Positions 1-64,000 of a stretch of DNA of 64,000 nucleotides are shown here, piece by piece; position 1 is the stretch's first letter; every line of letters starts with the position of its first letter. Source of the stretch: Prosopocoilus inquinatus (Eukaryota > Arthropoda > Insecta > Coleoptera > Lucanidae); contig CM069878.1 in the NCBI GenBank assembly GCA_036172665.1, positions 22,247,501-22,311,500 of the forward strand, in the 5' to 3' direction. Both the position numbers and the translations under genes were made by a program. The notes under the pieces are model-generated. The model was not told the DNA's origin, did no database searches, and was given only the letters and a program-made list of their open reading frames with translations.

Positions 1-2105
1 GACTGAGCTTCACGTTTCTTTTTTATTTTGATGCCAACTTAGTACCCGAGTTTCTACAATTGTTAACACCATATTTATTACTCTCTGTAGTTATTTATAA
101 TCAAGAAGTTTTATTTGCACAGTGGATTTTGTCTGCTCTTGATACGAAACAAAAATTCTAATAAAAACGATCAATATAGTCAAATCAAGGGAAAAAAAAC
201 AGTAGGGAAAAAGAAATGCGCACCGCATAGAAAACTAGAGATGGATGTATTACAGATAACAATTTTAATGAAATGCAATTATTTAGGAACAACTATAACG
301 AGGAAGAACGAATAGTGGACGAAAGGAGAGGACATAGTGTTTGAAAACCCAAAGATACCAACCAGTGTAAGAATACTAAAATAAAGTATCCCTAAACCTT
401 TCAAAAAAACCCTTTCTCTTTTAGAAAGCCAACCGCAAGAAGAGTGAGCGCTGAAAACTTGAGAAAGAAAGAGAATATCGTACTTTATCTCTAAATGTAG
501 TAAGTAAATTGTCTTATCGGTGTTATCATTAAATATAAAATGAAAACTACGTTTATCCGAAGAAACTGGCAAATCATTCAGTTTATTTGTCACTTATTAT
601 TAGTGAACTCGACATGCAGCAGGTAGCCATAATTAAAAAAATATAAAGCCTGTTTTACATTATCACATAAAATAGTACCAGAAAAAAGTTATATCAAATT
701 TTAGAATAGTGTAACACAGTAAAACAAAAGGTATCATAAAATCGTATAGAAACAGATGTATTTGTGTCCGTTTTCTTTTACTTTTTTCTCGTAACTTAAA
801 AATTAGTATAAAGTAAAACAGCCTTAACGTATACCACATTAGTTACATTTTACTAAATATATGATGCGCACTTTTCAACAATAAATGGGTTTTTAAAGTT
901 TCTGATTGAATAATTTGAAATTTATTCCAGCTAAACAAAAAAAAGCAAATACATTCACGTTAGTGTGTAAACCAATGAGGGCTGACACATCGCAAATAGT
1001 TAAAAAAGCATTATTTTGCTATTTTTATGCAGAACAGATATCGAAATAGTTCACATTAATTCTAAACAATAGTATGTGTATGTTAAACCCGCAACCCATA
1101 AAATAAACGATGCAATACAATAAATTTACACGTATTACTCTATTTGGTTTGGGAACGTGAACGGCACCGAGATCAGCAGACCGCACAGATGGAACAGAGA
1201 CAGCGGATACGTGGGTATGTACGCCATTTTTAGCCTGGCTATTGCTATCATCAAATCAAACACAACGGTGAAAGATACCGGGAAATGTATGATTATTGGA
1301 CACGAACTCGGCATTATGCCTTTCTAATTGAGTTCGCGCCAGCCTGGGTCGTATCTCTAAAACTTTTTCTGTACCCACGAATATAAAATATACCGTTACA
1401 CTTTGTTGCTGTGATGAGCGAAGTATTAAATTAATTGTATGGTAGGAACTGTGATGGCAAATCTATGTCAACTTTCATTGCCATAAAATACGAAGATGTA
1501 TTTCATTAATATTCGTCTGTCAGTCGTTATAGCGATGCTTTTCAATACGACCACTACAAGTACTACTTTATGACGCGATTTTCTCAGCTTGTTAGGAAAA
1601 TGCATAACAATATATTGCTATAAGTTATTTTCTCCGATTTATTTCCAGTGTATCATATTCCTCTTCGTTCCTAACATTCCGTATTTGAAATATGATCCTG
1701 AAATTCATAGGCCAGGATTTGTATTTTTTATGCCTTTTTGTGATTAAATAACTTCTGATCAATAATAAAAGTAGTTTGGCTTATACTAGCATATATTTAA
1801 TCATTTTATATCTGATTTATCTAGAGAAATAATAATTACTGATGGTAGATGGAGGTGGTGAACAAAAACCGATATTTGATTATGTTTCCGAAATTCTTTT
1901 CATCAAAACATCAAAACGAACTTGTATTGAACATGCGTTATATTTATACCAAACAGTATATCTGTGCCAAGTCTTATGGACATAATCCTCAGCAAAACAA
2001 TTCAAGTGTGTAGGTTCCACTTAGCTGACTTTTAATCATTGACAATTCATTTTTTCCTCCCTCTTGCATTGTTCTCGTTACTTGAGCCGGTATTTCAGTC
2101 GTGGA
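1..2105. other. AT-rich stretch without a recognisable gene
   Basis: Both strands are broken by stops; the longest open frames are about 66 and 104 codons and show no recognisable domain, biased composition or start context. I see no repeat with a partner elsewhere in the window. It is best read as intergenic or intronic DNA. Confidence 0.6.
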
Positions 2106-2106
2106 T

Positions 2107-2187
2107 TAACTTTAAGCTTTGGTTTATTACCACAGATATAAATATCTTAATGGTTGTAGACATGAAATAAACCAAAGTTTAAAGTTA
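2107..2187. repeat. Short inverted repeat, MITE-like
   Basis: Arms of about 20 bases (TAACTTTAAGCTTTGGTTTA and its near complement AAACCAAAGTTTAAAGTTA) flank a centre of about 40 bases. The arms differ at one or two positions. Size and layout suit a very small MITE or a solo foldback; no target duplication is clear. Confidence 0.45.
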
Positions 2188-2189
2188 TT

Positions 2190-3360
2190 CCATATATTTT
2201 CAAAGGTAAATTACTTTCATCAAAAATTTGTCTCAATTTTTCTATATTTTTAATATCACGCCATTTTGGATTACCCATCGCAAGTACTATTATCCGAATT
2301 AAATAAATTTCTGCGAAACTGCTCGTACCATAATCCTGTCATAAATTCCTTTCACAAACAATGAAAATTATAGAAGGATAAGTTCGTTATTAACTATGTC
2401 ACACTAAATACTCTGCTGCGTTATACAAATTCAATTTGAATAGAATTACATTTCAGTATTACCTATAATAATACTCTTGCAACTTCTATTTGCCTAAAGT
2501 CCACATTGAGCTCTGAATTTTTACAATAAAATCCAAACACGTTGTTTATACAGTCGCTAATTATTGTAACTGACACGCTGCAGCAAATGTAATTTAATTG
2601 TTCCTAAAATATTGGCAAACAGGTCGCAATTACATTGGCAAATAGTCAAACAAAGAAAAACCACTGCTCGTTCCAATCACTGACAGCACTGGTCCACGTC
2701 GGTTTTCGCATTACAGACATCACTGTCAAACTGTGCAGCACATAAATTTCCGCTCACAAATTCCCGAAGACTATAAATTTCTGGCCGGAATTTTTAGCCG
2801 CGTTTTTAATGAGCATTTTGACACCGGCCAGTTCGTTACGCAAACGAGGCCGATTAAATTCATTATTGCTCTCATCACGGTTATTTGATTGGCATCTATT
2901 TACTTTCAAAACAAGTTCTAAACCGTAATACAGGATTGCAACCTTGTTAAACATTTTATAGATAGGAAGCGGATTATGCAAACTAACGCAAGTTTAATTT
3001 TCAGAAAAAAACTTAATATCATACATCTTATTTGAGAAATAATTAATCTCTTTCTTTTGGTGAGATCTCAATTTTTATTTTATTTTTTTCTGGACACTCG
3101 TAGTAGCATATAACCGTAACATTAAATTTGCCTTAAAAAGGCATTGGCCAATCAATTTGTTCTAGGCAAAAAATAAATAAGCGAAATGATATTAATGGCA
3201 CATTGACTTTGTCTCAACTTATCTGGTCTGGGTATGGTCGTTAGATTTAATTGACATTTATCTAACTTGATAGAATTAGGAAACAATCTTCAGATTCGTC
3301 AGTTTTTTGATCTCCGTATCATTTATGAAGTAGTAGTACAGTACAGACCTAATTATGCAA
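2190..3360. other. No gene seen; possible conserved non-coding segment at 2700-2960
   Basis: There is no coding signal. The 2700-2960 part is less AT-rich than its surroundings, lacks internal repeats, and contains CpG-bearing words and several TAAT/ATTA homeodomain-type cores. That is compatible with an enhancer but proves nothing on its own. Confidence 0.3.
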
Positions 3361-3790
3361 CACTCGACTGTCCGCCCACAGCCTTACGTGAGGCGCACAC
3401 CACAGCGGGCTCGCGCGCAATGGCAGTCACGGTGGTAGATTCGTATGTTCTGTTAAGCATTGTACAGCAGTGCTTAAAAGAAACGCGACGGAAAGTAATA
3501 AAATCGTAGGAACATGTTCCTTATTTAAACTAACCATATCGCCAGGTCGCTTGCCGAGAGTCGTATTTCTTTTAAGCATTGCTGTACAAACCAGAGCGGA
3601 AACGGCCCGGTGGCGGTACGGTCATAAGAATAACGTATAAGTCGCATTTCTGCTCTGGTTTGCGTCTCGCCTTATGGCCGTACCGCCACCGCGCCATATC
3701 CGATTTGGTTTGCACATCGCTTTAACTGACGCTACGAATACGTTGGTCTAAACCAAGCCTTAAAAAGACGCCGCCTTATCCGATCCAGAT
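3361..3790. repeat. GC-richer nested palindromic element
   Basis: Several inverted repeats are nested here. GTGGCGGTACGGTCATAAG (3610-3628) faces CTTATGGCCGTACCGCCAC (3670-3688), and AAACCAGAGCGGAAA (3588-3602) faces TTTCTGCTCTGGTTT (3647-3661). Further out, AGCAGTGCTTAAAAGAAA (3467-3485) faces TTTCTTTTAAGCATTGCTG (3567-3585). The block is clearly richer in G+C and CpG than its surroundings. A non-autonomous foldback DNA element is likely. The open frame at 3267-3509 runs into it and is probably chance. Confidence 0.55.
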
Positions 3791-3867
3791 AATTCCTAGA
3801 TGTAAAAATCGTGTTTTTGTTATCTCACTATTTCTAATAAAAAATTTAAATTTACTTAACAAAGTAA

Positions 3868-4029
3868 TTATGATTAAAGTCGTGTTTAATTTGAATTTTG
3901 ATTAAAATAAATAAGAAACGACATAGCTTTATGTTTCGTCACTATCTTTCGCATGAAATTGGACTAAAGGGATATCGTTTCTTGTTTATTTTAATCATAA
4001 CTTTAATTAGAGTTGACTTTAATCATGAT
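3868..4029. mobile_element. Hairpin MITE, about 160 bp
   Basis: Outer arms ATTATGATTAAAGTC and GACTTTAATCATGAT and inner arms TTGATTAAAATAAATAAGAA / TTCTTGTTTATTTTAATCA are arranged symmetrically around a centre near 3948. The arms are well matched but not perfect. I see no open frame. It is a non-autonomous inverted-repeat element of unknown superfamily. Confidence 0.6.
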
Positions 4030-4084
4030 ATGAGGATATGGGTCAATGTATTATATTTACTTTTAATAACTTAAGAGAAACTTC

Positions 4085-4150
4085 CTATTATCCGACTTCT
4101 TCGGTTATCCGGCCGTCCACATTAAGTCGGATAATCGAGAGTCTACAGTA
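4085..4150 (-). mobile_element. Possible pogo/Tigger-type terminus
   Basis: Read on the minus strand from 4150, the sequence starts TACTGTAGACTCTCGATTAT and continues into a CCGACTT / AAGTCGG inverted pair with a GGATAACC word. CAGT-type ends followed by GATTATCCG words are typical of pogo/Tigger elements. No transposase and no partner end were found, so this is a solo end or a coincidence. Confidence 0.3.
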
Positions 4151-4375
4151 CTATGTTTTATTCCTTCTAATTTATCAACTTGCTGGGAAAGTACAGGTAC
4201 GGCTGTTTTCAATTTTCCGCCAACAAAAGCACATGGAATTTCATTTCTCGTTTCTGAAAATCTTGTCTTATATTTTCTCGAACTCTACAAACAGAGCGAG
4301 TCATTTGTATCTATTTGTATCATTTCATTTCAATTTCTGCTAGCATTGTCTTTGGAAATAAAATGTTTTCCTAAA

Positions 4376-4530
4376 GACATGTCGTAGCTTAACTTTACTG
4401 CCAACAAAACTGCCACTAGTATAATTCCTTCTGTCAACTGTCGAGTAAGGTATTTTTTTATATTCACGTTATTTATTGATTTAATACAAAAATAATGTAT
4501 TTTCAGGACTCACTTACGTTCTTTAGCTCT
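4376..4530 (+). repeat. Dispersed repeat, copy related to 61310-61440
   Basis: The segment from ACTTTACTGCCAACA through TCAGGACTCACTTACG aligns with 61310-61440 on the same strand with many substitutions. Shared landmarks are CCACTAGTAT versus TCACTAGTAT, CTGTCAA, GAGTAAG, TTATTTATTG and CAGGACTCA. It is an old interspersed repeat of unknown class. Confidence 0.5.
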
Positions 4531-5780
4531 AAGCAGTTGTTGTAGTTAACTTATATTTTCGAATTAGTTATAAATGTCAATACACCGTTGAGATTTAATT
4601 GATAAACGTAATTGTGCCCTTACCTTTTTGTATATTTTCTTGAAACATGGTTCTTATCAGAAGTTGTGACTGTAAGTGCAGATAGGGTAAACTGTTATAT
4701 TGTGGAACAGAATTTTTCAAATTAGCAGAAAAAATTATTTCTACTTTTATTTCAGTTTTTATTAATGCATTAAATTGGAAATACAAAAGCACTTGTAAAA
4801 AAATGTAAAGTAATCAAAATTCGGCCAAAACCTGATAAAAGAAAACTTGTCCCGCTATACACCCAAATCCCAGTATACACCAACCTCTTGTTTTCCCCCA
4901 AGGCCTGTGTAATAAAAGTAGTCCCATATAAAGGTTGTTAATGAGTTTAAAGAAAGTCATAAATGAAAAAGTACTGGTTTATTAAGTTATTAAATTAAAA
5001 AAAAAACATTTTTTACTTTAGTAAATGTGGCAGTTTAACACATAAGCATATAAAACAATATAAAAAGATCTAGCATTTATAACTTAATCAACAATCATAA
5101 CCCAATCTAATATAATAAATGTTATGACTAAAATCCTTATTTATGACGGGCCCATGTATGCAGTTCCATTATGCACTACGTAATATTGTGTCCCACTATG
5201 AATCACACAATTCTGTCCCAATATACAACGCTGCACGCATTTTAGATTATGGCCTCTATGTTCAGAAAAACTTAAAATTAGAACAATAAATTCTCAGACT
5301 TACCTTTAAAACACTTTATGCAACATATATACGAATATTCACAATTGAATTTTATTTAATACCAATAATAACTGGTCGACTTTGTCCAATCAAAAAAAAA
5401 ATCAGCACTTTCAAATCATGTGCGCATCAGTTTCAGATAAACAAAGAAGTTGGCGGCGGGATTATTTGGTTGGCACTGGTGGGCAATGAGCATAGATGAT
5501 AATTCAAGGAGAATTCTACGTATTACCGTTGGCGGAAAATTTGAATTGTCCCAGTATAAAACCTGTCCTAACATAGAACAGTCTCCCCTATCTCGAAAAC
5601 TGTAAGCTTTAAAACAATACATGTTGTCCATTTAAATTTTTTGAGAAATTTGAACTTTTAAGTTTCAACTGTTTCTGTGCAAACGTACATAAAAATGTTA
5701 CTATTATTCATAGGGATTATTCTACAAGATGTTTATAAGTAGTTGGTTACAATTTTACCGATACGCGGCGGAAATCCATT
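4531..5780. other. No gene or repeat recognised
   Basis: This is AT-rich sequence with poly-A/T runs. Open frames at 4595-4792 (-) and 5416-5631 (-) have no recognisable motif and low coding likelihood. Confidence 0.55.
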
Positions 5781-5784
5781 TAAA

Positions 5785-6082
5785 TGTAGACGTAGACGTA
5801 AAAAAAAACAAATCTTTTGTATTCACAATTTCCACTGTATTTAATATTACGATATGTTTCGCTATTACCATAGCTTCTTCGAGTAGTAGCACAAAATATC
5901 TTGGGGGTCGGTTTTTATACTTAATATTGAAATAGATTGACCAATGGTGAATTGCTCAGATCTAGCTGGCTATTCAATAAATTGTCGAAATTCTTAAGTT
6001 AGTTTATTTCCAGGGGTTCCAGTAGAAATTGTGAGTAAAAAGGTTTGTTTTTTTACGTCTTCGTCTTCGTCTATGTCTATGT
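5785..6082. mobile_element. Foldback element with GTAGAC/GTCTAC-type arms
   Basis: The left arm (5785-5838: a short run of GTAGAC units, then GTAAAAAAAAACAAA and TTCACAATTTCCACTG) is the inverse of the right arm (6020-6082: CAGTAGAAATTGTGAGT, TTTGTTTTTTTACGTC, then TTCGTC/TATGTC units). The hexamer-like runs differ in length between the arms. The loop of about 180 bp has no open frame. Confidence 0.55.
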
Positions 6083-6089
6083 TACACTA

Positions 6090-7090
6090 AAAATGCTTCT
6101 TTTAGCCGCTGATTATGAATAAAATGCCTCTAGATTCTAGCTCTTTAACAACTGAATAGCTATGCTTCGATTTAGGGCTACAGTTACTGAATAAAAAATA
6201 TTTGTTTGTAACAGATCTATCAGAATTTGTAATCAAAGTTGGTACATTCTGTTTAAAAAAGTATAAGTTTGGTAGGTAAGTCGCTTATGGAAAACGCTGT
6301 ATATTAGAAAATAACTTTCTGCTATAAAACTCATTAAAGGGGATAACTATTGTAGAAGACATTTTCTTTTATAAATTAATAGTTAAGGAGCTATTGAAGA
6401 AATTAATACCAATGACCCAGCCTGTACAAATGTGATGTTTTAAAGGTACTTCAATCCTATAAAATTTGTCACTTAAAATGTAGATTCATTCAAATAAAAT
6501 TTATAACTTACACCTGTGTGCCTGTGTGAGACACTACTGTGAAATCATGTCAGGCAACATGATATCGGAAATTACCTACAAAAATGACAGTTTGCATCAA
6601 CCTCCTGATTGATTTTAGCAGTATATAATTTTAGTCAACAGTACAGTTATAATAGTAAATACATAAATAATTTAAAATGAACAAAGCTATCAGCTAACGT
6701 GCATTGGGAAACTTTTTGGAATGTAGTAAAACTAGTTGAAAAGTAAACGTCATGCGTACGAGTGTGTTTTACGTGAATGAAATATTGCAGTGACATTTGA
6801 AAACCAGTTTTCATTAGCTCCTGAAAATATTTATTGTCATCGATTACATCACGCTAGCCAGTCATAATACCGGGGGAAATTTATCCCGGGCTATTTTAAA
6901 TTCCGAAATGTGCAATAAAATGCAAATCTATAAATACTGTCCTTTAGCAGGGAGGCGAACGAGCAATTAAATGCAGTTTTATTTGGCGCGAGCTTATAAA
7001 TAAAATATTTGCTAAGATAATGGTCATACATAATTTACAACTGTATGATGCTGGTGCATTTAAATTCTTTAAGGCTAAAGCTAAGCCTAA
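6090..7090. other. No gene; 6820-7015 has an enhancer-like composition
   Basis: No coding signal was found. The stretch 6820-7015 lacks repeats and contains an ATGCAAAT octamer, several caudal-like TTTAT/ATAAA cores and CpG-containing words. These are ordinary motifs individually, so a regulatory role is only a possibility. Confidence 0.25.
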
Positions 7091-7104
7091 AATAAAGAAT
7101 TACA

Positions 7105-7602
7105 ACTGTCGCACACATAGCGCGGCGAAGCACGGCGACGATTATTTTTGCTGTAATCTAATGAAAGTGTGTAGACTTAGGCGAACCGTGGCGAAGCTAC
7201 CCCACTGATGATAGTCAACACACCTACGTGTTCAGGTAACGCCATCTCATTCCCATTCTGAGTTTATTGTGGAACAAAGATAACAAATACAAATATGGCA
7301 AGAGCAACAAGGAAACCAAGAAACAGTTTTAGGGAATTCTATTTACTACGATGGTAATAGTTGACGGCCGACTGTCATGGACTGTCTGGTCAAAAATGTG
7401 TTAGGTCATGTGATAATACAAATTCATTTTTATTAACAAACTGTCGACTGTTTTTTTTAATCCCTAGATGAGTTTATTGTGCGACAAGGATAGATAGAAA
7501 AAAATGTTAATGCCGCTACCTGATCACGAAGTGTGTTGATATAGTGACCTTAACTAGTGCAGGTTCAGCTAAAAAAAAAAGGTCGCCGCGCTACGTGTGC
7601 GA
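7105..7602. mobile_element. Inverted-repeat element of about 500 bp
   Basis: The left side holds GTCGCACACATAGCGCGGCG (7109-7128) and then TCAACACACCTACGTGTTCA (7215-7234) leading into GGTAACGCC. The right side holds the complements in reverse order: GGTAGCGGC (as GCCGCTACC) and ACGAAGTGTGTTGA, then CGCCGCGCTACGTGTGCGA. The arms are interrupted by unmatched stretches, so the copy is old. A transport-competent open frame is absent, and the 62-codon frame at 7020-7208 overlaps the left arm. Confidence 0.55.
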
Positions 7603-7609
7603 TAGCCAT

Positions 7610-9130
7610 TATGAAAAACTTTATTTTCCTCGCCAACGCTAGAATAGTGTACAAATTATCTGCATTTATTAACACCTTGGAAATTGACGTTCTCAAGTAA
7701 TTATTATGAAAATTATTTGCAATTATCTAGAAAACACGCGAGGTACTAATAAATGATTTGGGAGAACGCAAACCCATTTTTTCTCAGAAAACCAAAAGAA
7801 GTTATTATATTTGCCTTGCTCTTTTCCCACGTTCGAAAACTAAAGGAACAAATCTACAGAGTCGAAAAAATGAAACATATACGGTATGTGGTATGTTCCG
7901 CTTAATAGAGCAAAATTAGGACATTCTAGTATTTACACCGTGATATCAATACACAACTTCTAGAGCGTTTTCAAATAAATTAAAAAAGAATTCTTTTCGA
8001 AACTTGGATTGTATTAATGAAGTCTATTAATTGATTAGCAGTTTGCTAGAAAGTTCCAATCAATGCGATTTATTTATTCAATGTATTGAATAGATAGATA
8101 ATAATAGCTAGTTTATGTGACTAAGAATAAATTTCAAGAACTGCAAATCTTCGTCGGAATGAAGCGATTTCTAAGAAATTTAAATCGTAATAAATCCTGT
8201 GCATGCCATTCAATAAACTTGCAAGAGATTGCCCCATATATTACTCTTTGCATAATATCACCAAACAAACGTAATAAAATTTGAGACACAGCGGTTAGTT
8301 TTTAAGTAATCACCCCCAATCAGTCTATATTCAAAGGTAAATTTACGCACTCAAGTTTTCATAAATTTTATGCGCTTCTAAAATGGCGTATTCGCGGCGC
8401 CTCAGATAAAATTCAAATATTGAAAGGGAATGTACAGTGGCGAGCAATAAATTTTGATTGATCTCTTAATTTTGAACAACGGAAACAATTTCTTAAAAAT
8501 GTGATTTATTTTTTCGTAAAGGTCAGCTTTTTTGTAGGAAAATTTTTAAGTTTTGGAATTAAAACTGACATTTTGATATACGTAAGTTTTAAAAGGAGCT
8601 ACGATGTCTTAAATGCAGGGAATTTAAATTCATTGTTAATAAATGTTTTAGTTCAGCAAATACCGAGAGCGTATATTTTAGAATTCTCACAGCAAAAGAT
8701 TGAAGGTAACTAAAATCAACAGTAATTGCTAAGTCATAGGCGTTTTAAGAACTGCTGAGGATATAAATTTAAGAAGCAGGTACTTACAAATTCTAGGCGA
8801 GCAGAGCTGGCGTATAAAACAGCGCTGGCGAAATTACCTAAAAAGAAAGAAAATAGTACACATCAGAAATGCAGAGAGCAGGATAAAGAACACAGAGCAA
8901 ATGCGTAATTCTTTCTTAGGAATGCAATTTGTTCTGATTGCTTCTATTTATGGGGAAGTACGAACTCACATTCTGAGACCAGATTGAGGTTTTTGTGCCG
9001 AGTTGGGCATTAAACTCGAAGAATTATCGGTAAACATTTATGTTTTGATAGAAATGAGTGACAATTAACTTGCTGTAGATGTCAATTGAATCACAAAAGA
9101 ACGCACGCCTGTCAGTAATTCAACGCACTC
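7610..9130. other. No gene recognised
   Basis: The frame at 8501-8713 (70 codons) is AT-driven and shows no domain. The interval around 8290-8470 is repeat-free with CpG words; nothing else stands out. Confidence 0.5.
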
Positions 9131-9132
9131 TA

Positions 9133-9282
9133 CAGTTCAATTCATGTGTACATGCACGTCATATACATTACACATCTGTTTCGAATAATTGCGCTACTTT
9201 AATCAACACTAACGTAGTGCAATTATTTGAAACGGACGGGTATTGTCTATGACGTGCATGTATTCTTTTATGAATTGAACTG
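9133..9282. mobile_element. TA-flanked MITE, family M1 copy 1 (150 bp)
   Basis: The element starts CAGTTCAATTCATG and ends with the complement CATGAATTGAACTG-like sequence. TA duplications lie at 9131-9132 and 9283-9284. The subterminal ATGCACGTCATA has a matching TATGACGTGCAT, and the centre has GAATAATTGCGCTA against TAGTGCAATTATTTG, so the whole copy folds into one hairpin. A second copy lies at 10673-10895. TA duplication and terminal symmetry suggest a non-autonomous Tc1/mariner-type element. Confidence 0.8.
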
Positions 9283-9289
9283 TATCTTC

Positions 9290-10275
9290 CTCTGTTTTGA
9301 TATCATCTTACACAGCTTAATTTTTGTTATAAACAAGAAACATTTAACTTACTTTAACGCCAGAAACATAATTCTATAATCTAATTAAACATAATTAAAG
9401 ATGATGACGAACTGTTTATATTTTTTTGGCAACCGAATTTAAAATTACAACAGGAAGTAGAAGCAACAAGTGAATGAACTCAAAAAATAATTTAATACAG
9501 TGTGATAAAATTAGTTCTAATTTTAAATACGAAATACTCACTGAAATATTATTCCTGCCAAATTGTGTCAGGCACAATTTACTTTAAATTGTACTGACTA
9601 CAGGACATTTTAAAATAGGTAGAACTTCTAAAGAAAATCAACAGATTTTGTCCTGACCTGTATTATGTTTAAATATCGGGATAATTTTCTTTTGATGCTA
9701 TATCAAAGGATAAGAAATTTTCCAAAATATCCGAAATCCGAATCAATACATGGTATAACTGGTTTATTGCAACTATTCTTAAACAAAGGTAGTCTGTTTC
9801 CTGCTATTAAAAATTGGCACAACACTTCTGGAGGAGACGCAATGGATAACAACCTAGGGTAAACTAATTGCATGGTTTACTAATCTGTATTTGAACAGCA
9901 TGGTTTGTAGTTTATCGTTTTGTGTTAATCAGAGGCTCTGAGGAAGGTTTTAAAATAAAACCAAAACTGGTCAGCTGAATGATTAGAATCATTTTTTTTT
10001 GTCCTAAAAACCCGATCAACTACCACGTTTTTCAAAATTTAATAAACAGGACGCCAATTTCATTTATTATTGTTTTTAATCTCTAAACCGGACACTGCTT
10101 AAATATCACAAAACTTCGAAAACTTCAAAGTTTTGCTACCAATGATGAAACTTTGTATTTTTTTCACATAATATTAAAGTAGTTAATTATTTGTATGTCG
10201 GAATTTATAATCTTGAAATACATAGATTAAATTTAAATTTTTTCGCTTGGCCTGAACAATGTGTTTTAATCAAAA
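9290..10275. other. No gene recognised
   Basis: AT-rich sequence. The 65-codon frame at 9665-9862 has no recognisable domain. Confidence 0.5.
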
Positions 10276-10279
10276 TTGT

Positions 10280-10362
10280 AAATGATTCTCGTCGTCAAGT
10301 GGATAGAGTCGAATTTGATCGAATTTACGCAACTGTAAGGTTACGGTGTCAAACCCAAACCA
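10280..10362 (+). repeat. Possible tRNA-derived SINE fragment
   Basis: An A-box-like AGTGGATAGAG near 10298 is followed about 55 bases later by a B-box-like GGTGTCAAACCC, the spacing expected of an RNA polymerase III internal promoter. The tRNA cloverleaf is not convincing, so this is a weak call. Confidence 0.25.
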
Positions 10363-10494
10363 CGACTTTTGTTTCATAAATTTTTTAAAGCTTAAATTAG
10401 TTTTTGAAAATGAACCGAAACAAATTTTTCATTATTTTTTACATACTTTATTTTATTAGAAAAATATCACGTTAAAAAATTTAAGAAAGTGTTT

Positions 10495-10585
10495 GGTTCA
10501 GATTTGAACTTGTAACATCTTAGTGACAAAAGAGGACAAAAATTGTAGCACCTTCGCCGCTAACCACGTGGCCCCGAACACCTGG
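10495..10585 (-). repeat. tRNA-derived SINE-like fragment
   Basis: Read on the minus strand, GGCCACGTGGTTAGCGGCGA contains a good A box (TGGTTAGCGG), and CAAGTTCAAATCTGAAC contains a good B box (AGTTCAAATCT). The D-arm and T-arm regions look like a tRNA, while the anticodon region is disrupted by an A/T-rich insert. A SINE head or tRNA pseudogene is likely. Confidence 0.45.
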
Positions 10586-10672
10586 TGAAAATATGAAAAT
10601 TATTGCCTTTCTTTATTTTCAAGTAACTAATTGTTAAAGTATCATACATTTAATATCAAAATATTTTAAGTA

Positions 10673-10895
10673 CAATTCAATTAAGGAAAGAATACTTGTG
10701 CGTCATATACGGAACTCGTCTATTTCAGTTGGTTGCACTACCTTTATCAACATTATACGAATTTTTATGTATTGGAAATGCATCATTAAATCACGTTCAA
10801 ATACAAAATTAATAGTAGTGTTGATTGACATAGTGCAATCATCTGAAATAGAGTTCCATATATGACGTGCATGTATTCTTTCCTGAATTGAACAG
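10673..10895. mobile_element. TA-flanked MITE, family M1 copy 2 (223 bp)
   Basis: Ends CAATTCAATT and GAATTGAACAG lie between TA dinucleotides at 10671-10672 and 10896-10897. The subterminal GTGCGTCATATACGGAACTC pairs with GAGTTCCATATATGACGTGC, and TAGTGTTGATTGACATAGTG pairs with the earlier CACTACCTTTATCAACATTA-type sequence. It shares ends and the GACGTGCATGTATTCTTT segment with 9133-9282 but has a longer centre, so the two copies differ by internal insertion or deletion. The 86-codon frame on the minus strand is a by-product of the hairpin. Confidence 0.8.
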
Positions 10896-10899
10896 TACC

Positions 10900-11380
10900 A
10901 AAATCTTTCCGATTGCAACCTAAAAATTCGCATGAAGTTACTGAAGAGGATAACATAAATCAATTTCTCCGTCTTTCCGTTTTAAAAATTGCTGTGAAAA
11001 TGTTCACGTTACTTGTATTACACGTAATCAATGGTCTTAAATACACTACTCCATGAAATTAACGCAGCACGCTATAAAATAAGAAATTTTAATTTATTAT
11101 TCAAAATTTATAGAAACTGCCATTCCTATGAAAAAGCTAAGAATAGGAGGTTCATTTTCCGCATTTATTTAAATTTTATTATCACTAAAGTGTGATTTCA
11201 TAAAATTAAGTCGCATTCAGTTTCATTAATCATTAAACATAAAATCAATTTCAATTTTAATGTTTATTCTTAAAGTTACTTTTATTGTTTTTTGTTTTTG
11301 TATTTCTTCGTCGTTGTGTCACACAAATTTCGAAATTTGACCAAAGAAGAATGCACTATGGTAGTTGGTGTTGTTAGAAT
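10900..11380. other. No gene recognised
   Basis: AT-rich filler between two inverted-repeat elements; nothing to report. Confidence 0.5.
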
Positions 11381-11381
11381 A

Positions 11382-11640
11382 AAGCTTGATTCTCACTATC
11401 CTACAATTTAACCTTTTTAACAATATTTGCCGAATACGTACCGCGCCGATTCTGCGTGTTGCAGAGTTTAGACTAGTATTATATGAAGCACGACAGAAAT
11501 GATAAAACATCAGCAAAAAGTTAATTGTTCATCCGAAATGGATAAAAAATTAATAGGTTTCACTATTTTCCGAGCACGTGCCAGGCCCGTTCCGAGCCCG
11601 TGCATTGCAGGTCGCTTGCACGATAGTGAGAATAAGCTTA
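11382..11640. mobile_element. Inverted-repeat element with AAGCTT ends
   Basis: AAGCTTGATTCTCACTATC (11382-11400) faces GATAGTGAGAATAAGCTT (11623-11640), and GTGTTGCAGAG-type words face GTGCATTGCAGGTC internally. The inside is CpG-richer (GTACCGCGCCG, CCCGTTCCGAGCCCG). It is probably a MITE and lies directly beside the Tc1 fossil that follows. Confidence 0.6.
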
Positions 11641-12560
11641 AGACTGAAGCTATTATCGAGTAGGAGGAAGATTCGATACTCCACCGAAAGGTGCGAGGAT
11701 TTATACAGATTCGTTTGTTATTCTCGAAGGCCTAGGAAAGGCATACATAGTGCAACAACCCGGTTTCAGACTATTTTTTGACACTTTTTGCTTTAGAACA
11801 GAGGTTAGTCACAAGCAAAAATCTCCAATTTGAACTAAGGGAAGTGCACGGGGTTCCAATTAGCATCGAAACTGTTTGTTAACGTCTTGGGGAAGCTGAT
11901 TTGATATGTTATGTGTCTATTTAAGCTCCAGCCTTGTCTATAAATATCGCAGAGATCACTTGGAATTTACCAGATTTCATGTGATTTGATTATGGGACGA
12001 TTAGAGTCAAGTTCTCATTAAAGATGAATCTAGATTTTGTTTTTACAAATGTGATGACGTGTTCGTGTATAGCAACGACCAAATGAGCGGTATGCTCACT
12101 GCAACACCACATTATTTGGCGGAAGTTTTTTTATGCGTGAATAGGAATTTCTTTGAGAGCACGTATGGACGTAATGTTAAATAATGAAAAAGTTAATGCT
12201 TTTCGGTACATAACGGACATCCTACAAGATCAAGTCGTGCCGTTTACGCCCTAGATAGGACGAATTTTTATTAAAGCAACATAATATTTGACTCCAACTT
12301 GTTCGGAAAGTTCAAAATTGCTTAGAGGAGATTGAAATCGATGCCATGGTTTATCTAGCAAAGAGTTCAGACCTCAGTCCCATTGAGCATAGCTGACACA
12401 CACTTGGTAGGCATTTGAAAGCACTCCGAGAGATTATCGGAATCAAGTTGGAAGATGTAGGACGTTGGCTTGTGGAAATATGGAAGGAATTGGAATATAA
12501 TGACCTAACGTTGCTTATTGGAAGTGTAAGATCGTTGATAATAACCTGTTATTCCAAATA
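11640..12560 (+). pseudogene. Tc1-like transposase, heavily degraded
   Basis: Fragments in changing frames follow the order of a Tc1-family DDE transposase. An RPRKGIHSATTRFQ-like linker (about 11729-11770) comes first, then EVHGVPISIETV (about 11840-11876) ending in a stop where the family has R, then RLGEADL. Next is DESRF (about 12025), the block with the second catalytic aspartate in most Tc1 proteins. Last is KSSDLSPIEH (about 12361-12390), whose E is the final catalytic residue, followed by LGRHLKALREIIGIKLEDVG (about 12403-12462) and a C-terminal tail. Stops and frameshifts are frequent; the HTH region is barely visible. Normal length is about 340 codons, and the span fits a nearly full-length but dead copy. 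No matching terminal repeats were identified. Confidence 0.8.
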
Positions 12561-12599
12561 GAGGTGGAAATACCCGACATGTATGTCATTTATTAAAAA

Positions 12600-14095
12600 A
12601 ATATGTTTCTCAAATTTTTCGACTTTTGATTTTATGGGTTTTCATTGTATTTTTTTACTTGTAAATGATAATTTTATAACATATTAAAAACAATTGTTAC
12701 TAAATTGTTTCAAATCAATTTCAACCGTTTCAAATTTAAAATAAAGAAAACGAAAAATCTTACAGTGTAACAGTGTAGTATAATAACAATATCACATCAT
12801 TCCTGTTTAGATACATAATATAATAATTTGCAAATTACCAAATAATGATGGAGTAGGAAAAGAATCGAATTATGTAATTATACTCACAAACGTGCCTCTT
12901 ATATCACTTACTTAATACCATGTTTCAAAAGTAGGCGTCGGAACTTCTAGCACATAACAACCCACAAGCGAGATGATTTATATGAAAATCTATATCCGGG
13001 CAATGGTCATTTTTTACGAACTCAATAACATCATTAGCGACCTCCGGAACAGGAATCGTTACCGACAGTGACTCAATATCGTAATTTATTGCATATCAGA
13101 TTGCTGGCGTACAAAAATCGATGCCACGTACACACATTAGCAAAATTTGAATAATTACCATGCATTTAAAACTTGCTTATAATTCATACTGACGACAAAA
13201 AGAAATGAAATTCACTTGTGATAGTTATGAAATTATAGTTGAAAGGAAGTTTGGACCTGTAATAAAGCTGTCTCAATGATATCGTTGATTATGTCAAGTC
13301 AGCCTTTTTTCCTTAATTGCATAAATAGTTAAGTCGTTGGTAGACAACCATAAGCGCAGCAAAAGATAAAGTATCAAATACGTCTTACTTACATAATAAT
13401 TACACAACTGGGTTTTGTATTTTTCGAGGAAGGAAAACAGAAATAAATTAGCCACAGTTTTGATGGAAGTGGAGGTAGACATACGTAACAAAATAGTACA
13501 ATAAATATCGTGATTTACAAATTTGCTTTTTAAACTAGAAATTTCATGACTATATCTTATTTGGTTATTGTATACATTTATTCCTTTGTGAATTATGTTG
13601 CATAAGTGATTTACTTTCTCTTTCTTTTCGTATTTTTGTAATTAATTGCTGAATTTTTACTTGACGCTGTGAAATTAACTTTCAGTGCTTGTGTCCAGCG
13701 ATTTTATGGGGCAGATAAATTTTATAGGAGGTAAAAAGACTGGACTTTATAGCACGTAACAATATATTATTAGTCATTAAGTTATGATTAGAGACAGGAT
13801 TTTAGGTAAAATGCCACTCCTTAGTTTTTAATGTTTTAAAGATTTTTTTGCATATCTTTTCGTTTCATTAGAAATAGAATCATTTGACCAAATTTTATTT
13901 CACGTAAATTAACTTTTCAATTTTTTTCACCTATTGCAACCTTCTTTCATCCAATTTGCCGTTTTTGACCTAAATAATATCTTTTCTTGAAAAAATAGTG
14001 ATTTTTGTACGCAAACGAGATTTTTTTCTTGCTATCGGTATCCCCAAACGTAAATTTTTATTATGGAAGTAATTATTATTGCTATTGATGTAATA
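12600..14095. other. No gene recognised
   Basis: AT-rich sequence. The frame at 13294-13491 (-) is short and featureless. A CpG-containing patch at 12995-13140 has no repeat partner in the window. Confidence 0.5.
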
Positions 14096-14096
14096 A

Positions 14097-14289
14097 CCGC
14101 GTTTGGAAAACCACAGCACCTGAGTTGCTTACCCAGCTCGTTAACGTTCAACAGATGGTGTTCCTGAGCGAGTGATGTAGCGCAATTTTGAAACACGAGC
14201 TGCTGGAACTTAACACGCTAAAAGTGCGTCCATTAAATGGCAAAGCTGAGTCAGTAATTTAGCTGTTGTGGTTTTCTGAACGCGACCCT
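14097..14289. mobile_element. Inverted-repeat element, about 190 bp
   Basis: CGCGTTTGGAAAACCACAGC (14100-14119) faces the inverse GTTGTGGTTTTCTGAACGCG (about 14263-14282). The ends are about 20 bp with a few mismatches, and the centre contains GCTCG/CGAGC words. It is a MITE-like element of unknown class. Confidence 0.55.
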
Positions 14290-17200
14290 TTCAAGAGATT
14301 AAAACAGGATAATAATGTAATAAAAATAATACTTTTTTCCACTTTGCGTTTCAATTTATTCAATTTTGAAGAAAATTCTGGATGACGACTTTAATTTTTA
14401 TGCAAAAAGTAGTTGCACGTCAGTTTAGATTGCAATGAACCTACCGAGCATCTTCTGTGTAGCTTGCCGCAAGATGGCGTGCCTAAACTGTTATTTAATT
14501 TTAATATTTAATTCAATTTTATTGGTCCTTTTTAAGTCCTATGCCAGCCAAAAAGGTCTGGGACATGTAATATGTAAAACAAACAAGCTCTAAATAGCAA
14601 GATGGATGGCTTAAAGCTGCATTCAAACTAATAAAATAACCCACAAATGCACGTAAAGAATTGTCCCACATTTTTTGGCGGGCATAGTACCTACAATGAG
14701 GAAATAGAACCTAAATTAAGTACCTTTTTGACTTTTTCGCGACCTAAAAGTCCGGTCTTTAATCATGATGTAAATCATTATACAGCATAGCCAGTTGACT
14801 TTTGAACATAGGCACTCCTTCGACTGGTTTCGTAGGCATTCGTTCCTGGCAGGCGCCTCGAACGGCCTCCGTCGGCCAATTTCCATCACGTGTGCACATG
14901 GCTAGTCATATTTCTTCTTTATTTTAATCATACAGTGCAGCAAAAAAATTCTTCTGCTTTGCATGTGTTTATTTCAAAATAGAACGTGCTCGAAATCCTG
15001 AGGAACAATTGGTTTAAAACCTTTTGCAAAGAGGTTACGATTTTAAACACAAATGACTAAAATTTCCCATTGTATTTTTATCTTTGTTTACAGACTCTTT
15101 TACTAAAAAGAATTCAATGGATACATAACACAACAGATTTTAACTTATTACACTTTTTGTACCATATTGAAACAGTTTCTTTTATTGTGCAGCCACATTC
15201 CTTCTAATAATGCTTTTGTTTATCTATGCTCAGATCAGATCACTATCAATACTAACATCACGTCTAACAATACACTCACCTTCGACCTTCTGGCCTTACA
15301 CTTTCGTTTTTCACGTGTGCCTTCTCAAGCTACTTTCGCCTATTCATCGTTTTACAAATCAATAAATCATTTTGTAGTTCATGTCTACAAAGTCACGACC
15401 ACATTCAATTATTCTCCTGCCGTAAATCTTCGCATGCTGTTTTGCTAATTTCAACATCCCGAAGACGCAATTTACCGTTTTAGTAAACATATCAAAGACA
15501 AATAATAAGTTGAACAAAAAAAGCATCTGATTCCAGCAGAACGACCAAAAGTTCAATTAACTACAAAAAAAAAGTGGGTATAATTTTTGACCGTAAGTCT
15601 GTCTACCACCAACTTTCAGTCGAGCTCTCTCCAATTTATAAATATAACTTAGTGAACGGTCTAAATTAAATCTCTGAAACACGCAACAGTAATTTCGTAA
15701 GCAGTATACTAATGTTTATGGTTTCCTTAGCCTATTTTTAACACGGGAATGAAAACATTGAATTCGACTTGGTACATTTTCAGTCGAATTCAAGCAGAAA
15801 GTTATTTTGGAAACAGTGAAAATCTTAGGCAATGCATTTTATTGATTGTAATCTCACCTATGATTTCATGGTAGCTTTTGTTTCGAAGCAGAGGATTCTG
15901 AAACGGACTCGCCCAGAAGTATCCTTGTTGCTGGTCGCTTTTTGAACCGGTCCTGCTTTAATCACCGAAACTGACACATCAATGCCAATCACTGCTTGCA
16001 TTTGATTATACATACTACATAATTACTTTTGCATTCTACAAATAGTTTTAATAATAATTTGATTTGTATATGAAAATTTAATTTAATTATAAACTGTTTG
16101 GAAAAATAGAACGCAAATTCCAAAAATTTCTCGTTCTAAATTTTTATTGAAGAAATTAAGTAACTCTTGTATATACAAGAAATAGAATCGTCTAAATACA
16201 TGAAAGAAGTAGGGTCATTTAAAGAGGCCTTGGGACAATTTGAGCTAATAAGACTACCTTGACAATAAATTGTTTATAAATTGCAAAAAATAATTACAAC
16301 TTTGAATTTCAAAATTAAAATTTCAAGGTTTTAACAGTATGTATTAAGCAATATACTATACTTTAGGCTTTCATATTTTATTTATTGCAAAAAGATTCAA
16401 AATATTAAACATTTGCCACAGAAAAAAAGTTCACGGGAAATGGAACTCCTTGGTTATCCACTACCTCGAATTGCGACGTTTGTTGCCTTGCAATTCGGAA
16501 TGTTCTAACGAAACCAGTTCTTCTTCTTCTAAATTTGAGTACTAAATAATCTACAAATGAAGTTGATTCTTGTCCGATGAGAAATTTAAGTAAAAAGTAC
16601 TTTTAATCTTAAACCGGACGGAATTATGATTAGAAATACACTCAACGTTTCGCTTTAAATTATTAGCTTAATACTTTACCCTATTTTTTTTGTCAGATTT
16701 TCAGTATTTTCATATTTTCTAAGTCAAACAATAGTAAAATAGTTACCAGTGAACTTTTGTGCAATTTCCTCTGAAGAGATTCCCGTAAACTGGAAAATGC
16801 CGTTCAGAAAATTTTTTCAGGAAATAGGAGTTTCAGGACCTCGTCAATGGGCCTTGATCTGTAAGCATTTTCTTCTGTCCAAATTCAGTAGTTCCACTTT
16901 TGGATTGACGTAGTTTCTAGTGAACTTCGGTTAAATTTCCTCAACTACAAAAATCTAATACTAATACTTAAATTTGGGTTCCTGAGTACCTAGTTTAAGT
17001 TTAACAAATTCTTCCAGAAAAGAAGCAGATCACTTTATCCTGTTACGTACCATGAAGAAGGAAATTAATTATATCCTGCGGAGGACAACTACTCCGGTAT
17101 TTCTAATAAAAGTGTTATTAAACAAATCAAATATCACTTTGAATTACAGAATAGTAGTTGGTACTCTTTACTATTAGCTCACTGTTAGTTATTTTTAGTT

Positions 17201-17940
17201 TACTATTAGTACTTCGTTTCTCCCAAATTTGGACAACTTACTTCTGGATTTTTTCTTTCTGAACTTGGTAATTTGCTCATGTAGAAATTACACTCGTAAG
17301 TAAAGAAGTTCCCAAAAAAAGAGATTTCTTTGTTTTCTGCGCTAATTTATTTTTTAGGCGGTAATATAGATTTTTCTCTTATGAGCAGACAGTTCTAGAT
17401 CTTGTCCAGAGGATTTGTTTAACGACTTATAACTTGAATCCGTATATTCAATACGAAATCGCAAGAGCGATTAGCACCTGACCAACAACAAAGTAACTCA
17501 TAATGATTCGAGTATAGACGTCGGCCAGTGATAACCAAAGAATTCTCATTCTGATAGTGCACGTTGTTTGACCGTGAATTTTAGCGTGGGTACACACATT
17601 CCAAAAATGAATTTTGATATCGTAAATACACCTCGCTCTCTATGTCCGACATAATTAAAATATATCAAACATTTATTAATTATTATTCATAAATATTACT
17701 CTATTACAATTTGAAAAAAAAATATTGTTAACTCTGTACTACGGACAGAATCGTCCTCTGTTCACTCAGTCAATTTAAAAATATTTTCCAGTGGAAAATC
17801 CCTAAAAAAAATTCTTTTTCGCTAGTTTTCAAAAGTGAATAACAAAAAAAAGAAAAATGTTAAAAAACCAAAGTCCACCAAGTCCTAAGATAAAATAGTA
17901 GCTGTGAGTGGGAATGGAACAGAAAACACATTAGATCGAG
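14290..17940. other. Long AT-rich stretch without a recognisable gene
   Basis: The open frames at 15167-15448 (+, 93 codons) and 15359-15556 (-) overlap each other antiparallel and have no recognisable domain. No repeat with partners elsewhere in the window was seen. Poly-A/T runs are common. Confidence 0.5.
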
Positions 17941-17942
17941 AT

Positions 17943-18042
17943 GAAAATATAGTTTATATTTACCTTGATGATTCATTGAACTAATTAGAAAACCAAACAA
18001 TCATTTCAGCGATACGTCAAGGTAAATAAACATTATATTTTC
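17943..18042. repeat. Inverted repeat with 26-bp arms
   Basis: GAAAATATAGTTTATATTTA-CCTTGA (17943-17968) faces TCAAGG-TAAATAAACATTATATTTTC (18017-18042) with one mismatch and a loop of about 48 bases. It is a foldback or small MITE. Confidence 0.6.
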
Positions 18043-18389
18043 AGCTCTTTCTAAAGTGTTTTTCTGCTTCAATTATCAAGAGCAAGAATTATACCAAACT
18101 ACCCTAAGTTTTACATGTTACCATACTTAGAAAAATAAATCAGTAAACTTTAACCTGCAGAAAAACAGAAGTTGTTTATCATCAGTCATACTTAAGAAAA
18201 AAAAAAAGTTAAACCCACCAAGGTTCCAGATATTAGTCCTATGAATTTTTATGATGCATTGATTTTATTGAATTTGATTTGAATTGAATTTTAAAATTTC
18301 ATAATATAAGCCATTAAAGTAGGAAAATACAAAAAGGAAGTTTAAAAAACGTATTTGCCTTCAGTCACTACAAACGCAGCGCCGTCAAT

Positions 18390-18960
18390 GTAGAAGCTGT
18401 TTACTTCATCATCTTTTTTAATTCCGATCATCCCTTTACAAGAAACATTAAATACTTTACCCGCTATGTAGACGATATTTTGATCATATTAGAGAGCGAC
18501 GTCACTGTTGCCAATCATTTTTCTTACCTTACCTTTAATAATATCAAATTTACTTTTGAGAAAGAATGAGAAAATAACATTAACTTTCTTGATGTATCAA
18601 TTCTTAGACTCAATTCATCCCATAAATTCAAAATTTTCAGAAATCCTACGAATACCGATACTACCATCCACTTCAACTCCAACCACTCTTATCAACACAA
18701 ATTGTCAGTTTTCTCATCATTTTTATAGAACTGTTTCGAAATTATTTGTCAAATTTCTCAAAATAACAACTTCTCTGAGTAGAATTAGAATTATTTTATA
18801 CAACCAGAAATACTCTCATTAATAGAGCCGTCTTTCCCGCTTTCTAACATAATTCTCTGACCTCTACTAACTTCACTTACGTTTCTTTACCTTATTTGAG
18901 TATGATATCAGAAAAAATTGAAGAAGCCCTTAAGAAGCTAGAAGGTGTAAAGATCGCTTT
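18390..18960 (+). pseudogene. Penelope-like element reverse transcriptase fragment
   Basis: The + strand reads NIKYFTRYVDDILIILESD (about 18447-18503), with the RT catalytic YVDD at 18465-18476. An NIKFTFEKE block, a stop, and then INFLDVSI follow. About 18636-18710 encodes FRNPTNTDTTIHFNSNHSYQ. The order RYVDD, IKFT.E, INFLDV, Y/F-R-x-PTxTDTTIH, SNHxxxHKLxxF is diagnostic of Penelope-like elements rather than LINE or LTR RTs. The next 100 or so codons (to the SEKIEEALKKLEGVKIAF segment near 18907-18960) resemble the linker before the GIY-YIG endonuclease. The endonuclease itself is not recognisable. The RT N-terminal half is missing. Stops make it non-functional. Confidence 0.85.
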
Positions 18961-18991
18961 TTCAGATTATTATAACACGGTGTTAAATGTG

Positions 18992-19034
18992 TTTATGAAT
19001 CAAAATGGTGTTAAACACCATTTTGATTCATAAA
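18992..19034. repeat. Perfect 43-bp palindrome
   Basis: Arms of 21 bp (TTTATGAATCAAAATGGTGTT and its exact complement) surround a single A at 19013. No mismatches. Confidence 0.85.
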
Positions 19035-19047
19035 ATGTGTCTCAGGA

Positions 19048-19100
19048 TGAGGATGTTATACACTTCATATAGTAACTATATGAAGTGTATAACATCCTCA
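19048..19100. repeat. Perfect 53-bp palindrome
   Basis: Arms of 26 bp, beginning TGAGGATGTTATACACTTCA, surround a single A at 19074 with no mismatches. It begins 13 bases after the previous palindrome. The unrelated arm sequences show these are two separate events or one complex template-switch event. Both sit at the 3' edge of the Penelope-like fragment. Confidence 0.85.
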
Positions 19101-19299
19101 CTGCAATGCTACAATTCCAAATTGCAACACTTTTTTAATTTTCGTATATTAAATAACTGTTATTTTTAAAAGTTGCTCACCTGCTCTGTCCTGCTTATAA
19201 ATGGTTTTCCAATAAGTGCATCAGAACTTTAATTCCAAAAATAAGATTGATTTGGAATGTAAATGGCAAATCTTGATAACAAATGAGTTCAGTACATTG

Positions 19300-19852
19300 T
19301 GTCAAGATAATATGGACAAGGAAGTTTTCATAGAGATCTCCATTTGAAGGCTTATAAAGATCAAGCCAAAGGCTCTTGAGCAGTTGAAGGTTGAACCACT
19401 TTTTGCAGGAAATATATTGTTTTCCGAGTACATTTCTGACTCAACGGGTTTGTAAACAAGCATAATTTTTACAAAAATAAACCACAGGCAATTCCCTACC
19501 TTAAACGGAACTGTCAATACAACATTACAAAGGTACCACCCGTATGTGTGAAAGAATAGTTGCAATTTGGGCCTTCAGAAAACATTCAGTGAGGCGAAGT
19601 CGAGGAAGGCATTTAAACGATATTATTTTTAAAATATAATGCCATTAATTGTTCTTCAAAATAGAATAAAGATTAAAGGATTATCACTTGAAGTTATCAG
19701 AATGTATAATTTGAAAGTTCTGACGCACTAATTGAAAACCCCTATATTTGGTTATCGAACATGAACAAACTATTGGCGCAAAAAGTTTAAAAAAATAATA
19801 AAAATTTTTCCCCTATGGTGCGAACTTTTTGGCGGTCACTGTATAGGTTAAA
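19300..19852 (+). pseudogene. Mariner/Tc1-superfamily fossil with a TACAGTGA-type end
   Basis: Around 19540-19670 the + strand reads KNSCNLGLQKTFSEAKSRKA and then FKRYYF and MPLIVLQ. This resembles the second helix-turn-helix and linker found in many insect mariner-type transposases (pattern R..A..LG..KT...RILKKxL..YPYK). The right edge (19825-19852) is a terminal-repeat-like sequence whose complement begins TATACAGTGACCGCCAAAAA. This closely matches both ends of the element at 38103-39545. The catalytic domain is missing or unreadable, with only an NP..I-like remnant near 19738. Confidence 0.45.
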
Positions 19853-20199
19853 CCGGTCGGAACGTTGCTAAAGGACACTTGGCCTCTGCAAGATTGGCAA
19901 AAACGGACTCAAATTTTGGTACCCTTCTTTTGAGTTCTGGATCAATATCAATTTCACCGTAAAACCACTCCATTAATTCGCCAAATATCTTCAGCTTCTT
20001 GATCATACCTTTTGACCAGACCGTATAACATATTAGTACTTTATATTTTTAGAAAAGGCAAGTAATGTAAAAGTTAGTGGTTAGATAAACAGGTGTCCCG
20101 TTTAAAAAATGAGGTTCTCAATGAATTGAGTTTTGACTCGCTCCACATAAACGGTAATAAATGAGCAATTTTTTTCTATCAGAAAATAAATTTGACCTA

Positions 20200-20575
20200 T
20201 CTTTAAATACACTTGCAGTCACCAAGTTTATTTGCAAATAACTTGTGACGTTAGAGAACGTTAGAGAGAACGTTAAAATTATGCTAATTTTTAGAACAAA
20301 GTGGTCATAAGTTTTTAACCATTCAATATAAAATATTAAAACTTTATATTTTTAGAAAATGCAGGATCAGAACATTTCAAGAAGTGTATCACATACGGGG
20401 TGTTTCATTTAAAAAAATGTTACTTTGGTCCCCAGTAATCTTATGGAACAATTCGTAACAATTTTAAATTGTAGGCATTTGACCTGGTAATATGTCGCTG
20501 ATCAACTTTTAATACTTCCTTAAATAATCTCATAAACGACCAAATTCAGAACTTTGCTGAACTCTGTATACGTGG
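20200..20575 (+). repeat. Dispersed repeat family M2, copy 1
   Basis: About 370 bp aligns along its length with 45485-45855 in the same orientation. Shared landmarks are CAAGTTTATTTG, TTAGAGA, GTGGTCATAA, AATATAAAATATTAAAA, AGTGTATCACATAC, GGGTGTTTCATT, CCAAATTCAGAACTTTGC and the ending CTGTATA. The identity is moderate, so these are old copies. It abuts the mariner fossil. A TTTATATTTTTAGAAAA segment recurs at 20040-20056, hinting at a further fragment. Confidence 0.7.
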
Positions 20576-20584
20576 GCTGCTGGA

Positions 20585-21900
20585 AAAGTTTCTGGAAACG
20601 GTATGAAATTTGGTAAACGGTATCATTGTTTTTCGAAGTATTCGCCTTTGACGTCAATACACTTTTGCATACGCTCGAACCAATTTCAAAAGCACGTTAT
20701 CCACTCTAAAGATGGTACCTCAGAAACCAGAGTCCGGAATGTTACAACCGCTGCTTCAGCCGACGAAAATTGCTCACCACGCATTTTATTTTTAATATTT
20801 GGGAACGAAAAGAAATCATTAGGTGATAAATCAGGTGAATATTGACAATGAGTCATTAATTCACCATTTTTGTTGGACAAAAAATCAACTGTTTGACGGG
20901 CTGAGTGAGAGCTGGCGTTGTCATGATGGAGAATAATCCGTCGATTTCGATTGTTTCTTCTTATTTGATCGATGACTTCCGGCAAACAAATTGTAGTATA
21001 CAATCAGCATTCACGGTTTCTCGATCCTCTAAAGCCAGAATTGCTACATGTCCAGTTAAACCAAAGAAACAATCATTTGCTTCGCACCACTGCGTGAACG
21101 GACAAATTTTGTTGGTTTTGATTCATTTTGAAATACCCAAGCGGTAGCTTGTTGTTTACTTTGTGGCTCGTACGAATAGATCCACGTCTCGTCACCAGTA
21201 ACAATGTTATAAACTAAACTTGAACGACCTCCATTGAATTTATTAAGCAATTCTTCGCACCATTTGACACGACCCTGCTTTTGCGCTTCTGTTAAATTGT
21301 GTGGGATCCAACGACTGCAAAACTTTCGTACGTTCAAATCATCATGCAAAATCTGGTGTATTGCTTTCATGTCAATGCGTAAGGATGCTTGAATCTCACG
21401 GTACGTCACATGTCGATCTCGCTCGAGCATTTCGCGCACAGCATCTACAATAGTGGCAACAAGATGGACGACCTTCACGAAATTCACTGAGAGAATTACG
21501 TCCACGCTGGAATTCGGCAAACCAATTATAAACACTGCTCCATTTAACACATAACATAATGCTGCATTTAAAAAAGTTGAAAACAATTGAAAATCTCGAA
21601 AACCTGATAGTCATTTGCTTTTCCTTCGTGAAACTTCACATAAAAAAGTTAACTATTGTAGCCATTTCCCGTGAACACCGAGATTTTGTTACGAAATCAT
21701 TTATAAAAGTAGTAGGCTTTGGAAGATGATATTTTAGAGATATAATTAATTTGACAACCTGAACGGGATACAATGACAAAAAGTCAAACAATCCATTTAA
21801 AAAAATTTAAATCAATTGAAAATCTCGAAAACCTGATTGTCATTTGTTTTTTTGGAAGTACCATAAAATCGAAAATGAAATGTCCTAAAACTTTCCTAAT
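20585..21900 (-). pseudogene. mariner (DD34D) transposase, nearly complete but broken
   Basis: Minus-strand fragments in order: VKWSSVYNWFAEFQRGR with FREGRP (HTH region, about 21520-21440), then VREMLERDRHVTYREIQASL. After these come WIPHNLTEAQKQGRVKWCEE (about 21313-21255) and TGDETWIYSYEP (first catalytic D, near 21190). Next are YTTICLPEVIDQIRRNNRNR, RIILHHDNASSHSA (second D, near 20920) and YSPDLSPNDFFSFPNIKNKM (third D, near 20818), with about 34 residues between the last two. The C-terminus MQKCIDVKGEYFEKQ lies near 20630-20675. WVPHNLTE and YSPDL.P signatures identify mariner. It is split by frameshifts, for example near 21003 and 21450-21480, and the N-terminus before the WSSVYNW block is unreadable. 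The 3' edge (CTGGAAAAGTTTCTGGAAAC, 20580-20599) and an inverted TCCTAAAACTTTCCTAAT near 21886-21903 may be the two terminal repeats. Confidence 0.9.
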
Positions 21901-21965
21901 TTAAGTTACTTCATAATAATACAAATAAGAAATTTAACTATTGTAGCGTCTTCCCATGAACATCC
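21565..21965. repeat. Local duplication of the mariner 5' flank
   Basis: A segment at 21565-21685 (CATTTAAAAAAGTTG, CAATTGAAAATCTCGAAAAC, CTGATAGTCATTTG, then AACTATTGTAGCCA and CCCGTGAACA) recurs at 21796-21965 with the same order. In the second copy the spacing is wider and a TCCTAAAACTTTCCTAAT terminal-like sequence lies inside. Either the second copy is the original 5' end with part of the first copied into the element, or a second mariner end is nested here. Confidence 0.65.
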
Positions 21966-21969
21966 TGTA

Positions 21970-22810
21970 TCTATGGGAGGAGCATTTCTGCTTATTACTA
22001 CTTATGTATGTATGTATCTTGGCTCGTGGGACACGTGCACGGTTCTTCCCTATTTAATTTACCCTATCTCTATTCCTCAAGCGATAATGCCATTTCTATT
22101 ACTATAATTTTGACAGAATAATTATTGTGTGGTATAATTGCCGCTGCCTTCTGTATTTTGTTAATACAAATTAACTACCGATTTTACTCAAAACACTTTT
22201 TTAAAAACGTATTAGTAATTAATCGATATAATTTATAACTGACTAACATAAGAATGAAAAACTTCTACGTTACGTGGTAATGCTGAATAAAGAAAATTAA
22301 GGGAAAATCGGCGGTTTCCGGGGTGTCACCGGGATGTATCTTGCTGATGTAATGGGAAAGTCGCCCTATAACTTAATAACTCTTGTGTGTTTATTTCTGT
22401 TACACACATTAGGACTTTGTTCAGCAGAGAACGAGTGACTAATTCCATAATTTACATGATTGGGTGGAACAATTAAGAAGACAAAGTACGTTCAAAACTA
22501 AATTCAACATGAGAACGTTTGGATTGGAGTACCTACTGAAAATATAATTAAATTTCACACTTCAGCACTTTTGTCTAATAATCCGAGCAGTGCAGCTTAA
22601 GAAGAGAAGAATGCGGTAAAAATTAATGATTTACAAATGAATGAATTCCAAAAAATGTTTTGTAAGAAAAAACTGGAATCAGTGGCGTAACTAGAAATCA
22701 AACCGCCAGGTTGCAAAACTTTTACTAGCCCCTTTTAATAAACAAAATCACATAAAAAAGCGAAACTGAATAAGGGTTACCATTCACATGAGATAGAAGT
22801 GCTATGCATA
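21970..22810. other. No gene; short TATG repeat at 21999-22017
   Basis: A small ATGT/TATG tandem tract and AT-rich filler. A CAGTGGCGTAACTAG word near 22680 resembles the start of several DNA transposon families, but no matching end was found. Confidence 0.4.
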
Positions 22811-22998
22811 ATGCATAATGAAAGTTTTTAAAAAAATTTTGTGCAAATCGTTTTTGATTGCAATTTGTCTATCCTACTGCAATGTCAGGTCAAAAAGCGA
22901 TCGTAAGAGTCGCTATTTTATCTGTTCATCACTCTTACATCGCAATTGCGAATAAATTGGACAAGTCGTTTTCGTTTGCAGTGGGAATGTCGAGCTAC

Positions 22999-23047
22999 GT
23001 CTCTGCTGAAGAAGCCCCAAGCAGGACTGAAATAGCTGTCCAGAGGC
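22999..23047 (+). ncRNA. Type I hammerhead ribozyme motif, copy 1
   Basis: Stem I 5' strand GTCTCTG (22999-23005); core CTGAAGA (23006-23012, CUGANGA consensus); stem II AGCCC (23013-23017) with GGACT (23024-23028), one mismatch; core GAAA (23029-23032); stem III palindromic half ATAGCTGT, where sister copies have ACAGCTGT; cleavage base C at 23040. Stem I 3' strand CAGAGGC (23041-23047) pairs with GTCTCTG over 7 bp including one T-G wobble. The C-to-A type stem II mismatch and the stem III change suggest weakened activity. Confidence 0.75.
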
Positions 23048-23309
23048 TGCTCGAGGTTTTTACTGCAATCAAAAACGATTTGAACAAAATGTTTTTAAAA
23101 ACTTTCATTATGCTTTGACAGCAAGCATGGCCGCATTGCATGGGGGACTTATTAGGAGCAAATCCCGCTTCAATTTGTCTATCCTACTGCAATGTCAGGT
23201 CAAAAAGCGATCGTAAGATGTCGCTATTTTATCTGTTCATCACTCTTACATCGCAATTGCGAATAAATTGGACAAGTCGTTTTTGTTTGCAGTGGGAATA
23301 TCGAGCTAC

Positions 23310-23358
23310 GTCTCTGCTGAAGAAGCCCCAAGCAGGGCTGATACAGCTGTCCAGAGGC
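23310..23358 (+). ncRNA. Type I hammerhead ribozyme motif, copy 2
   Basis: GTCTCTG (23310-23316), CTGAAGA (23317-23323), perfect stem II AGCCC/GGGCT (23324-23328 and 23335-23339), then GATA instead of GAAA (23340-23343), ACAGCTGT palindrome, cleavage base C at 23351, CAGAGGC (23352-23358). The A-to-T change in the invariant GAAA should abolish cleavage. Distance from the cleavage base of copy 1 is 311 nt, the predicted monomer length. Confidence 0.75.
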
Positions 23359-23559
23359 TGCTCAAGGTTCTCACTGCAATCAAAAACGATTTGCAACATT
23401 TTTTTTAAAAACTTCATTATGCTTTGACAGCAAGCATGGCCGCCTTGCATGGGGGACTTATTAGGAGCAAATCCCGCTTCAATTTGTCTATCCTACTGCA
23501 ATGTCAGGTCAAAAAGCGATCGTAAGATGTCGCTATTTTATCTGTATATCTTTTAACCT

Positions 23560-23835
23560 AATCAAATTATTAAGAAAATGACTTGATTATCTATTCGTAT
23601 ACGGATTATTAATTATTTAGGTTGAGGGGCGGATTTAAGCATGGTCTTTATGGGCTGCAGCCCAGGGTCCCGTTCAATCCCGGTCAAAAACGAAATCTAA
23701 ATTATCTGTGTAACGTTTCAACAAGTCTCGATTTTTTCGGCATGGTTATGCCTGATTGTGTCTAAACACGCGATCTTGAAGTGAACCTTGGCCACGACAT
23801 TCGAATTTTGACACCTCAGCTACAGCGTAAGGACC
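23560..23835. other. No gene; possible transposon end words
   Basis: GGGGCGGATTTAAGCATGG near 23636 and a GGGCTGCAGCCC palindrome resemble a degraded DNA-transposon end. GTCTAAACACGCGATCTTGA (23760-23779) recurs at 24796-24816 as GTCTAAACACGCGCATCTTG, so the intervening T-rich element may sit inside an older repeat. Confidence 0.3.
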
Positions 23836-23844
23836 ATACTAATC

Positions 23845-24620
23845 AGGGTTGCCAGATTGGGCTAAATTCCGCCATTTAGAGTATCTTTTACACATATTTG
23901 CTGTTTAAAAATCTCATTTAGCGCCTGGCGCTTGATTTGGGCTAGTTTTATTGTTGTCTTCCTTACGACAAAGAAGAAATTTACAATATGACAAGAGTAT
24001 GTACTTCGAGTATCGTTTTCGGATTTTCTTTTTTTTGTTTTTTTTTATTTTATTTTAACGAATTGATGTCTTGCATTTTTTATTTGTTGTTGGTAAGACG
24101 CTTTTTACAGTTATCTTTTATTTTCTATCTTTTTTTTGCTTCAAAATTAATTTGTTTTCTTTTTGATATCAGTTGTCGATCTTCTTTTGTTTTTCTTTTT
24201 GTAGTTCATCGTTTCTCATTTGTTTTGTGTCTATCTTTTGTTTTGCACATTGCATTTTGTTTCTCTTTTGTCTTTGTTTTTATTGTGTTATTGACTTTTT
24301 TACATTTTGCTTTAATTTTTTTTCAAATTTTTTGATTCGTCCGAAAAATAATCATTTTTCGTTCAGAATATTGTTGTCGATGTTCTTTTGTTTAGTTTTG
24401 TTCACTTCACATCTAGTATTTTGCTGTTGTTGCTTTCGTTTCCCTTTCTTTCTGATTTTTTTGCAGGTTTTGCTTTTTTTATTTGTTCTAATTTTCTGGT
24501 ATCCCAAGTCGGCGATAATTTGTTTATTTGTCTATGATTTTACAAAGAAATTGGCAGTCGTTGACTACATTTTGTCAACAAGTTGGTGACACTGCTTGCA
24601 AAAGAATCTGGAAACGCCGA
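23845..24620. mobile_element. T-rich terminal-repeat element, family M3 copy 1
   Basis: Left end AGGGTTGCCAGATTGGGCTA, then CCATTTAGAGTATC, ACACATATTTGC, TGTTTAAAAATCTCATTTAG and GCGCTTGATTTG; these words recur in order at 30378-30475. The middle (24005-24570) is extremely T-rich on the + strand with repeated TTTTGTTTT/TTTTCT words. The right end CAACAAGTTGGTGACACTGC followed by TTGCAAAAGAATCTGGAAAC matches 31438-31485. Ends GGTTGCCAGATT and AATCTGGNAACC form a short inverted repeat. The Phe-rich open frames (115 and 138 codons) are composition artefacts. Confidence 0.7.
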
Positions 24621-24624
24621 TGGA

Positions 24625-25090
24625 GTTATCCGTCAATGGCCCGAATTCTCACCTTGTGATTAAAGTTGTCTCTGACGAAAGTTGTAATTACAATACACTA
24701 GAAAATATATAAATTTATGTCAATTTAATGTGTAAGAGAGAGACGACACCTTCATTTCTCGTGGCAACGTGATGTTCATTCGTCACTCTCTTATGTCTAA
24801 ACACGCGCATCTTGAAATTGCGTTATCTGTTACATATGTTATACGGTTTTATACACGTGTTGTTAAAAAAAATGTATAATACTTTGAAACTAATGCAACA
24901 TTTTATACGTCAGTACAGTACTATACCCTTGTATTATACTCTTTTATACAAAACGTAACATTCGAACATCCTTGGTTATACGTTATAATTTCCTTATAAC
25001 TCCTTCACCGACTGGGATAGATGTTACTTGTGCGACTGCAATCGGGTTACTTAACATCTTTTCTCCTTCGTATTCGAGAAAATAGTTTTT
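24625..25090. other. No gene recognised
   Basis: A CAATGGCCCGAATTCTCACC segment (24634-24653) resembles the W/P-x-SPD block of mariner-type transposases but is too short to call. A TATAC-rich stretch lies at 24830-24990. Confidence 0.35.
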
Positions 25091-25094
25091 AGAC

Positions 25095-25175
25095 ATCAAA
25101 CGAACAGAAAGAACACTCAACGTTTCACTATCGCTTGATAGCTTCCGGACGATAGTGAAACGTTGAGTGTTCCTT
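25095..25175. repeat. Head-to-head pair of hammerhead-like units (family A)
   Basis: GAACACTCAACGTTTCACTA (25111-25130) faces ATAGTGAAACGTTGAGTGTT (25152-25171) with TCGCTTGATAGCTTCCGGACG between. On the minus strand this reads GAAGCTATCAAGCGATAGTG-AAACGTTGAGTG, a stem II hairpin followed by GAAA-ACGT-T-GAGTG. It matches single copies at 42149-42190 and 50637-50678. Flanks (CCGTTTAAAATTG, ACAAATTTCATCGG, CAAGAGT) also match 50699-50740. The CUGANGA box is damaged here. Confidence 0.6.
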
Positions 25176-25399
25176 CTCTCCGTTTAAAATTGAAAAATTA
25201 TTTTCTCACAAATTTCATCGGTCAAGAGTAGACGTCAATTATTTTACATATTTACAAGCTTACCTTTTTGACACTTTTACACTTGGTTGCAAAATAAAGC
25301 TGTGATTAAGAAAAAAATCGGTGCTACTGTAAAAAGTCTTTTATAATGTTATTTATATGCTGTCAAAGTGTGAAGGCAATTAACAAAACTTACGCGAGA

Positions 25400-26700
25400 T
25401 TATTTAGCCTTCCAAGTCATAATACCTACCTTCACAGAACTTCAAAGTTTGCTAAGCACGTAGATAAGGACAAGTCGGTTAAGCCGCGAAATTCGTAACA
25501 AACCCAAATGTGATAAGGACTTCCTGGGTGTCGTACTTACACCGGAAGACAAACCACGCAGCTCGTGCATACGATTTTAGGTAGGCGGCAGACATGCTCC
25601 AGAAGCACTTGCTTTGTCTAACACATATGAACAGAGAACAAACAATACGCAACGTACAGCGGCTGCTTACCCAAATTCGCATGTGTCTAGTTTGAAACCA
25701 GACGCTTTCGCCGGTGAAACAAAAACAAAACGAAGGTGACTTTTTGTGCTGTTTGTTTTAATTGGATGCATAAACTAAATCAAATTAAAAGCGACGTTGC
25801 TAGGAAACGCAAACTGGTCGATAAAACCACGTGGTCGGTACCGGCCGCGTGTTTGATAATAATGATTGTAAGTCTGGCGCGAATTGAAAATTAATTGAAT
25901 GCACGGGCGCAAATAAATGTAGGTTTGCGGGAGGAGGTGTGTTTTAATGATTTGGATGGAATTGAGAGTTAATTAGTAAGGCCCAACGACTTTCAAAATA
26001 AGTGGCATAATTTGATCTACTCGGGTTACGATCGGAATTTATCGGGCGCCGACTTGTTGGTTAGAATCCAAATAGAATGCGCACCCGACGCACGGCTGCT
26101 ACTAACAAAGATGAAAACATAGCATTTGCACAACAAAAACGGTCGTAAATAACTAAAGTATTGTTGCTATTTAATCTGGCTTCTAAGCGCGGCAAAAACT
26201 AGCTGTGTAAATAGAGAGGGCGTGCCTTATCGAACGGGGTGTATAACCTCGTGCCCTTCTATAACCTAGAACCGAAGTGGAATTCGAAAACAATTCTATT
26301 TACCTGTTAGAAGCGCGGCTCTGAAGTACGGTTGGATCGCAGGGGGTTGGATAACACGACGTACGGCGTCGATATCACAGAGCACACAATCAGCAGGACA
26401 CATAAACAAATAAAATTCAAACTAAAGTTTACTAAGCAAGCAACGTCGCACCGCCGTGAAAGCAAGCAGCTGACAGAAAGTAACACATACTTTTCGCGTT
26501 CGGATAAACTCGTACATCATCGGGTGTGGGTGAATGATAGGGAAAAGAGCAAAAGCCTGGAAGCGCGGATTTCAAACATAGTGAATTATTGATTATGCTT
26601 TCAACTGAGAAATGAACTAATTGTCCGCGAAGCGTTCCCATTCAGACTGTTTTTACACTTCAGTTTCAACTTTACTTGTCCATTTCACGTGCACTTCTTA
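25400..26700. promoter_or_regulatory. Repeat-poor, CpG-richer stretch; candidate regulatory region or first exon
   Basis: This is the longest stretch without detectable repeats or inverted elements. CpG words are dense compared with the rest (for example CGACGTACGGCGTCGATATC at 26356-26375, GCAACGTCGCACCGCCGTG at 26440-26458, and GGCGCCGACTTG near 26045). Open frames at 25479-25682 (-) and 26332-26592 (+, 86 codons) show no domain. A promoter plus untranslated first exon of a neighbouring gene would look like this, but no TATA/initiator arrangement or splice donor can be assigned with confidence. Confidence 0.25.
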
Positions 26701-28240
26701 CATTCCTCCGGCAAACTCCTTTTACTGAAGCTCCGGTTTAAAACTGTTGATTTTTGTTTATCCCTTTTCGTTTCCTGTTCTGCTTAAATCTCCTTGCCTT
26801 ATATTTACTTTTCACTTTCTTTTCCTAACATTTCTTACTCTTCTCTCGCATGCACTCATATCTCGCAAATTCTATTTTAATTCCACTTCAGCAAAAGGTA
26901 CAAATTTCTATTCAAGCAGATTATCGTTCGCAAACAGTATTGAGCCTCATTCGCAACCTAGGAATTTATCCATAAATTAAGACGTAAAATTGTAATTATA
27001 CTTGCAGTGGAAACCCAGCATTCACAACGTTAGGTAAAATTAAAATTAGAACGGCGCCGTCTGGATATCTATGTGTGAAAATACATGTCGATTTTGGCAA
27101 TTACGTGGTCTGATTTCGTTAAACATGTTATTCGAATTAAATCTAAACTGTACAAACAGTGGCGGCTCATAATGATTTACTGCGGATGGGCAACAACTGA
27201 AAAAAGCCAAAGGGCAAGACGGGTGCATTTTCCAAATAAATTTGTTTTGCAGGACTGTCCCAACATGGAACCGGAACGTAAGATTTAAATATCGGAGCAG
27301 CTCCTACTCAATAGTTCTACTGCAATGCGGAAGAGATTTCTCAAAAAATTTTATTCTTTAAAATAATTTTTGCCGTATTTGAAAATCTTAATTCTCATCT
27401 TACTTTTTCTGCATTTACTCATTTAACACTTTCATTCACAAATTTCCGGACAAAATTGAGATTTGGTTAAATGGGAAACGTTTTGCAGTTTTATGGGCTG
27501 ATTCAGAAGCGGTAGAAAGTAGAGAAAATCTCAAAATTCCAAATGTAGTTCCGATATTATTGCAGGAAAACTGAAAACCGCTATTTTCTTTAATGTCCAA
27601 TAATTTCGTAATTATAAAAAATATGTAAAAGGTTTGATATAAAAGTAGGTTTGATAAAATACAGTTGAAAGTTAAGTCAAGATAAAATTCAAGATGGCGG
27701 CTTTCCAGATATCGATAGCAACTTTCTTATTTTAAATGACGCCATATTGGATTTCTATACTATTAAATAGCGTTTTCTTTTCTCGTTTCATATCTAGTGT
27801 TATCAGACATCGTTTTTTTAAATTTAGTTCCTTCAGCAGGGTAATAATAATTGTTTTATTTAATAGGAAACCATCCCCTTAAAACGAGTATTCAGTAATT
27901 GAAAAGTTCCTCAATTTGGTTTTCATTCTATGATGTAAGAAGAAGCGATTAAGAGAAGACTTCCTAATCCAACTGACGTTTAAACGGATGACAGTTGCCA
28001 AACAGATTTATATGATATTTTTAGGTAGCGTCTTTTTTGTTTTATTAATGCGAACTCAAAGCATCTTCATCTCGGATTATACAATGAAGTTAAAACTAGG
28101 TGCAAACACTCCGAGTATACATGTGTTATGTAAGTACACACAGATTAGTGCATCAAACCAAAGTGCTGAATGTTAAATGACGTTTCGCATTATCTAATTT
28201 ATAACGTGTTCACAATGTTATGAAAAATTCCATTTTATTA
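26700..28240. other. No gene recognised
   Basis: Short frames only. CAGTGGCGGCTCATAATG near 27159 resembles the 5' end of a common DNA-transposon type, but no partner end was found. Confidence 0.4.
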
Positions 28241-28244
28241 TACG

Positions 28245-28342
28245 AAATTTTCTTTTGTCCCGGATAAAAAACTGAAATTCCGTTTTTTTTTAACAATTTT
28301 ATCATTTGTCACTTGCTTGCAAAAAAATCTGGCAACCCTTAA
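28245..28342. mobile_element. Truncated right end of T-rich family M3
   Basis: TTTGTCACTTGCTTGCAAAA then AAATCTGGCAACCC ends in the same way as 24579-24620 and 31438-31489, after a short T-rich tract. The AATCTGGCAACCCT end is the best preserved of the three and complements AGGGTTGCCAGATT exactly. Confidence 0.55.
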
Positions 28343-28344
28343 CA

Positions 28345-28790
28345 CGACCCATATCTAAATAAAAAATATAAAAAAAAATTAATGTATTTATTTTAAATCA
28401 GGTAAGCGAGGAAAAATACAAGCTGCTGGTATTTGCAAAACAAAAGAAAGTTATAATGAATGCTCAAAGCGCTTGACCTTTAATTTTTAAACACAATTAA
28501 CATAGCTTTGTGACTTCTGGTTACAGTTTGCAAGATTATCAGCTTTTTATCATTACATCGCGTTTAGAATGTCTGATTAAGTTCGTCTCTAAAAAAGTAT
28601 TTTCTAAATAAAAAACTAACATCTTAGATAATTTCATCCTTTTAGCAAAGACATAAACCCCCATATGGTAATTCGTTAAATGTTATTTCAGTGTCAAGCT
28701 AAATGTAAACATAACTTTAAAATAGCTTCCCAAAGTTTAACATGTTGTCATTTATAAAAAATAATTAAGAAAACGTAACGGAAAGTGTGA
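28345..28790. other. No gene recognised
   Basis: AT-rich filler. Confidence 0.5.
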
Positions 28791-28793
28791 TTA

Positions 28794-28969
28794 CAGTGAA
28801 ATCTCTGATAAGGGGACACGAGCCGTCGCCAATTATTTGTCTGCTTGTAAGAGGTGTTCGCTTATTAGAGAAAATTATATTAAAAGATTCCATAGAAAAG
28901 TTCCACAAAATTGTCCGGTTACGAGAGGTGTTCGTTTATCAGAGGTGTCCGTAATGAGAGAGTTCACTG
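28794..28969. mobile_element. pogo/Tigger-type MITE (176 bp) with TA duplication
   Basis: Starts CAGTGAAATCTCTGATAAGG and ends CGTAATGAGAGAGTTCACTG, flanked by TA at 28792-28793 and 28970-28971. Internal AGAGGTGTTCG and AGGTGTCCG words repeat. CAGTGAAACCTC..-type ends with TA duplication are characteristic of pogo/Tigger non-autonomous elements. No open frame. Confidence 0.85.
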
Positions 28970-28974
28970 TATTC

Positions 28975-29735
28975 AACAGCAAATTTTGACGTTACATTTG
29001 GCAGTTGAACTTAAGCCCGCAATAGACGATCATAAATTGCATGAAATTTACATGTAATTTATGACAAAACCTATTTTTCAACGTATATAGCGAGCAAAAA
29101 GGATTACATGAATTTATACATGTAAAATTGACAACAAAGAACAAGTTCTATTTCTCAAGGTTTTTGACGTGAAATTTTAGTAAATTCTAGTGACTTTGAT
29201 TGTTGCTGTTGGGTGTTGATTCAGATGAATGAATAACAGACTTCAGCTAGTTTATGTGGGTATATGTTTATAAATAATTTTAGCTTCAAGACAGTTTAAT
29301 CATTGATAATCAAGTGCTCTCCGTTTAGATGATACCCTTGATAACATAATCCAACATTCCCAGCTGCTCAAAGAAAATAACTTGAAGTTAGCAGCATTAA
29401 TGAGTTACCATTTTCACCAACATTAACATTCTAAATTACTATTTAGCAGGACATGTTTTTGTTAATATAATTGAAAAGTGTATTGCAAATTACAATTAAT
29501 GAATTTATGCACACATGTTTAGATGAATTTTTACTTGAAATTATTGGAAAATGTATTGCCGGCTTTAGAAGCGACATGTATGTAGTGAAGAAATTTTCGG
29601 TCATAGATTTAACCAGATTTAGACACTCCTTATAATCTGACCATTCGCGGAGCTTTAGAAAAGTCCCGCTTTTTGGAAATAATATACCTTTTTCCAGTAA
29701 AGTCAAATAGAAGGTTAAGTTAGGATTTACCTGAC
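28975..29735. other. No gene recognised
   Basis: The 87-codon minus frame at 29443-29706 has no recognisable domain. Confidence 0.45.
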
Positions 29736-29739
29736 TTAC

Positions 29740-29854
29740 GGCCGGTTTCTAGAAACTTTTATCGTTGAATAAAGTAAATGTTGCCATGGTTACCCTTGTT
29801 AAAACTATAGGAATTTATAACTTATCTAATGATAAAAGTTTCTAGAAATCCGGC
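29740..29854. mobile_element. MITE, about 115 bp, GGCCGGTTTCTAGAAAC ends
   Basis: GGCCGGTTTCTAGAAACTTT plus TATC at the left faces GATAAAAGTTTCTAGAAATC plus CGGC at the right. The inverted repeats are about 25 bp with one or two differences. The GGCCGGTTTCT-type end also appears at 36655, suggesting a Harbinger-like relation, although a TAA duplication is not clear here. Confidence 0.7.
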
Positions 29855-29950
29855 ATCAGTTGACTAAGTATTTGTTTTGAATTTGTCGCCAATACTTTAG
29901 AGATAAGTTCCAGTTTTGGATGTTTAGAATTAAACTATTAGATTGCATTG

Positions 29951-30131
29951 CATATTCAAAAGTATATGCAACTTTCTTAGCAAACCACATCGTCTTAACA
30001 TTATTACTGAAATATCTAATAAAATTTGATTCGAATTAGATTGCATTTCGAATCAAATTTTATTAGATATTTCAGTAATAATGTTAAGACGATGTGGTTT
30101 GCTAAGAAAGTTGCATATACTTTTGAATATG
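29951..30131. repeat. Perfect palindrome with 85-bp arms
   Basis: The left arm 29951-30035 and right arm 30047-30131 are exact complements; the 11-base loop is TTAGATTGCAT. GATTGCAT also occurs just left of the left arm (29941-29948), so the loop repeats the flank. This suggests fold-back template switching during replication or repair. There are no mismatches, so it is recent or maintained by conversion. Confidence 0.9.
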
Positions 30132-30134
30132 AAT

Positions 30135-30365
30135 TCTATAATTTACAAAAAGTAATAGTCATTTAAACAGCAAAAGATCAGGTTAATTTATTTAAAAATC
30201 GATAAATTTACAATAAAACACATTTGTGAACCTCTACGCTTATAAGGCTTTTAGCAAGTTAGCTCAGATTGCAGTGGGGCCTATTTCGGCTTTAATTGGG
30301 GCTTCATCATCAGAAGAATAGCTCGAAAAACCGTAATCCGAACGACCCGCTTTAAAATGGTAAGC
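30135..30365. other. No gene recognised
   Basis: AT-rich filler with GAGCTATTCTTCTGA-type words but no partner in the window. Confidence 0.4.
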
Positions 30366-30371
30366 CCATTA

Positions 30372-31489
30372 ATAGATAAGGATTGCCAGTTTGCGCCATT
30401 TAGGCAACGTTTTAGACATATTTGCCGTTTAAAAATCTAATTTGGCGTTTGGCGCTTGATTTGCGCTACTTCATTAGTGTCTTCAGATAACAACACTCGA
30501 CAAAATTCTGAGGTTTATAGAATCCTTAGAATGAAAGTACACCACCGAGCAAAAATTTGAAACCGCAGAGCTGATGCAAAAAAATACAATGCGATCAATA
30601 ATGAACATCCGCGCCGTTACTTTAATTTATAAAATTATAAAATTCCTGCAAACTGGAGAAATCTACCCGAAACCTCAGTTCTAGACGGAAATAAAGAATT
30701 TCTTGAAAGAAGAATGCTTTTACAGCATTGAAGAAATTTTGAAATAGTATATTCACTCTTAATTACTGTTTTTGTATTGCTTTTGCACTATCTATATAGG
30801 TAGACGAGAATACTTCAAGTATCGTTTTGTTTTCTATTGTTTTAAAGAATTGATGTTTTGCATTTTATTCACGATTCGCTTGTTATATTTTGTCCATTTG
30901 TTTTCTGCCGATTTTTTGACTTGCAAAAGTTTTCGGCCGAGGAATCGTCATTTCTTCATTAATTTTTTTCTCTTTTCATTCGTCTTTTGTTTTTAGTACT
31001 TACCTTGTTTTTAATTGGATTATTGGTTTTCCGTATTTTATAGATTCCATTTTATAGTTCTCTTTTGTTTTCTAGGAGTTTGTTTTATTCGTAAAAAATT
31101 TCGTCGTTTTTCATTTTTTGTCCCTCTTAGCATTTTCTGTTTTTTTTTAATTCATTTTATACTACATATTGTACTTCTCTTTTATTTATATTTATCTAAC
31201 TTATTTTTCACATTTTGTTCGTTGACGCTATTTTGCAGTTGTCTTTTGTTTTCTACTAGTTTTCACGATCGGAATATTCATTTGTTTTTATTTTCTACGA
31301 ATTTTTATCTTTATTCTTGGTCGCATTTAAACAATACTATTTTAGAGAAAGAAAAATTACAGGAAACTGTAATTGACTACTATTTTTTTAACATAGAATT
31401 AGATTTTAGAAAAAAATGGCACCTTCTGGCTGCATTTTGTCAACAGATTGGCAACATTGCCTGCAGAAAATCTGGCGATCCTGTCGGTC
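30372..31489. mobile_element. T-rich terminal-repeat element, family M3 copy 2
   Basis: Left end AGGATTGCCAGTTTGCGCCA, then GACATATTTGCCGTTTAAAA and GGCGCTTGATTTGCGCTA, as in 23845-23970. A long T-rich body lies at 30770-31330 on the + strand. The right end TTTTGTCAACAGATTGGCAA followed by AAAATCTGGCGATCCT matches copy 1. The terminal pair AGGATTGCCAG / CTGGCGATCCT is an inverted repeat of about 11 bp with one mismatch. It is 1.1 kb against 0.78 kb for copy 1; the extra length lies at 30480-30760. The 170-codon frame is Phe/Leu-rich and likely reflects composition. Confidence 0.7.
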
Positions 31490-31494
31490 AGGGG

Positions 31495-31700
31495 TTAGCT
31501 TTCTCGGAGCATGACAATTCGGTGTAAGTCAATTCGCTGTACGACAGTTTGGTGTACGACAATTCGGTGTATGACAATTGATTGCATGTGATAATTGGGT
31601 GTATGCGACAATTCGATGTGTGGTGGCAATTGAGTGTGCGACAATTGATGTACCACAATTGGGTATACGACAATTCGGTGTACGACGGTTTTTAATCGTT
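31495..31700. repeat. Degenerate minisatellite, about 15-18 bp unit
   Basis: About 11-12 units of the form TACGACAATTCGGTG (variants GTGTGCGACAATTG, GTATGACAATTG) follow the M3 copy directly. Unit spacing varies. The frames that appear on both strands (NCRTPNCRTPN-type) are by-products of the repeat. Confidence 0.85.
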
Positions 31701-31704
31701 ACGG

Positions 31705-32020
31705 CGCGAAAATTCAACTATTTAAATATGATTTTTTTTTCTTTACTGTTACAGCAGCTCTTAAATTTAGCTTATGAAGGCAAAAATTAACATTTTTCTA
31801 TAAACACGAGAGGAAAAAAATATACTAGCGGTTTTGTTTGTTTGCCATTTATCCCGTAAGTATATGGATCAGGATCGCAGGAACATTATTATAATACTCT
31901 AATAATTTGATCAAGAACATGTAATACCCAATCGCTTAAATTAGAGTCTCTTTCGTAAAACAATTCGAAAGTTACCGTTGTGGCACTTGAAAACTAGATC
32001 ACATTGACAATTACAGGCAT
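31705..32020. other. No gene recognised
   Basis: AT-rich filler between the minisatellite and the hammerhead-repeat fragment. Confidence 0.4.
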
Positions 32021-32021
32021 T

Positions 32022-32075
32022 TGACAGGTCAAAATGCGATCGTAGGATGTCGCTGTTTTATCTTTTCATGACAAA
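32022..32075 (+). repeat. Fragment of the 310-bp hammerhead unit
   Basis: GGCATTTGACAGGTCAAAAT, then GCGATCGTAGGATGTCGCTG and TTTTATCTTTTCAT match the segment 22881-22930 of the array. The ribozyme part is absent. Confidence 0.6.
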
Positions 32076-32309
32076 CACAGTGTTTAGGTGATGTAAACTA
32101 ACCTGACAATTCTAAACGTTACTCACATTTGTCACTGTTATCAAAATCATCAATGAAAGTTTGATTTGCAGGAATATTTCGAATTTTTGGTATTTATGTT
32201 ATTACATCTCTTGGGGAATCCCAATAAAACCGACCTTATTGAGGCCCTTACTTAATTAAATATATCACTGTATATACGGTCGAAAGCAAGAAAAAAAATT
32301 TGTTGCAAA

Positions 32310-32705
32310 CAAACAAACAGGGCTGAAACAGCTGTACAGATGCTGCTTGAGGTTTTCACTGCAATAAAAAACGATTTGCAACAAACTTTTTTAAAACTTT
32401 CATTACGCTTTGACAGTAAGCATGGCCGCCGTGCATGGGCGACTTATTAGGAGCAAATCCCGCTTCAATTTTTCTATCCTACTGCAATGTCAGGTCAAAA
32501 AGCGATCGTAAGATGTCGCTATTTTATCTGTTCATCACTATTATATCGCAATTGCGAATAAATTAGACAAGGCGTTTTTGGTTTGCAGTGAAGACGTCGA
32601 GCTAGTCTCTGCTGATCAAGCCCCAAACAGGGCTGAAACAGCTGTACAGACGCTGCTCGAGGTTTTCACTGCAATCGAAAACTATTTGCAACAATTTTTT
32701 TTTAT
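32310..32705 (+). mobile_element. 310-bp hammerhead unit locus, 1.3 copies
   Basis: A partial unit starts inside stem II (32316, CAGGGCTGAAACAGCTGTAC) and is followed by a full unit beginning CAATTTTTCTATCC at 32466 and ending near 32700. Predicted cleavage bases at 32336 and 32646 are 310 nt apart. The locus differs from 22.8 kb by a few percent to 10 percent and uses A rather than C at the cleavage base, so it is an independent insertion. Confidence 0.8.
32605..32651 (+). ncRNA. Type I hammerhead ribozyme motif, copy 3
   Basis: GTCTCTG (32605-32611), CTGATCA (32612-32618, G-to-C in an invariant base of CUGANGA), stem II AGCCC/GGGCT (32619-32623 and 32630-32634), GAAA (32635-32638), ACAGCTGT palindrome (32638-32645), cleavage base A at 32646, then CAGA-CGC with stem I shortened to 4-5 bp. 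The damaged core suggests an inactive copy. Confidence 0.7.
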
Positions 32706-32709
32706 AAAG

Positions 32710-33560
32710 TCTGACATTACTAATGAAATGACGTTTTACTGCTGAGCCCTGTCCATGTTAAATATCTATCACATCTAGGGTCCCTAGTACACACAATGTA
32801 ATTTTAATCAAATCGTTTTTAAATATCAATGTGAGAGATCAGCTTTTTGTCCGCAAGTATACTATCTCCCAACCCCCATCTAAGAACCATCGCCGTTTCA
32901 TGACAGACCACAACCTGGCTCGTGTACGAAGCTGCTTTTCTGTGTCATATTCACAATAGTTATTTACTGTAATCGCATTAAGATAGCAACAGTATTGCAT
33001 AATGCGGCAGAAAAAATTCAAAGTAAAGTGATACTTTGCGTTCAAGATGTTTCCACCATATTTTATTTATTTCTACGTGTTTCTAAGAAGAATTATTTTA
33101 TTTTATAGTTAAAACTGTAAAGATTCTTTCACTTACTAATCTCACAGGTATAAAAATTATGGAAAATGCCTGTCCGTTACGAACTACATCTGGCGTAGCA
33201 AACCGTTTCTTCCTTATTTTTACAGTGCGTTCCTTGCCGCATGCATCACTTCAGGATGTTAATGTAATTCTTTATCCTGTCTGTGTGGGGTTTGTTCCAG
33301 CGGTAGATTCTGACTAGTTTGGAATCGTCAAAATCAGTTGTGGTTTTAACGATTCCACTTTAATGACTGTATGTTTTTAACGATTTCGAACCAGTCAGAA
33401 ACTGGAAACCCGTGCAATATCATATGTGCCACGTTTGTCATTGTGCACTCAGTTTTGTGATACATTGAGTAAATGTGATACATCACATTTACTCAAAAAA
33501 AAGAGGCAATCAAAAAACAACCAGTAAGAGAACTGATTGTTTTGCTGAATACCCATTTTA
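32710..33560. other. No gene; 32-bp palindrome at 33465-33496
   Basis: TTGAGTAAATGTGATA and its complement TATCACATTTACTCAA-type arm form a compact hairpin (33465-33496). Otherwise there are short frames only. Confidence 0.4.
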
Positions 33561-34450
33561 TATTATTATGAATTCTCTTTGTGGTGTTTTCGGCTTACCC
33601 GTATATTGGAGTTATTTGTTTCATGGTCTCAAATTCTTTATTACAATCTTCTTTTTGTATGGGTATTCTTTCGAGCCTGTAAAATAACCTGTGAAATCTG
33701 TCATACTAATGTTATTTTTAATATTGTGATGCTAATCAAACCTATGAACTTTCTGCTATCTTGTTTTTTTATGAAGGCTAGGCCCAGATAATGAATTTTG
33801 TTTATTTCTTCCTAGTATGTACATTTATATTGTTGTATTTCTTTTAGATATGTAATATGATTTCCATCTGCTTATTTGTATGTTGCTGATATGGTAAGTA
33901 GCTCAAGCGGTCTTACTGTTGTACTTTTCGCCGATTCTTCTTGTCGAATAATATCTTTTAACGCTCTGTGAATCCTATTATATTATTACTTTCCTTGTCG
34001 ATTTTGCGCATAGTTCTTAAATTTCTCGAGGATTTATACTCAACTTCACTAACTCATTTCTGAGCTCCACTGCAGAAATTGGAGTAGTTGTTTCATTGTA
34101 TCAAGAATCTTCTGTTTGCATGCATATTCTCTCTAATCTCTAAAATAATCTGTGGTGTCTGGCATGCTAATGTTATTTTTAGTATTGGGATGTTAATCTG
34201 TGCACTTTCTGTAAATCTGAATTGAAATTTATCTTGGTTTTCATTTCGACTACGTCCAGGTAATTAATTTGCTTATTTGTTTGTTCATGATATGTAAATT
34301 TTTTATAGAATTATTATTTTTATTTTCTTTTATCAATGTAATTCAATTTACATTTGCTTATACGTTTGCTAATATGGCAAGTATCTCAATCATTCTTACT
34401 TTTATTCTTTTTGAAATTTTCTCCTTGTTGAAGAATATCTTGTCCTCGTA
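33560..34450. repeat. Two diverged tandem repeats of about 450 bp, T-rich on the + strand
   Basis: The segment 33690-34000 realigns with 34150-34450 and its continuation after 34876. Shared words are TGTTATTTTTA, ATGCTAATC/ATGTTAATC, GCTTATTTGTATGTTGCTGATA versus GCTTATACGTTTGCTAATA, TGGCAAGTATCTCAA-type, AATATCTT and GCTCTGTGAATC/GCTCTGTAAATC. Short minus-strand frames (FFNKEKISKRIKVRMIEILA near 34420-34360) faintly resemble a retroelement C-terminus, but I would not call a gene. The second repeat is split by the element at 34453. Confidence 0.5.
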
Positions 34451-34452
34451 TA

Positions 34453-34875
34453 CAGGGTGATTCAGAATAAGTGCCCGACCCGTCAGTTGCGTTTCACTAA
34501 GGTCTTGCAAGTGCGAAATTGCAAGAAATAAATATATCAGAGGCATTTCGAAAATCAACCTCTGAATCTAAAATGGAAATCATAATTTATTTCTTACGTG
34601 TACATGGACAAGAGCGAAATTCGAATGAATGAATTGCGTTTATACATTTTTTTCGCAGAAAGTCATAAATAAAGACGTTTTCCAGTTCCATTTCAAGGTA
34701 AACGTTAGTCTTTCGTTCTATATCAAGCGAGTTTGATGTTTTTGTGACGCAGTACAGCTGTACTAGTGCTAAAACTATGCATATTTGACCCCCTACGCAT
34801 ATAGCCTTTTTGTTTTCTTTTTTGGTGGGTACTACCTGAGGTTGACGGGTCGAGCGCTTATTTTGAATTACCCAG
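34453..34875. mobile_element. TIR element (423 bp) with TATA duplication, nested in a repeat
   Basis: Ends CAGGGTGATTCAGAATAAGT and its inverse ending AATTACCCAG, followed inward by GCCCGACCCGTCA / TGACGGGTCGAGC, give inverted repeats of about 33 bp. TATA lies at 34449-34452 and 34876-34879. The flanks rejoin into the repeat described at 33560-34450, which is positive evidence for insertion. No transposase. Confidence 0.8.
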
Positions 34876-34879
34876 TATA

Positions 34880-36420
34880 TTTTCGTTGCTCTGTAAATCT
34901 TACTGCTATTATTTTATTCCTTTCAGGGAGATTGTCATTACTTGCACAATTTTTATGAACACTCAACTTTACTTCCTACTCATTCACATTCCACAATTGT
35001 GGTGTAGTAGAATTAATTTTTCGTTCCTCCTTTCAGTTTTATTTAGTTTGTTAATATTCTCTAATATCTTTTCCAGACATATTTCAGGATTTTCTCCACT
35101 ATTTGTCTTTTTGTGGTTTCTCACTATTAATACTTTATTTATTTCCGTTTCTAAACTGTGAAAACTAGTCAGATCCACTATTATTACTAGCAGGGTATGC
35201 ACTTAGACATCGTAACAAACGTAAAATTAAAAAAGAATGACTAGACAAAATGTACAAGATACATACGTATTGAGAAATTTAATAAAAATTTCAATTTGTC
35301 AAAGATTCAATACGGAAAATTTAATGAATTAATAGAAACCATATGTAACAAATTCGACATGGACAGTCATATTGGGCTTAATGTTGTAATCACGTCAATA
35401 TTAAAATAATTCCACGGTTGCTTTGAGAAACCCTGATGTGTCTAAAACGAAATTAGGAGATCTATGATAACATGATATTTTATGAAAGAATTACTACAAA
35501 AAATACAAAAATAAAAGCATTAAGTGAACTGAAAATACTGAAATAATTAAAATAGGAAAAGGAAAGGACGACGGGTATTTTATCACGTCGATGAATTTAA
35601 GAATAACATGTGGTATATAAAGCACATTAAGCGTCGTACATCGTCATTGTTGGGCTAAATTTATTATTATCAGCCAGATGCACTGTCTTACAGAAAAAGA
35701 AATAAAACAGTGCAGAAATACTATACATAGCTTGAAACCTGATTTCAAAGATCGGGCCCTCATTCGCATACGCAGCATAAGCGACATTCCGAAGGTTTTT
35801 TGCTGATGTGAAACACATGTGCGCCGGTTACATTCAGGAATAAACCACGGCGTCCTACTACATCATCGCAGTCCTTAATAACCCCATAATACGATTATCT
35901 AATCAGGCACAAAATAATAGTAGGGTTTCCAGTCGTAATTTAATAAGGATCAAATAAATTAATATCCCTAATGTACCTGTACGCCTTGCTCCCCAAACTA
36001 TAAATGACACCTGCAACCAGAATTAACTTATGCCTACCTGAGGAGGGTGCTGTTTCAAACGTAAGGGGATGATTGCAAAAAACGGAGGAATTATTTATAG
36101 ATCTTTAACTTAAGTTAATGGAACTATTTCTTTGCCTAAATGTTTATTACCCACAGATCCTGTCACCTCTTGATACTGTCAACACTGGAAGTGGTTTAAA
36201 AAAACTGCCCTACCTTCATGCTAGGGAATATATGTATGTTCTGGTTAAAGTTTCTTAGCTTTTTATGATTAAAGTCAAGTGTTGTAAAATTGAGATATGG
36301 AAAGTACAGATGAAAAATGAGACATCAAATAAAATTGGTAAAATAATATAATCCGATACTGCCGACAGTTTTCTTATTATAAATACTTTATTACTTATTT
36401 ATTAGCTTGCAATTAATAAA
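34880..36420. other. No gene recognised
   Basis: T-rich then A-rich sequence. Overlapping opposite frames at 34886-35161 (+) and 34984-35202 (-) have low complexity. The 63-codon frame at 35627-35818 has no domain. Confidence 0.45.
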
Positions 36421-36654
36421 TGTTGAAATGAGACATTTTTAGAACTTTCAATTTTTTAATGTGTTAGAGTCCTTCAACCGAATTGATGAAATTTTTGTAA
36501 GAGGTAAATTATGATGAAACTATTGACAACTTAAAAACATACAAAAATACCTTTAAAAAGGTGAAAATAAATAAAAACTGTGTCTCATATTTAATCCCGA
36601 AAAAGTCTGAAAATGAGACATGTCAGGTTAAATATCATAAAATGCATGTATTAA

Positions 36655-36764
36655 GGGCCGGTTGCTCAGTCACTCTTTAATGTTAGCTTCAGTTAGCTTC
36701 CATCTATTCCTAGGTAACAAAAAAACTGAAGATTAAAGTGAAACTGTGACTGAGAAACCCGGCC
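36655..36764. mobile_element. Harbinger-type MITE (110 bp), TAA duplication
   Basis: Ends GGGCCGGTTGCTCAGTCAC and GTGACTGAGAAACCCGGCC, with CTTTAATGTTAGCTTCAG / CTGAAGATTAAAG inside. TAA lies at 36652-36654 and 36765-36767. GGGCC-type ends with a 3-bp TWA duplication are characteristic of PIF/Harbinger elements. Confidence 0.8.
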
Positions 36765-36765
36765 T

Positions 36766-36866
36766 AACAGTCATGAGCGACCTCTAGTAAAATTTATAAA
36801 AAAATGTATTTAATAGAATTAAATACATTTTTTTATAAATTTTACTAGAGGTTGCTCATGACTGTT
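36766..36866. repeat. Hairpin with 49-bp arms and 3-base loop
   Basis: Left arm 36766-36814 (AACAGTCATGAGCGACCTCT onward) and right arm 36818-36866 are complementary with one mismatch (GCGACC versus GGTTGC). The loop is AGA. It adjoins the right arm of the larger foldback directly. Confidence 0.85.
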
Positions 36867-36989
36867 GTTTTTAAGTTGTCAATAGTTTCATCATCATTTA
36901 CCTCTTACAAAAATTTCATCAATTCGGTTGAAGGACTCTAACACATTAAAAAATTGAAAGTTCTAAAAATGTCTCATTTTTACACCACT

Positions 36990-37770
36990 TGACCCTAATT
37001 AGTGTAAACACTACTTAGGTATAAAACAGAAAAAAGTGATAAAAAGGGAATACTAAAGCAATAGTTCATTAAAACAAACAAAAAATTTGATTTTTAAAAT
37101 TTATTCAGGTATAATATAATTTTTCTTCACTGCTTGAAATACAGTCAGCATATTGAATTCGTTCTTGTGATAAAAAAAAAAACTAGCTAGAAATCGTTAG
37201 CAGATATTCAACAGCTTCCAAGATATCGATTATATATTAGAAATGAATTAAAGGATTGATAGAGTTCACGTTTGGTTAGATGAAACTTGAATTTCTTTTT
37301 TAGAACTTTAGCAATGAGTTAATTTCAGCTATAAGAAGTTCTTATAGTGAACTCGAGTTATCGAATTAAATATTTATAAATTTCAATACTTCTTTGAGAA
37401 CAGTGTTTATAAAGTAGCAATTAAAATTATATTAACAAATGCTAAGTCGAATGCGACTTCTTCGTTTTCCATGTTTTGAATTGTATTCCTGCACAAATTT
37501 GTCCAAAGATTGTAAAACAAAGTCAACTAGTTATGTTGCTAATGTGGCATTCATATTTGAATTGAATTAAGCAGCTTAAAAATCTTTAAGAATATGGACG
37601 GGGGTACAGGAAGGAATAATAAATACAATCAAATCGAGGGACCCTAATACACACTATCTTTCTCGAATTCTGTAGTCTTATTTTTTAGAAAGGTTATTAT
37701 TTAATAATAAAAACATCTGCTACGGTCACATTGATATAAAAAGTAATACGAACGAATTAAACCAGAGAAA
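36990..37770. other. No gene recognised
   Basis: AT-rich filler with A/T homopolymers. Confidence 0.5.
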
Positions 37771-37775
37771 ATTAA

Positions 37776-37910
37776 AGGCCACATTATACCTGCTGAGTGC
37801 TGTACTCGACCTATCTCTGGCGTATTCACTTGCTCCAATAACGGTTTCGCGGCCGAGTAATAAAGCGAGTGGCTCGGCCAAGCACTCGGCAGGTGTAGGT
37901 AATTCGGCCT
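37776..37910. mobile_element. Harbinger-type MITE (135 bp), TAA duplication
   Basis: Ends AGGCCACATTATACCTGCTG and the inverse of CAGGTGTAGGTAATTCGGCCT. Internal GAGTGCTGTACTCG and CGAGTGGCTCGG words pair. TAA lies at 37773-37775 and 37911-37913. The interior is clearly GC-richer than the flanks. Confidence 0.75.
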
Positions 37911-38102
37911 TAACTGTACTTCATTTTTTTTATTTAATTAAAACAACCTATTATTTGCACACGCGTAATTGGTACGGTATGTATTATAAAAAATTAATGT
38001 ACAAACACAAATGTCCATGTAACATATTGTAATTGTAATATAAACAGTGTACAAAAGAAAGAAATTCAAAGTTCAAAGTTGAGTATACCAAATAGAAACT
38101 GA

Positions 38103-39545
38103 AGTGATCGCCAAAAAGTCGGCATCAAAGAAGATCGTTATTTTTGATTTTTCGAAAAATTTTTTTCCGGTAATAATCTCTGCTTTTCTGAAATCCTATT
38201 TAGCCCCCGCCAGATATACCGAGTGAATTTTACTTAGAAAATTTCGAGTTTTCGAAGTGATCAAAATCGTAAAATTGTTATTACTCGGAAACTATTCAAG
38301 ATTTCAATGAGATTTCTTTAACCTAGATTAGTTTCACCTTATTCCATAACATCAAGGCCAGAAAACAGTTTACTTTTCTTTAATTTCCCGAGAAATTGAA
38401 GTTTTCAAGTTTCAGAATATTCTCAAAATTTCACGTACTTAAACTTAATTTCAGAGTTCAAGTTTTCTGGGGTAAAAATTTCAAATATTTATAATTGAAA
38501 AAAATAATAAAGAAGAATTTAGCTAAAAGTAATATTTTAACCTAATTTTTTCGTTTTTGATGCAAGATACTTTTTAAGAGAAATGTTTTTATTGATACCT
38601 AATGTGCACTTAAACGACTTCCAAACACTCTAATTTACCCCAGTAAATGACTTAGTTTCACAAAAACCCTATAAATGTTCTTTTACAGCTGGCTTAAATG
38701 AGGAGATTTTTTTTCTTATTTACTTTAATTGTTCAGTCAATTAAGTAGACAGAATATGAGACCGCCATGAATTGTCAATTGAAATTACTAAAGGCCTCTT
38801 TTATAAAACGAGTAAAGAAGACCTAAAATCAAAACAAAGGTGGTTTCTACATTTTTAAGTAGTTTAAAGTCAAGTCCTATTATTAAAATAGCTCTTTAGT
38901 AAAATGATTTGACAATCCGCAGCCATCTAAACAAGTGGTTAAGTGACACTTTCTGTTACGGAAAAAGTGTCAACTTTTTTAGTCGAACTTAAAGTTTTAT
39001 ACGAAAGTAGTGTAATGGGCACAACAGGAATAGATTAAAGTTTTTAGAAGTTCTTAAAAAATATGCAAAAATATTACTTTTCGCTAAATAATCAAATATC
39101 TAAACAAATAATTCATATTTCTTATTATTTTTTTCCAATTATAAATCTTCGAAGTTTTCGCCCTAAAAATATTAAATTCTGAAGTTAAGTTTTAGTGTGT
39201 GAAATTATGCGAATATTCTAAAAATTAAAAAATTCAATGTTAACGGAATTTAAAGAAAATCAAGTTATTTGCTGGTCTTAATGTTATCCAATAAGCTGAA
39301 ACTTACCCAATTTGAAGAAATCTCATTGAAGTCTTGACCAGTTTCTGAGAAATAACAATTTTGCGATTTGGACCATTTAAAAAAACTCTATTTTCTATAT
39401 GAGCAAAAATCACTCGGTATATCTAATAGGGACTAAATAGGTTTTTAGACAAGCAGAAATTATTGCCGGAAGAAATTTTTTCGAAAAATCTAAAATAAAG
39501 ATTTTTTCCATTTGTTGCCGACATTTTGGCTATCACTGTACGTAT
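38103..39545. mobile_element. Long-TIR element, 1.44 kb, arms about 440 bp
   Basis: The left arm from AGTGATCGCCAAAAAGTCGG (38103) to about 38550 is the inverse of the right arm from about 39080 to CCGACATTTTGGCTATCACT (39545), with scattered substitutions and small indels along the full length. Shared landmarks are ATATACCGAGTGA, AAAATTGTTATT, TTCAATGAGATTTCTT, ATTTATAATTG and AAAAGTAATATTTT. The core of about 530 bp has no open frame. The ends (CAGTGATNGCCAAAAWGTCGGCA) match the right edge of the mariner-type fossil at 19825-19852, so the two may share a transposase source. Confidence 0.85.
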
Positions 39546-39549
39546 AAAC

Positions 39550-40030
39550 AGGGTGCGTCGCCACAAGTAAATGGAAACCACACACGATTGTTCGCAATGC
39601 ATTCTGGGCGCAAAACGGAGTATCAATATATTATGACGCTCAATTTACAGTCGGAAGCAAAAAAAAATAGGCAAACTACAATTTCCTGTAATCATTCATT
39701 CTGAAAATGGTAGCGATTAAAGAAGACTTCACAGATAACACTTAAAAAACTTAAAAGCTTTCTAAATTAACAAATTTAAAACTTTGGTAAAATCTGCACT
39801 AAAAATGTGGGAAATATGCTCAGTTTATGAAATAGCGGGATTTTTAAGCGGACGCATAGCGTAAGTTGGGTTTATGAATACCGGCCCAAATCCTTTCAAA
39901 ATCCTTACACGAACAAATAATTGCTTTTGTGAAAAGAGCCATAATAAAATCTTCTCAGTCAAATTAAACTGAATTCTACAGCTAACTTTTTAATGTAAAT
40001 AAAATATTTATACCAAGCTCTAATTTCTTT
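39550..40030. other. No gene recognised
   Basis: AT-rich filler up to the mitochondrial insertion; no mitochondrial tRNA sequence is seen on this side. Confidence 0.5.
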
Positions 40031-40032
40031 TT

Positions 40033-40812
40033 CTAGGTACACCTTCCGGTATACCTACTTTGTTACGACATATCCCAAGTTGGGGTGGGAACGACGGGCG
40101 ATTAGAGCATTTCCCAGATATAAAATCAAATAAATTGAAATATTCAATTTCAAAATCCTCAGCATTAAACCCTTTAAAGATATTCAAATAACAACGATAT
40201 ACAAACTAAAAGAAAAAGTTCATTTAATCGTGGATTATCAGTTATAGGACAGGTTTCTCTATTTAGACCAAAACACCGCCAATTTTTTTAAATTTCAAGA
40301 ATATACTAATACTCATCAGGAGTGTGAATTTACATTTACAATAATAGGGTATCTAATCCTAGTTTACAATTAAATCTAATAGTATCTCTCCTAAAAACAA
40401 AATTAATCAATCGCAAAATTTCACCTTACGCGATCAACCTTACCCTTAAATATGAAGATTACTAACACCCGAATCAAATTTAGAAGTACATCATCTTTAA
40501 CCGCAACTGCTGGCACAAGATTAGTCTGTGCATTTTTACATATCTAATTCTCTAAGTCTCCTTAATCATTAAATTTAATCACTACGAAACCCTCTTCTGG
40601 TCTAAACTACGTATGCGAGCCCAATAAAAACCAATTTTTTTAGCCAGAATAAAACTTTAGTATTAAAAGACGCTTTACTAATCCACTTTTACTATATACA
40701 AACTTCCAGTCGTAATCAATTCCACCAAACAAGCTTAATTTCTAAATCTATCTCTCACCTGAGCAACTGAACCAAAAATTATTCAATTTACCGACATCAG
40801 TGTTATTTTAAA
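40033..40812 (-). pseudogene. Nuclear copy of mitochondrial 12S rRNA (NUMT)
   Basis: The minus strand reads as an insect-type small-subunit mitochondrial rRNA. TGTGCCAGCAGTTGCGGTTA lies near 40516-40497, AAACTAGGATTAGATACCCT near 40368-40349, and the segment with TTGGCGGTGTTTTGGTCTA near 40287-40265. CGCCCGTCGTTCCCACCCC follows near 40103-40085, and the 3' end GTCGTAACAAAGTAGGTATA-CCGGAAGGTGTACCTAGAA finishes at about 40033. About 780 bp is close to full-length 12S. Neither tRNA-Val (expected next to the 3' end) nor a control region is visible. Small departures such as CGCCCGTCGTTCC and a TAGAGC replacement of the usual GTGT words are consistent with decay or lineage differences. The 5' boundary is approximate. 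Confidence 0.92.
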
Positions 40813-40814
40813 CC

Positions 40815-41960
40815 TTCATTGAAGCCTATAGTGGTGTTACAAATTAGGGTCTATAGTAATCATTTTACTGCTGAGACTTATTATTTACAGCAATATGGTA
40901 TAAAATGACCTATGTACAAAGGTAAATAGGTGGTTCAGGAATCATTTCTGTAACTTCAAGTAGTAGAACAATCTGTTGATGTATTCGATATTCCTACTGA
41001 GATTTAATGCCAACGACATATTTGAATGTTTCAAATACTTAGCCGGAAGAGTGGCAAAATTCTACAAATTTGGTTAGTTACCGTTAGTCATTAAAAGAAT
41101 GTGTAGAATAAGTACAGTGAAGCATAAAAATTTTTCGAACTATTAACACTGAAAACGCCATTTTCTCATAAAAAACTTTTGGCTCCTATTAACCAATATG
41201 ATATCTTAGGTACATACATGAATTTGGACTTCTAGAAGAGATCGTTGTATGTTGAATGCCGAGTTTAAAACAAATACAACAAAGTAGTACTCCAAATAAA
41301 TTCTTAAATTCTTAAAGTTTCTAATACAAATCGGAGAATTTGTCTTGAAAAATAAAACTATTTCTTGCCACACAGTATAATAATAAACTTAATCTTCAAC
41401 ATTATTTCCTCGAACGCATTTATATTTCGTGTTAACACGATAAAGCAAGGAATGTCTGGATAATTGAAATAGCTAAATCTTGCGTGCGGAATTTCAGGAA
41501 TTGCAAAACATTTTAAAAAGTAACATCGGTTGGAAGTTGAAAAGTCGGAAATTCACCATTATAATACTCAGCTGCTTGTGTAAGCCTGCACACAAAGAGT
41601 TGCAAGCATGTATAATATAAATATACCGTAAACAGATATGTTTTTCAGGCTTAATTAATATTTGAAATGTAATATAAATGCCGTGACGCTGTGGTTTGTC
41701 TTGTGACATGCTTCCTTGTAACTTGATATATTTATGTATTGCGTTCATTTGGATTAAGACGGGTTCTTATTATTTTATTACGTTCATTCTAGCCACCGTT
41801 TCCTCGTGATTAATGTTACATGCGTGACGACATGAATTAAGTGTATTAATACATTTATTTTCTTTCCTTTATTTACACGTTTACACGAAAATTATAAATA
41901 AGTAATATATTAAATATTTCCTTAAGTATGTGAAATTTATATGTTAGTCTCATCAAGAAT
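40815..41960. other. No gene recognised
   Basis: AT-rich filler. The 84-codon minus frame at 41494-41748 has no recognisable domain. Confidence 0.5.
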
Positions 41961-42148
41961 GTTATATGGTGTCTTGTCTGTTTTCTTAATCCGCTTTTGG
42001 CCAAAACCTAATAATAAGATAGTTACAGCAGTGTAAGTTTCTTAATTTATTTTCTGATTTACACCCATATCTTCTGAATGAATAAAATTTACTTCACAAA
42101 ATGCAACTTTGTTATCAAATAAACTCTAAATTTATATTTACATTTTTT

Positions 42149-42190
42149 CAGTCCTGATGAAGCTATCAAACGATAGCGAAACGTAGAGTG
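42149..42190 (+). ncRNA. Hammerhead-like motif, family A
   Basis: CAGTC (stem I), CTGATGA core (42154-42160), an extra A, stem II GCTATC-AAAC-GATAGC (42162-42177), GAAA (42178-42181), ACGT palindrome (42181-42184), A at the cleavage position, GAGTG (stem I, one mismatch with CAGTC). The copy at 50637 has CACTC...GAGTG, a perfect stem I. One unpaired base between CTGATGA and stem II departs from the canonical hammerhead, so activity is uncertain. Motifs like this occur in the terminal repeats of Penelope-like elements. Confidence 0.5.
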
Positions 42191-42505
42191 TTCACCTTGA
42201 CAAAATGTCTACGTCGACCTGTTTTCTAGTTCTATTTTCATTAATCGGCTATTCTTAACAATATGAACCGCCGTTTTTAGATGTTAAAAGAAAAAATTAA
42301 ATATATAGTCATAACTTTCAGGAGACCACATTTATGTTTAATAGTTGTTTCATGTAAAGCGTCGTTCAACTAACTCTTAGATACTCTAAATTTAAAATTG
42401 AAATGTAAAATATTACTGCAGGTAGTAACTTTTGCTTGTTAATTAACTTCAATTTAAACTCTTGTAACTTGTAACAATATTCGTTAATTTTTTACCAAAA
42501 GTTTA

Positions 42506-42746
42506 TTAATTGAAATTAACCTCTGCCCGCAATAATTTATATATTTCGTAAGTATTTCAGCAGCTAAGCTGCCATCTTCAGTACGCTACCAACTTAAAAG
42601 CACTAAAAAGAACTAAAAACAACCTAATCATCGTTTTTAGATCTTAGTGCTTTTAAGTTGGTAGCATACTGAAGATAGCAGCTTAGCTGCCGAAATACGC
42701 ATCTATGGGTATATAAATTATTGTGGGCGGAGATTAATTTCAATTA
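42506..42746. mobile_element. Inverted pair of Penelope-type terminal units (family B)
   Basis: The unit CTTTTAAGTTGGTAGC, ACTGAAGATRGCAGC, TTAGCTGCCGAAATACG, then TATATAAATTATTGTGGGCG and GAGATTAATTTCAATT occurs on the + strand (42645-42746). Its complement occurs at 42506-42605, arranged head to head around AACAACCTAATCATCG. A single + copy lies at about 50480-50590. Each holds CTGAAGA, a stem GGCAGC-TTA-GCTGCC and GAAA-TACG. Tail-to-tail or head-to-head terminal units are a known habit of Penelope-like elements. Confidence 0.55.
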
Positions 42747-42879
42747 TCTCTTAAACCACAGTCTCCTTACTATTTTAGTTTTTTTTAAAGTTTATTTAGA
42801 GAAAGAAAACTTTTATCTGATCTCCTCTAGCCACCCTTTTAATTTCCTCAGTACGTTATGAGACACCCCCTATATTTTT

Positions 42880-44640
42880 ATTTAAAAGATTTACAAGATT
42901 TGATGGTGTACGATATCAACTCAAGCATTTACTACTTACCTGCAATAACTGAAATAAAGAAAGGGCTCTTGCTGTAAATGTACACGAGGCTTTTAATTAT
43001 CGTTGCTAATGAAAATTTACTTCTGACAAGCTGTTTTCAGGAAACTTAAGAGCTGGCCTCCATTCAGAAATAAGAAGTTATAACAAAGCTCACTTTATCC
43101 GCATAATTTCTCAAGGTGTGCAATAAATTTCAATTAGAAGAAACACCGCAATCGACGTGCATGTTTTTGCTTGTAAATTTATTCAAGAGGTAAGAGAATC
43201 TCATTAGAAAATATTTCAGGCAATAACAAATGAAACATGTTGCTACATTTAATAAGATTTTCACTTTCTGCAGAGGGCATTTACGAGTGCATTACACTCA
43301 TGTAGGCAAGAAGATAATCAGGAGACAGTATTTTATAACAGAATTTTTTTATTAAATATATTTTGTAGAAAAAGCAATTTCGTCCAAAGTTCCTTAATAT
43401 GATTATTAATACCTAAAACAGCTCATATCTGCTAAATATGTTTGCGAAGTTTGTGCATTTTCCGCAAGTTTCCGTTAAAAGTTTACCCTTATAAAAGTTT
43501 AAACGTGTACTTGGCAGTAATAATGCAGTATATGAGATACTTCCTGAGTCGTACAGAGGAATTTGTGCCCTGTTACTTTATATTATATAATTCAGGAGAA
43601 GTCGTTAATGATTCGTGACGCCATCATCAAACATTCATCACAAGTCTGGCCTGAAATACGAATGAGCAAAAGCAATTGAGTGGCGAAATAAGAAGAAAAA
43701 AGATAAGGCTTGAATGACAAGATGAAACCAAGCGTTTCGCGTAAAGACACTAATAACTTATTCACCAGAACCGTCAAGACATTACTAGAAATTTATCGTC
43801 AACGAAGCATTTTCAACAATGCATCGCGATAAATATTTGAAATGTCGTCTGCTAAGTTTCGCGCCGAGTACAGACTGTAGCAAACTAATATAAGACGAAT
43901 GTTTTTCCGTCACCAGAAACTCGTTTATTTAACGCAAAAGAATGGCAAAGTAAATTTTTGGTCGGTGTTCGCAGCGAATACGCGGTAATGAATCTTTATC
44001 GCCTGCGAAAAACGTAACTATTCCCCGTTTCAGGCTGAAATTGCTTTCTGGGAAGATTTGTGCAGAGAGCTGAAAACAAAGCTACGTGTAATTTACGGAA
44101 ATTGGTGCTCCGTAGCCGACGGTATTAGGTCCCCGCAACTACCTTCCCCTAGATTTTATATGATATGCCTTATTAGCAGACGAAATTACTAAATAATTTA
44201 CACTAGACTTACGTATGGATTTGCCCTTTTAATTTCGAGAGCCTGGCTCTTTCACTTGTAAAATATTCATGAAATTAAATTATACGCATAAACACTTCCA
44301 TTTGAAATTAATGAAGACATGAAAACTGGAATACTTTCACTTGTATTATTATAAAAAAATTCTAGTTATAATTACGAAAAATGTGTTTTTTCTTTCAAAA
44401 TGCACAAACAAGTTTTTAAAAATATTAATAACGATTAAAGCCTGACGATCCAGAAATTGCCAGGCTTTGATAATGCTCGAACCTCTTACCTCTTATAATG
44501 AATCGTTGGTTATACAATGGCTCTGATAAATAAAAATGAAGTGATTGTTTAAAGTAAAAAGTACAAGCTGAAGTAATAGCTCTGAAGGAAAAGGTGGTAG
44601 GATATATCGATTTATAAGTACAATCTTTTGAACAGATAAA
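42880..44640. other. No gene; 43820-44160 CpG-richer and repeat-free
   Basis: Nothing repetitive is detected. The 43820-44160 stretch has CpG words (GTTCGCAGCGAATACGCGG, GTAGCCGACGG) and TTTATCG/CGATAAA cores and could be conserved non-coding DNA. Confidence 0.3.
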
Positions 44641-44647
44641 ACAGAGA

Positions 44648-44880
44648 CATCCTATGACCGCTTTTTGACCTGACATTGCAGTAGGATAGACAAACTGAAG
44701 CGGATTTGCTCCTAATAATTGCGAATAAATTGGACAAGCGGTTTTTGGTTTACAGTGAGAATGTCGAGCTACGTCTCTGCTGATGAAACCCCAAACAGGG
44801 CTGAAACAGCTGTACAGAGGCTGCTCGAGGTTTTCACTGCAATTAAAAACGATTTGCAACAAAATTTTGTAATACAATCT
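44648..44880 (+). mobile_element. 310-bp hammerhead unit locus with an inversion junction
   Basis: From 44719 to 44880 the sequence follows the unit (TTGCGAATAAATTGGACAAG through the ribozyme to AAAACGATTTGCAACAAAAT). Immediately before it, 44648-44718 is the complement of another unit part (GACCTGACATTGCAGTAGGA, GAAGCGGATTTGCTCCTAAT). The join at 44718/44719 is therefore an inversion, as at the left edge of the 22.8-kb array. Confidence 0.8.
44773..44821 (+). ncRNA. Type I hammerhead ribozyme motif, copy 4 (best preserved core)
   Basis: GTCTCTG (44773-44779), CTGATGA (44780-44786, the commonest natural form of the core), stem II AACCC/GGGCT (44787-44791 and 44798-44802, one A-C mismatch), GAAA (44803-44806), ACAGCTGT (44806-44813), cleavage base A at 44814, CAGAGGC (44815-44821) pairing with GTCTCTG. 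All catalytic-core bases are intact, so this copy is the best candidate for self-cleavage. The ACAGCUGU stem III is too short to close on itself and would pair between two molecules or two tandem units. Confidence 0.8.
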
Positions 44881-44899
44881 TTTGCTTTTTACTCCAAAG

Positions 44900-45480
44900 C
44901 AAATGCTTCAGAGCATTAGCTTTTGCTTCTTTTCAACTGCGTTAAAACGTACTTCAGAGATCATCCCAGTATTCACCGTTTATGTCCGCATTTTTAAGCC
45001 GGCTTCAGACGTGCGTGGATGAATGTTCGTGCTTTGATAAACGTTTTTGGGCGAATGTTTGCTAAAACTTGCTATCTTAAATATTCGTAAACTTCTTTTA
45101 TCAATAAAATAAAATGACTTAGGTACCAAAAAGTGATGTTTACAGGCTGGATTGGGTTGAGTGATATTTGCAGGTTGAGGGTTTCTTCTGATGCTTCTTG
45201 CGTAAAGAAACATTTAAAATTTGAAATTTCAGTAGCTTTTAAGAGGGATTCTATAAAAGTCCTCAAGAACAGCAAATGTAGAGAAAGCCTTACTGCTAGG
45301 GTTGCCAAGTGTTCCGATTAATAAAGAGTGTCCCGATTTTGAGTCTTCAGTCCCGGTGTCTCGGCTAAATCTTTCGGGACGGTAAATATCCGGTTTATTG
45401 TTTTTCGAGTCTTACCAATGTTGGCGCTCTCAAATTAATAGCGGTGTTTCTTACAGATAAGCACCGTCTTCGTATTTGTT
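44900..45480. other. No gene; possible transposon end at 45298
   Basis: AGGGTTGCCAAGTGTTCCGA at 45298-45317 resembles the M3 terminal word but the following sequence differs. The overlapping short frames in 44980-45321 lie on both strands and show no domain. Confidence 0.35.
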
Positions 45481-45484
45481 TGGC

Positions 45485-45855
45485 CCATCTTTAAGTAGTC
45501 ACAAAGTTTATTTGTAAATGACAAACATTAGAGAGTACGTTAAAGTTATACTAATTTTTAGACAAAAGTGGTCATAACTTATTAAGCACCCGATATAAAA
45601 TATTAAAATATTATAATTTAAGAAAGGGCATGATCACGACATTTTAAAAAGTGTATCACATACAGGGTGTTTCATTAAAAAAATGTAATTTTGGTCCGCA
45701 GTAACTTTACGGAACACCTCGTATTATTAAAAGTAATTTACAAATGTGGACATTGTCTTGGTAATCACTTGCCCTAACTTAATTTTTAGTATCTTCACAA
45801 ATAACTTCATCAATGACCAAATTCAGAACTTTGCCGAACCCTGTATATTTAATGA
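45485..45855 (+). repeat. Dispersed repeat family M2, copy 2
   Basis: Aligns with 20200-20575. It keeps CATACAGGGTGTTTCATT (45660-45677) and the end CCAAATTCAGAACTTTGCCG...CCTGTATA. The internal ACAGGGTGTTTC word is a common terminal motif of insect DNA elements, so family M2 may itself be two joined pieces. Confidence 0.7.
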
Positions 45856-45859
45856 TATC

Positions 45860-46335
45860 CATCCAGCCTTAAATGGTGCTCAACTTATACAATACGCATT
45901 TACATACTACGCATAGAAGCAGTGATTTATCGTCTCTTATTTGCGATTTACATGTTGATTTTATTTCAAGCAGGATTTGTAACTTTATTTTTTGTTCTCA
46001 TCGCTAAAACACTATATTTCTTGTAAAATGTTAAAAGCAATATATTTTTCTAGTCACTGTCACATAAACTATTGAATTTTGGTACAGGGATACTCGGCAG
46101 CTATCCAAAGAGTATTACTAGTCAAGTGGGGAAATATGCCTCAAGAAATACAACAAGGGCACTTAGTAACTTTACGTAATCTCACCGATTATGCATATTT
46201 TTTGTGTATATTGCACACACAAAAAAAATAAAATAAAAACAGCGTTTCATTTTTAACCTCGATTTTGGGAAAATGTGAAACAAGCTAATAACTTTTACAC
46301 GATACATAATATAAACATTTGCGAAAGGAGAATGA
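45860..46335. other. No gene recognised
   Basis: AT-rich filler. Confidence 0.45.
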
Positions 46336-46339
46336 AATA

Positions 46340-46735
46340 GTAGGAAAAAACTGTATTAAGAACATGTGCCGCATTCTTTTACTTTTGAAATTAACGTCAA
46401 AACGCATCTGAGGGATATTAAAATTTCAGTAAGACTCGAAAAAAGTTTATTATTTTGTTATAAATAATAAAGGTACATCAAAACTACTGTAATAAACTAA
46501 AAGTATGGTCAAAAAAGACAACATACAGAAAAAATGTATAGTAAAAAACTATATTGAGAACATGTGCTGCATTTTTTTACTCTTTGAAATTAATGTCAAA
46601 ACGCATCTGAGGGAGATTAAAATTTCAGTAAGACTCGAAAAGAGTTTATTATTTTGTTATAAATAATAAAGGTACATCAAAACTACTGTAATAAACTAAA
46701 AGTATGGTCAAAAAAAAACAACATACATGTATAGT
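46340..46735. repeat. Tandem duplication, 198-bp unit, two copies
   Basis: AACATGTGCCGCATTC (46361) and AACATGTGCTGCATTT (46559) mark a 198-bp offset. The units share AACGCATCTGAGGGA, AAAATTTCAGTAAGACTCGA, TAATAAAGGTACATCAAAAC and AAAGTATGGTCAAAAAA with few differences. It is non-coding and fairly recent. Confidence 0.85.
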
Positions 46736-46739
46736 AAAA

Positions 46740-47435
46740 AGTAACATAATTATAAAATAGATGACAGAAACAAGTTGAAGCAAATATTTGAACAATTGTA
46801 TTAAATCTTACGATAAGAATAGCGTCTTGTCCTACAAATGTACAAATATTTCCTTCAATTGCAGGAATATTTCCTACAATTTTTCTCCTCCTATTTTACT
46901 ATATTTTTTGCCCTAAGTAAACTTTATCGCTAGGAGTTTCTATTTTTAGCGTTAATTTTAAACGTCGAGACGATCATAAATTCCGGCGACGTTTCTGATT
47001 TTGCGATTTAAAATTTTTTGTACATATGTTATTTCGACGAACAGATTAAATTGTGTTCACATTTGACATTTCATGCCATAGTCAGGTTATACTAGGTTGG
47101 TTTTTGCTGATGTCACGAAGTTTTCAAGTCATGAAAACCCTACCTTTCTTTATTAGAGGTAAGGCCAGTATTGGTTTTATTAATTTACGACGTGTCTTGA
47201 CCACGTAATCGTCATTGCGATGTCCCCAGGGCGGGCGGTGTTGGTGTTTGAGAGGGCTCTGCCCCAGTTTGTGTTCGTCTATTGTCGAAGAACCTTTAGG
47301 GAGACATTTGATTGCGTTTATCGTTTTTGAATAAATTATCCTTTTATGGAGTGAGAAGTGCGCCTTTAAAATTATAAAATCATATTTGTTTAATAGTCAT
47401 TATTATTTATTCACCATGATTAATCTTCATTATTA
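46740..47435. other. No gene; 47200-47330 GC-richer patch
   Basis: The stretch 47210-47320 (CCCCAGGGCGGGCGGTGTTG and GAGGGCTCTGCCCCAG) has a GC content unlike its surroundings and may be the 5' part of the retroelement that follows, but no frame supports this. Confidence 0.3.
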
Positions 47436-47441
47436 GCGGCT

Positions 47442-47935
47442 AAATTTGGAGTATCTCAAGGCTCCGTTCTAGATCTCTTATAATCTCTTATAATCTCTTA
47501 TTTTTAATAACGATTTAGCCGCTTTTATGAATAATAGATGTGTGATATATACAGATGATACTTCATTTATAAATAGTGTTTGTTTCTTGCAAATTACCTT
47601 AAATTAAATGAAAGAAAGAAATTTATTAATTAGTAGTAATAAAAAGATAACGCCTTGTAAATCTTGTAAAATTTTAGATATTATAGTTAATGACAGGTTA
47701 ACTTGGGCCCTTCGTATTGACATGCTGGCTAATTATTTATCGTTCAGTACATTTGTATTACGACAAATATCAATTTTTTTAACTGGTTCGTCTCTAATGA
47801 CGTCCGTTTCTCGTTGTTCCATAGTCTGATTTCTTATGGTGTCTTATTGTGGAGCAATGCTTCGTAAACGATCAACATTTTTCGATTGGAGAAAAGGGCA
47901 ATTAGAATATTTGCAAAAACTGATTACAGAGAAGA
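47442..47935 (+). pseudogene. Non-LTR retrotransposon reverse transcriptase fragment (jockey/CR1-like)
   Basis: Frame fragments in order: FGVSQGSVLDLL (47445-47480, the G-x-PQGS-x-L motif with S for P), and a small duplication (CTTATAATCT repeated) that breaks the frame. NNDLAAFMNNRCVIYTDDTS (about 47500-47570) follows, with catalytic TDD at 47551-47559. Then come KILDIIVNDRLTW (about 47670-47707), IDMLANYLSFSTFVLRQI, and ISYGVLLWSNAS (about 47827-47865) followed by FRLEKRAIRIFAKTDYRED. The INDL...YADDT, FLG-x-x-D-x-L-x-W, SYGI-x-x-WG and L-x-x-KRAIR-I order is that of jockey/CR1-type elements. Only the RT C-terminal half and thumb remain. Confidence 0.85.
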
Positions 47936-47939
47936 CTAA

Positions 47940-48210
47940 ACTTTTTTTATACTTTTTGGTATATTTGCTATTTATCTATTATTCCTTACTTTAGATTCAT
48001 TCTCAAACTTTGACTGCTCAATCAAGATACTAGTCAAGCAATTTAATTAGATTGCAATGGCATCGCTTAGTAATTTCAGAAAAAAAATCTTCAAATATAC
48101 GTATAATATCTTTCAAAAAGTTTTCTACAAATGAAATTTTTTTTATCAACTTTTATAAAAAATTATTGATGCAGTATCCCTTAAAATCAAATTGAGAAAT
48201 CTTAAACCTT
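47940..48210. other. No gene recognised
   Basis: AT-rich filler after the RT fossil. Confidence 0.45.
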
Positions 48211-48218
48211 GAGGGGTA

Positions 48219-48570
48219 TACAGCGTGGACGCCGAGAAATGAAGACCGCTTTAGACTAAAGTGTCTTTATTTTTACAAGGCACAGGAAAATATCATAAGA
48301 CTAAGTAATTTAGAATTAAAAGCTACAGCGAGATATGAAATTACAACCTCCTATATCAAAAATAAAAAAAAATACAATAGATTGTGAACACTGCATTAAG
48401 AAATACGGGCTGGATTAAAGTTTCCGCCAAAGTAATACGAATAGAAAAACACAAAATGCGTTCTTATTTCATTGAATTATTATCACGCTACAAAAAAGCA
48501 CCAAAGTTTCGAAACCTATTGGAATAATTACTCACAAATAAATGAAATAATCGAGAAATAAGAACGAATT
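48219..48570 (+). mobile_element. Foldback family M5, copy 1
   Basis: Begins TACAGCGTGGACGCCGAGAA, preceded by TA, and continues through AATTTAGAATTAAAAGCTAC, TTGTGAACACTGCATTAAGA and AAGTTTCGAAACCTATTGGA. This matches the inverted right arm of 62775-63288 along its length. The centre is a hairpin: CGTTCTTATTTC (48459-48470) faces GAAATAAGAACG (48555-48566), and TTATTTCATTGAATTATTAT faces the ACTCACAAATAAATGAAATAA part. The opposite arm is missing. Confidence 0.7.
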
Positions 48571-48574
48571 TCGG

Positions 48575-49400
48575 TTTTCGTATTCGCATTATTTAATTTA
48601 AAATTAAAAAAATTAAGAACATGATTGAACAATTTTGATTACTGTCTACCTTTACAGATTACGTTTATCGCAAAAAGTTTTTTCTTAGTTTTATTCATTT
48701 TGTCTTCTCTCTACGCACTTAAGTGTTATATGTTTATGTTTATCATAAAAATTTTACGTAAATGGTCTGGTAAGTAAAATTATTATTATTAATTAGGTAT
48801 TCAAATTAATGTTATACATTTGTTATATTGAAAATTAAGGCAAAAAATATATCCTGATCCTTTGAGTTATATTAATATTATTGTATTTCAGTATCTAGTA
48901 ATAATCCAAACATAGTTGTGCAGATAAGTGAAGATTAAGTGACCAATTTGTAATATGTGCCACTTATAATAACTTATTTCACTTTGATTTATCTGTAGCA
49001 CATTTGCATAAATAATTACAGCAAAAATATTCGGATGACTAATGTGGAACAACACCGCACGGAATTAAATAAACACTTGTGCAAGTAAGCATGTGATTTC
49101 TGTCTCAAACGTAAGTTATAATCGAAACTAAATATCCTACCATATACAGAACGTTACGAGCTATCTGATTAAATTTGAGTGATTGCTCTTCGCCAAATCG
49201 GATGTAATTCTAGGTAGCCATATGGTCTGGGGCTCTTTATTATCGTCAGGATTATTCGAGAAATTATCGAAACGATTTCCAATAACAGACTTACGCGGCC
49301 GAAATAAAATATTCGCCGTGTTATGCATATCTTGGTCGATAATCTTTATGTAACACTCGTCTTAATGCCATTCGCATATTGAATTTTGATGACGTATAAA
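48575..49400. other. No gene recognised
   Basis: AT-rich sequence. 49140-49340 has CpG-bearing words (CTTACGCGGCCG) and no repeats. Confidence 0.4.
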
Positions 49401-49402
49401 AA

Positions 49403-49573
49403 TAAAAAGGTAACATGGTTTTAAACTAAAACACGAATTGACCGGAATAAAGGTAAAAGTAACAAGAACTAAATTAGAAGTAATTTTTTGTTAATTAGTT
49501 CTAATTTAGTTCTTGTTATTTTTACATTTATTCCGGACGATTCGTATTTTAGTTTAAAATCATGTTACCTTTT
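49403..49573. repeat. Inverted repeat with arms of about 80 bp
   Basis: Left AAAAAGGTAACATGGTTTTA through AACAAGAACTAAATTAGAAG (49404-49480) faces CTAATTTAGTTCTTGTTATT through TAAAATCATGTTACCTTTTT (49501-49573). About 5 mismatches are spread over the arms. It is a foldback MITE or a repair-generated inverted duplication. Confidence 0.8.
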
Positions 49574-49814
49574 TGTTTCTCTTGACGACTTTTTTCTCTT
49601 ACTAAAATATTTTTTTTTCAGGATTTTTAGATATCAAGTACCACGGAATTATATATACTTATTTGTTCGTTAGAATAAGAATTTTTTTCGAGTCTTTGAA
49701 CTATTTATTTCCGTATTTCCGTGTTGTTTGGTTAGCTCTTATTTGTAAGCCTTTTCTGCCGGTTAATTTTAGATGCTTACATATTAACTTCTTTTTACTT
49801 ACATTTAGACATAT

Positions 49815-50412
49815 GCTGGGTGTCTCACAACGTACGGAGGAGATTGAAAATGCAGCTGTAGGACATCAAAATAAAGCTTTCTTCTTAATTTGCTTTTGAA
49901 CAAAACCGTGTAATAAGAAAGTTACAGCAGTTTAACTTTCTTAATTTCTTCTTTAGTTTACACCTGTAGCTTCTTAAAGAATCAAAATTATTTCACAAAA
50001 TGCAACTTTATTATGAAATAAACTCTAAATTTATCAAAACCACCATTCATAAAATGTCTATGTTAATCTGTTTCCTAGTTTTATTTATAATTAGTAGGTG
50101 GTGCACCACGAGATCAAAATCCGTTTTTGGGCATTAAAAGAAAAAATTAAATAGCCGTTACTTTAACGTGACTACATTTTTTAAAATAGTTGTTTATTGT
50201 AAAGCAGTGTTCAATTAACTCATAAATGCCTCAAATTTGAATCTAAAACGTAAAATCTTACTACAGGGAGTAACTTTTGCTTGTTAATTAATTTCACTCT
50301 AAACTATTGTAACTTTTTAGTTATTGCTTTTTTCCCAAAAGTTTATTAAGAAAAAATCTTTAATTTGATCTCCCCTTTTAATTTCTCTAGGTTATGAGAC
50401 ACCCAGTATATC
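49815..50412 (+). mobile_element. TIR element family M4, copy 2 (598 bp)
   Basis: Left end GCTGGGTGTCTCACAACGTA-CGGAGGAGAT faces the right end ATCTCCCCTTTTAATTTCTC-TAGGTTATGAGACACCCAG, an inverted repeat of about 30 bp with mismatches. TA follows on the right. Unlike copy 1 it lacks the hammerhead-like insertions, so it shows the pre-insertion structure. No transposase frame. Confidence 0.75.
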
Positions 50413-50479
50413 TTTTAGGATGAATAGATTGTTGTTAGTTTTTACATTTTTATAATTTTATTAGGATGATTAGGTTGTT

Positions 50480-50600
50480 TTGAGATCTTTTTATGTGCTT
50501 TTAAGTCGGTAGCATACTGAAGACCGCAGCTTAGCTCCCGAAATACGTATCTACGGATATAAAATTATTGTTGGCGGAGATTAATTTGAATTTTCAATTA
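50480..50600 (+). mobile_element. Penelope-type terminal unit, family B, single copy
   Basis: GATGATTAGGTTGTTTTGAG, TGCTTTTAAGTCGGTAGCAT and CTGAAGA (50517-50523) lead into GCAGC-TTA-GCTCC, GAAA (50540-50543), TACGTATC and TATTGTTGGCGGAGATTAAT. Stem II is damaged (CCGCAGC/GCTCCC). The GAAA-TACGTAT stem III palindrome is intact here, unlike the 42.7-kb copy. Confidence 0.55.
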
Positions 50601-50636
50601 CTTTTTTCTCTTGACAATTTGTTTATTTACTTTTTT

Positions 50637-50678
50637 CACTCCCGACGAAGCTATCAATCGACAGTTAAACGTTGAGTG
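50637..50678 (+). ncRNA. Hammerhead-like motif, family A, degraded
   Basis: CACTC (50637-50641), CCGACGA for CTGACGA, an extra A, GCTATC-AATC-GACAGT, TAAA for GAAA, ACGT, T, GAGTG (50674-50678). Stem I is perfect, while the core has two changes and should be inactive. Downstream CCGTTTAAAGATTA and ACAATTTCATTGGGCAAGAG match the flank of the 25.1-kb copy, defining a longer shared unit. Confidence 0.5.
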
Positions 50679-50744
50679 CTTTTACATTTATATTCTGTCC
50701 GTTTAAAGATTAAAAACTTACAATTTCATTGGGCAAGAGTCAAC

Positions 50745-51480
50745 TACTAGCATGTATCTGCATACGTAAGTAAAGGTGTTAATAAGGCTTACCTTAGGCA
50801 ACAAAACTAGTTTCGATACGTACAATAACATTAAGAATAATTACAGGGTGTTTCTTTATAAAATGGTTTGCATAGTTTTTATTTTCCCTTTAATTTTGGA
50901 CACATATACTATATGTTGCATGAATTGTACACACAGTAGCTAAATGTATAATAAAACTTTAATTTACTCCCGGCGCAATAAATTCTTTTTGTCCATTATT
51001 GATGTGATGCAAAATTCACTGCAGCATCCAAGTACATTACGTTAAACAAATATTACCTTGCTTTTTTTGTCTCGGCCATAAAATCAAGTAGAATGTATGT
51101 AAATAATTTATTGCTAATTTGCTAATAACATTAATGACGCTTAAATTTTAATGCCCCAGGAAGATACGCGAACGCAGGTTATAAACCGTAAAACGCCAAA
51201 ATTTATTGCCCGTTTGGTAATAAGCGTTCAAGTGAAAAATCGCTTATAACATTTTAGCGCTGCTAAACAAAATTTTAACTTGTTGTGTTTATAGCTCGCG
51301 GTCCTGCAAAATTTATGAACTTTTCGGCATTGAAAATATACGTTCTGATGATTTTTAGCAACGAACTCTGTTAATGTTGAATGAATTGAAATACCTGACA
51401 AGTAAGAAATCTTTATTTACATCATTACCAAAATTTTATTACTGATATTAAAACATCAATTGATTCGCAAATAAAGAGAA
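50745..51480. other. No gene; 51050-51400 enhancer-like
   Basis: 51050-51400 is repeat-free and contains GGCCATAAAATC, several TTTATTGC/GCAATAAA and TAATAA cores, and CpG words (AACCGTAAAACGCC, GCTCGCGGTCC). Hox/caudal-type site clusters have this look, but the call rests on composition only. Confidence 0.25.
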
Positions 51481-51482
51481 AT

Positions 51483-53410
51483 TGTTAGATATATTTTATT
51501 AAGTAAAAATATAAAGAATTTATAGTTTAAGAAATTACAAAGGGAAACAATAAACAAAAGCGGGAATATGCAGGTCTGCTTTGCTTAGACGACACAGTCG
51601 GTTTTGGGCTACTTGAGCATGTGAAACAAGTGGTTGCGGTAACTTCTTATTACTTATCAAATACCAGTGGACGAAGGAAAGTTACACATCACAACGTTTT
51701 TCACTTTGAATGGAATTGTAAGATATAAGAGGAATTCCCTGCATCCAATATGACTATTTTTGCAATTAGCGATAATTACTAGTTTATGTAGCTCTTTGAG
51801 TCGAAAAGGTCAAATGTCGGTGTGCAAAGTTTAATAGAATAAGGCTTTCAAGGAATTAAAAAGTTTACTACTAGTTAGACCTCTTTTGGCAACATGTACT
51901 CCGGTCAAAATAGGATTCCACAGTGGGACAAGAAAAATCAGAGTGGCTGGTATACTTACTGTTACAAGAAATGAAAGATGAATTGCAGTCAGTCCGCAAT
52001 TACAAGAGAAGAACATATCCCCATCTAGGAAAACTACCTTCACATGACTTGGAAATTGCTGGCAGTAGTAGAGAGTGTTAAGTGTATCAGACGTATATGG
52101 TAGAGGCTGTAATGTTTTGAAAACTGTGTGACCTAAGAAAGATCTGGAACCTAGTATCGGAAGCTACAGTTATCAGAGTCCAATTCTCGGATAGGATATC
52201 GCCCCAGAAGAAATATTAATAGTGTTGACAGGCTCAGTAGGAGCCCACGTGCAGCTGACAATAAGGTAATCTTGGTTCTGTCAACTCAACCAATGGTCAA
52301 AAAAAAAAAACCAGCAACTTAAAAAAGTTCTAAACAAACCAACTGCAACAGTGTAGAAATTAAAAGTGAAGTGAGATAAGAAAGGTACATACTGAGAAAT
52401 CGAGGTGTATGTCAAATGCGCATTAAGGTTTACACTGGATGGTACCAAAAGGTATGTACCAGCAAGTGGTAACAGCACACGATGGTCTTCCGTTCAAGAA
52501 GATATCGAAAGCTATTGGGTTAGAAGAATTCCTACCGAGCCTGTAGGCAAAGTCTGTTTTTGAAGAACAGGCGATTATCTGCATCTAATTTCCAACCGAC
52601 TGATTTCATTTTCTATTTTGTACGTCAACCATCAGACAGGACAGATTTCAGAAAACTATAAGTGTAGTATCAACTCCTAGACCAAATGGACAAGTTGAAC
52701 GACTCAACTCAATCATACTAGCTACTCTCGCAGTATTTGAAGATGAGTAGAAAAAAAGATATTTAAAAAAGGGATGATGTCGTTAATAACATCATTAGGG
52801 AATCTACATAAGGGCACTTAGGGAACGCACTTAGAAAACGTCCAATTTCAGTCACCGAAGATGACAGATCTTTACGAATGGAGATTCAAAATTTGCCTGA
52901 AGTATTGCATGAATTGAAGCTATACGACAAGCAGCAGCATCACGTATCTAAGAGGATAATTAAAAACACCGGACAACTTTGACAAAAAGATAAAGATGAC
53001 TAGAAACTACAATTTTGAGGATCTGTCTCAGAATACAGTAGAGAAAAACCTATCGCCAATCATGACTAGGGACTAGTGATATCTTAAATACTGGTTGGAG
53101 GTGTGCAAGAATCAATAAGAAATGAAAATGGAGAAGATGATGTACCATGTTGATCAACAAACCTTCAGGTTGGCCGAATGTTAGATATATTTTTATTAAG
53201 TAAAAGTATAAAAAATTTATAATTTAAGAAATTATAATTTCGCCTAAAGTGCATCGAATATTATAAACCCAGACGGTTGGAAAGCGAGAGGGCACTTGAG
53301 AAACGTAAACAATAAACAAAAGGGAGATTATCCAAGTTCGCTTCGCTTAGACTACACAGTCAGTTTTGGGGTAGTTGAGCGATAGCATGTTAAACAAGAA
53401 CTTGCGGTAT
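51483..53410 (+). mobile_element. Ty3/gypsy-like LTR retrotransposon remnant
   Basis: Direct repeats at 51483-51650 and 53179-53410 share TGTTAGATATATTTTATTAA, AAGAAATTA, GAAAC-TAAACAATAAACAAAAG, TTCGCTTCGCTTAGAC-type, CACAGTCGGTTTTGGG and the end CTTGCGGTA. They start with TG, as LTRs do. The 5' repeat lacks about 70 bp present in the 3' one (53240-53305). The 1.5-kb interior is far too short for gag-pol and contains an integrase fragment plus unreadable decayed sequence. It is an internally deleted, old copy. Confidence 0.75.
52654..52750 (+). pseudogene. Ty3/gypsy integrase fragment
   Basis: The + strand encodes KTISVVSTPRPNGQVERLNS and then IILATLAVFEDE before a stop at about 52748. The S/T-x-PRxNGQVER-x-N signature is the block that carries the final catalytic glutamate of Ty3/gypsy integrases. 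A preceding DRTDFRKL-like fragment (about 52639) may be the SDRGxxF block. Downstream reading frames are broken. The rest of pol is not recognisable. Confidence 0.8.
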
Positions 53411-53414
53411 TATT

Positions 53415-53725
53415 AATACTGCATAAAACGTGCGAAATAATTATTGGAATAATTATTACGCGGCGGTACATTTTTGGCTAAACTCGTGACTCGCTGTTCG
53501 CGATGTTTGCGTACGTTTATAGTATACACTATCCGTATATACAGGGGGTGTTTAGGAAATATTGTGCACCTAGCTCGAAGGATAAGAAATGCGATACGCT
53601 TTAGAGTTAAGTTGTATATTGTAGTAAATTGCATATGTAGAGAATTAGCTTGATCTATTTCTTGCTTGGTATCAGTGAACGATTTCTTTGACGTAGGCTC
53701 GGTATGGTTTGGCAAGTGCTACTTC
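53415..53725. other. No gene; transposon-end word at 53541
   Basis: TATACAGGGGGTGTTTAGGA resembles the common ACAGGGTGTTT terminal motif. No partner end was found. Confidence 0.35.
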
Positions 53726-53729
53726 ACTT

Positions 53730-54010
53730 GACCGCTGGCTACTTTGTGAATAATGTCGGCGGGGGTGGGTGGCTTCGGTGACGTCTGGGACGTCAGGAAA
53801 GCCGTGCAGGTGTGGCCAACCCCAAGGGAATCGTACTAACAAGGTTAAAGCGCAGCCGAGAGTGAACGACGTACTGGTCCAAGGTGATCCCTTGGGGACC
53901 CGATGTAGTAGGCGGCCCTGAGGAATTATCACCAGCCTTACGTGCCAGGTGGAGGCCGGTTGTGAGATGCCACACCACCTGGTGGAAGAATTGTTTAATA
54001 GGATTCAATC
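53730..54010. other. GC-rich island of unknown origin
   Basis: About 280 bp of markedly higher GC (GGCGGGGGTGGGTGGCTTCG, GACGTCTGGGACGTC palindrome, GGGACCCGATGTAGTAGGCG, CACCACCTGGTGG palindrome). It is bounded sharply by AT-rich DNA. Overlapping minus frames of 86 and 71 codons exist but show no domain. It may be the untranslated end of a retrotransposon or a transferred fragment. Confidence 0.4.
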
Positions 54011-54014
54011 AACG

Positions 54015-55970
54015 GGTCGGATAATACCAATTCACGTACCTCAGTGAGGCGGTGTATGTAGAGTGTGCTTGTGGAAATAATATTTTAGAAAATTGGAGAA
54101 TATGAGAGAGCAATAGAATTCAATTTGAAAGGCTCAAGGTTGATCACATTAAGAGAGGGAGTGGAGGCGCGAGTAACACCGGAGGTATATAACTGTTGTC
54201 TCTTACATATTATTGTAAACAAACGATAATAACTTGCCATACCAAAATAAAATACGTAAAAAACTTAATATAAATATTACCTTTGGAGAATCATTCAGAA
54301 GAAACAACGTCAAAATTAATTGAGATGTAAGTAATTTGAATTATAAGCTTTAGAAAAACAAAACAAATCCACATACCTACAACAAAATTTGTACGTTACA
54401 TTAAAACACTAAATACACGAAGAACATGAAGAAGAGTTGCTACATCCAGAGACAGCACCAGACCATCAATGAGGCCACTGTCAACGTCCCAGTAACCAAA
54501 GATGATCCTATGTATTCTACACACCGCTGCAACAACAGCAACACATCATCAACGATAGATGTTCCATGTATTCTCAACACCACATCAACAGTGTTTGTAC
54601 GTGAGACTACATTATCACACCTTCAAGAGTTTTCACAAGGACATCCTCAGCGCTGCATTCAACGTTCTAGTAACCGGAGACGCTACTACAAAAGGAAGTG
54701 TTAAAATGTAGTGCTAATGAAGTGCGTGTAGACTATGAGTACCTGTTGGAGGAACATTTAACCCTAACTATCTAAATTTGTCAAACTGACAGTAAAATTT
54801 AGGGTTAGGTAATTACCCAACCCTAAATCAAAATTAAATTATTAGTTTATGGGAAATTGTGGATTTAAAAGGACATTGTAAATAATTTAATTGTAATATT
54901 TAGAATATGTGACATTTAAAATTAAGTTTAGAATTGTGAAATTTATGAAAAATTTGAAATTATGAATGGTTAAAAATTTAGAAGATAGAGGGCAAAATTT
55001 TTTAAAAACATTGGTAAGTATTACAACCTTCTTGATTATAAAACGGGGTCGAAATGTTACGTTGATATCGAATAATCGAATAATCGATCGAATAATTACT
55101 TGAAAAAGAACGTTATAATTGGTAATTATTACACCTACTTGCGAAAGAGGTGTTTAATAAGTTATTCGTTTAGTTAGCCATTGTTTTTTTTTTCAAGTTT
55201 GGGTTTTGTTGTTTTTTTTTCTCTTTCTTTTCATTGATATACGTTGACGAATTTTTTTATGAGTTGAATATATTTATGTACTTTGAGCAATTTTATTTAT
55301 TTTTGATTAACTATCTATAAACAAAACGATCGGACTTCACACCTAAATTATACAAGACACAACACTACATAAATTAATTGGTTCCCCAATGTGGGGCGAA
55401 GAACACTACAATATGTTATTGTTGCATGAACGCAAGGTGTCATTGGGAGGTGACGGTGGCGGAAGATATTATGTTTTTATAATATTGAAAAAAAGTTGCT
55501 AAATTTGGGGCCGATCTTACAAACTAAGTGATGTTAAACCTAAATCTTTACAATTGTTTCAACCTGCATGCCCCTGTTTTATAAATGGGGCGTACATGTT
55601 TAATTTTACAATTTCGATTATATTAATACAGGGTTGGGTAATGTAGGAGGAAGTGCCACCACTATTCGATTAAATATTTCGTGCTTCGCCCCTTTTATTT
55701 AAATCGAATTCAAGCAACCTGCCAAGTAACCAACGTCTTAAAAGCTATAGCATGCGGAAAGAAGTTAGTAAGTGTTAGCAAGAGAATATATACTGCTATG
55801 ATTGAAACAATTTTAAGTTTTCATTAATATTACTAATTTATCATAATTGTTTTCAATTTCTACTTTTTTAATAGTCTTTGATTGCTCAGTTACGTTGCTT
55901 CCTTGTCCAGCATTGTTCTAATTGATCATCTACTGAGATCCTGACACCTGTCACTTGTCTGGTTAGTTGT
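54015..55970. other. No gene; 32-bp palindrome at 54797-54828
   Basis: ATTTAGGGTTAGGTAA and its complement TTACCCAACCCTAAAT form a hairpin. The 92-codon frame at 54426-54704 is Thr/Ser-rich with no recognisable domain. A TCGAATAATCGA cluster lies at 55068-55090. CATGCCCC / GGGGCGTACATG at 55570-55600 is a weak inverted pair. Confidence 0.4.
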
Positions 55971-56065
55971 AGTTTCTAAATGTTTGATTACGTCTGTCTA
56001 AACTTGCAATATTTGATAATTAAGTTTTTCCTATTTTCAAAACGATGTTATTGTTTTAGAAAAAT

Positions 56066-56190
56066 TTTTGTGCAAATCGTTTTTGATTGCAGTGAGAACC
56101 TCGAGCAGCCTCTGGACAGCTGTTTCAGCCCTGCTTGGGACTTCTTCAGCAGAAAAAAAGCGATAGTAAGATGTCGCTATTTTATATGTT
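56066..56190 (-). mobile_element. 310-bp hammerhead unit fragment, minus strand
   Basis: The + strand GTGCAAATCGTTTTTGATTG, GTGAGAACCTCGAGCAGCCT, TTTCAGCCCTGCTTGGGACT is the complement of the unit's ribozyme part. After CTTCTTCAGC the sequence jumps to AAGCGATAGTAAGATGTCGC, a + oriented unit part, so again two unit pieces meet in opposite orientation. Confidence 0.75.
56108..56155 (-). ncRNA. Type I hammerhead ribozyme motif, copy 5
   Basis: On the minus strand: a short stem I 5' strand TTTCTG (56155-56150), CTGAAGA (56149-56143), stem II AGTCC/GGGCT with one wobble or mismatch, GAAA (56126-56123), ACAGCTGT, cleavage base C (complement of 56115), CAGAGGC (56114-56108). Core bases are intact; stem I is shortened to 4-5 bp by the inversion junction. 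Confidence 0.7.
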
Positions 56191-56194
56191 ATTG

Positions 56195-58095
56195 TTTTAA
56201 TTACAATCGCGTAATTTTTCATTTGTTATCTTTTCGTGATTTCTTGCTTGTTTCTAATTATAAACAGAATTATGTATTCATGTATTCATGATGTTCTTAA
56301 TGTTTGTGCTTCTCGGCGTAAACTTTAAGATACACCTACGTGCTCTAAAAGTAAAATTCGTTTAAATATTTAAGTACATAATTCATTGTGATCGCGCGAC
56401 GCGTGACATTGCTCGGTTCAAAATGTTAAATGTTTTAATGCAAAAGTTGTTAATCTGCGCTCACGCACGCGTTATTTTCCTTTCTTTGGCCAAACAAAGC
56501 GTGGATTATTCGCAGCGAGGCAGAGAGATATTGGAACTAAAATAAAGAAAACTAATAATAAGCTGTAGCACGCGAAATACGGTGACGTTATCACGAACAA
56601 AAGAATGTAAATTTGTAAATTTGTTTTGTTATGTTTGTTTAGGTTTGTGAGGGTACAATCCTGCAGAGTGGTCAGGAAGCTGAAAGACTACGGGGAATAA
56701 TTTCTGAGTTTCGACTATTAAAATATTCAAGCCAGAGAACATCTCAGGATTAACTTTTCTAAAGATTTAGTGTTGTCTGTCCATTACTCGTGATCGAATT
56801 CTGTAATTTCTCTGCATCACATTCAGTTAATAGTAATACTTCGAGAACTTTATAACAATATTATGTTTCTTCAACTGTATGAACAACTAACAATGAAGCA
56901 CAAATAAATTTTAGAAAAGTATGTGAGCTCTCTTTGAAAAACACATTTGGCTGGCTACTGCATATTTTGAAGTTTGCTACAAGTTGGCTAGATTGCAATG
57001 AAATTCTCAAGCCTGTTCAGCGTAAGGCCGAAATAGCTCTACCGGGCGCGTCATATATCTGCATTTCTTTAATAACTTTCTTGTCAATAGAAATAGAGCA
57101 AAAAACTTTTAAGCAAAATTATTTGGTATGTCAAGGACTATATCTTTGTTACATCAGTTAACCTCGATCTGCAATTGTTTTCGAGCGACCATGCCTCCTT
57201 CGATTTTTTTAAAATGTACGTAGTATATTTCTAATGATGAATTTTGATAGAAATTTTTTTTTTTCTGAGGGTGTAACAGTTTTGCCACCTTAGATAACAA
57301 AAATTCTCCGAAAAAGACCAAAAATGTTTCCATCGCAGTAAACCACGGATTATAGTGCGAAAGTGATTTTATTCCTTAGATATCATTTTCGAGGGATGTT
57401 TGTATAATATTAAAGGGTTCTTTACTAATTTTGTAATCTGGGTTTTAATAGATTTGTTTTGTCTCTAAATCTGACTAATAAAACAAACAATAATCCTCCA
57501 TTGTCTACGTTTGTAGAAGTTTGTACGAGATTTTAGAATCTCTAAATTTAAAAGGTTCAGTTTTAACTTAATAAGTAGGTATTTGGTAGTCAGTAATACG
57601 CATTATCCTCATTATCCTCATGAAGAATGAGTCGATGTGATATTTAAAAGGACTCTTGCTGTTTTTAAAAGGTCGTAAAATTGAACATTTACTTAACTGA
57701 TTATTTTTTTTCCTAAGGTGTTATTATTCTCTATTTTTCATACAGGTTAAGGTCAAAATTTCGACCGCTGTTGTAGAATTAACATCCGTCAGACTTCCAC
57801 TTAAAAAGACTTAATAAAAATATCTTAAAATATGAGAAGTAAAATTAGCTTCAAGAACACAAGTGTAGTCTGTTATTATTAGATCGTTTAAAATAGTAAT
57901 TGTATTTTTTTCATCTGCGGTGATTACCGAACAAAGTCCTAATTCATAGACTTGCCAGGACCTCAGGAGCGGCGGGAGTGTATTTTGTGTATGTAAAGTG
58001 TTCCATGGCTTTCTTACTTTCAAACCTCCTCGCCGCAATGTCGAATTTTATTCCCAACACTGAAGGATACCTGAAGTAAATAACGACCACCCCGA
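56195..58095. other. No gene recognised
   Basis: AT-rich sequence. 56380-56600 is CpG-bearing (GATCGCGCGACGCGTGACA) and repeat-free. The frames at 56934-57161 and 57811-58038 have no domain. Confidence 0.4.
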
Positions 58096-58103
58096 GAAAT
58101 ATC

Positions 58104-58172
58104 TCGAGCGCGGTGTGAATCCACGATCTTACGATTGTAAGGCCGGTCCCTTACCATTTAGACCGTTCAGGT
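58104..58172 (-). repeat. tRNA-like fragment (SINE head or tRNA pseudogene)
   Basis: The minus strand reads GAACGGTCTAAATGGTAAGG, then CCTTACAATCGTAAG and ATCGTGGATTCACACCGCGC. It has an A-box-like GGTCTAAATGG, a B-box-like GGATTCACACC, and an anticodon stem CTTAC/GTAAG with a loop that is too short. The order and spacing fit a tRNA-derived sequence, not a functional tRNA. Confidence 0.45.
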
Positions 58173-58552
58173 ATTCAATTTAAGAATCGTCATTATATTG
58201 TCACGAATCTATAAAAGGGTTATATAAAGTCTATGCCACATCGCAAAGTAGAATAATCTGGTGGGTTAATTAAAGGCAAAATTTTAACTGAGCTATAAAT
58301 AAATCTTTGATCTCAGCTCTCGGAAATGTTTACTCATGTGCGCACATGAACGAATGAATCTACTCACAGTACACTCAAGGACGTTGTTAAACGCGAAGCG
58401 TATGCGAAGATGAGCAAAATATTCTTCCGTTTTTGTTCATGTTCATGAGTAGATCGTGGACACTCACGTACGCTCATTCAGGTACAGATGACCGAGGTTT
58501 TAGTAACGAGAATCTCAACAACATTTTCTTATATACATGTTCTCAAATAATA

Positions 58553-58912
58553 ATACCGGGTGATCAACAGAATTCGTAATTAGAGGAGGCTGTAATTGGT
58601 GCCATTTTATGCCGTGTGGTTGGATATACTGAGAAATAAATAATAAATTGACAGTTGTCATATTTGAGGTTACGCTCGTGCTTCGCACAATCTTTATTTT
58701 GTTATTTTTTTTGTATGGATGCTGGTTTATATCCTTTTTTAGAATATTAAGGGAGGTTCCATAAGACAAATCCGTTTATTATCAATCATTAAAAATAAAT
58801 AAATGTCACAATTCTGACATTTCAAATTTTTAATGTCAAATTGCAAACATGTGTTGCTAACTTTTTAGAAAATATCACGGCTTCCTCTAATTATAAATTC
58901 CGATGATCGCAT
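58553..58912. mobile_element. TIR element, about 360 bp
   Basis: CCGGGTGATCAACAGAATTC then GTAATTAGAGGAGGCTGT at the left faces GGCTTCCTCTAATTATAAAT then TCCGATGATCGC at the right; the inverted ends are about 35 bp with a few mismatches. The 84-codon minus frame inside does not resemble a transposase. Confidence 0.65.
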
Positions 58913-58914
58913 GG

Positions 58915-59850
58915 TAGTAATAAAATGGTAAGTAACAAGTGTTCATTTCGATTTCCGGTAGCATTGGCGTTGTAAACAAATAATTTTTTAAACGCATGAC
59001 GTAGCTTAACTTTACTCCACGATATACAGAACACTGGTACGCGCACTTCCCTATCTTCCCCATACAAAACGAATAAGTCAAAAGTAGTGCCTAGTTACGT
59101 GATTTAAATTTTACCGCTAGATGACACCAATGTATGAAGGACTGTCACTAAACGTCATTAATGTACTCCCGTAGGTTATATTACGTGTTGTAGGCATTGC
59201 TTGTAGGCGACGTATGTTCAGTATTTACGTGTGTATTAATGGCAAACTTTGGTTGGTGTGTAATGAAATAAAGAATAAACGGCGAGTGTCAAATTTAGCA
59301 AGCAATCAAACAGATGTAGAAAGATATTTACTAATGTTACGAGCAAGTACGTTTTGCCTTGATTTTTACAAACCTTTCAGAGGTTATTGGTATTATTTAT
59401 TTCTTGTATCTGTTTGGTAGTGGTGGAAGAAAGGGCAGATGTGAGATTAGCATTAGTTCAGTAGGAGCATACATTTACTTGAGGAATAGCATCATCTGTC
59501 AGTGTGCTTTGAATGATTTCATTTCCACTGACTTAACGATTTTTTACAATTTTTCTTGAAAATGTATCAAGCACACAAAATGTTGCTTTAATATTCTGAC
59601 ACCTGTATTTTGATTCATTCTTGAAGCCTTTCCAAAATCTATAATTAACAATATTTCATAATTAATGGTACGAACCGTAAGTCTACATCTGTAACCCAAA
59701 TTGGTTTGACAGTAGTTTATTCTGGTTAACCGAAAATTTAATGATGCTTTAAATATCTACTAATGTTTTTGATTCACTGGCATTGAATCAACGCACAACG
59801 ACGAGTATCTTCATCTTGTGTTATTACAAGATGCAAACACTCTAACTGCA
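58915..59850. other. No gene; contains a relative of the MITE target at 61.2 kb
   Basis: 58995-59048 on the minus strand reads GCGTACCAGTGTTCTGTATA then TCGTGG, matching the two sides of the MITE at 61173-61301. Short frames on both strands have no domain. Confidence 0.45.
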
Positions 59851-59852
59851 AC

Positions 59853-60645
59853 CAGTGCAAATGAATCAAAGACGCTATTTGCTTCACTCTTCTTTGTCAA
59901 TTTCTTCGAGATTAATAAATCATTTTATTTTCTAAAAGAGCCAGAGTGAAACGTAGATAAATTTTCATTACGTTGGTCATCATCATCAGTTTTTTCAAAC
60001 TTGTGATGCAAATGAAGACAAGTGCTACTTAGGGTAATCTTGGAGAAGGGATGTAATCAGATTAAACAATATGTTTATTAAATTAGAAATAATATAAAGA
60101 AGGTTATGAGTCTCTCACATAACACTTAATATTTTCAGCTTCGATGGAATTAATTTGCAAGGTCATCAAACTTGAAGGAAACAAGCTGCAGTAACGTTTA
60201 GGTGTTTTAACTTTATGCACTTTTGGTGTCACTTGCATGCAGAACTGATGTTACTAGATGCAGTGCAAATGAATCAAAGACGCTATTTGCTTCACTCTTC
60301 TTTGTCAATTTCTTCGAGATTAATAAATCATTTTATTTTCTGAAAGAGCCAGAGTGAAACGTAGATAAATTTTCATTACGTTGGTCATCATCATCAGTTT
60401 TTTCAAACTTGTGATGCAAATGAAGACAAGTGCTACTTACGGTAATCTTGGAGAAGGGATGTAATCAGATTAAACAATATGTTTATTAAATTAGAAATAA
60501 TATAAAGAAGGTTATGAGTCTCTCACATAACACTTAATATTTTCAGCTTCGATGGAATTAATTTGCAAGGTCATCAAACTTGAAGGAAACAAGCTGCAGT
60601 AACGTTTAGGTGTTTTAACTTTATGCAGAACTGATGTTACTAGAT
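59853..60645. repeat. Recent tandem duplication, 408-bp unit
   Basis: CAGTGCAAATGAATCAAAGA starts both units (59853 and 60261). Over about 380 bp I see only two substitutions (TCTAAAAGAG/TCTGAAAGAG and ACTTAGGGTA/ACTTACGGTA) plus a loss of about 24 bp from the second unit (GCACTTTTGGTGTCACTTGC part). It is non-coding. A very recent duplication or an assembly artefact from two haplotypes would both fit. Confidence 0.9.
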
Positions 60646-60649
60646 AGGT

Positions 60650-61165
60650 ACTTTTGTGAGTTTATATCCACTCGTTATATTGAGTATATTTTAATCAGTA
60701 CATCGGTCAGTTTAATGCCAGATGGGTTGGTGGATATTCTAGGTTAGATAGCAATCCTACGATGAGTTCATGTTTATGTTAAAATCTCCTTGCTTCAATA
60801 CAAATTAACTCTGAGAAGTCTTTCTATTTTGACCGCAATGTAACTTAATTAGGAAACGAATTAAATTATTCGTCAATACATACCATCTTTAAATTAAAAT
60901 TTCTGCGCCTGACAACTTCGCTTTAAATTCATAGTTAAAATTTAAAATGCAGTATTTAACCTCAAACTAGTTTTGCGTAGTGACCTCTGTTTATCTCTGC
61001 CCATGTGTTTTGTGTTTACCACAAGAGCCTCGGAAGAACCGGCTGCGGAATTTGATAAAAATGACAGTCCGCGATACGGTTCTGCCATCTAGCGAATTTT
61101 TACAAACTACTCAACTTGTTCAAAATTTTAAACTGAAAATGGCAGCGAGTGAGCGTACCAGTGTT
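60650..61165. other. No gene recognised
   Basis: The 101-codon frame at 60980-61285 runs through a repeat and a MITE and is not a gene. Confidence 0.45.
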
Positions 61166-61172
61166 CTCTATA

Positions 61173-61301
61173 GCTGCGTTCGTTTATTCAACTCTGTTCA
61201 CTCTACTCAAACTTTTGTCTTACTTTTAGTACAATTAAGAGTGAGACAAAAGTACGAAAAGAGTAAATGGAGTGAACGGAGTTGAATAAACGAATGCAGC
61301 C
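61173..61301. mobile_element. Hairpin MITE (129 bp), TATA duplication, with a related empty site
   Basis: GCTGCGTTCGTTTATTCAAC (61173-61192) faces GTTGAATAAACGAATGCAGC (61281-61300). The inner ACTCAAACTTTTGTCTTACT faces AGTGAGACAAAAGTACGAAA with mismatches. TATA lies at 61169-61172 and 61302-61305. The paralogous sequence at 59016-59048 (minus) has a single TATA and no insert. Confidence 0.85.
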
Positions 61302-61309
61302 TATATCGT

Positions 61310-61440
61310 GCTTTACTGCTAACAGTACTGTCACTAGTATCATGTATTCTGTCAATCGTTGAGTAAGTTGTTCGTTTCATTTACATTATTTATTGGTTTA
61401 ATTGCAAAAATAATTTCTTTCCAGGACTCATTTACGATGT
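61310..61440 (+). repeat. Dispersed repeat, copy related to 4376-4530
   Basis: GCTTTACTGCTAACAGTACT through TTCCAGGACTCATTTACG follows the 4.4-kb copy in order with many substitutions. The MITE above lies just upstream. Confidence 0.5.
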
Positions 61441-61449
61441 TATTGACTT

Positions 61450-62545
61450 TATGTTGCATTACAAACTGATGTTTGGTGTTTACATGAAGCAGATTTATGA
61501 TTGAAAATTAATTTTCGTAACGGTTCAAAAGTCACAGGAGTACCAAAACTGCTTAGAAGAGTTTAGAACTGAATTTGCCGCTGTATTGTTGACTATAAAA
61601 TATTTGAAGACAATCTGCATTGATGTTTCCACAAACTGGAGGAACAGTCAACTATGAAAACGTACTGCTAAGGTTATGAAAAGTGCAATACTTGCAGTGG
61701 AAAATGCTCGATACATCTCTATTCGCTCGTTTTCACAATCAATTTCACTAGTCTGAGCTTTCTGTTGGAAGGTGCCACAAATTATTACCTGAAAATGGAA
61801 AGCTCTATCTTTGCCACATGACATTGGTGTAAGATTTGCTGCCCGATGATCTCAGACAGGGACATTACAACTTCTTACGTAAAAAAATATTTAAATTGTG
61901 AGTGAGTTGTAAGTTATATTCTTCTAGACACGTTTTGTATTACGATGACATTTTAACATTAGGTTACGTTCAATTTTAATACTGCGACAAACGTTTTTCG
62001 AAATAAAAGATTTTCATAGGTAATGCTACCGGATTTCGAAATGAACACTTGTTATAATAAACATGATAGGTACATTTCCGAATATTTCTCTATGATAAAA
62101 ATATGCGAGCGGATATTAGTTATTTTACGGGAGTTGCAAGACAAACCTAATATTTAATATTTTGCTAATCAAGTTAATGATTAATGATAATTGTGTATTG
62201 TTCATCGGTTTAAATTCGGGAAACTACGACATAGTATGAAATAGTCGAGGGTTTTTACGGTTTGTCTGCACATTACACGTAAAAATTTCGCGCGTACAAA
62301 ACTATCGGGTTCGGGTTTTTCGAGACACTGAAAACAGAAGACAAAACTGAAACATGATTGCAACTCACTATTTGCACCAGACACTGGCAGTTGTTAAACG
62401 TGCCAAAACTCTTTGCTCTTAAATAAAATATGAAACCATTTTCATATGCAAAAATAAGAGATTTAATGAAGACTGATCATGAGCCTTTGGCAAGTTTCGT
62501 GTTGCTTAACTTGGTTGACGCAATCCGGTGGGGCGCTCGCTTCAT
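61450..62545. other. No gene recognised
   Basis: AT-rich sequence with short frames only. Confidence 0.45.
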
Positions 62546-62549
62546 TTAA

Positions 62550-62606
62550 TACATATACATATACATACATACGTACGTACGTTTAATACGTATACATATA
62601 CATACT
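62550..62606. repeat. ATAC/ACGT microsatellite
   Basis: Imperfect TACATA/CATAC units with an ACGTACGTACGT core. The surrounding TATACATATACATAC occurs on both sides. Confidence 0.8.
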
Positions 62607-62774
62607 TATTCATAGAATTATACGTAGATTAAATTTACAAAACTATGTAGCATTATTTTTATCTACAATGCGAGAATATAATTTTAATGTCATTTTCTTT
62701 GTGCATTTAAAGTGAATATACAATGTCCTTCAAAAAGTGTGCTACAATTTTTTTTTATTATCGATTTTTATATA

Positions 62775-63288
62775 AATTTATTGAGGCAATCAATTTAGAA
62801 TTAAAAGCTATAGTCACGCATGAAATTAGAGTCTTCTATGTCAAAAGTAAAAAAGCGATTACAATTTATTGTGAACCACTCTTTATACACACTGCATTAG
62901 GAAATACTGGTGGGATTAGTGTCTCCTAAAATAATATGCGTAGGAAAATACGAGATTTGTGCTAATTTCTCAATTACTTCATTTCTTCTGAGTGATTATT
63001 TCAATGAATTGCTATCATACTACAAAAAAGACAAAGTTTCGGAACACATTGAAATAATCACTCAGAAATAAATGAATTAACCCCGCCAATATTTCTTAAT
63101 GAAGTGTGTATTCAGAGTAGTTCACAATAAATTGTAATTTTTGCATTTTTGAGATAGGAGGCTATAATTTCATATCCAACTATAAATTTTAATTCTAAAT
63201 AATTTATTCTTGTAATATTATTCCTGTATCTTGTAAAATAAGAGCACTTTACTCTTAAGCGGTCTTTATTTCTCGGTGTCCACGCTGT
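62775..63288. mobile_element. Foldback family M5, copy 2
   Basis: Left arm TTTAGAATTAAAAGCTATAG to ACTGGTGGGATTA (62795-62920) is the inverse of TAACCCCGCCAATATTTC to CTATAAATTTTAATTCTAAA (63079-63201) at roughly 80 percent identity. The centre is a tighter hairpin, CTGAGTGATTATTTCAATG (62988-63006) against CATTGAAATAATCACTCAG (63048-63066). The right arm extends to TGTCCACGCTGTA (63288), the end also seen at 48219; the outer left arm is lost. The 94-codon minus frame is a by-product. Confidence 0.8.
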
Positions 63289-63294
63289 ATACAC

Positions 63295-63880
63295 TGTGTC
63301 CACATTTCGATGCTCACCATTGGCATCTCGGTTATTAGAAGACATAGAGCAACGGTTAAATGGGGAATGTTTTGCAGAATTCAATGCTCGCAACAAATTT
63401 CATTTTAAATTCACCATAACTTTTTTAAATTTTAAGGTAATTTAAGAAAACCAAAATTTGACGATTTCAATATTCCTCAATAACTCGATAACACCTGATG
63501 TGACCTCTTCTAAACTTTTACATTGTTCAGACACTTTCTTAAGACAAAGTTTTTGATGCAAACAGAAACCTCCGATTGTCATTTGTTTTCAAGTTATTAG
63601 GGCTAACTTTTGTTTTTCATACGGCACCCATATTAGGTTATTGGTTAGTTAGATAGTATTTAAAAAGAGCTTTTCAACGATGTATAAATACCCGAAAAAT
63701 TTTTATTTTTAGGGGAGATATTAACAAAAACAAATTAATCTCTTATGAAATTAGTAGGCTATGGAATTAAACACCAATGAGAAAGCTTAAAGATATGCAA
63801 AGTATGCTGTAAAATAACGAAATGATAAAAGAAGTCATAAAAGAAAAAAAAAAAAGTAAAGAAAGCGTACTAAAAGTTCA
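63295..63880. other. No gene recognised
   Basis: AT-rich filler with a long A run at 63844-63856. Confidence 0.4.
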
Positions 63881-63887
63881 GGTTGAC

Positions 63888-64000
63888 TTAAAGAAACTGT
63901 TCAATATGACGACCATTCTGTTCCACACAATTTTGACACCTTATTCTAACAGAGTTTCAGACACTACAAAGTGTGTTTTCGTTCAAAGATCTCAGCACAT
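63888..64000 (-). pseudogene. C-terminus of a mariner/Tc1-superfamily transposase, running off the window
   Basis: The minus strand reads VLRSLNENTLCSV, a stop, then NSVRIRCQNCVEQNGRHIEQ and FL before a stop codon at 63890-63888. The pattern V..N...R.xxCIE.NG.H-I/F-E-x-L at the protein end is typical of a large group of insect mariner-type transposases. The in-frame stop shows decay unless the reading is spliced or wrong. The rest of the protein would lie beyond position 64000. A search of the adjoining sequence would settle this. Confidence 0.5.

Follow-up and report, generated by a model that had tools for sequence, protein, structure and literature searches.

Retrozymes of a stag beetle mostly have head-to-head arms and are probably inserted as circular RNA by Penelope proteins priming at both cut target ends

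A stretch of 64,000 nucleotides from the stag beetle Prosopocoilus inquinatus (contig CM069878.1; this whole stretch is called the window here) contains a tandem repeat with a unit of about 310 bp and a hammerhead ribozyme motif, and it raises the question of how a sequence of this kind becomes inserted into chromosomal DNA. The authors who defined animal retrozymes report that these repeats lack any conserved motif that would betray a helper retrotransposon (PMC7761336), and Penelope elements have been put forward as a strong helper candidate on indirect grounds (PMC7229834). From the structure of the copies we consider it probable that the retrozymes of this beetle are inserted as circular RNA by Penelope proteins, which would prime cDNA synthesis at both cut ends of the target.

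Four copies of the repeat lie in the window, and their coordinates are given in Table 1. A preliminary description of this DNA, made from the sequence alone, had recognized copy 1 as a candidate insect retrozyme, and this is the right class: the repeat has a type I hammerhead, a unit of ~310 bp, tandem copies, and a genome-wide dispersal with target duplications. The three unit starts it had placed in copy 1 are borne out, the third unit being truncated, and the spacing is 310 and 309 bp, with 92-95% identity over the long repeats. Its account was incomplete: it did not describe the arms in inverted orientation, the fixed position of both ends, the duplicated target sites or the connection with Penelope, and its further units extended to the motif in copy 3 and missed copies 2 and 4. 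In copy 3, no unit position is common to both arms.

Table 1. Positions of the retrozyme copies and their hammerhead motifs in the window; sites A and B are defined in the text.
Feature	Position	Strand	Description
Copy 1, short inverted arm	22810..22862	-	Unit positions 255..205, outer end at site B; 94% complementary to 23064-23116
Copy 1, long arm	22861..23545	+	Units 22861-23170, 23171-23479 and truncated 23480-23545; ends at site A (unit position 66)
Type I hammerhead motif, copy 1 unit 1	22999..23047	+	Core intact, stem II with a single C.A mismatch; cleavage predicted at 23040/23041
Type I hammerhead motif, copy 1 unit 2	23310..23358	+	Stems paired; GAUA in the core in place of GAAA; cleavage predicted at 23351/23352
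Copy 2, single arm	32314..32708	+	Unit positions 159..309,1..241, ends at site B; 89-90% identity to unit 2
Copy 3, inverted arm	44629..44718	-	Outer end at site A (unit position 69)
Copy 3, direct arm	44717..44861	+	Unit positions 85..228; outer end near site B
Copy 3, hammerhead motif	44773..44821	+	Core CUGAUGA/GAAA perfect, A.C mismatch in stem II
Copy 3, target-site duplication TACAATCTTTT	left 44619..44629, right 44873-44883	+	Read from the sequence; repeat pair 44610-44630 / 44864-44884
Copy 4, arm ending at site B	56054..56153	-	Unit positions 240..143
Copy 4, arm ending at site A	56155..56190	+	Unit positions 32..67
Copy 4, hammerhead motif	56109..56155	-	Only strict-descriptor match in the window; stem I spans the arm junction

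The preliminary description had assigned a hammerhead to each complete unit, and the motif is indeed present in both, with predicted cleavage sites 311 nt apart as it had stated; neither motif is perfect, however, since each unit has one defect. Stem II of unit 1 reads AGCCC/GGACU, this unit has AUAGCUGU instead of ACAGCUGU, and the GAUA of unit 2 is a change in the catalytic core. The motif in copy 3, which it had also named, has the perfect core but not a perfect stem II. We used a strict descriptor that called for CUGANGA, a stem II of 4-5 pairs, GAAA, a stem III that closes on U, an H as the cleavage-site base, and six paired bases in stem I. This descriptor finds 53 motifs spread over 30 of 40 fetched loci (L001-L040, among which L001, the copy from the window itself, yields no motif), and a single one in the window, in the copy at 56.1 kb, whereas 100 Markov-1 random sequences of 64 kb contain no match. 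The motifs of unit 1 and copy 3 pass if one mismatch in stem II is allowed, whereas that of unit 2 fails.

Comparison with a covariance model, a check that the preliminary description had proposed, gives a clear match only in a narrow search with an undamaged copy: in a search of 86 bases, an undamaged sibling copy matches Rfam Hammerhead_1 (RF00163) at 25.8 bits (E 7.6e-5), with the runner-up family at 16.3 bits, although the Hammerhead_1 gathering score of 34 is not reached. Rfam reported no hammerhead over the whole window at E<=1, and none at E<=10 either within 22950-23450 or in a joint search of four loci; given the score in the narrow search, we attribute this to mutations in the copies and to the larger search space. 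As judged from its sequence, the repeat has the structure that defines a type I hammerhead (a core between three helices, with stem I open) at a score below Rfam's curated threshold. Its stem III can pair twice (A-U and C-G) around an AGCU tetraloop, and a stem III of two base pairs capped by a tetraloop is described for invertebrate hammerheads (PMC7229834).

An alignment of 129 motif copies from 73 loci, 125 of which have the standard length and cover 67 positions, gives a view of the variation within the motif. Among these 125 motifs a second base exceeds 8% at three of the 67 sites alone, namely N7 of CUGANGA, one base of loop II, and the cleavage-site base H17. The N of CUGANGA is A in 82 motifs, T in 34, C in seven and G in two, and H17 is A in 68 and C in 57, with no other base. 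Hammerheads tolerate variation at N7, at the loop II base and at H17. Because the variation is confined to such tolerant sites, the active source copies seem to have been kept to the ribozyme sequence. Core sites are 1.9% diverged versus 4.8% elsewhere, a difference that is not significant (p 0.24). At each stem position 93-100% of the 125 copies pair, and with stems this nearly invariant, compensation in the stems, the refuting check named by the preliminary description, is without information either way.

The genome searched comprises 649.6 Mb in 173 contigs. Three queries yielded 1862, 2020 and 651 repeat candidates, and 40 of each were scored; the loci studied are the best-scoring candidates and not a random sample. 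For the arm analysis, 70 fetched loci together with the window's four copies were split into arms against window unit 2. L001 and L041, both copies from the window itself, are not in the count, nor are L071-L074, which are short fetches; from 90 groups, eight of less than 90 nt, five at a stretch end and two loci with duplicate flanks are likewise left out. Partial matches of 48/49 nt were considered as element ends and rejected; in the window they stop within a continuing unit and are an artefact of how the candidates were cut.

Among the 75 loci kept, 54 consist of two head-to-head arms with two outward 3' ends and 21 of a single arm; none is tail-to-tail. Arms of more than one unit are common (53 of 136), the longest being 1866 nt or about six units. 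The 44 full units are 301-315 nt long with about 43% GC (0.40-0.44), and the longest stop-free run in four tripled units is 75-102 codons. Judged by a unit of ~310 nt without its own reverse transcriptase, the retrozyme is not itself a Penelope element; it inserts like one. Three retrozyme loci (L056, L063 and L064) have common flanks, and their copy was probably carried by another repeat.

Inner junctions and arm lengths vary between loci, whereas the outer ends are fixed. The outer 3' ends fall at two places on the unit, site A (unit positions 59-79, ~67) and site B (225-255, ~237), with ranges that were set after the ends had been seen: 63 of 129 are at A, 59 are at B and seven are elsewhere. 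By comparison, three of the 21 outer 5' ends are inside the B range and none is inside the A range. Forty-five of the 54 two-arm loci have one end of each kind (A/B), one is A/A, two are B/B, and six have one end elsewhere; 45 of the 48 fully classed loci are therefore A/B (p 1.3e-10 versus independent choice). The host flanks of the A/A locus, L011, are inverted copies that are identical over 160 bases, and this locus thus looks like a later inverted duplication. Arms ending at A and at B have median lengths of 315 and 217 nt, which do not differ significantly (p 0.13). In L071-L074 and in the window at 56054-56190 there is a recurring inner junction near unit positions 138-145 / 13-32, as if cDNA synthesis had preferred stops.

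Exact flank repeats of at least 9 bp are present at 26 of the 45 A/B loci, versus 1.0% in flanks shuffled between loci, and in 17 of these 26 the duplication is 12 or 13 bp long. Exact duplications of at least 9 bp were seen at one of 21 single-arm loci and at none of the nine other two-arm loci. The remaining 19 of the 45 A/B loci have no exact duplication of at least 9 bp, and they include copy 1, at which no target duplication was found. The automatic test misses some duplications, as at copy 3, where TACAATCTTTT scored just 5 bp. Many flank matches extend a few bases into the arms; in copy 4, a 14-bp flank match, ATGTTATTGTTTTA, overlaps both arm ends.

The same genome contains a Penelope-like element with a closely similar insertion pattern. 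A genome search for GIY-YIG gave 2232 candidates, 150 of which were scored, all of them above the cut-off and most with equal score. At 149 typed places, neighbours within 10 kb are arranged minus then plus in 47 of 48 cases, minus-minus once, and plus-minus never, and they thus form head-to-head pairs. An intact ORF of 787 aa at L085 669-3032 matches RVT_1 (3.3e-14) and GIY-YIG (9e-7). Most of its protein relatives among the matches listed have RVT_1 and part of them also GIY-YIG, and of the named relatives among those matches, identity is highest for those of Tribolium castaneum (51%, with 56% of the query covered) and Molorchus minor (49%, with 59% covered); a sequence comparison matched no solved structure.

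All 15 measured Penelope loci have one short outer end (532-538 in L084) and one long outer end (571-577), and all 15 have target duplications of 12-15 bp; a sixteenth pair (L104/L105) stands outside the measured loci. The short and long ends are about 39 bp apart, whereas A and B of the retrozyme are ~170 nt apart on the circle. Duplications have a median of 12 bp in the retrozyme (26 loci with at least 9 bp) and of 13 bp in Penelope (15 loci; p 0.06). As the two kinds of loci share the same pattern of head-to-head arms, two fixed ends and a near-equal duplication length, Penelope proteins are the likeliest helper of the retrozyme in this sample. The Penelope-like element of this genome is young; its ends are ~99% alike versus ~93% for the retrozyme loci, and given these values the retrozymes may owe their movement to an older, related Penelope family.

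No sequence beyond chance is common to the Penelope ends and sites A and B, with shuffles being equally good in 64% and 60% of cases, and a visual likeness between site A and the Penelope short end (TCRCTATTTAT) was rejected as not above chance. A candidate minimal type I hammerhead was recognized by eye in the Penelope 3' region (L084 453), with CUGAAGA, a stem II of GGUAAC/GUUACC, GAAA, ATACGTAT and a stem I of four pairs, and it is unchanged in 12 of 12 further ends. An 81-base Rfam search returned no hammerhead at E<=10 for this motif and its minimum-energy fold forms stem II alone, so that it stays a candidate. Between the arms of the three short Penelope loci that were read there are palindromic-looking centres (L075 930-1000, L076 950-1030 and L077 905-1190), as from cDNA fold-back; in contrast, the inner ends of the retrozyme arms do not meet.

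What form of RNA served as the template can be addressed from the folding of the unit and from the arms themselves. When folded as circles, natural units are predicted to form a strongly paired rod, with minimum free energies of -102 to -114 kcal/mol for six units and z-scores of -5.5 to -6.2 relative to shuffles for three. The mean predicted probability of being unpaired is 0.70 at the outer ends versus 0.36 overall, a signal that is matched by two of 309 rotations (four if the stretch is centred on the end). Sites A and B are thereby located in unpaired parts of the predicted circle. That the 310-nt RNA ring is the whole template, with A and B as two landing loops to each of which the Penelope reverse transcriptase attaches one cut chromosome end, is a proposal that we regard as evenly poised.

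Arms of up to about six units cross the cleavage site unbroken, and there is no pile-up of ends at this site, which accounts for three of 98 inner ends (3.5 expected) and none of 21 outer 5' ends. Both observations indicate that a cut linear monomer is not the usual template. Divergence is 5.2% between opposite arms of one locus, 3.7% between units of one arm, and 7.4% between units of different loci. Of 96 comparisons, which are mutually dependent and also cover loci other than A/B, 42 place the partner arm among the nearest 5%, and in 29 no other arm is nearer. One ring per insertion accounts for the likeness of the arms as well as for the A/B rule, and gene conversion between arms could add to their likeness. 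The template spans of the arms also speak to their origin. Of the 40 two-arm A/B loci compared, 17 have arms of which neither covers the template span of the other, so that neither can have been copied from its partner; in six of the 40, including two in the window, no template position is common to both arms. In none of 49 two-arm loci are the inner ends of both arms within 15 nt on the unit (4.9 expected).

These observations suggest the following series of events. A tandem locus would be transcribed, its hammerheads would cut the transcript into 310-nt units, and a host ligase would close the units into circles. A Penelope-type reverse transcriptase/GIY-YIG endonuclease would then cut the target DNA with a stagger of 12-13 bp, and both target 3' ends would prime cDNA on the same RNA circle, using loop A at one end and loop B at the other. 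Either polymerase may make several rounds of the circle, which would yield tandem units, and the two cDNAs would be joined at their stops to yield head-to-head arms. That a ring has one A loop and one B loop would explain why nearly all two-arm insertions are A/B.

Several other explanations have to be weighed against this one, and they differ from it in the template, the number of primers or the helper. An uncut multimeric linear RNA in place of the circle would also yield arms of more than one unit and unbroken cleavage sites, but such a template has several A and B sites, from which we would expect A/A and B/B loci to be common; as they make up three of 48, we think a linear multimer unlikely. 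The mobilizing element might instead be a LINE-type non-LTR retrotransposon acting by ordinary twin priming, with the likeness to Penelope being coincidental. LINEs are known for twin priming and for target duplications of such size, which counts in their favour. The inversions that result from it in LINEs are, however, occasional and close to the 5' end, and one 3' end coincides with the end of the RNA. In our sample two arms with two alternative fixed ends are the rule, as they are at the Penelope loci, and although LINEs are named along with PLEs as possible helpers (PMC7229834), we consider their involvement here quite unlikely. Because the candidate hammerhead of the Penelope element lacks support from Rfam, we have weighed insertion by Penelope proteins slightly lower and the LINE alternative slightly higher.

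A single primer per insertion, with the inverted arm being made by fold-back of the cDNA or by copying of antisense RNA, would resemble the self-priming that has been proposed for Penelope (PMC3846280). The palindromic-looking centres at all three short Penelope loci read fit fold-back, and the containment of template spans is compatible with it at 23 of the 40 two-arm A/B retrozyme loci. Yet fold-back predicts A/A or B/B ends, contrary to what is seen in the 45 A/B loci among the 48 classed, it is excluded at those A/B loci where neither arm contains the span of the other or the arms are disjoint, and the separation of the inner ends at all 49 two-arm loci likewise speaks against it; we judge it distinctly improbable for the retrozyme. 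Least credible of all is an ordinary DNA satellite or hairpin DNA transposon in which a hammerhead-like sequence arose by chance with no RNA step. The tandem units would suit a satellite and the inverted ends are superficially like terminal inverted repeats, but the junctions and arm lengths vary by locus while the outer ends are fixed, and the pattern of variation is hammerhead-like.

Insertion from a closed circle by Penelope proteins can be set beside the systems already described. The beetle repeat has in common with the metazoan non-LTR retrozymes of Cervera and de la Pena (2020; PMC7229834) the type I hammerhead, a unit of about 170-400 nt, tandem copies, a GC content below 50%, target duplications of more than 4 bp and coexisting Penelope elements. 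It differs from them in that 54 of the 75 sampled loci have two head-to-head arms with fixed outer ends; the main text of that paper does not contain the words inverted, twin or priming. The Penelope-like elements with GIY-YIG in PMC3846280 are alike in their head-to-head inverted pLTRs, their partial tandems, a ~31-bp tail that is optional at one inverted end, and short target duplications (8-9 bp in the examples), but unlike the retrozyme they encode their own protein, and self-priming is the interpretation published for them. The W elements of Schistosoma (PMC8490949) are similar as satellite-like repeats, some with type I hammerheads and one with a possible target duplication, although the passages on them in that paper describe neither a head-to-head arrangement nor two ends. 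Plant LTR retrozymes (PMC7229834, PMC7761336) likewise carry hammerheads, and they are non-coding and copied via circular RNA, as is probable for the beetle repeat; they differ in having a type III hammerhead, LTRs and 4-bp duplications, with a Gypsy-type helper proposed. A literature search of titles and the starts of abstracts, with most subscription journals outside its reach, found no paper on a beetle retrozyme.

What is new here is that the way in which the copies are built (fixed ends, the one-A-one-B rule, and 12-13 bp duplications) constitutes such a signature of a helper, and other animal genomes that contain retrozymes can be searched for it straight away. The signature also provides a concrete model for how a covalently closed RNA could become genomic DNA, and a natural system for testing it. 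If the model is true, the retrozyme is a parasite of a Penelope element, and the one-A-one-B rule is direct genomic evidence of insertion from a single closed circle.

Some further features were observed in the sequences examined. A nuclear copy of mitochondrial COX1 at L106 1501-2841 (minus strand) has no stops in the invertebrate mitochondrial code, and many decayed pieces are found elsewhere. A nuclear COX1 copy shares 99% identity with a cluster from the stag-beetle subfamily Lucaninae. In the window, a 184-codon open frame at 21056-21610 (minus strand) resembles a mariner/Tc-type transposase, with a weak match to Pfam HTH_Tnp_Tc3_2 (8e-4) that is below the cut-off. Inverted repeats at 29965-30112, 42555-42696, 25097-25186 and 36752-36881 gave below-cut-off Rfam matches to unrelated miRNA/sRNA families and are possibly hairpin-type transposons. 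There are also two short tandem arrays, a 199-bp unit present 1.9 times at 46341-46727 with 94% matches, and a 408-bp unit present 1.9 times at 59853-60627, which at 99% matches looks like a recent tandem duplication.
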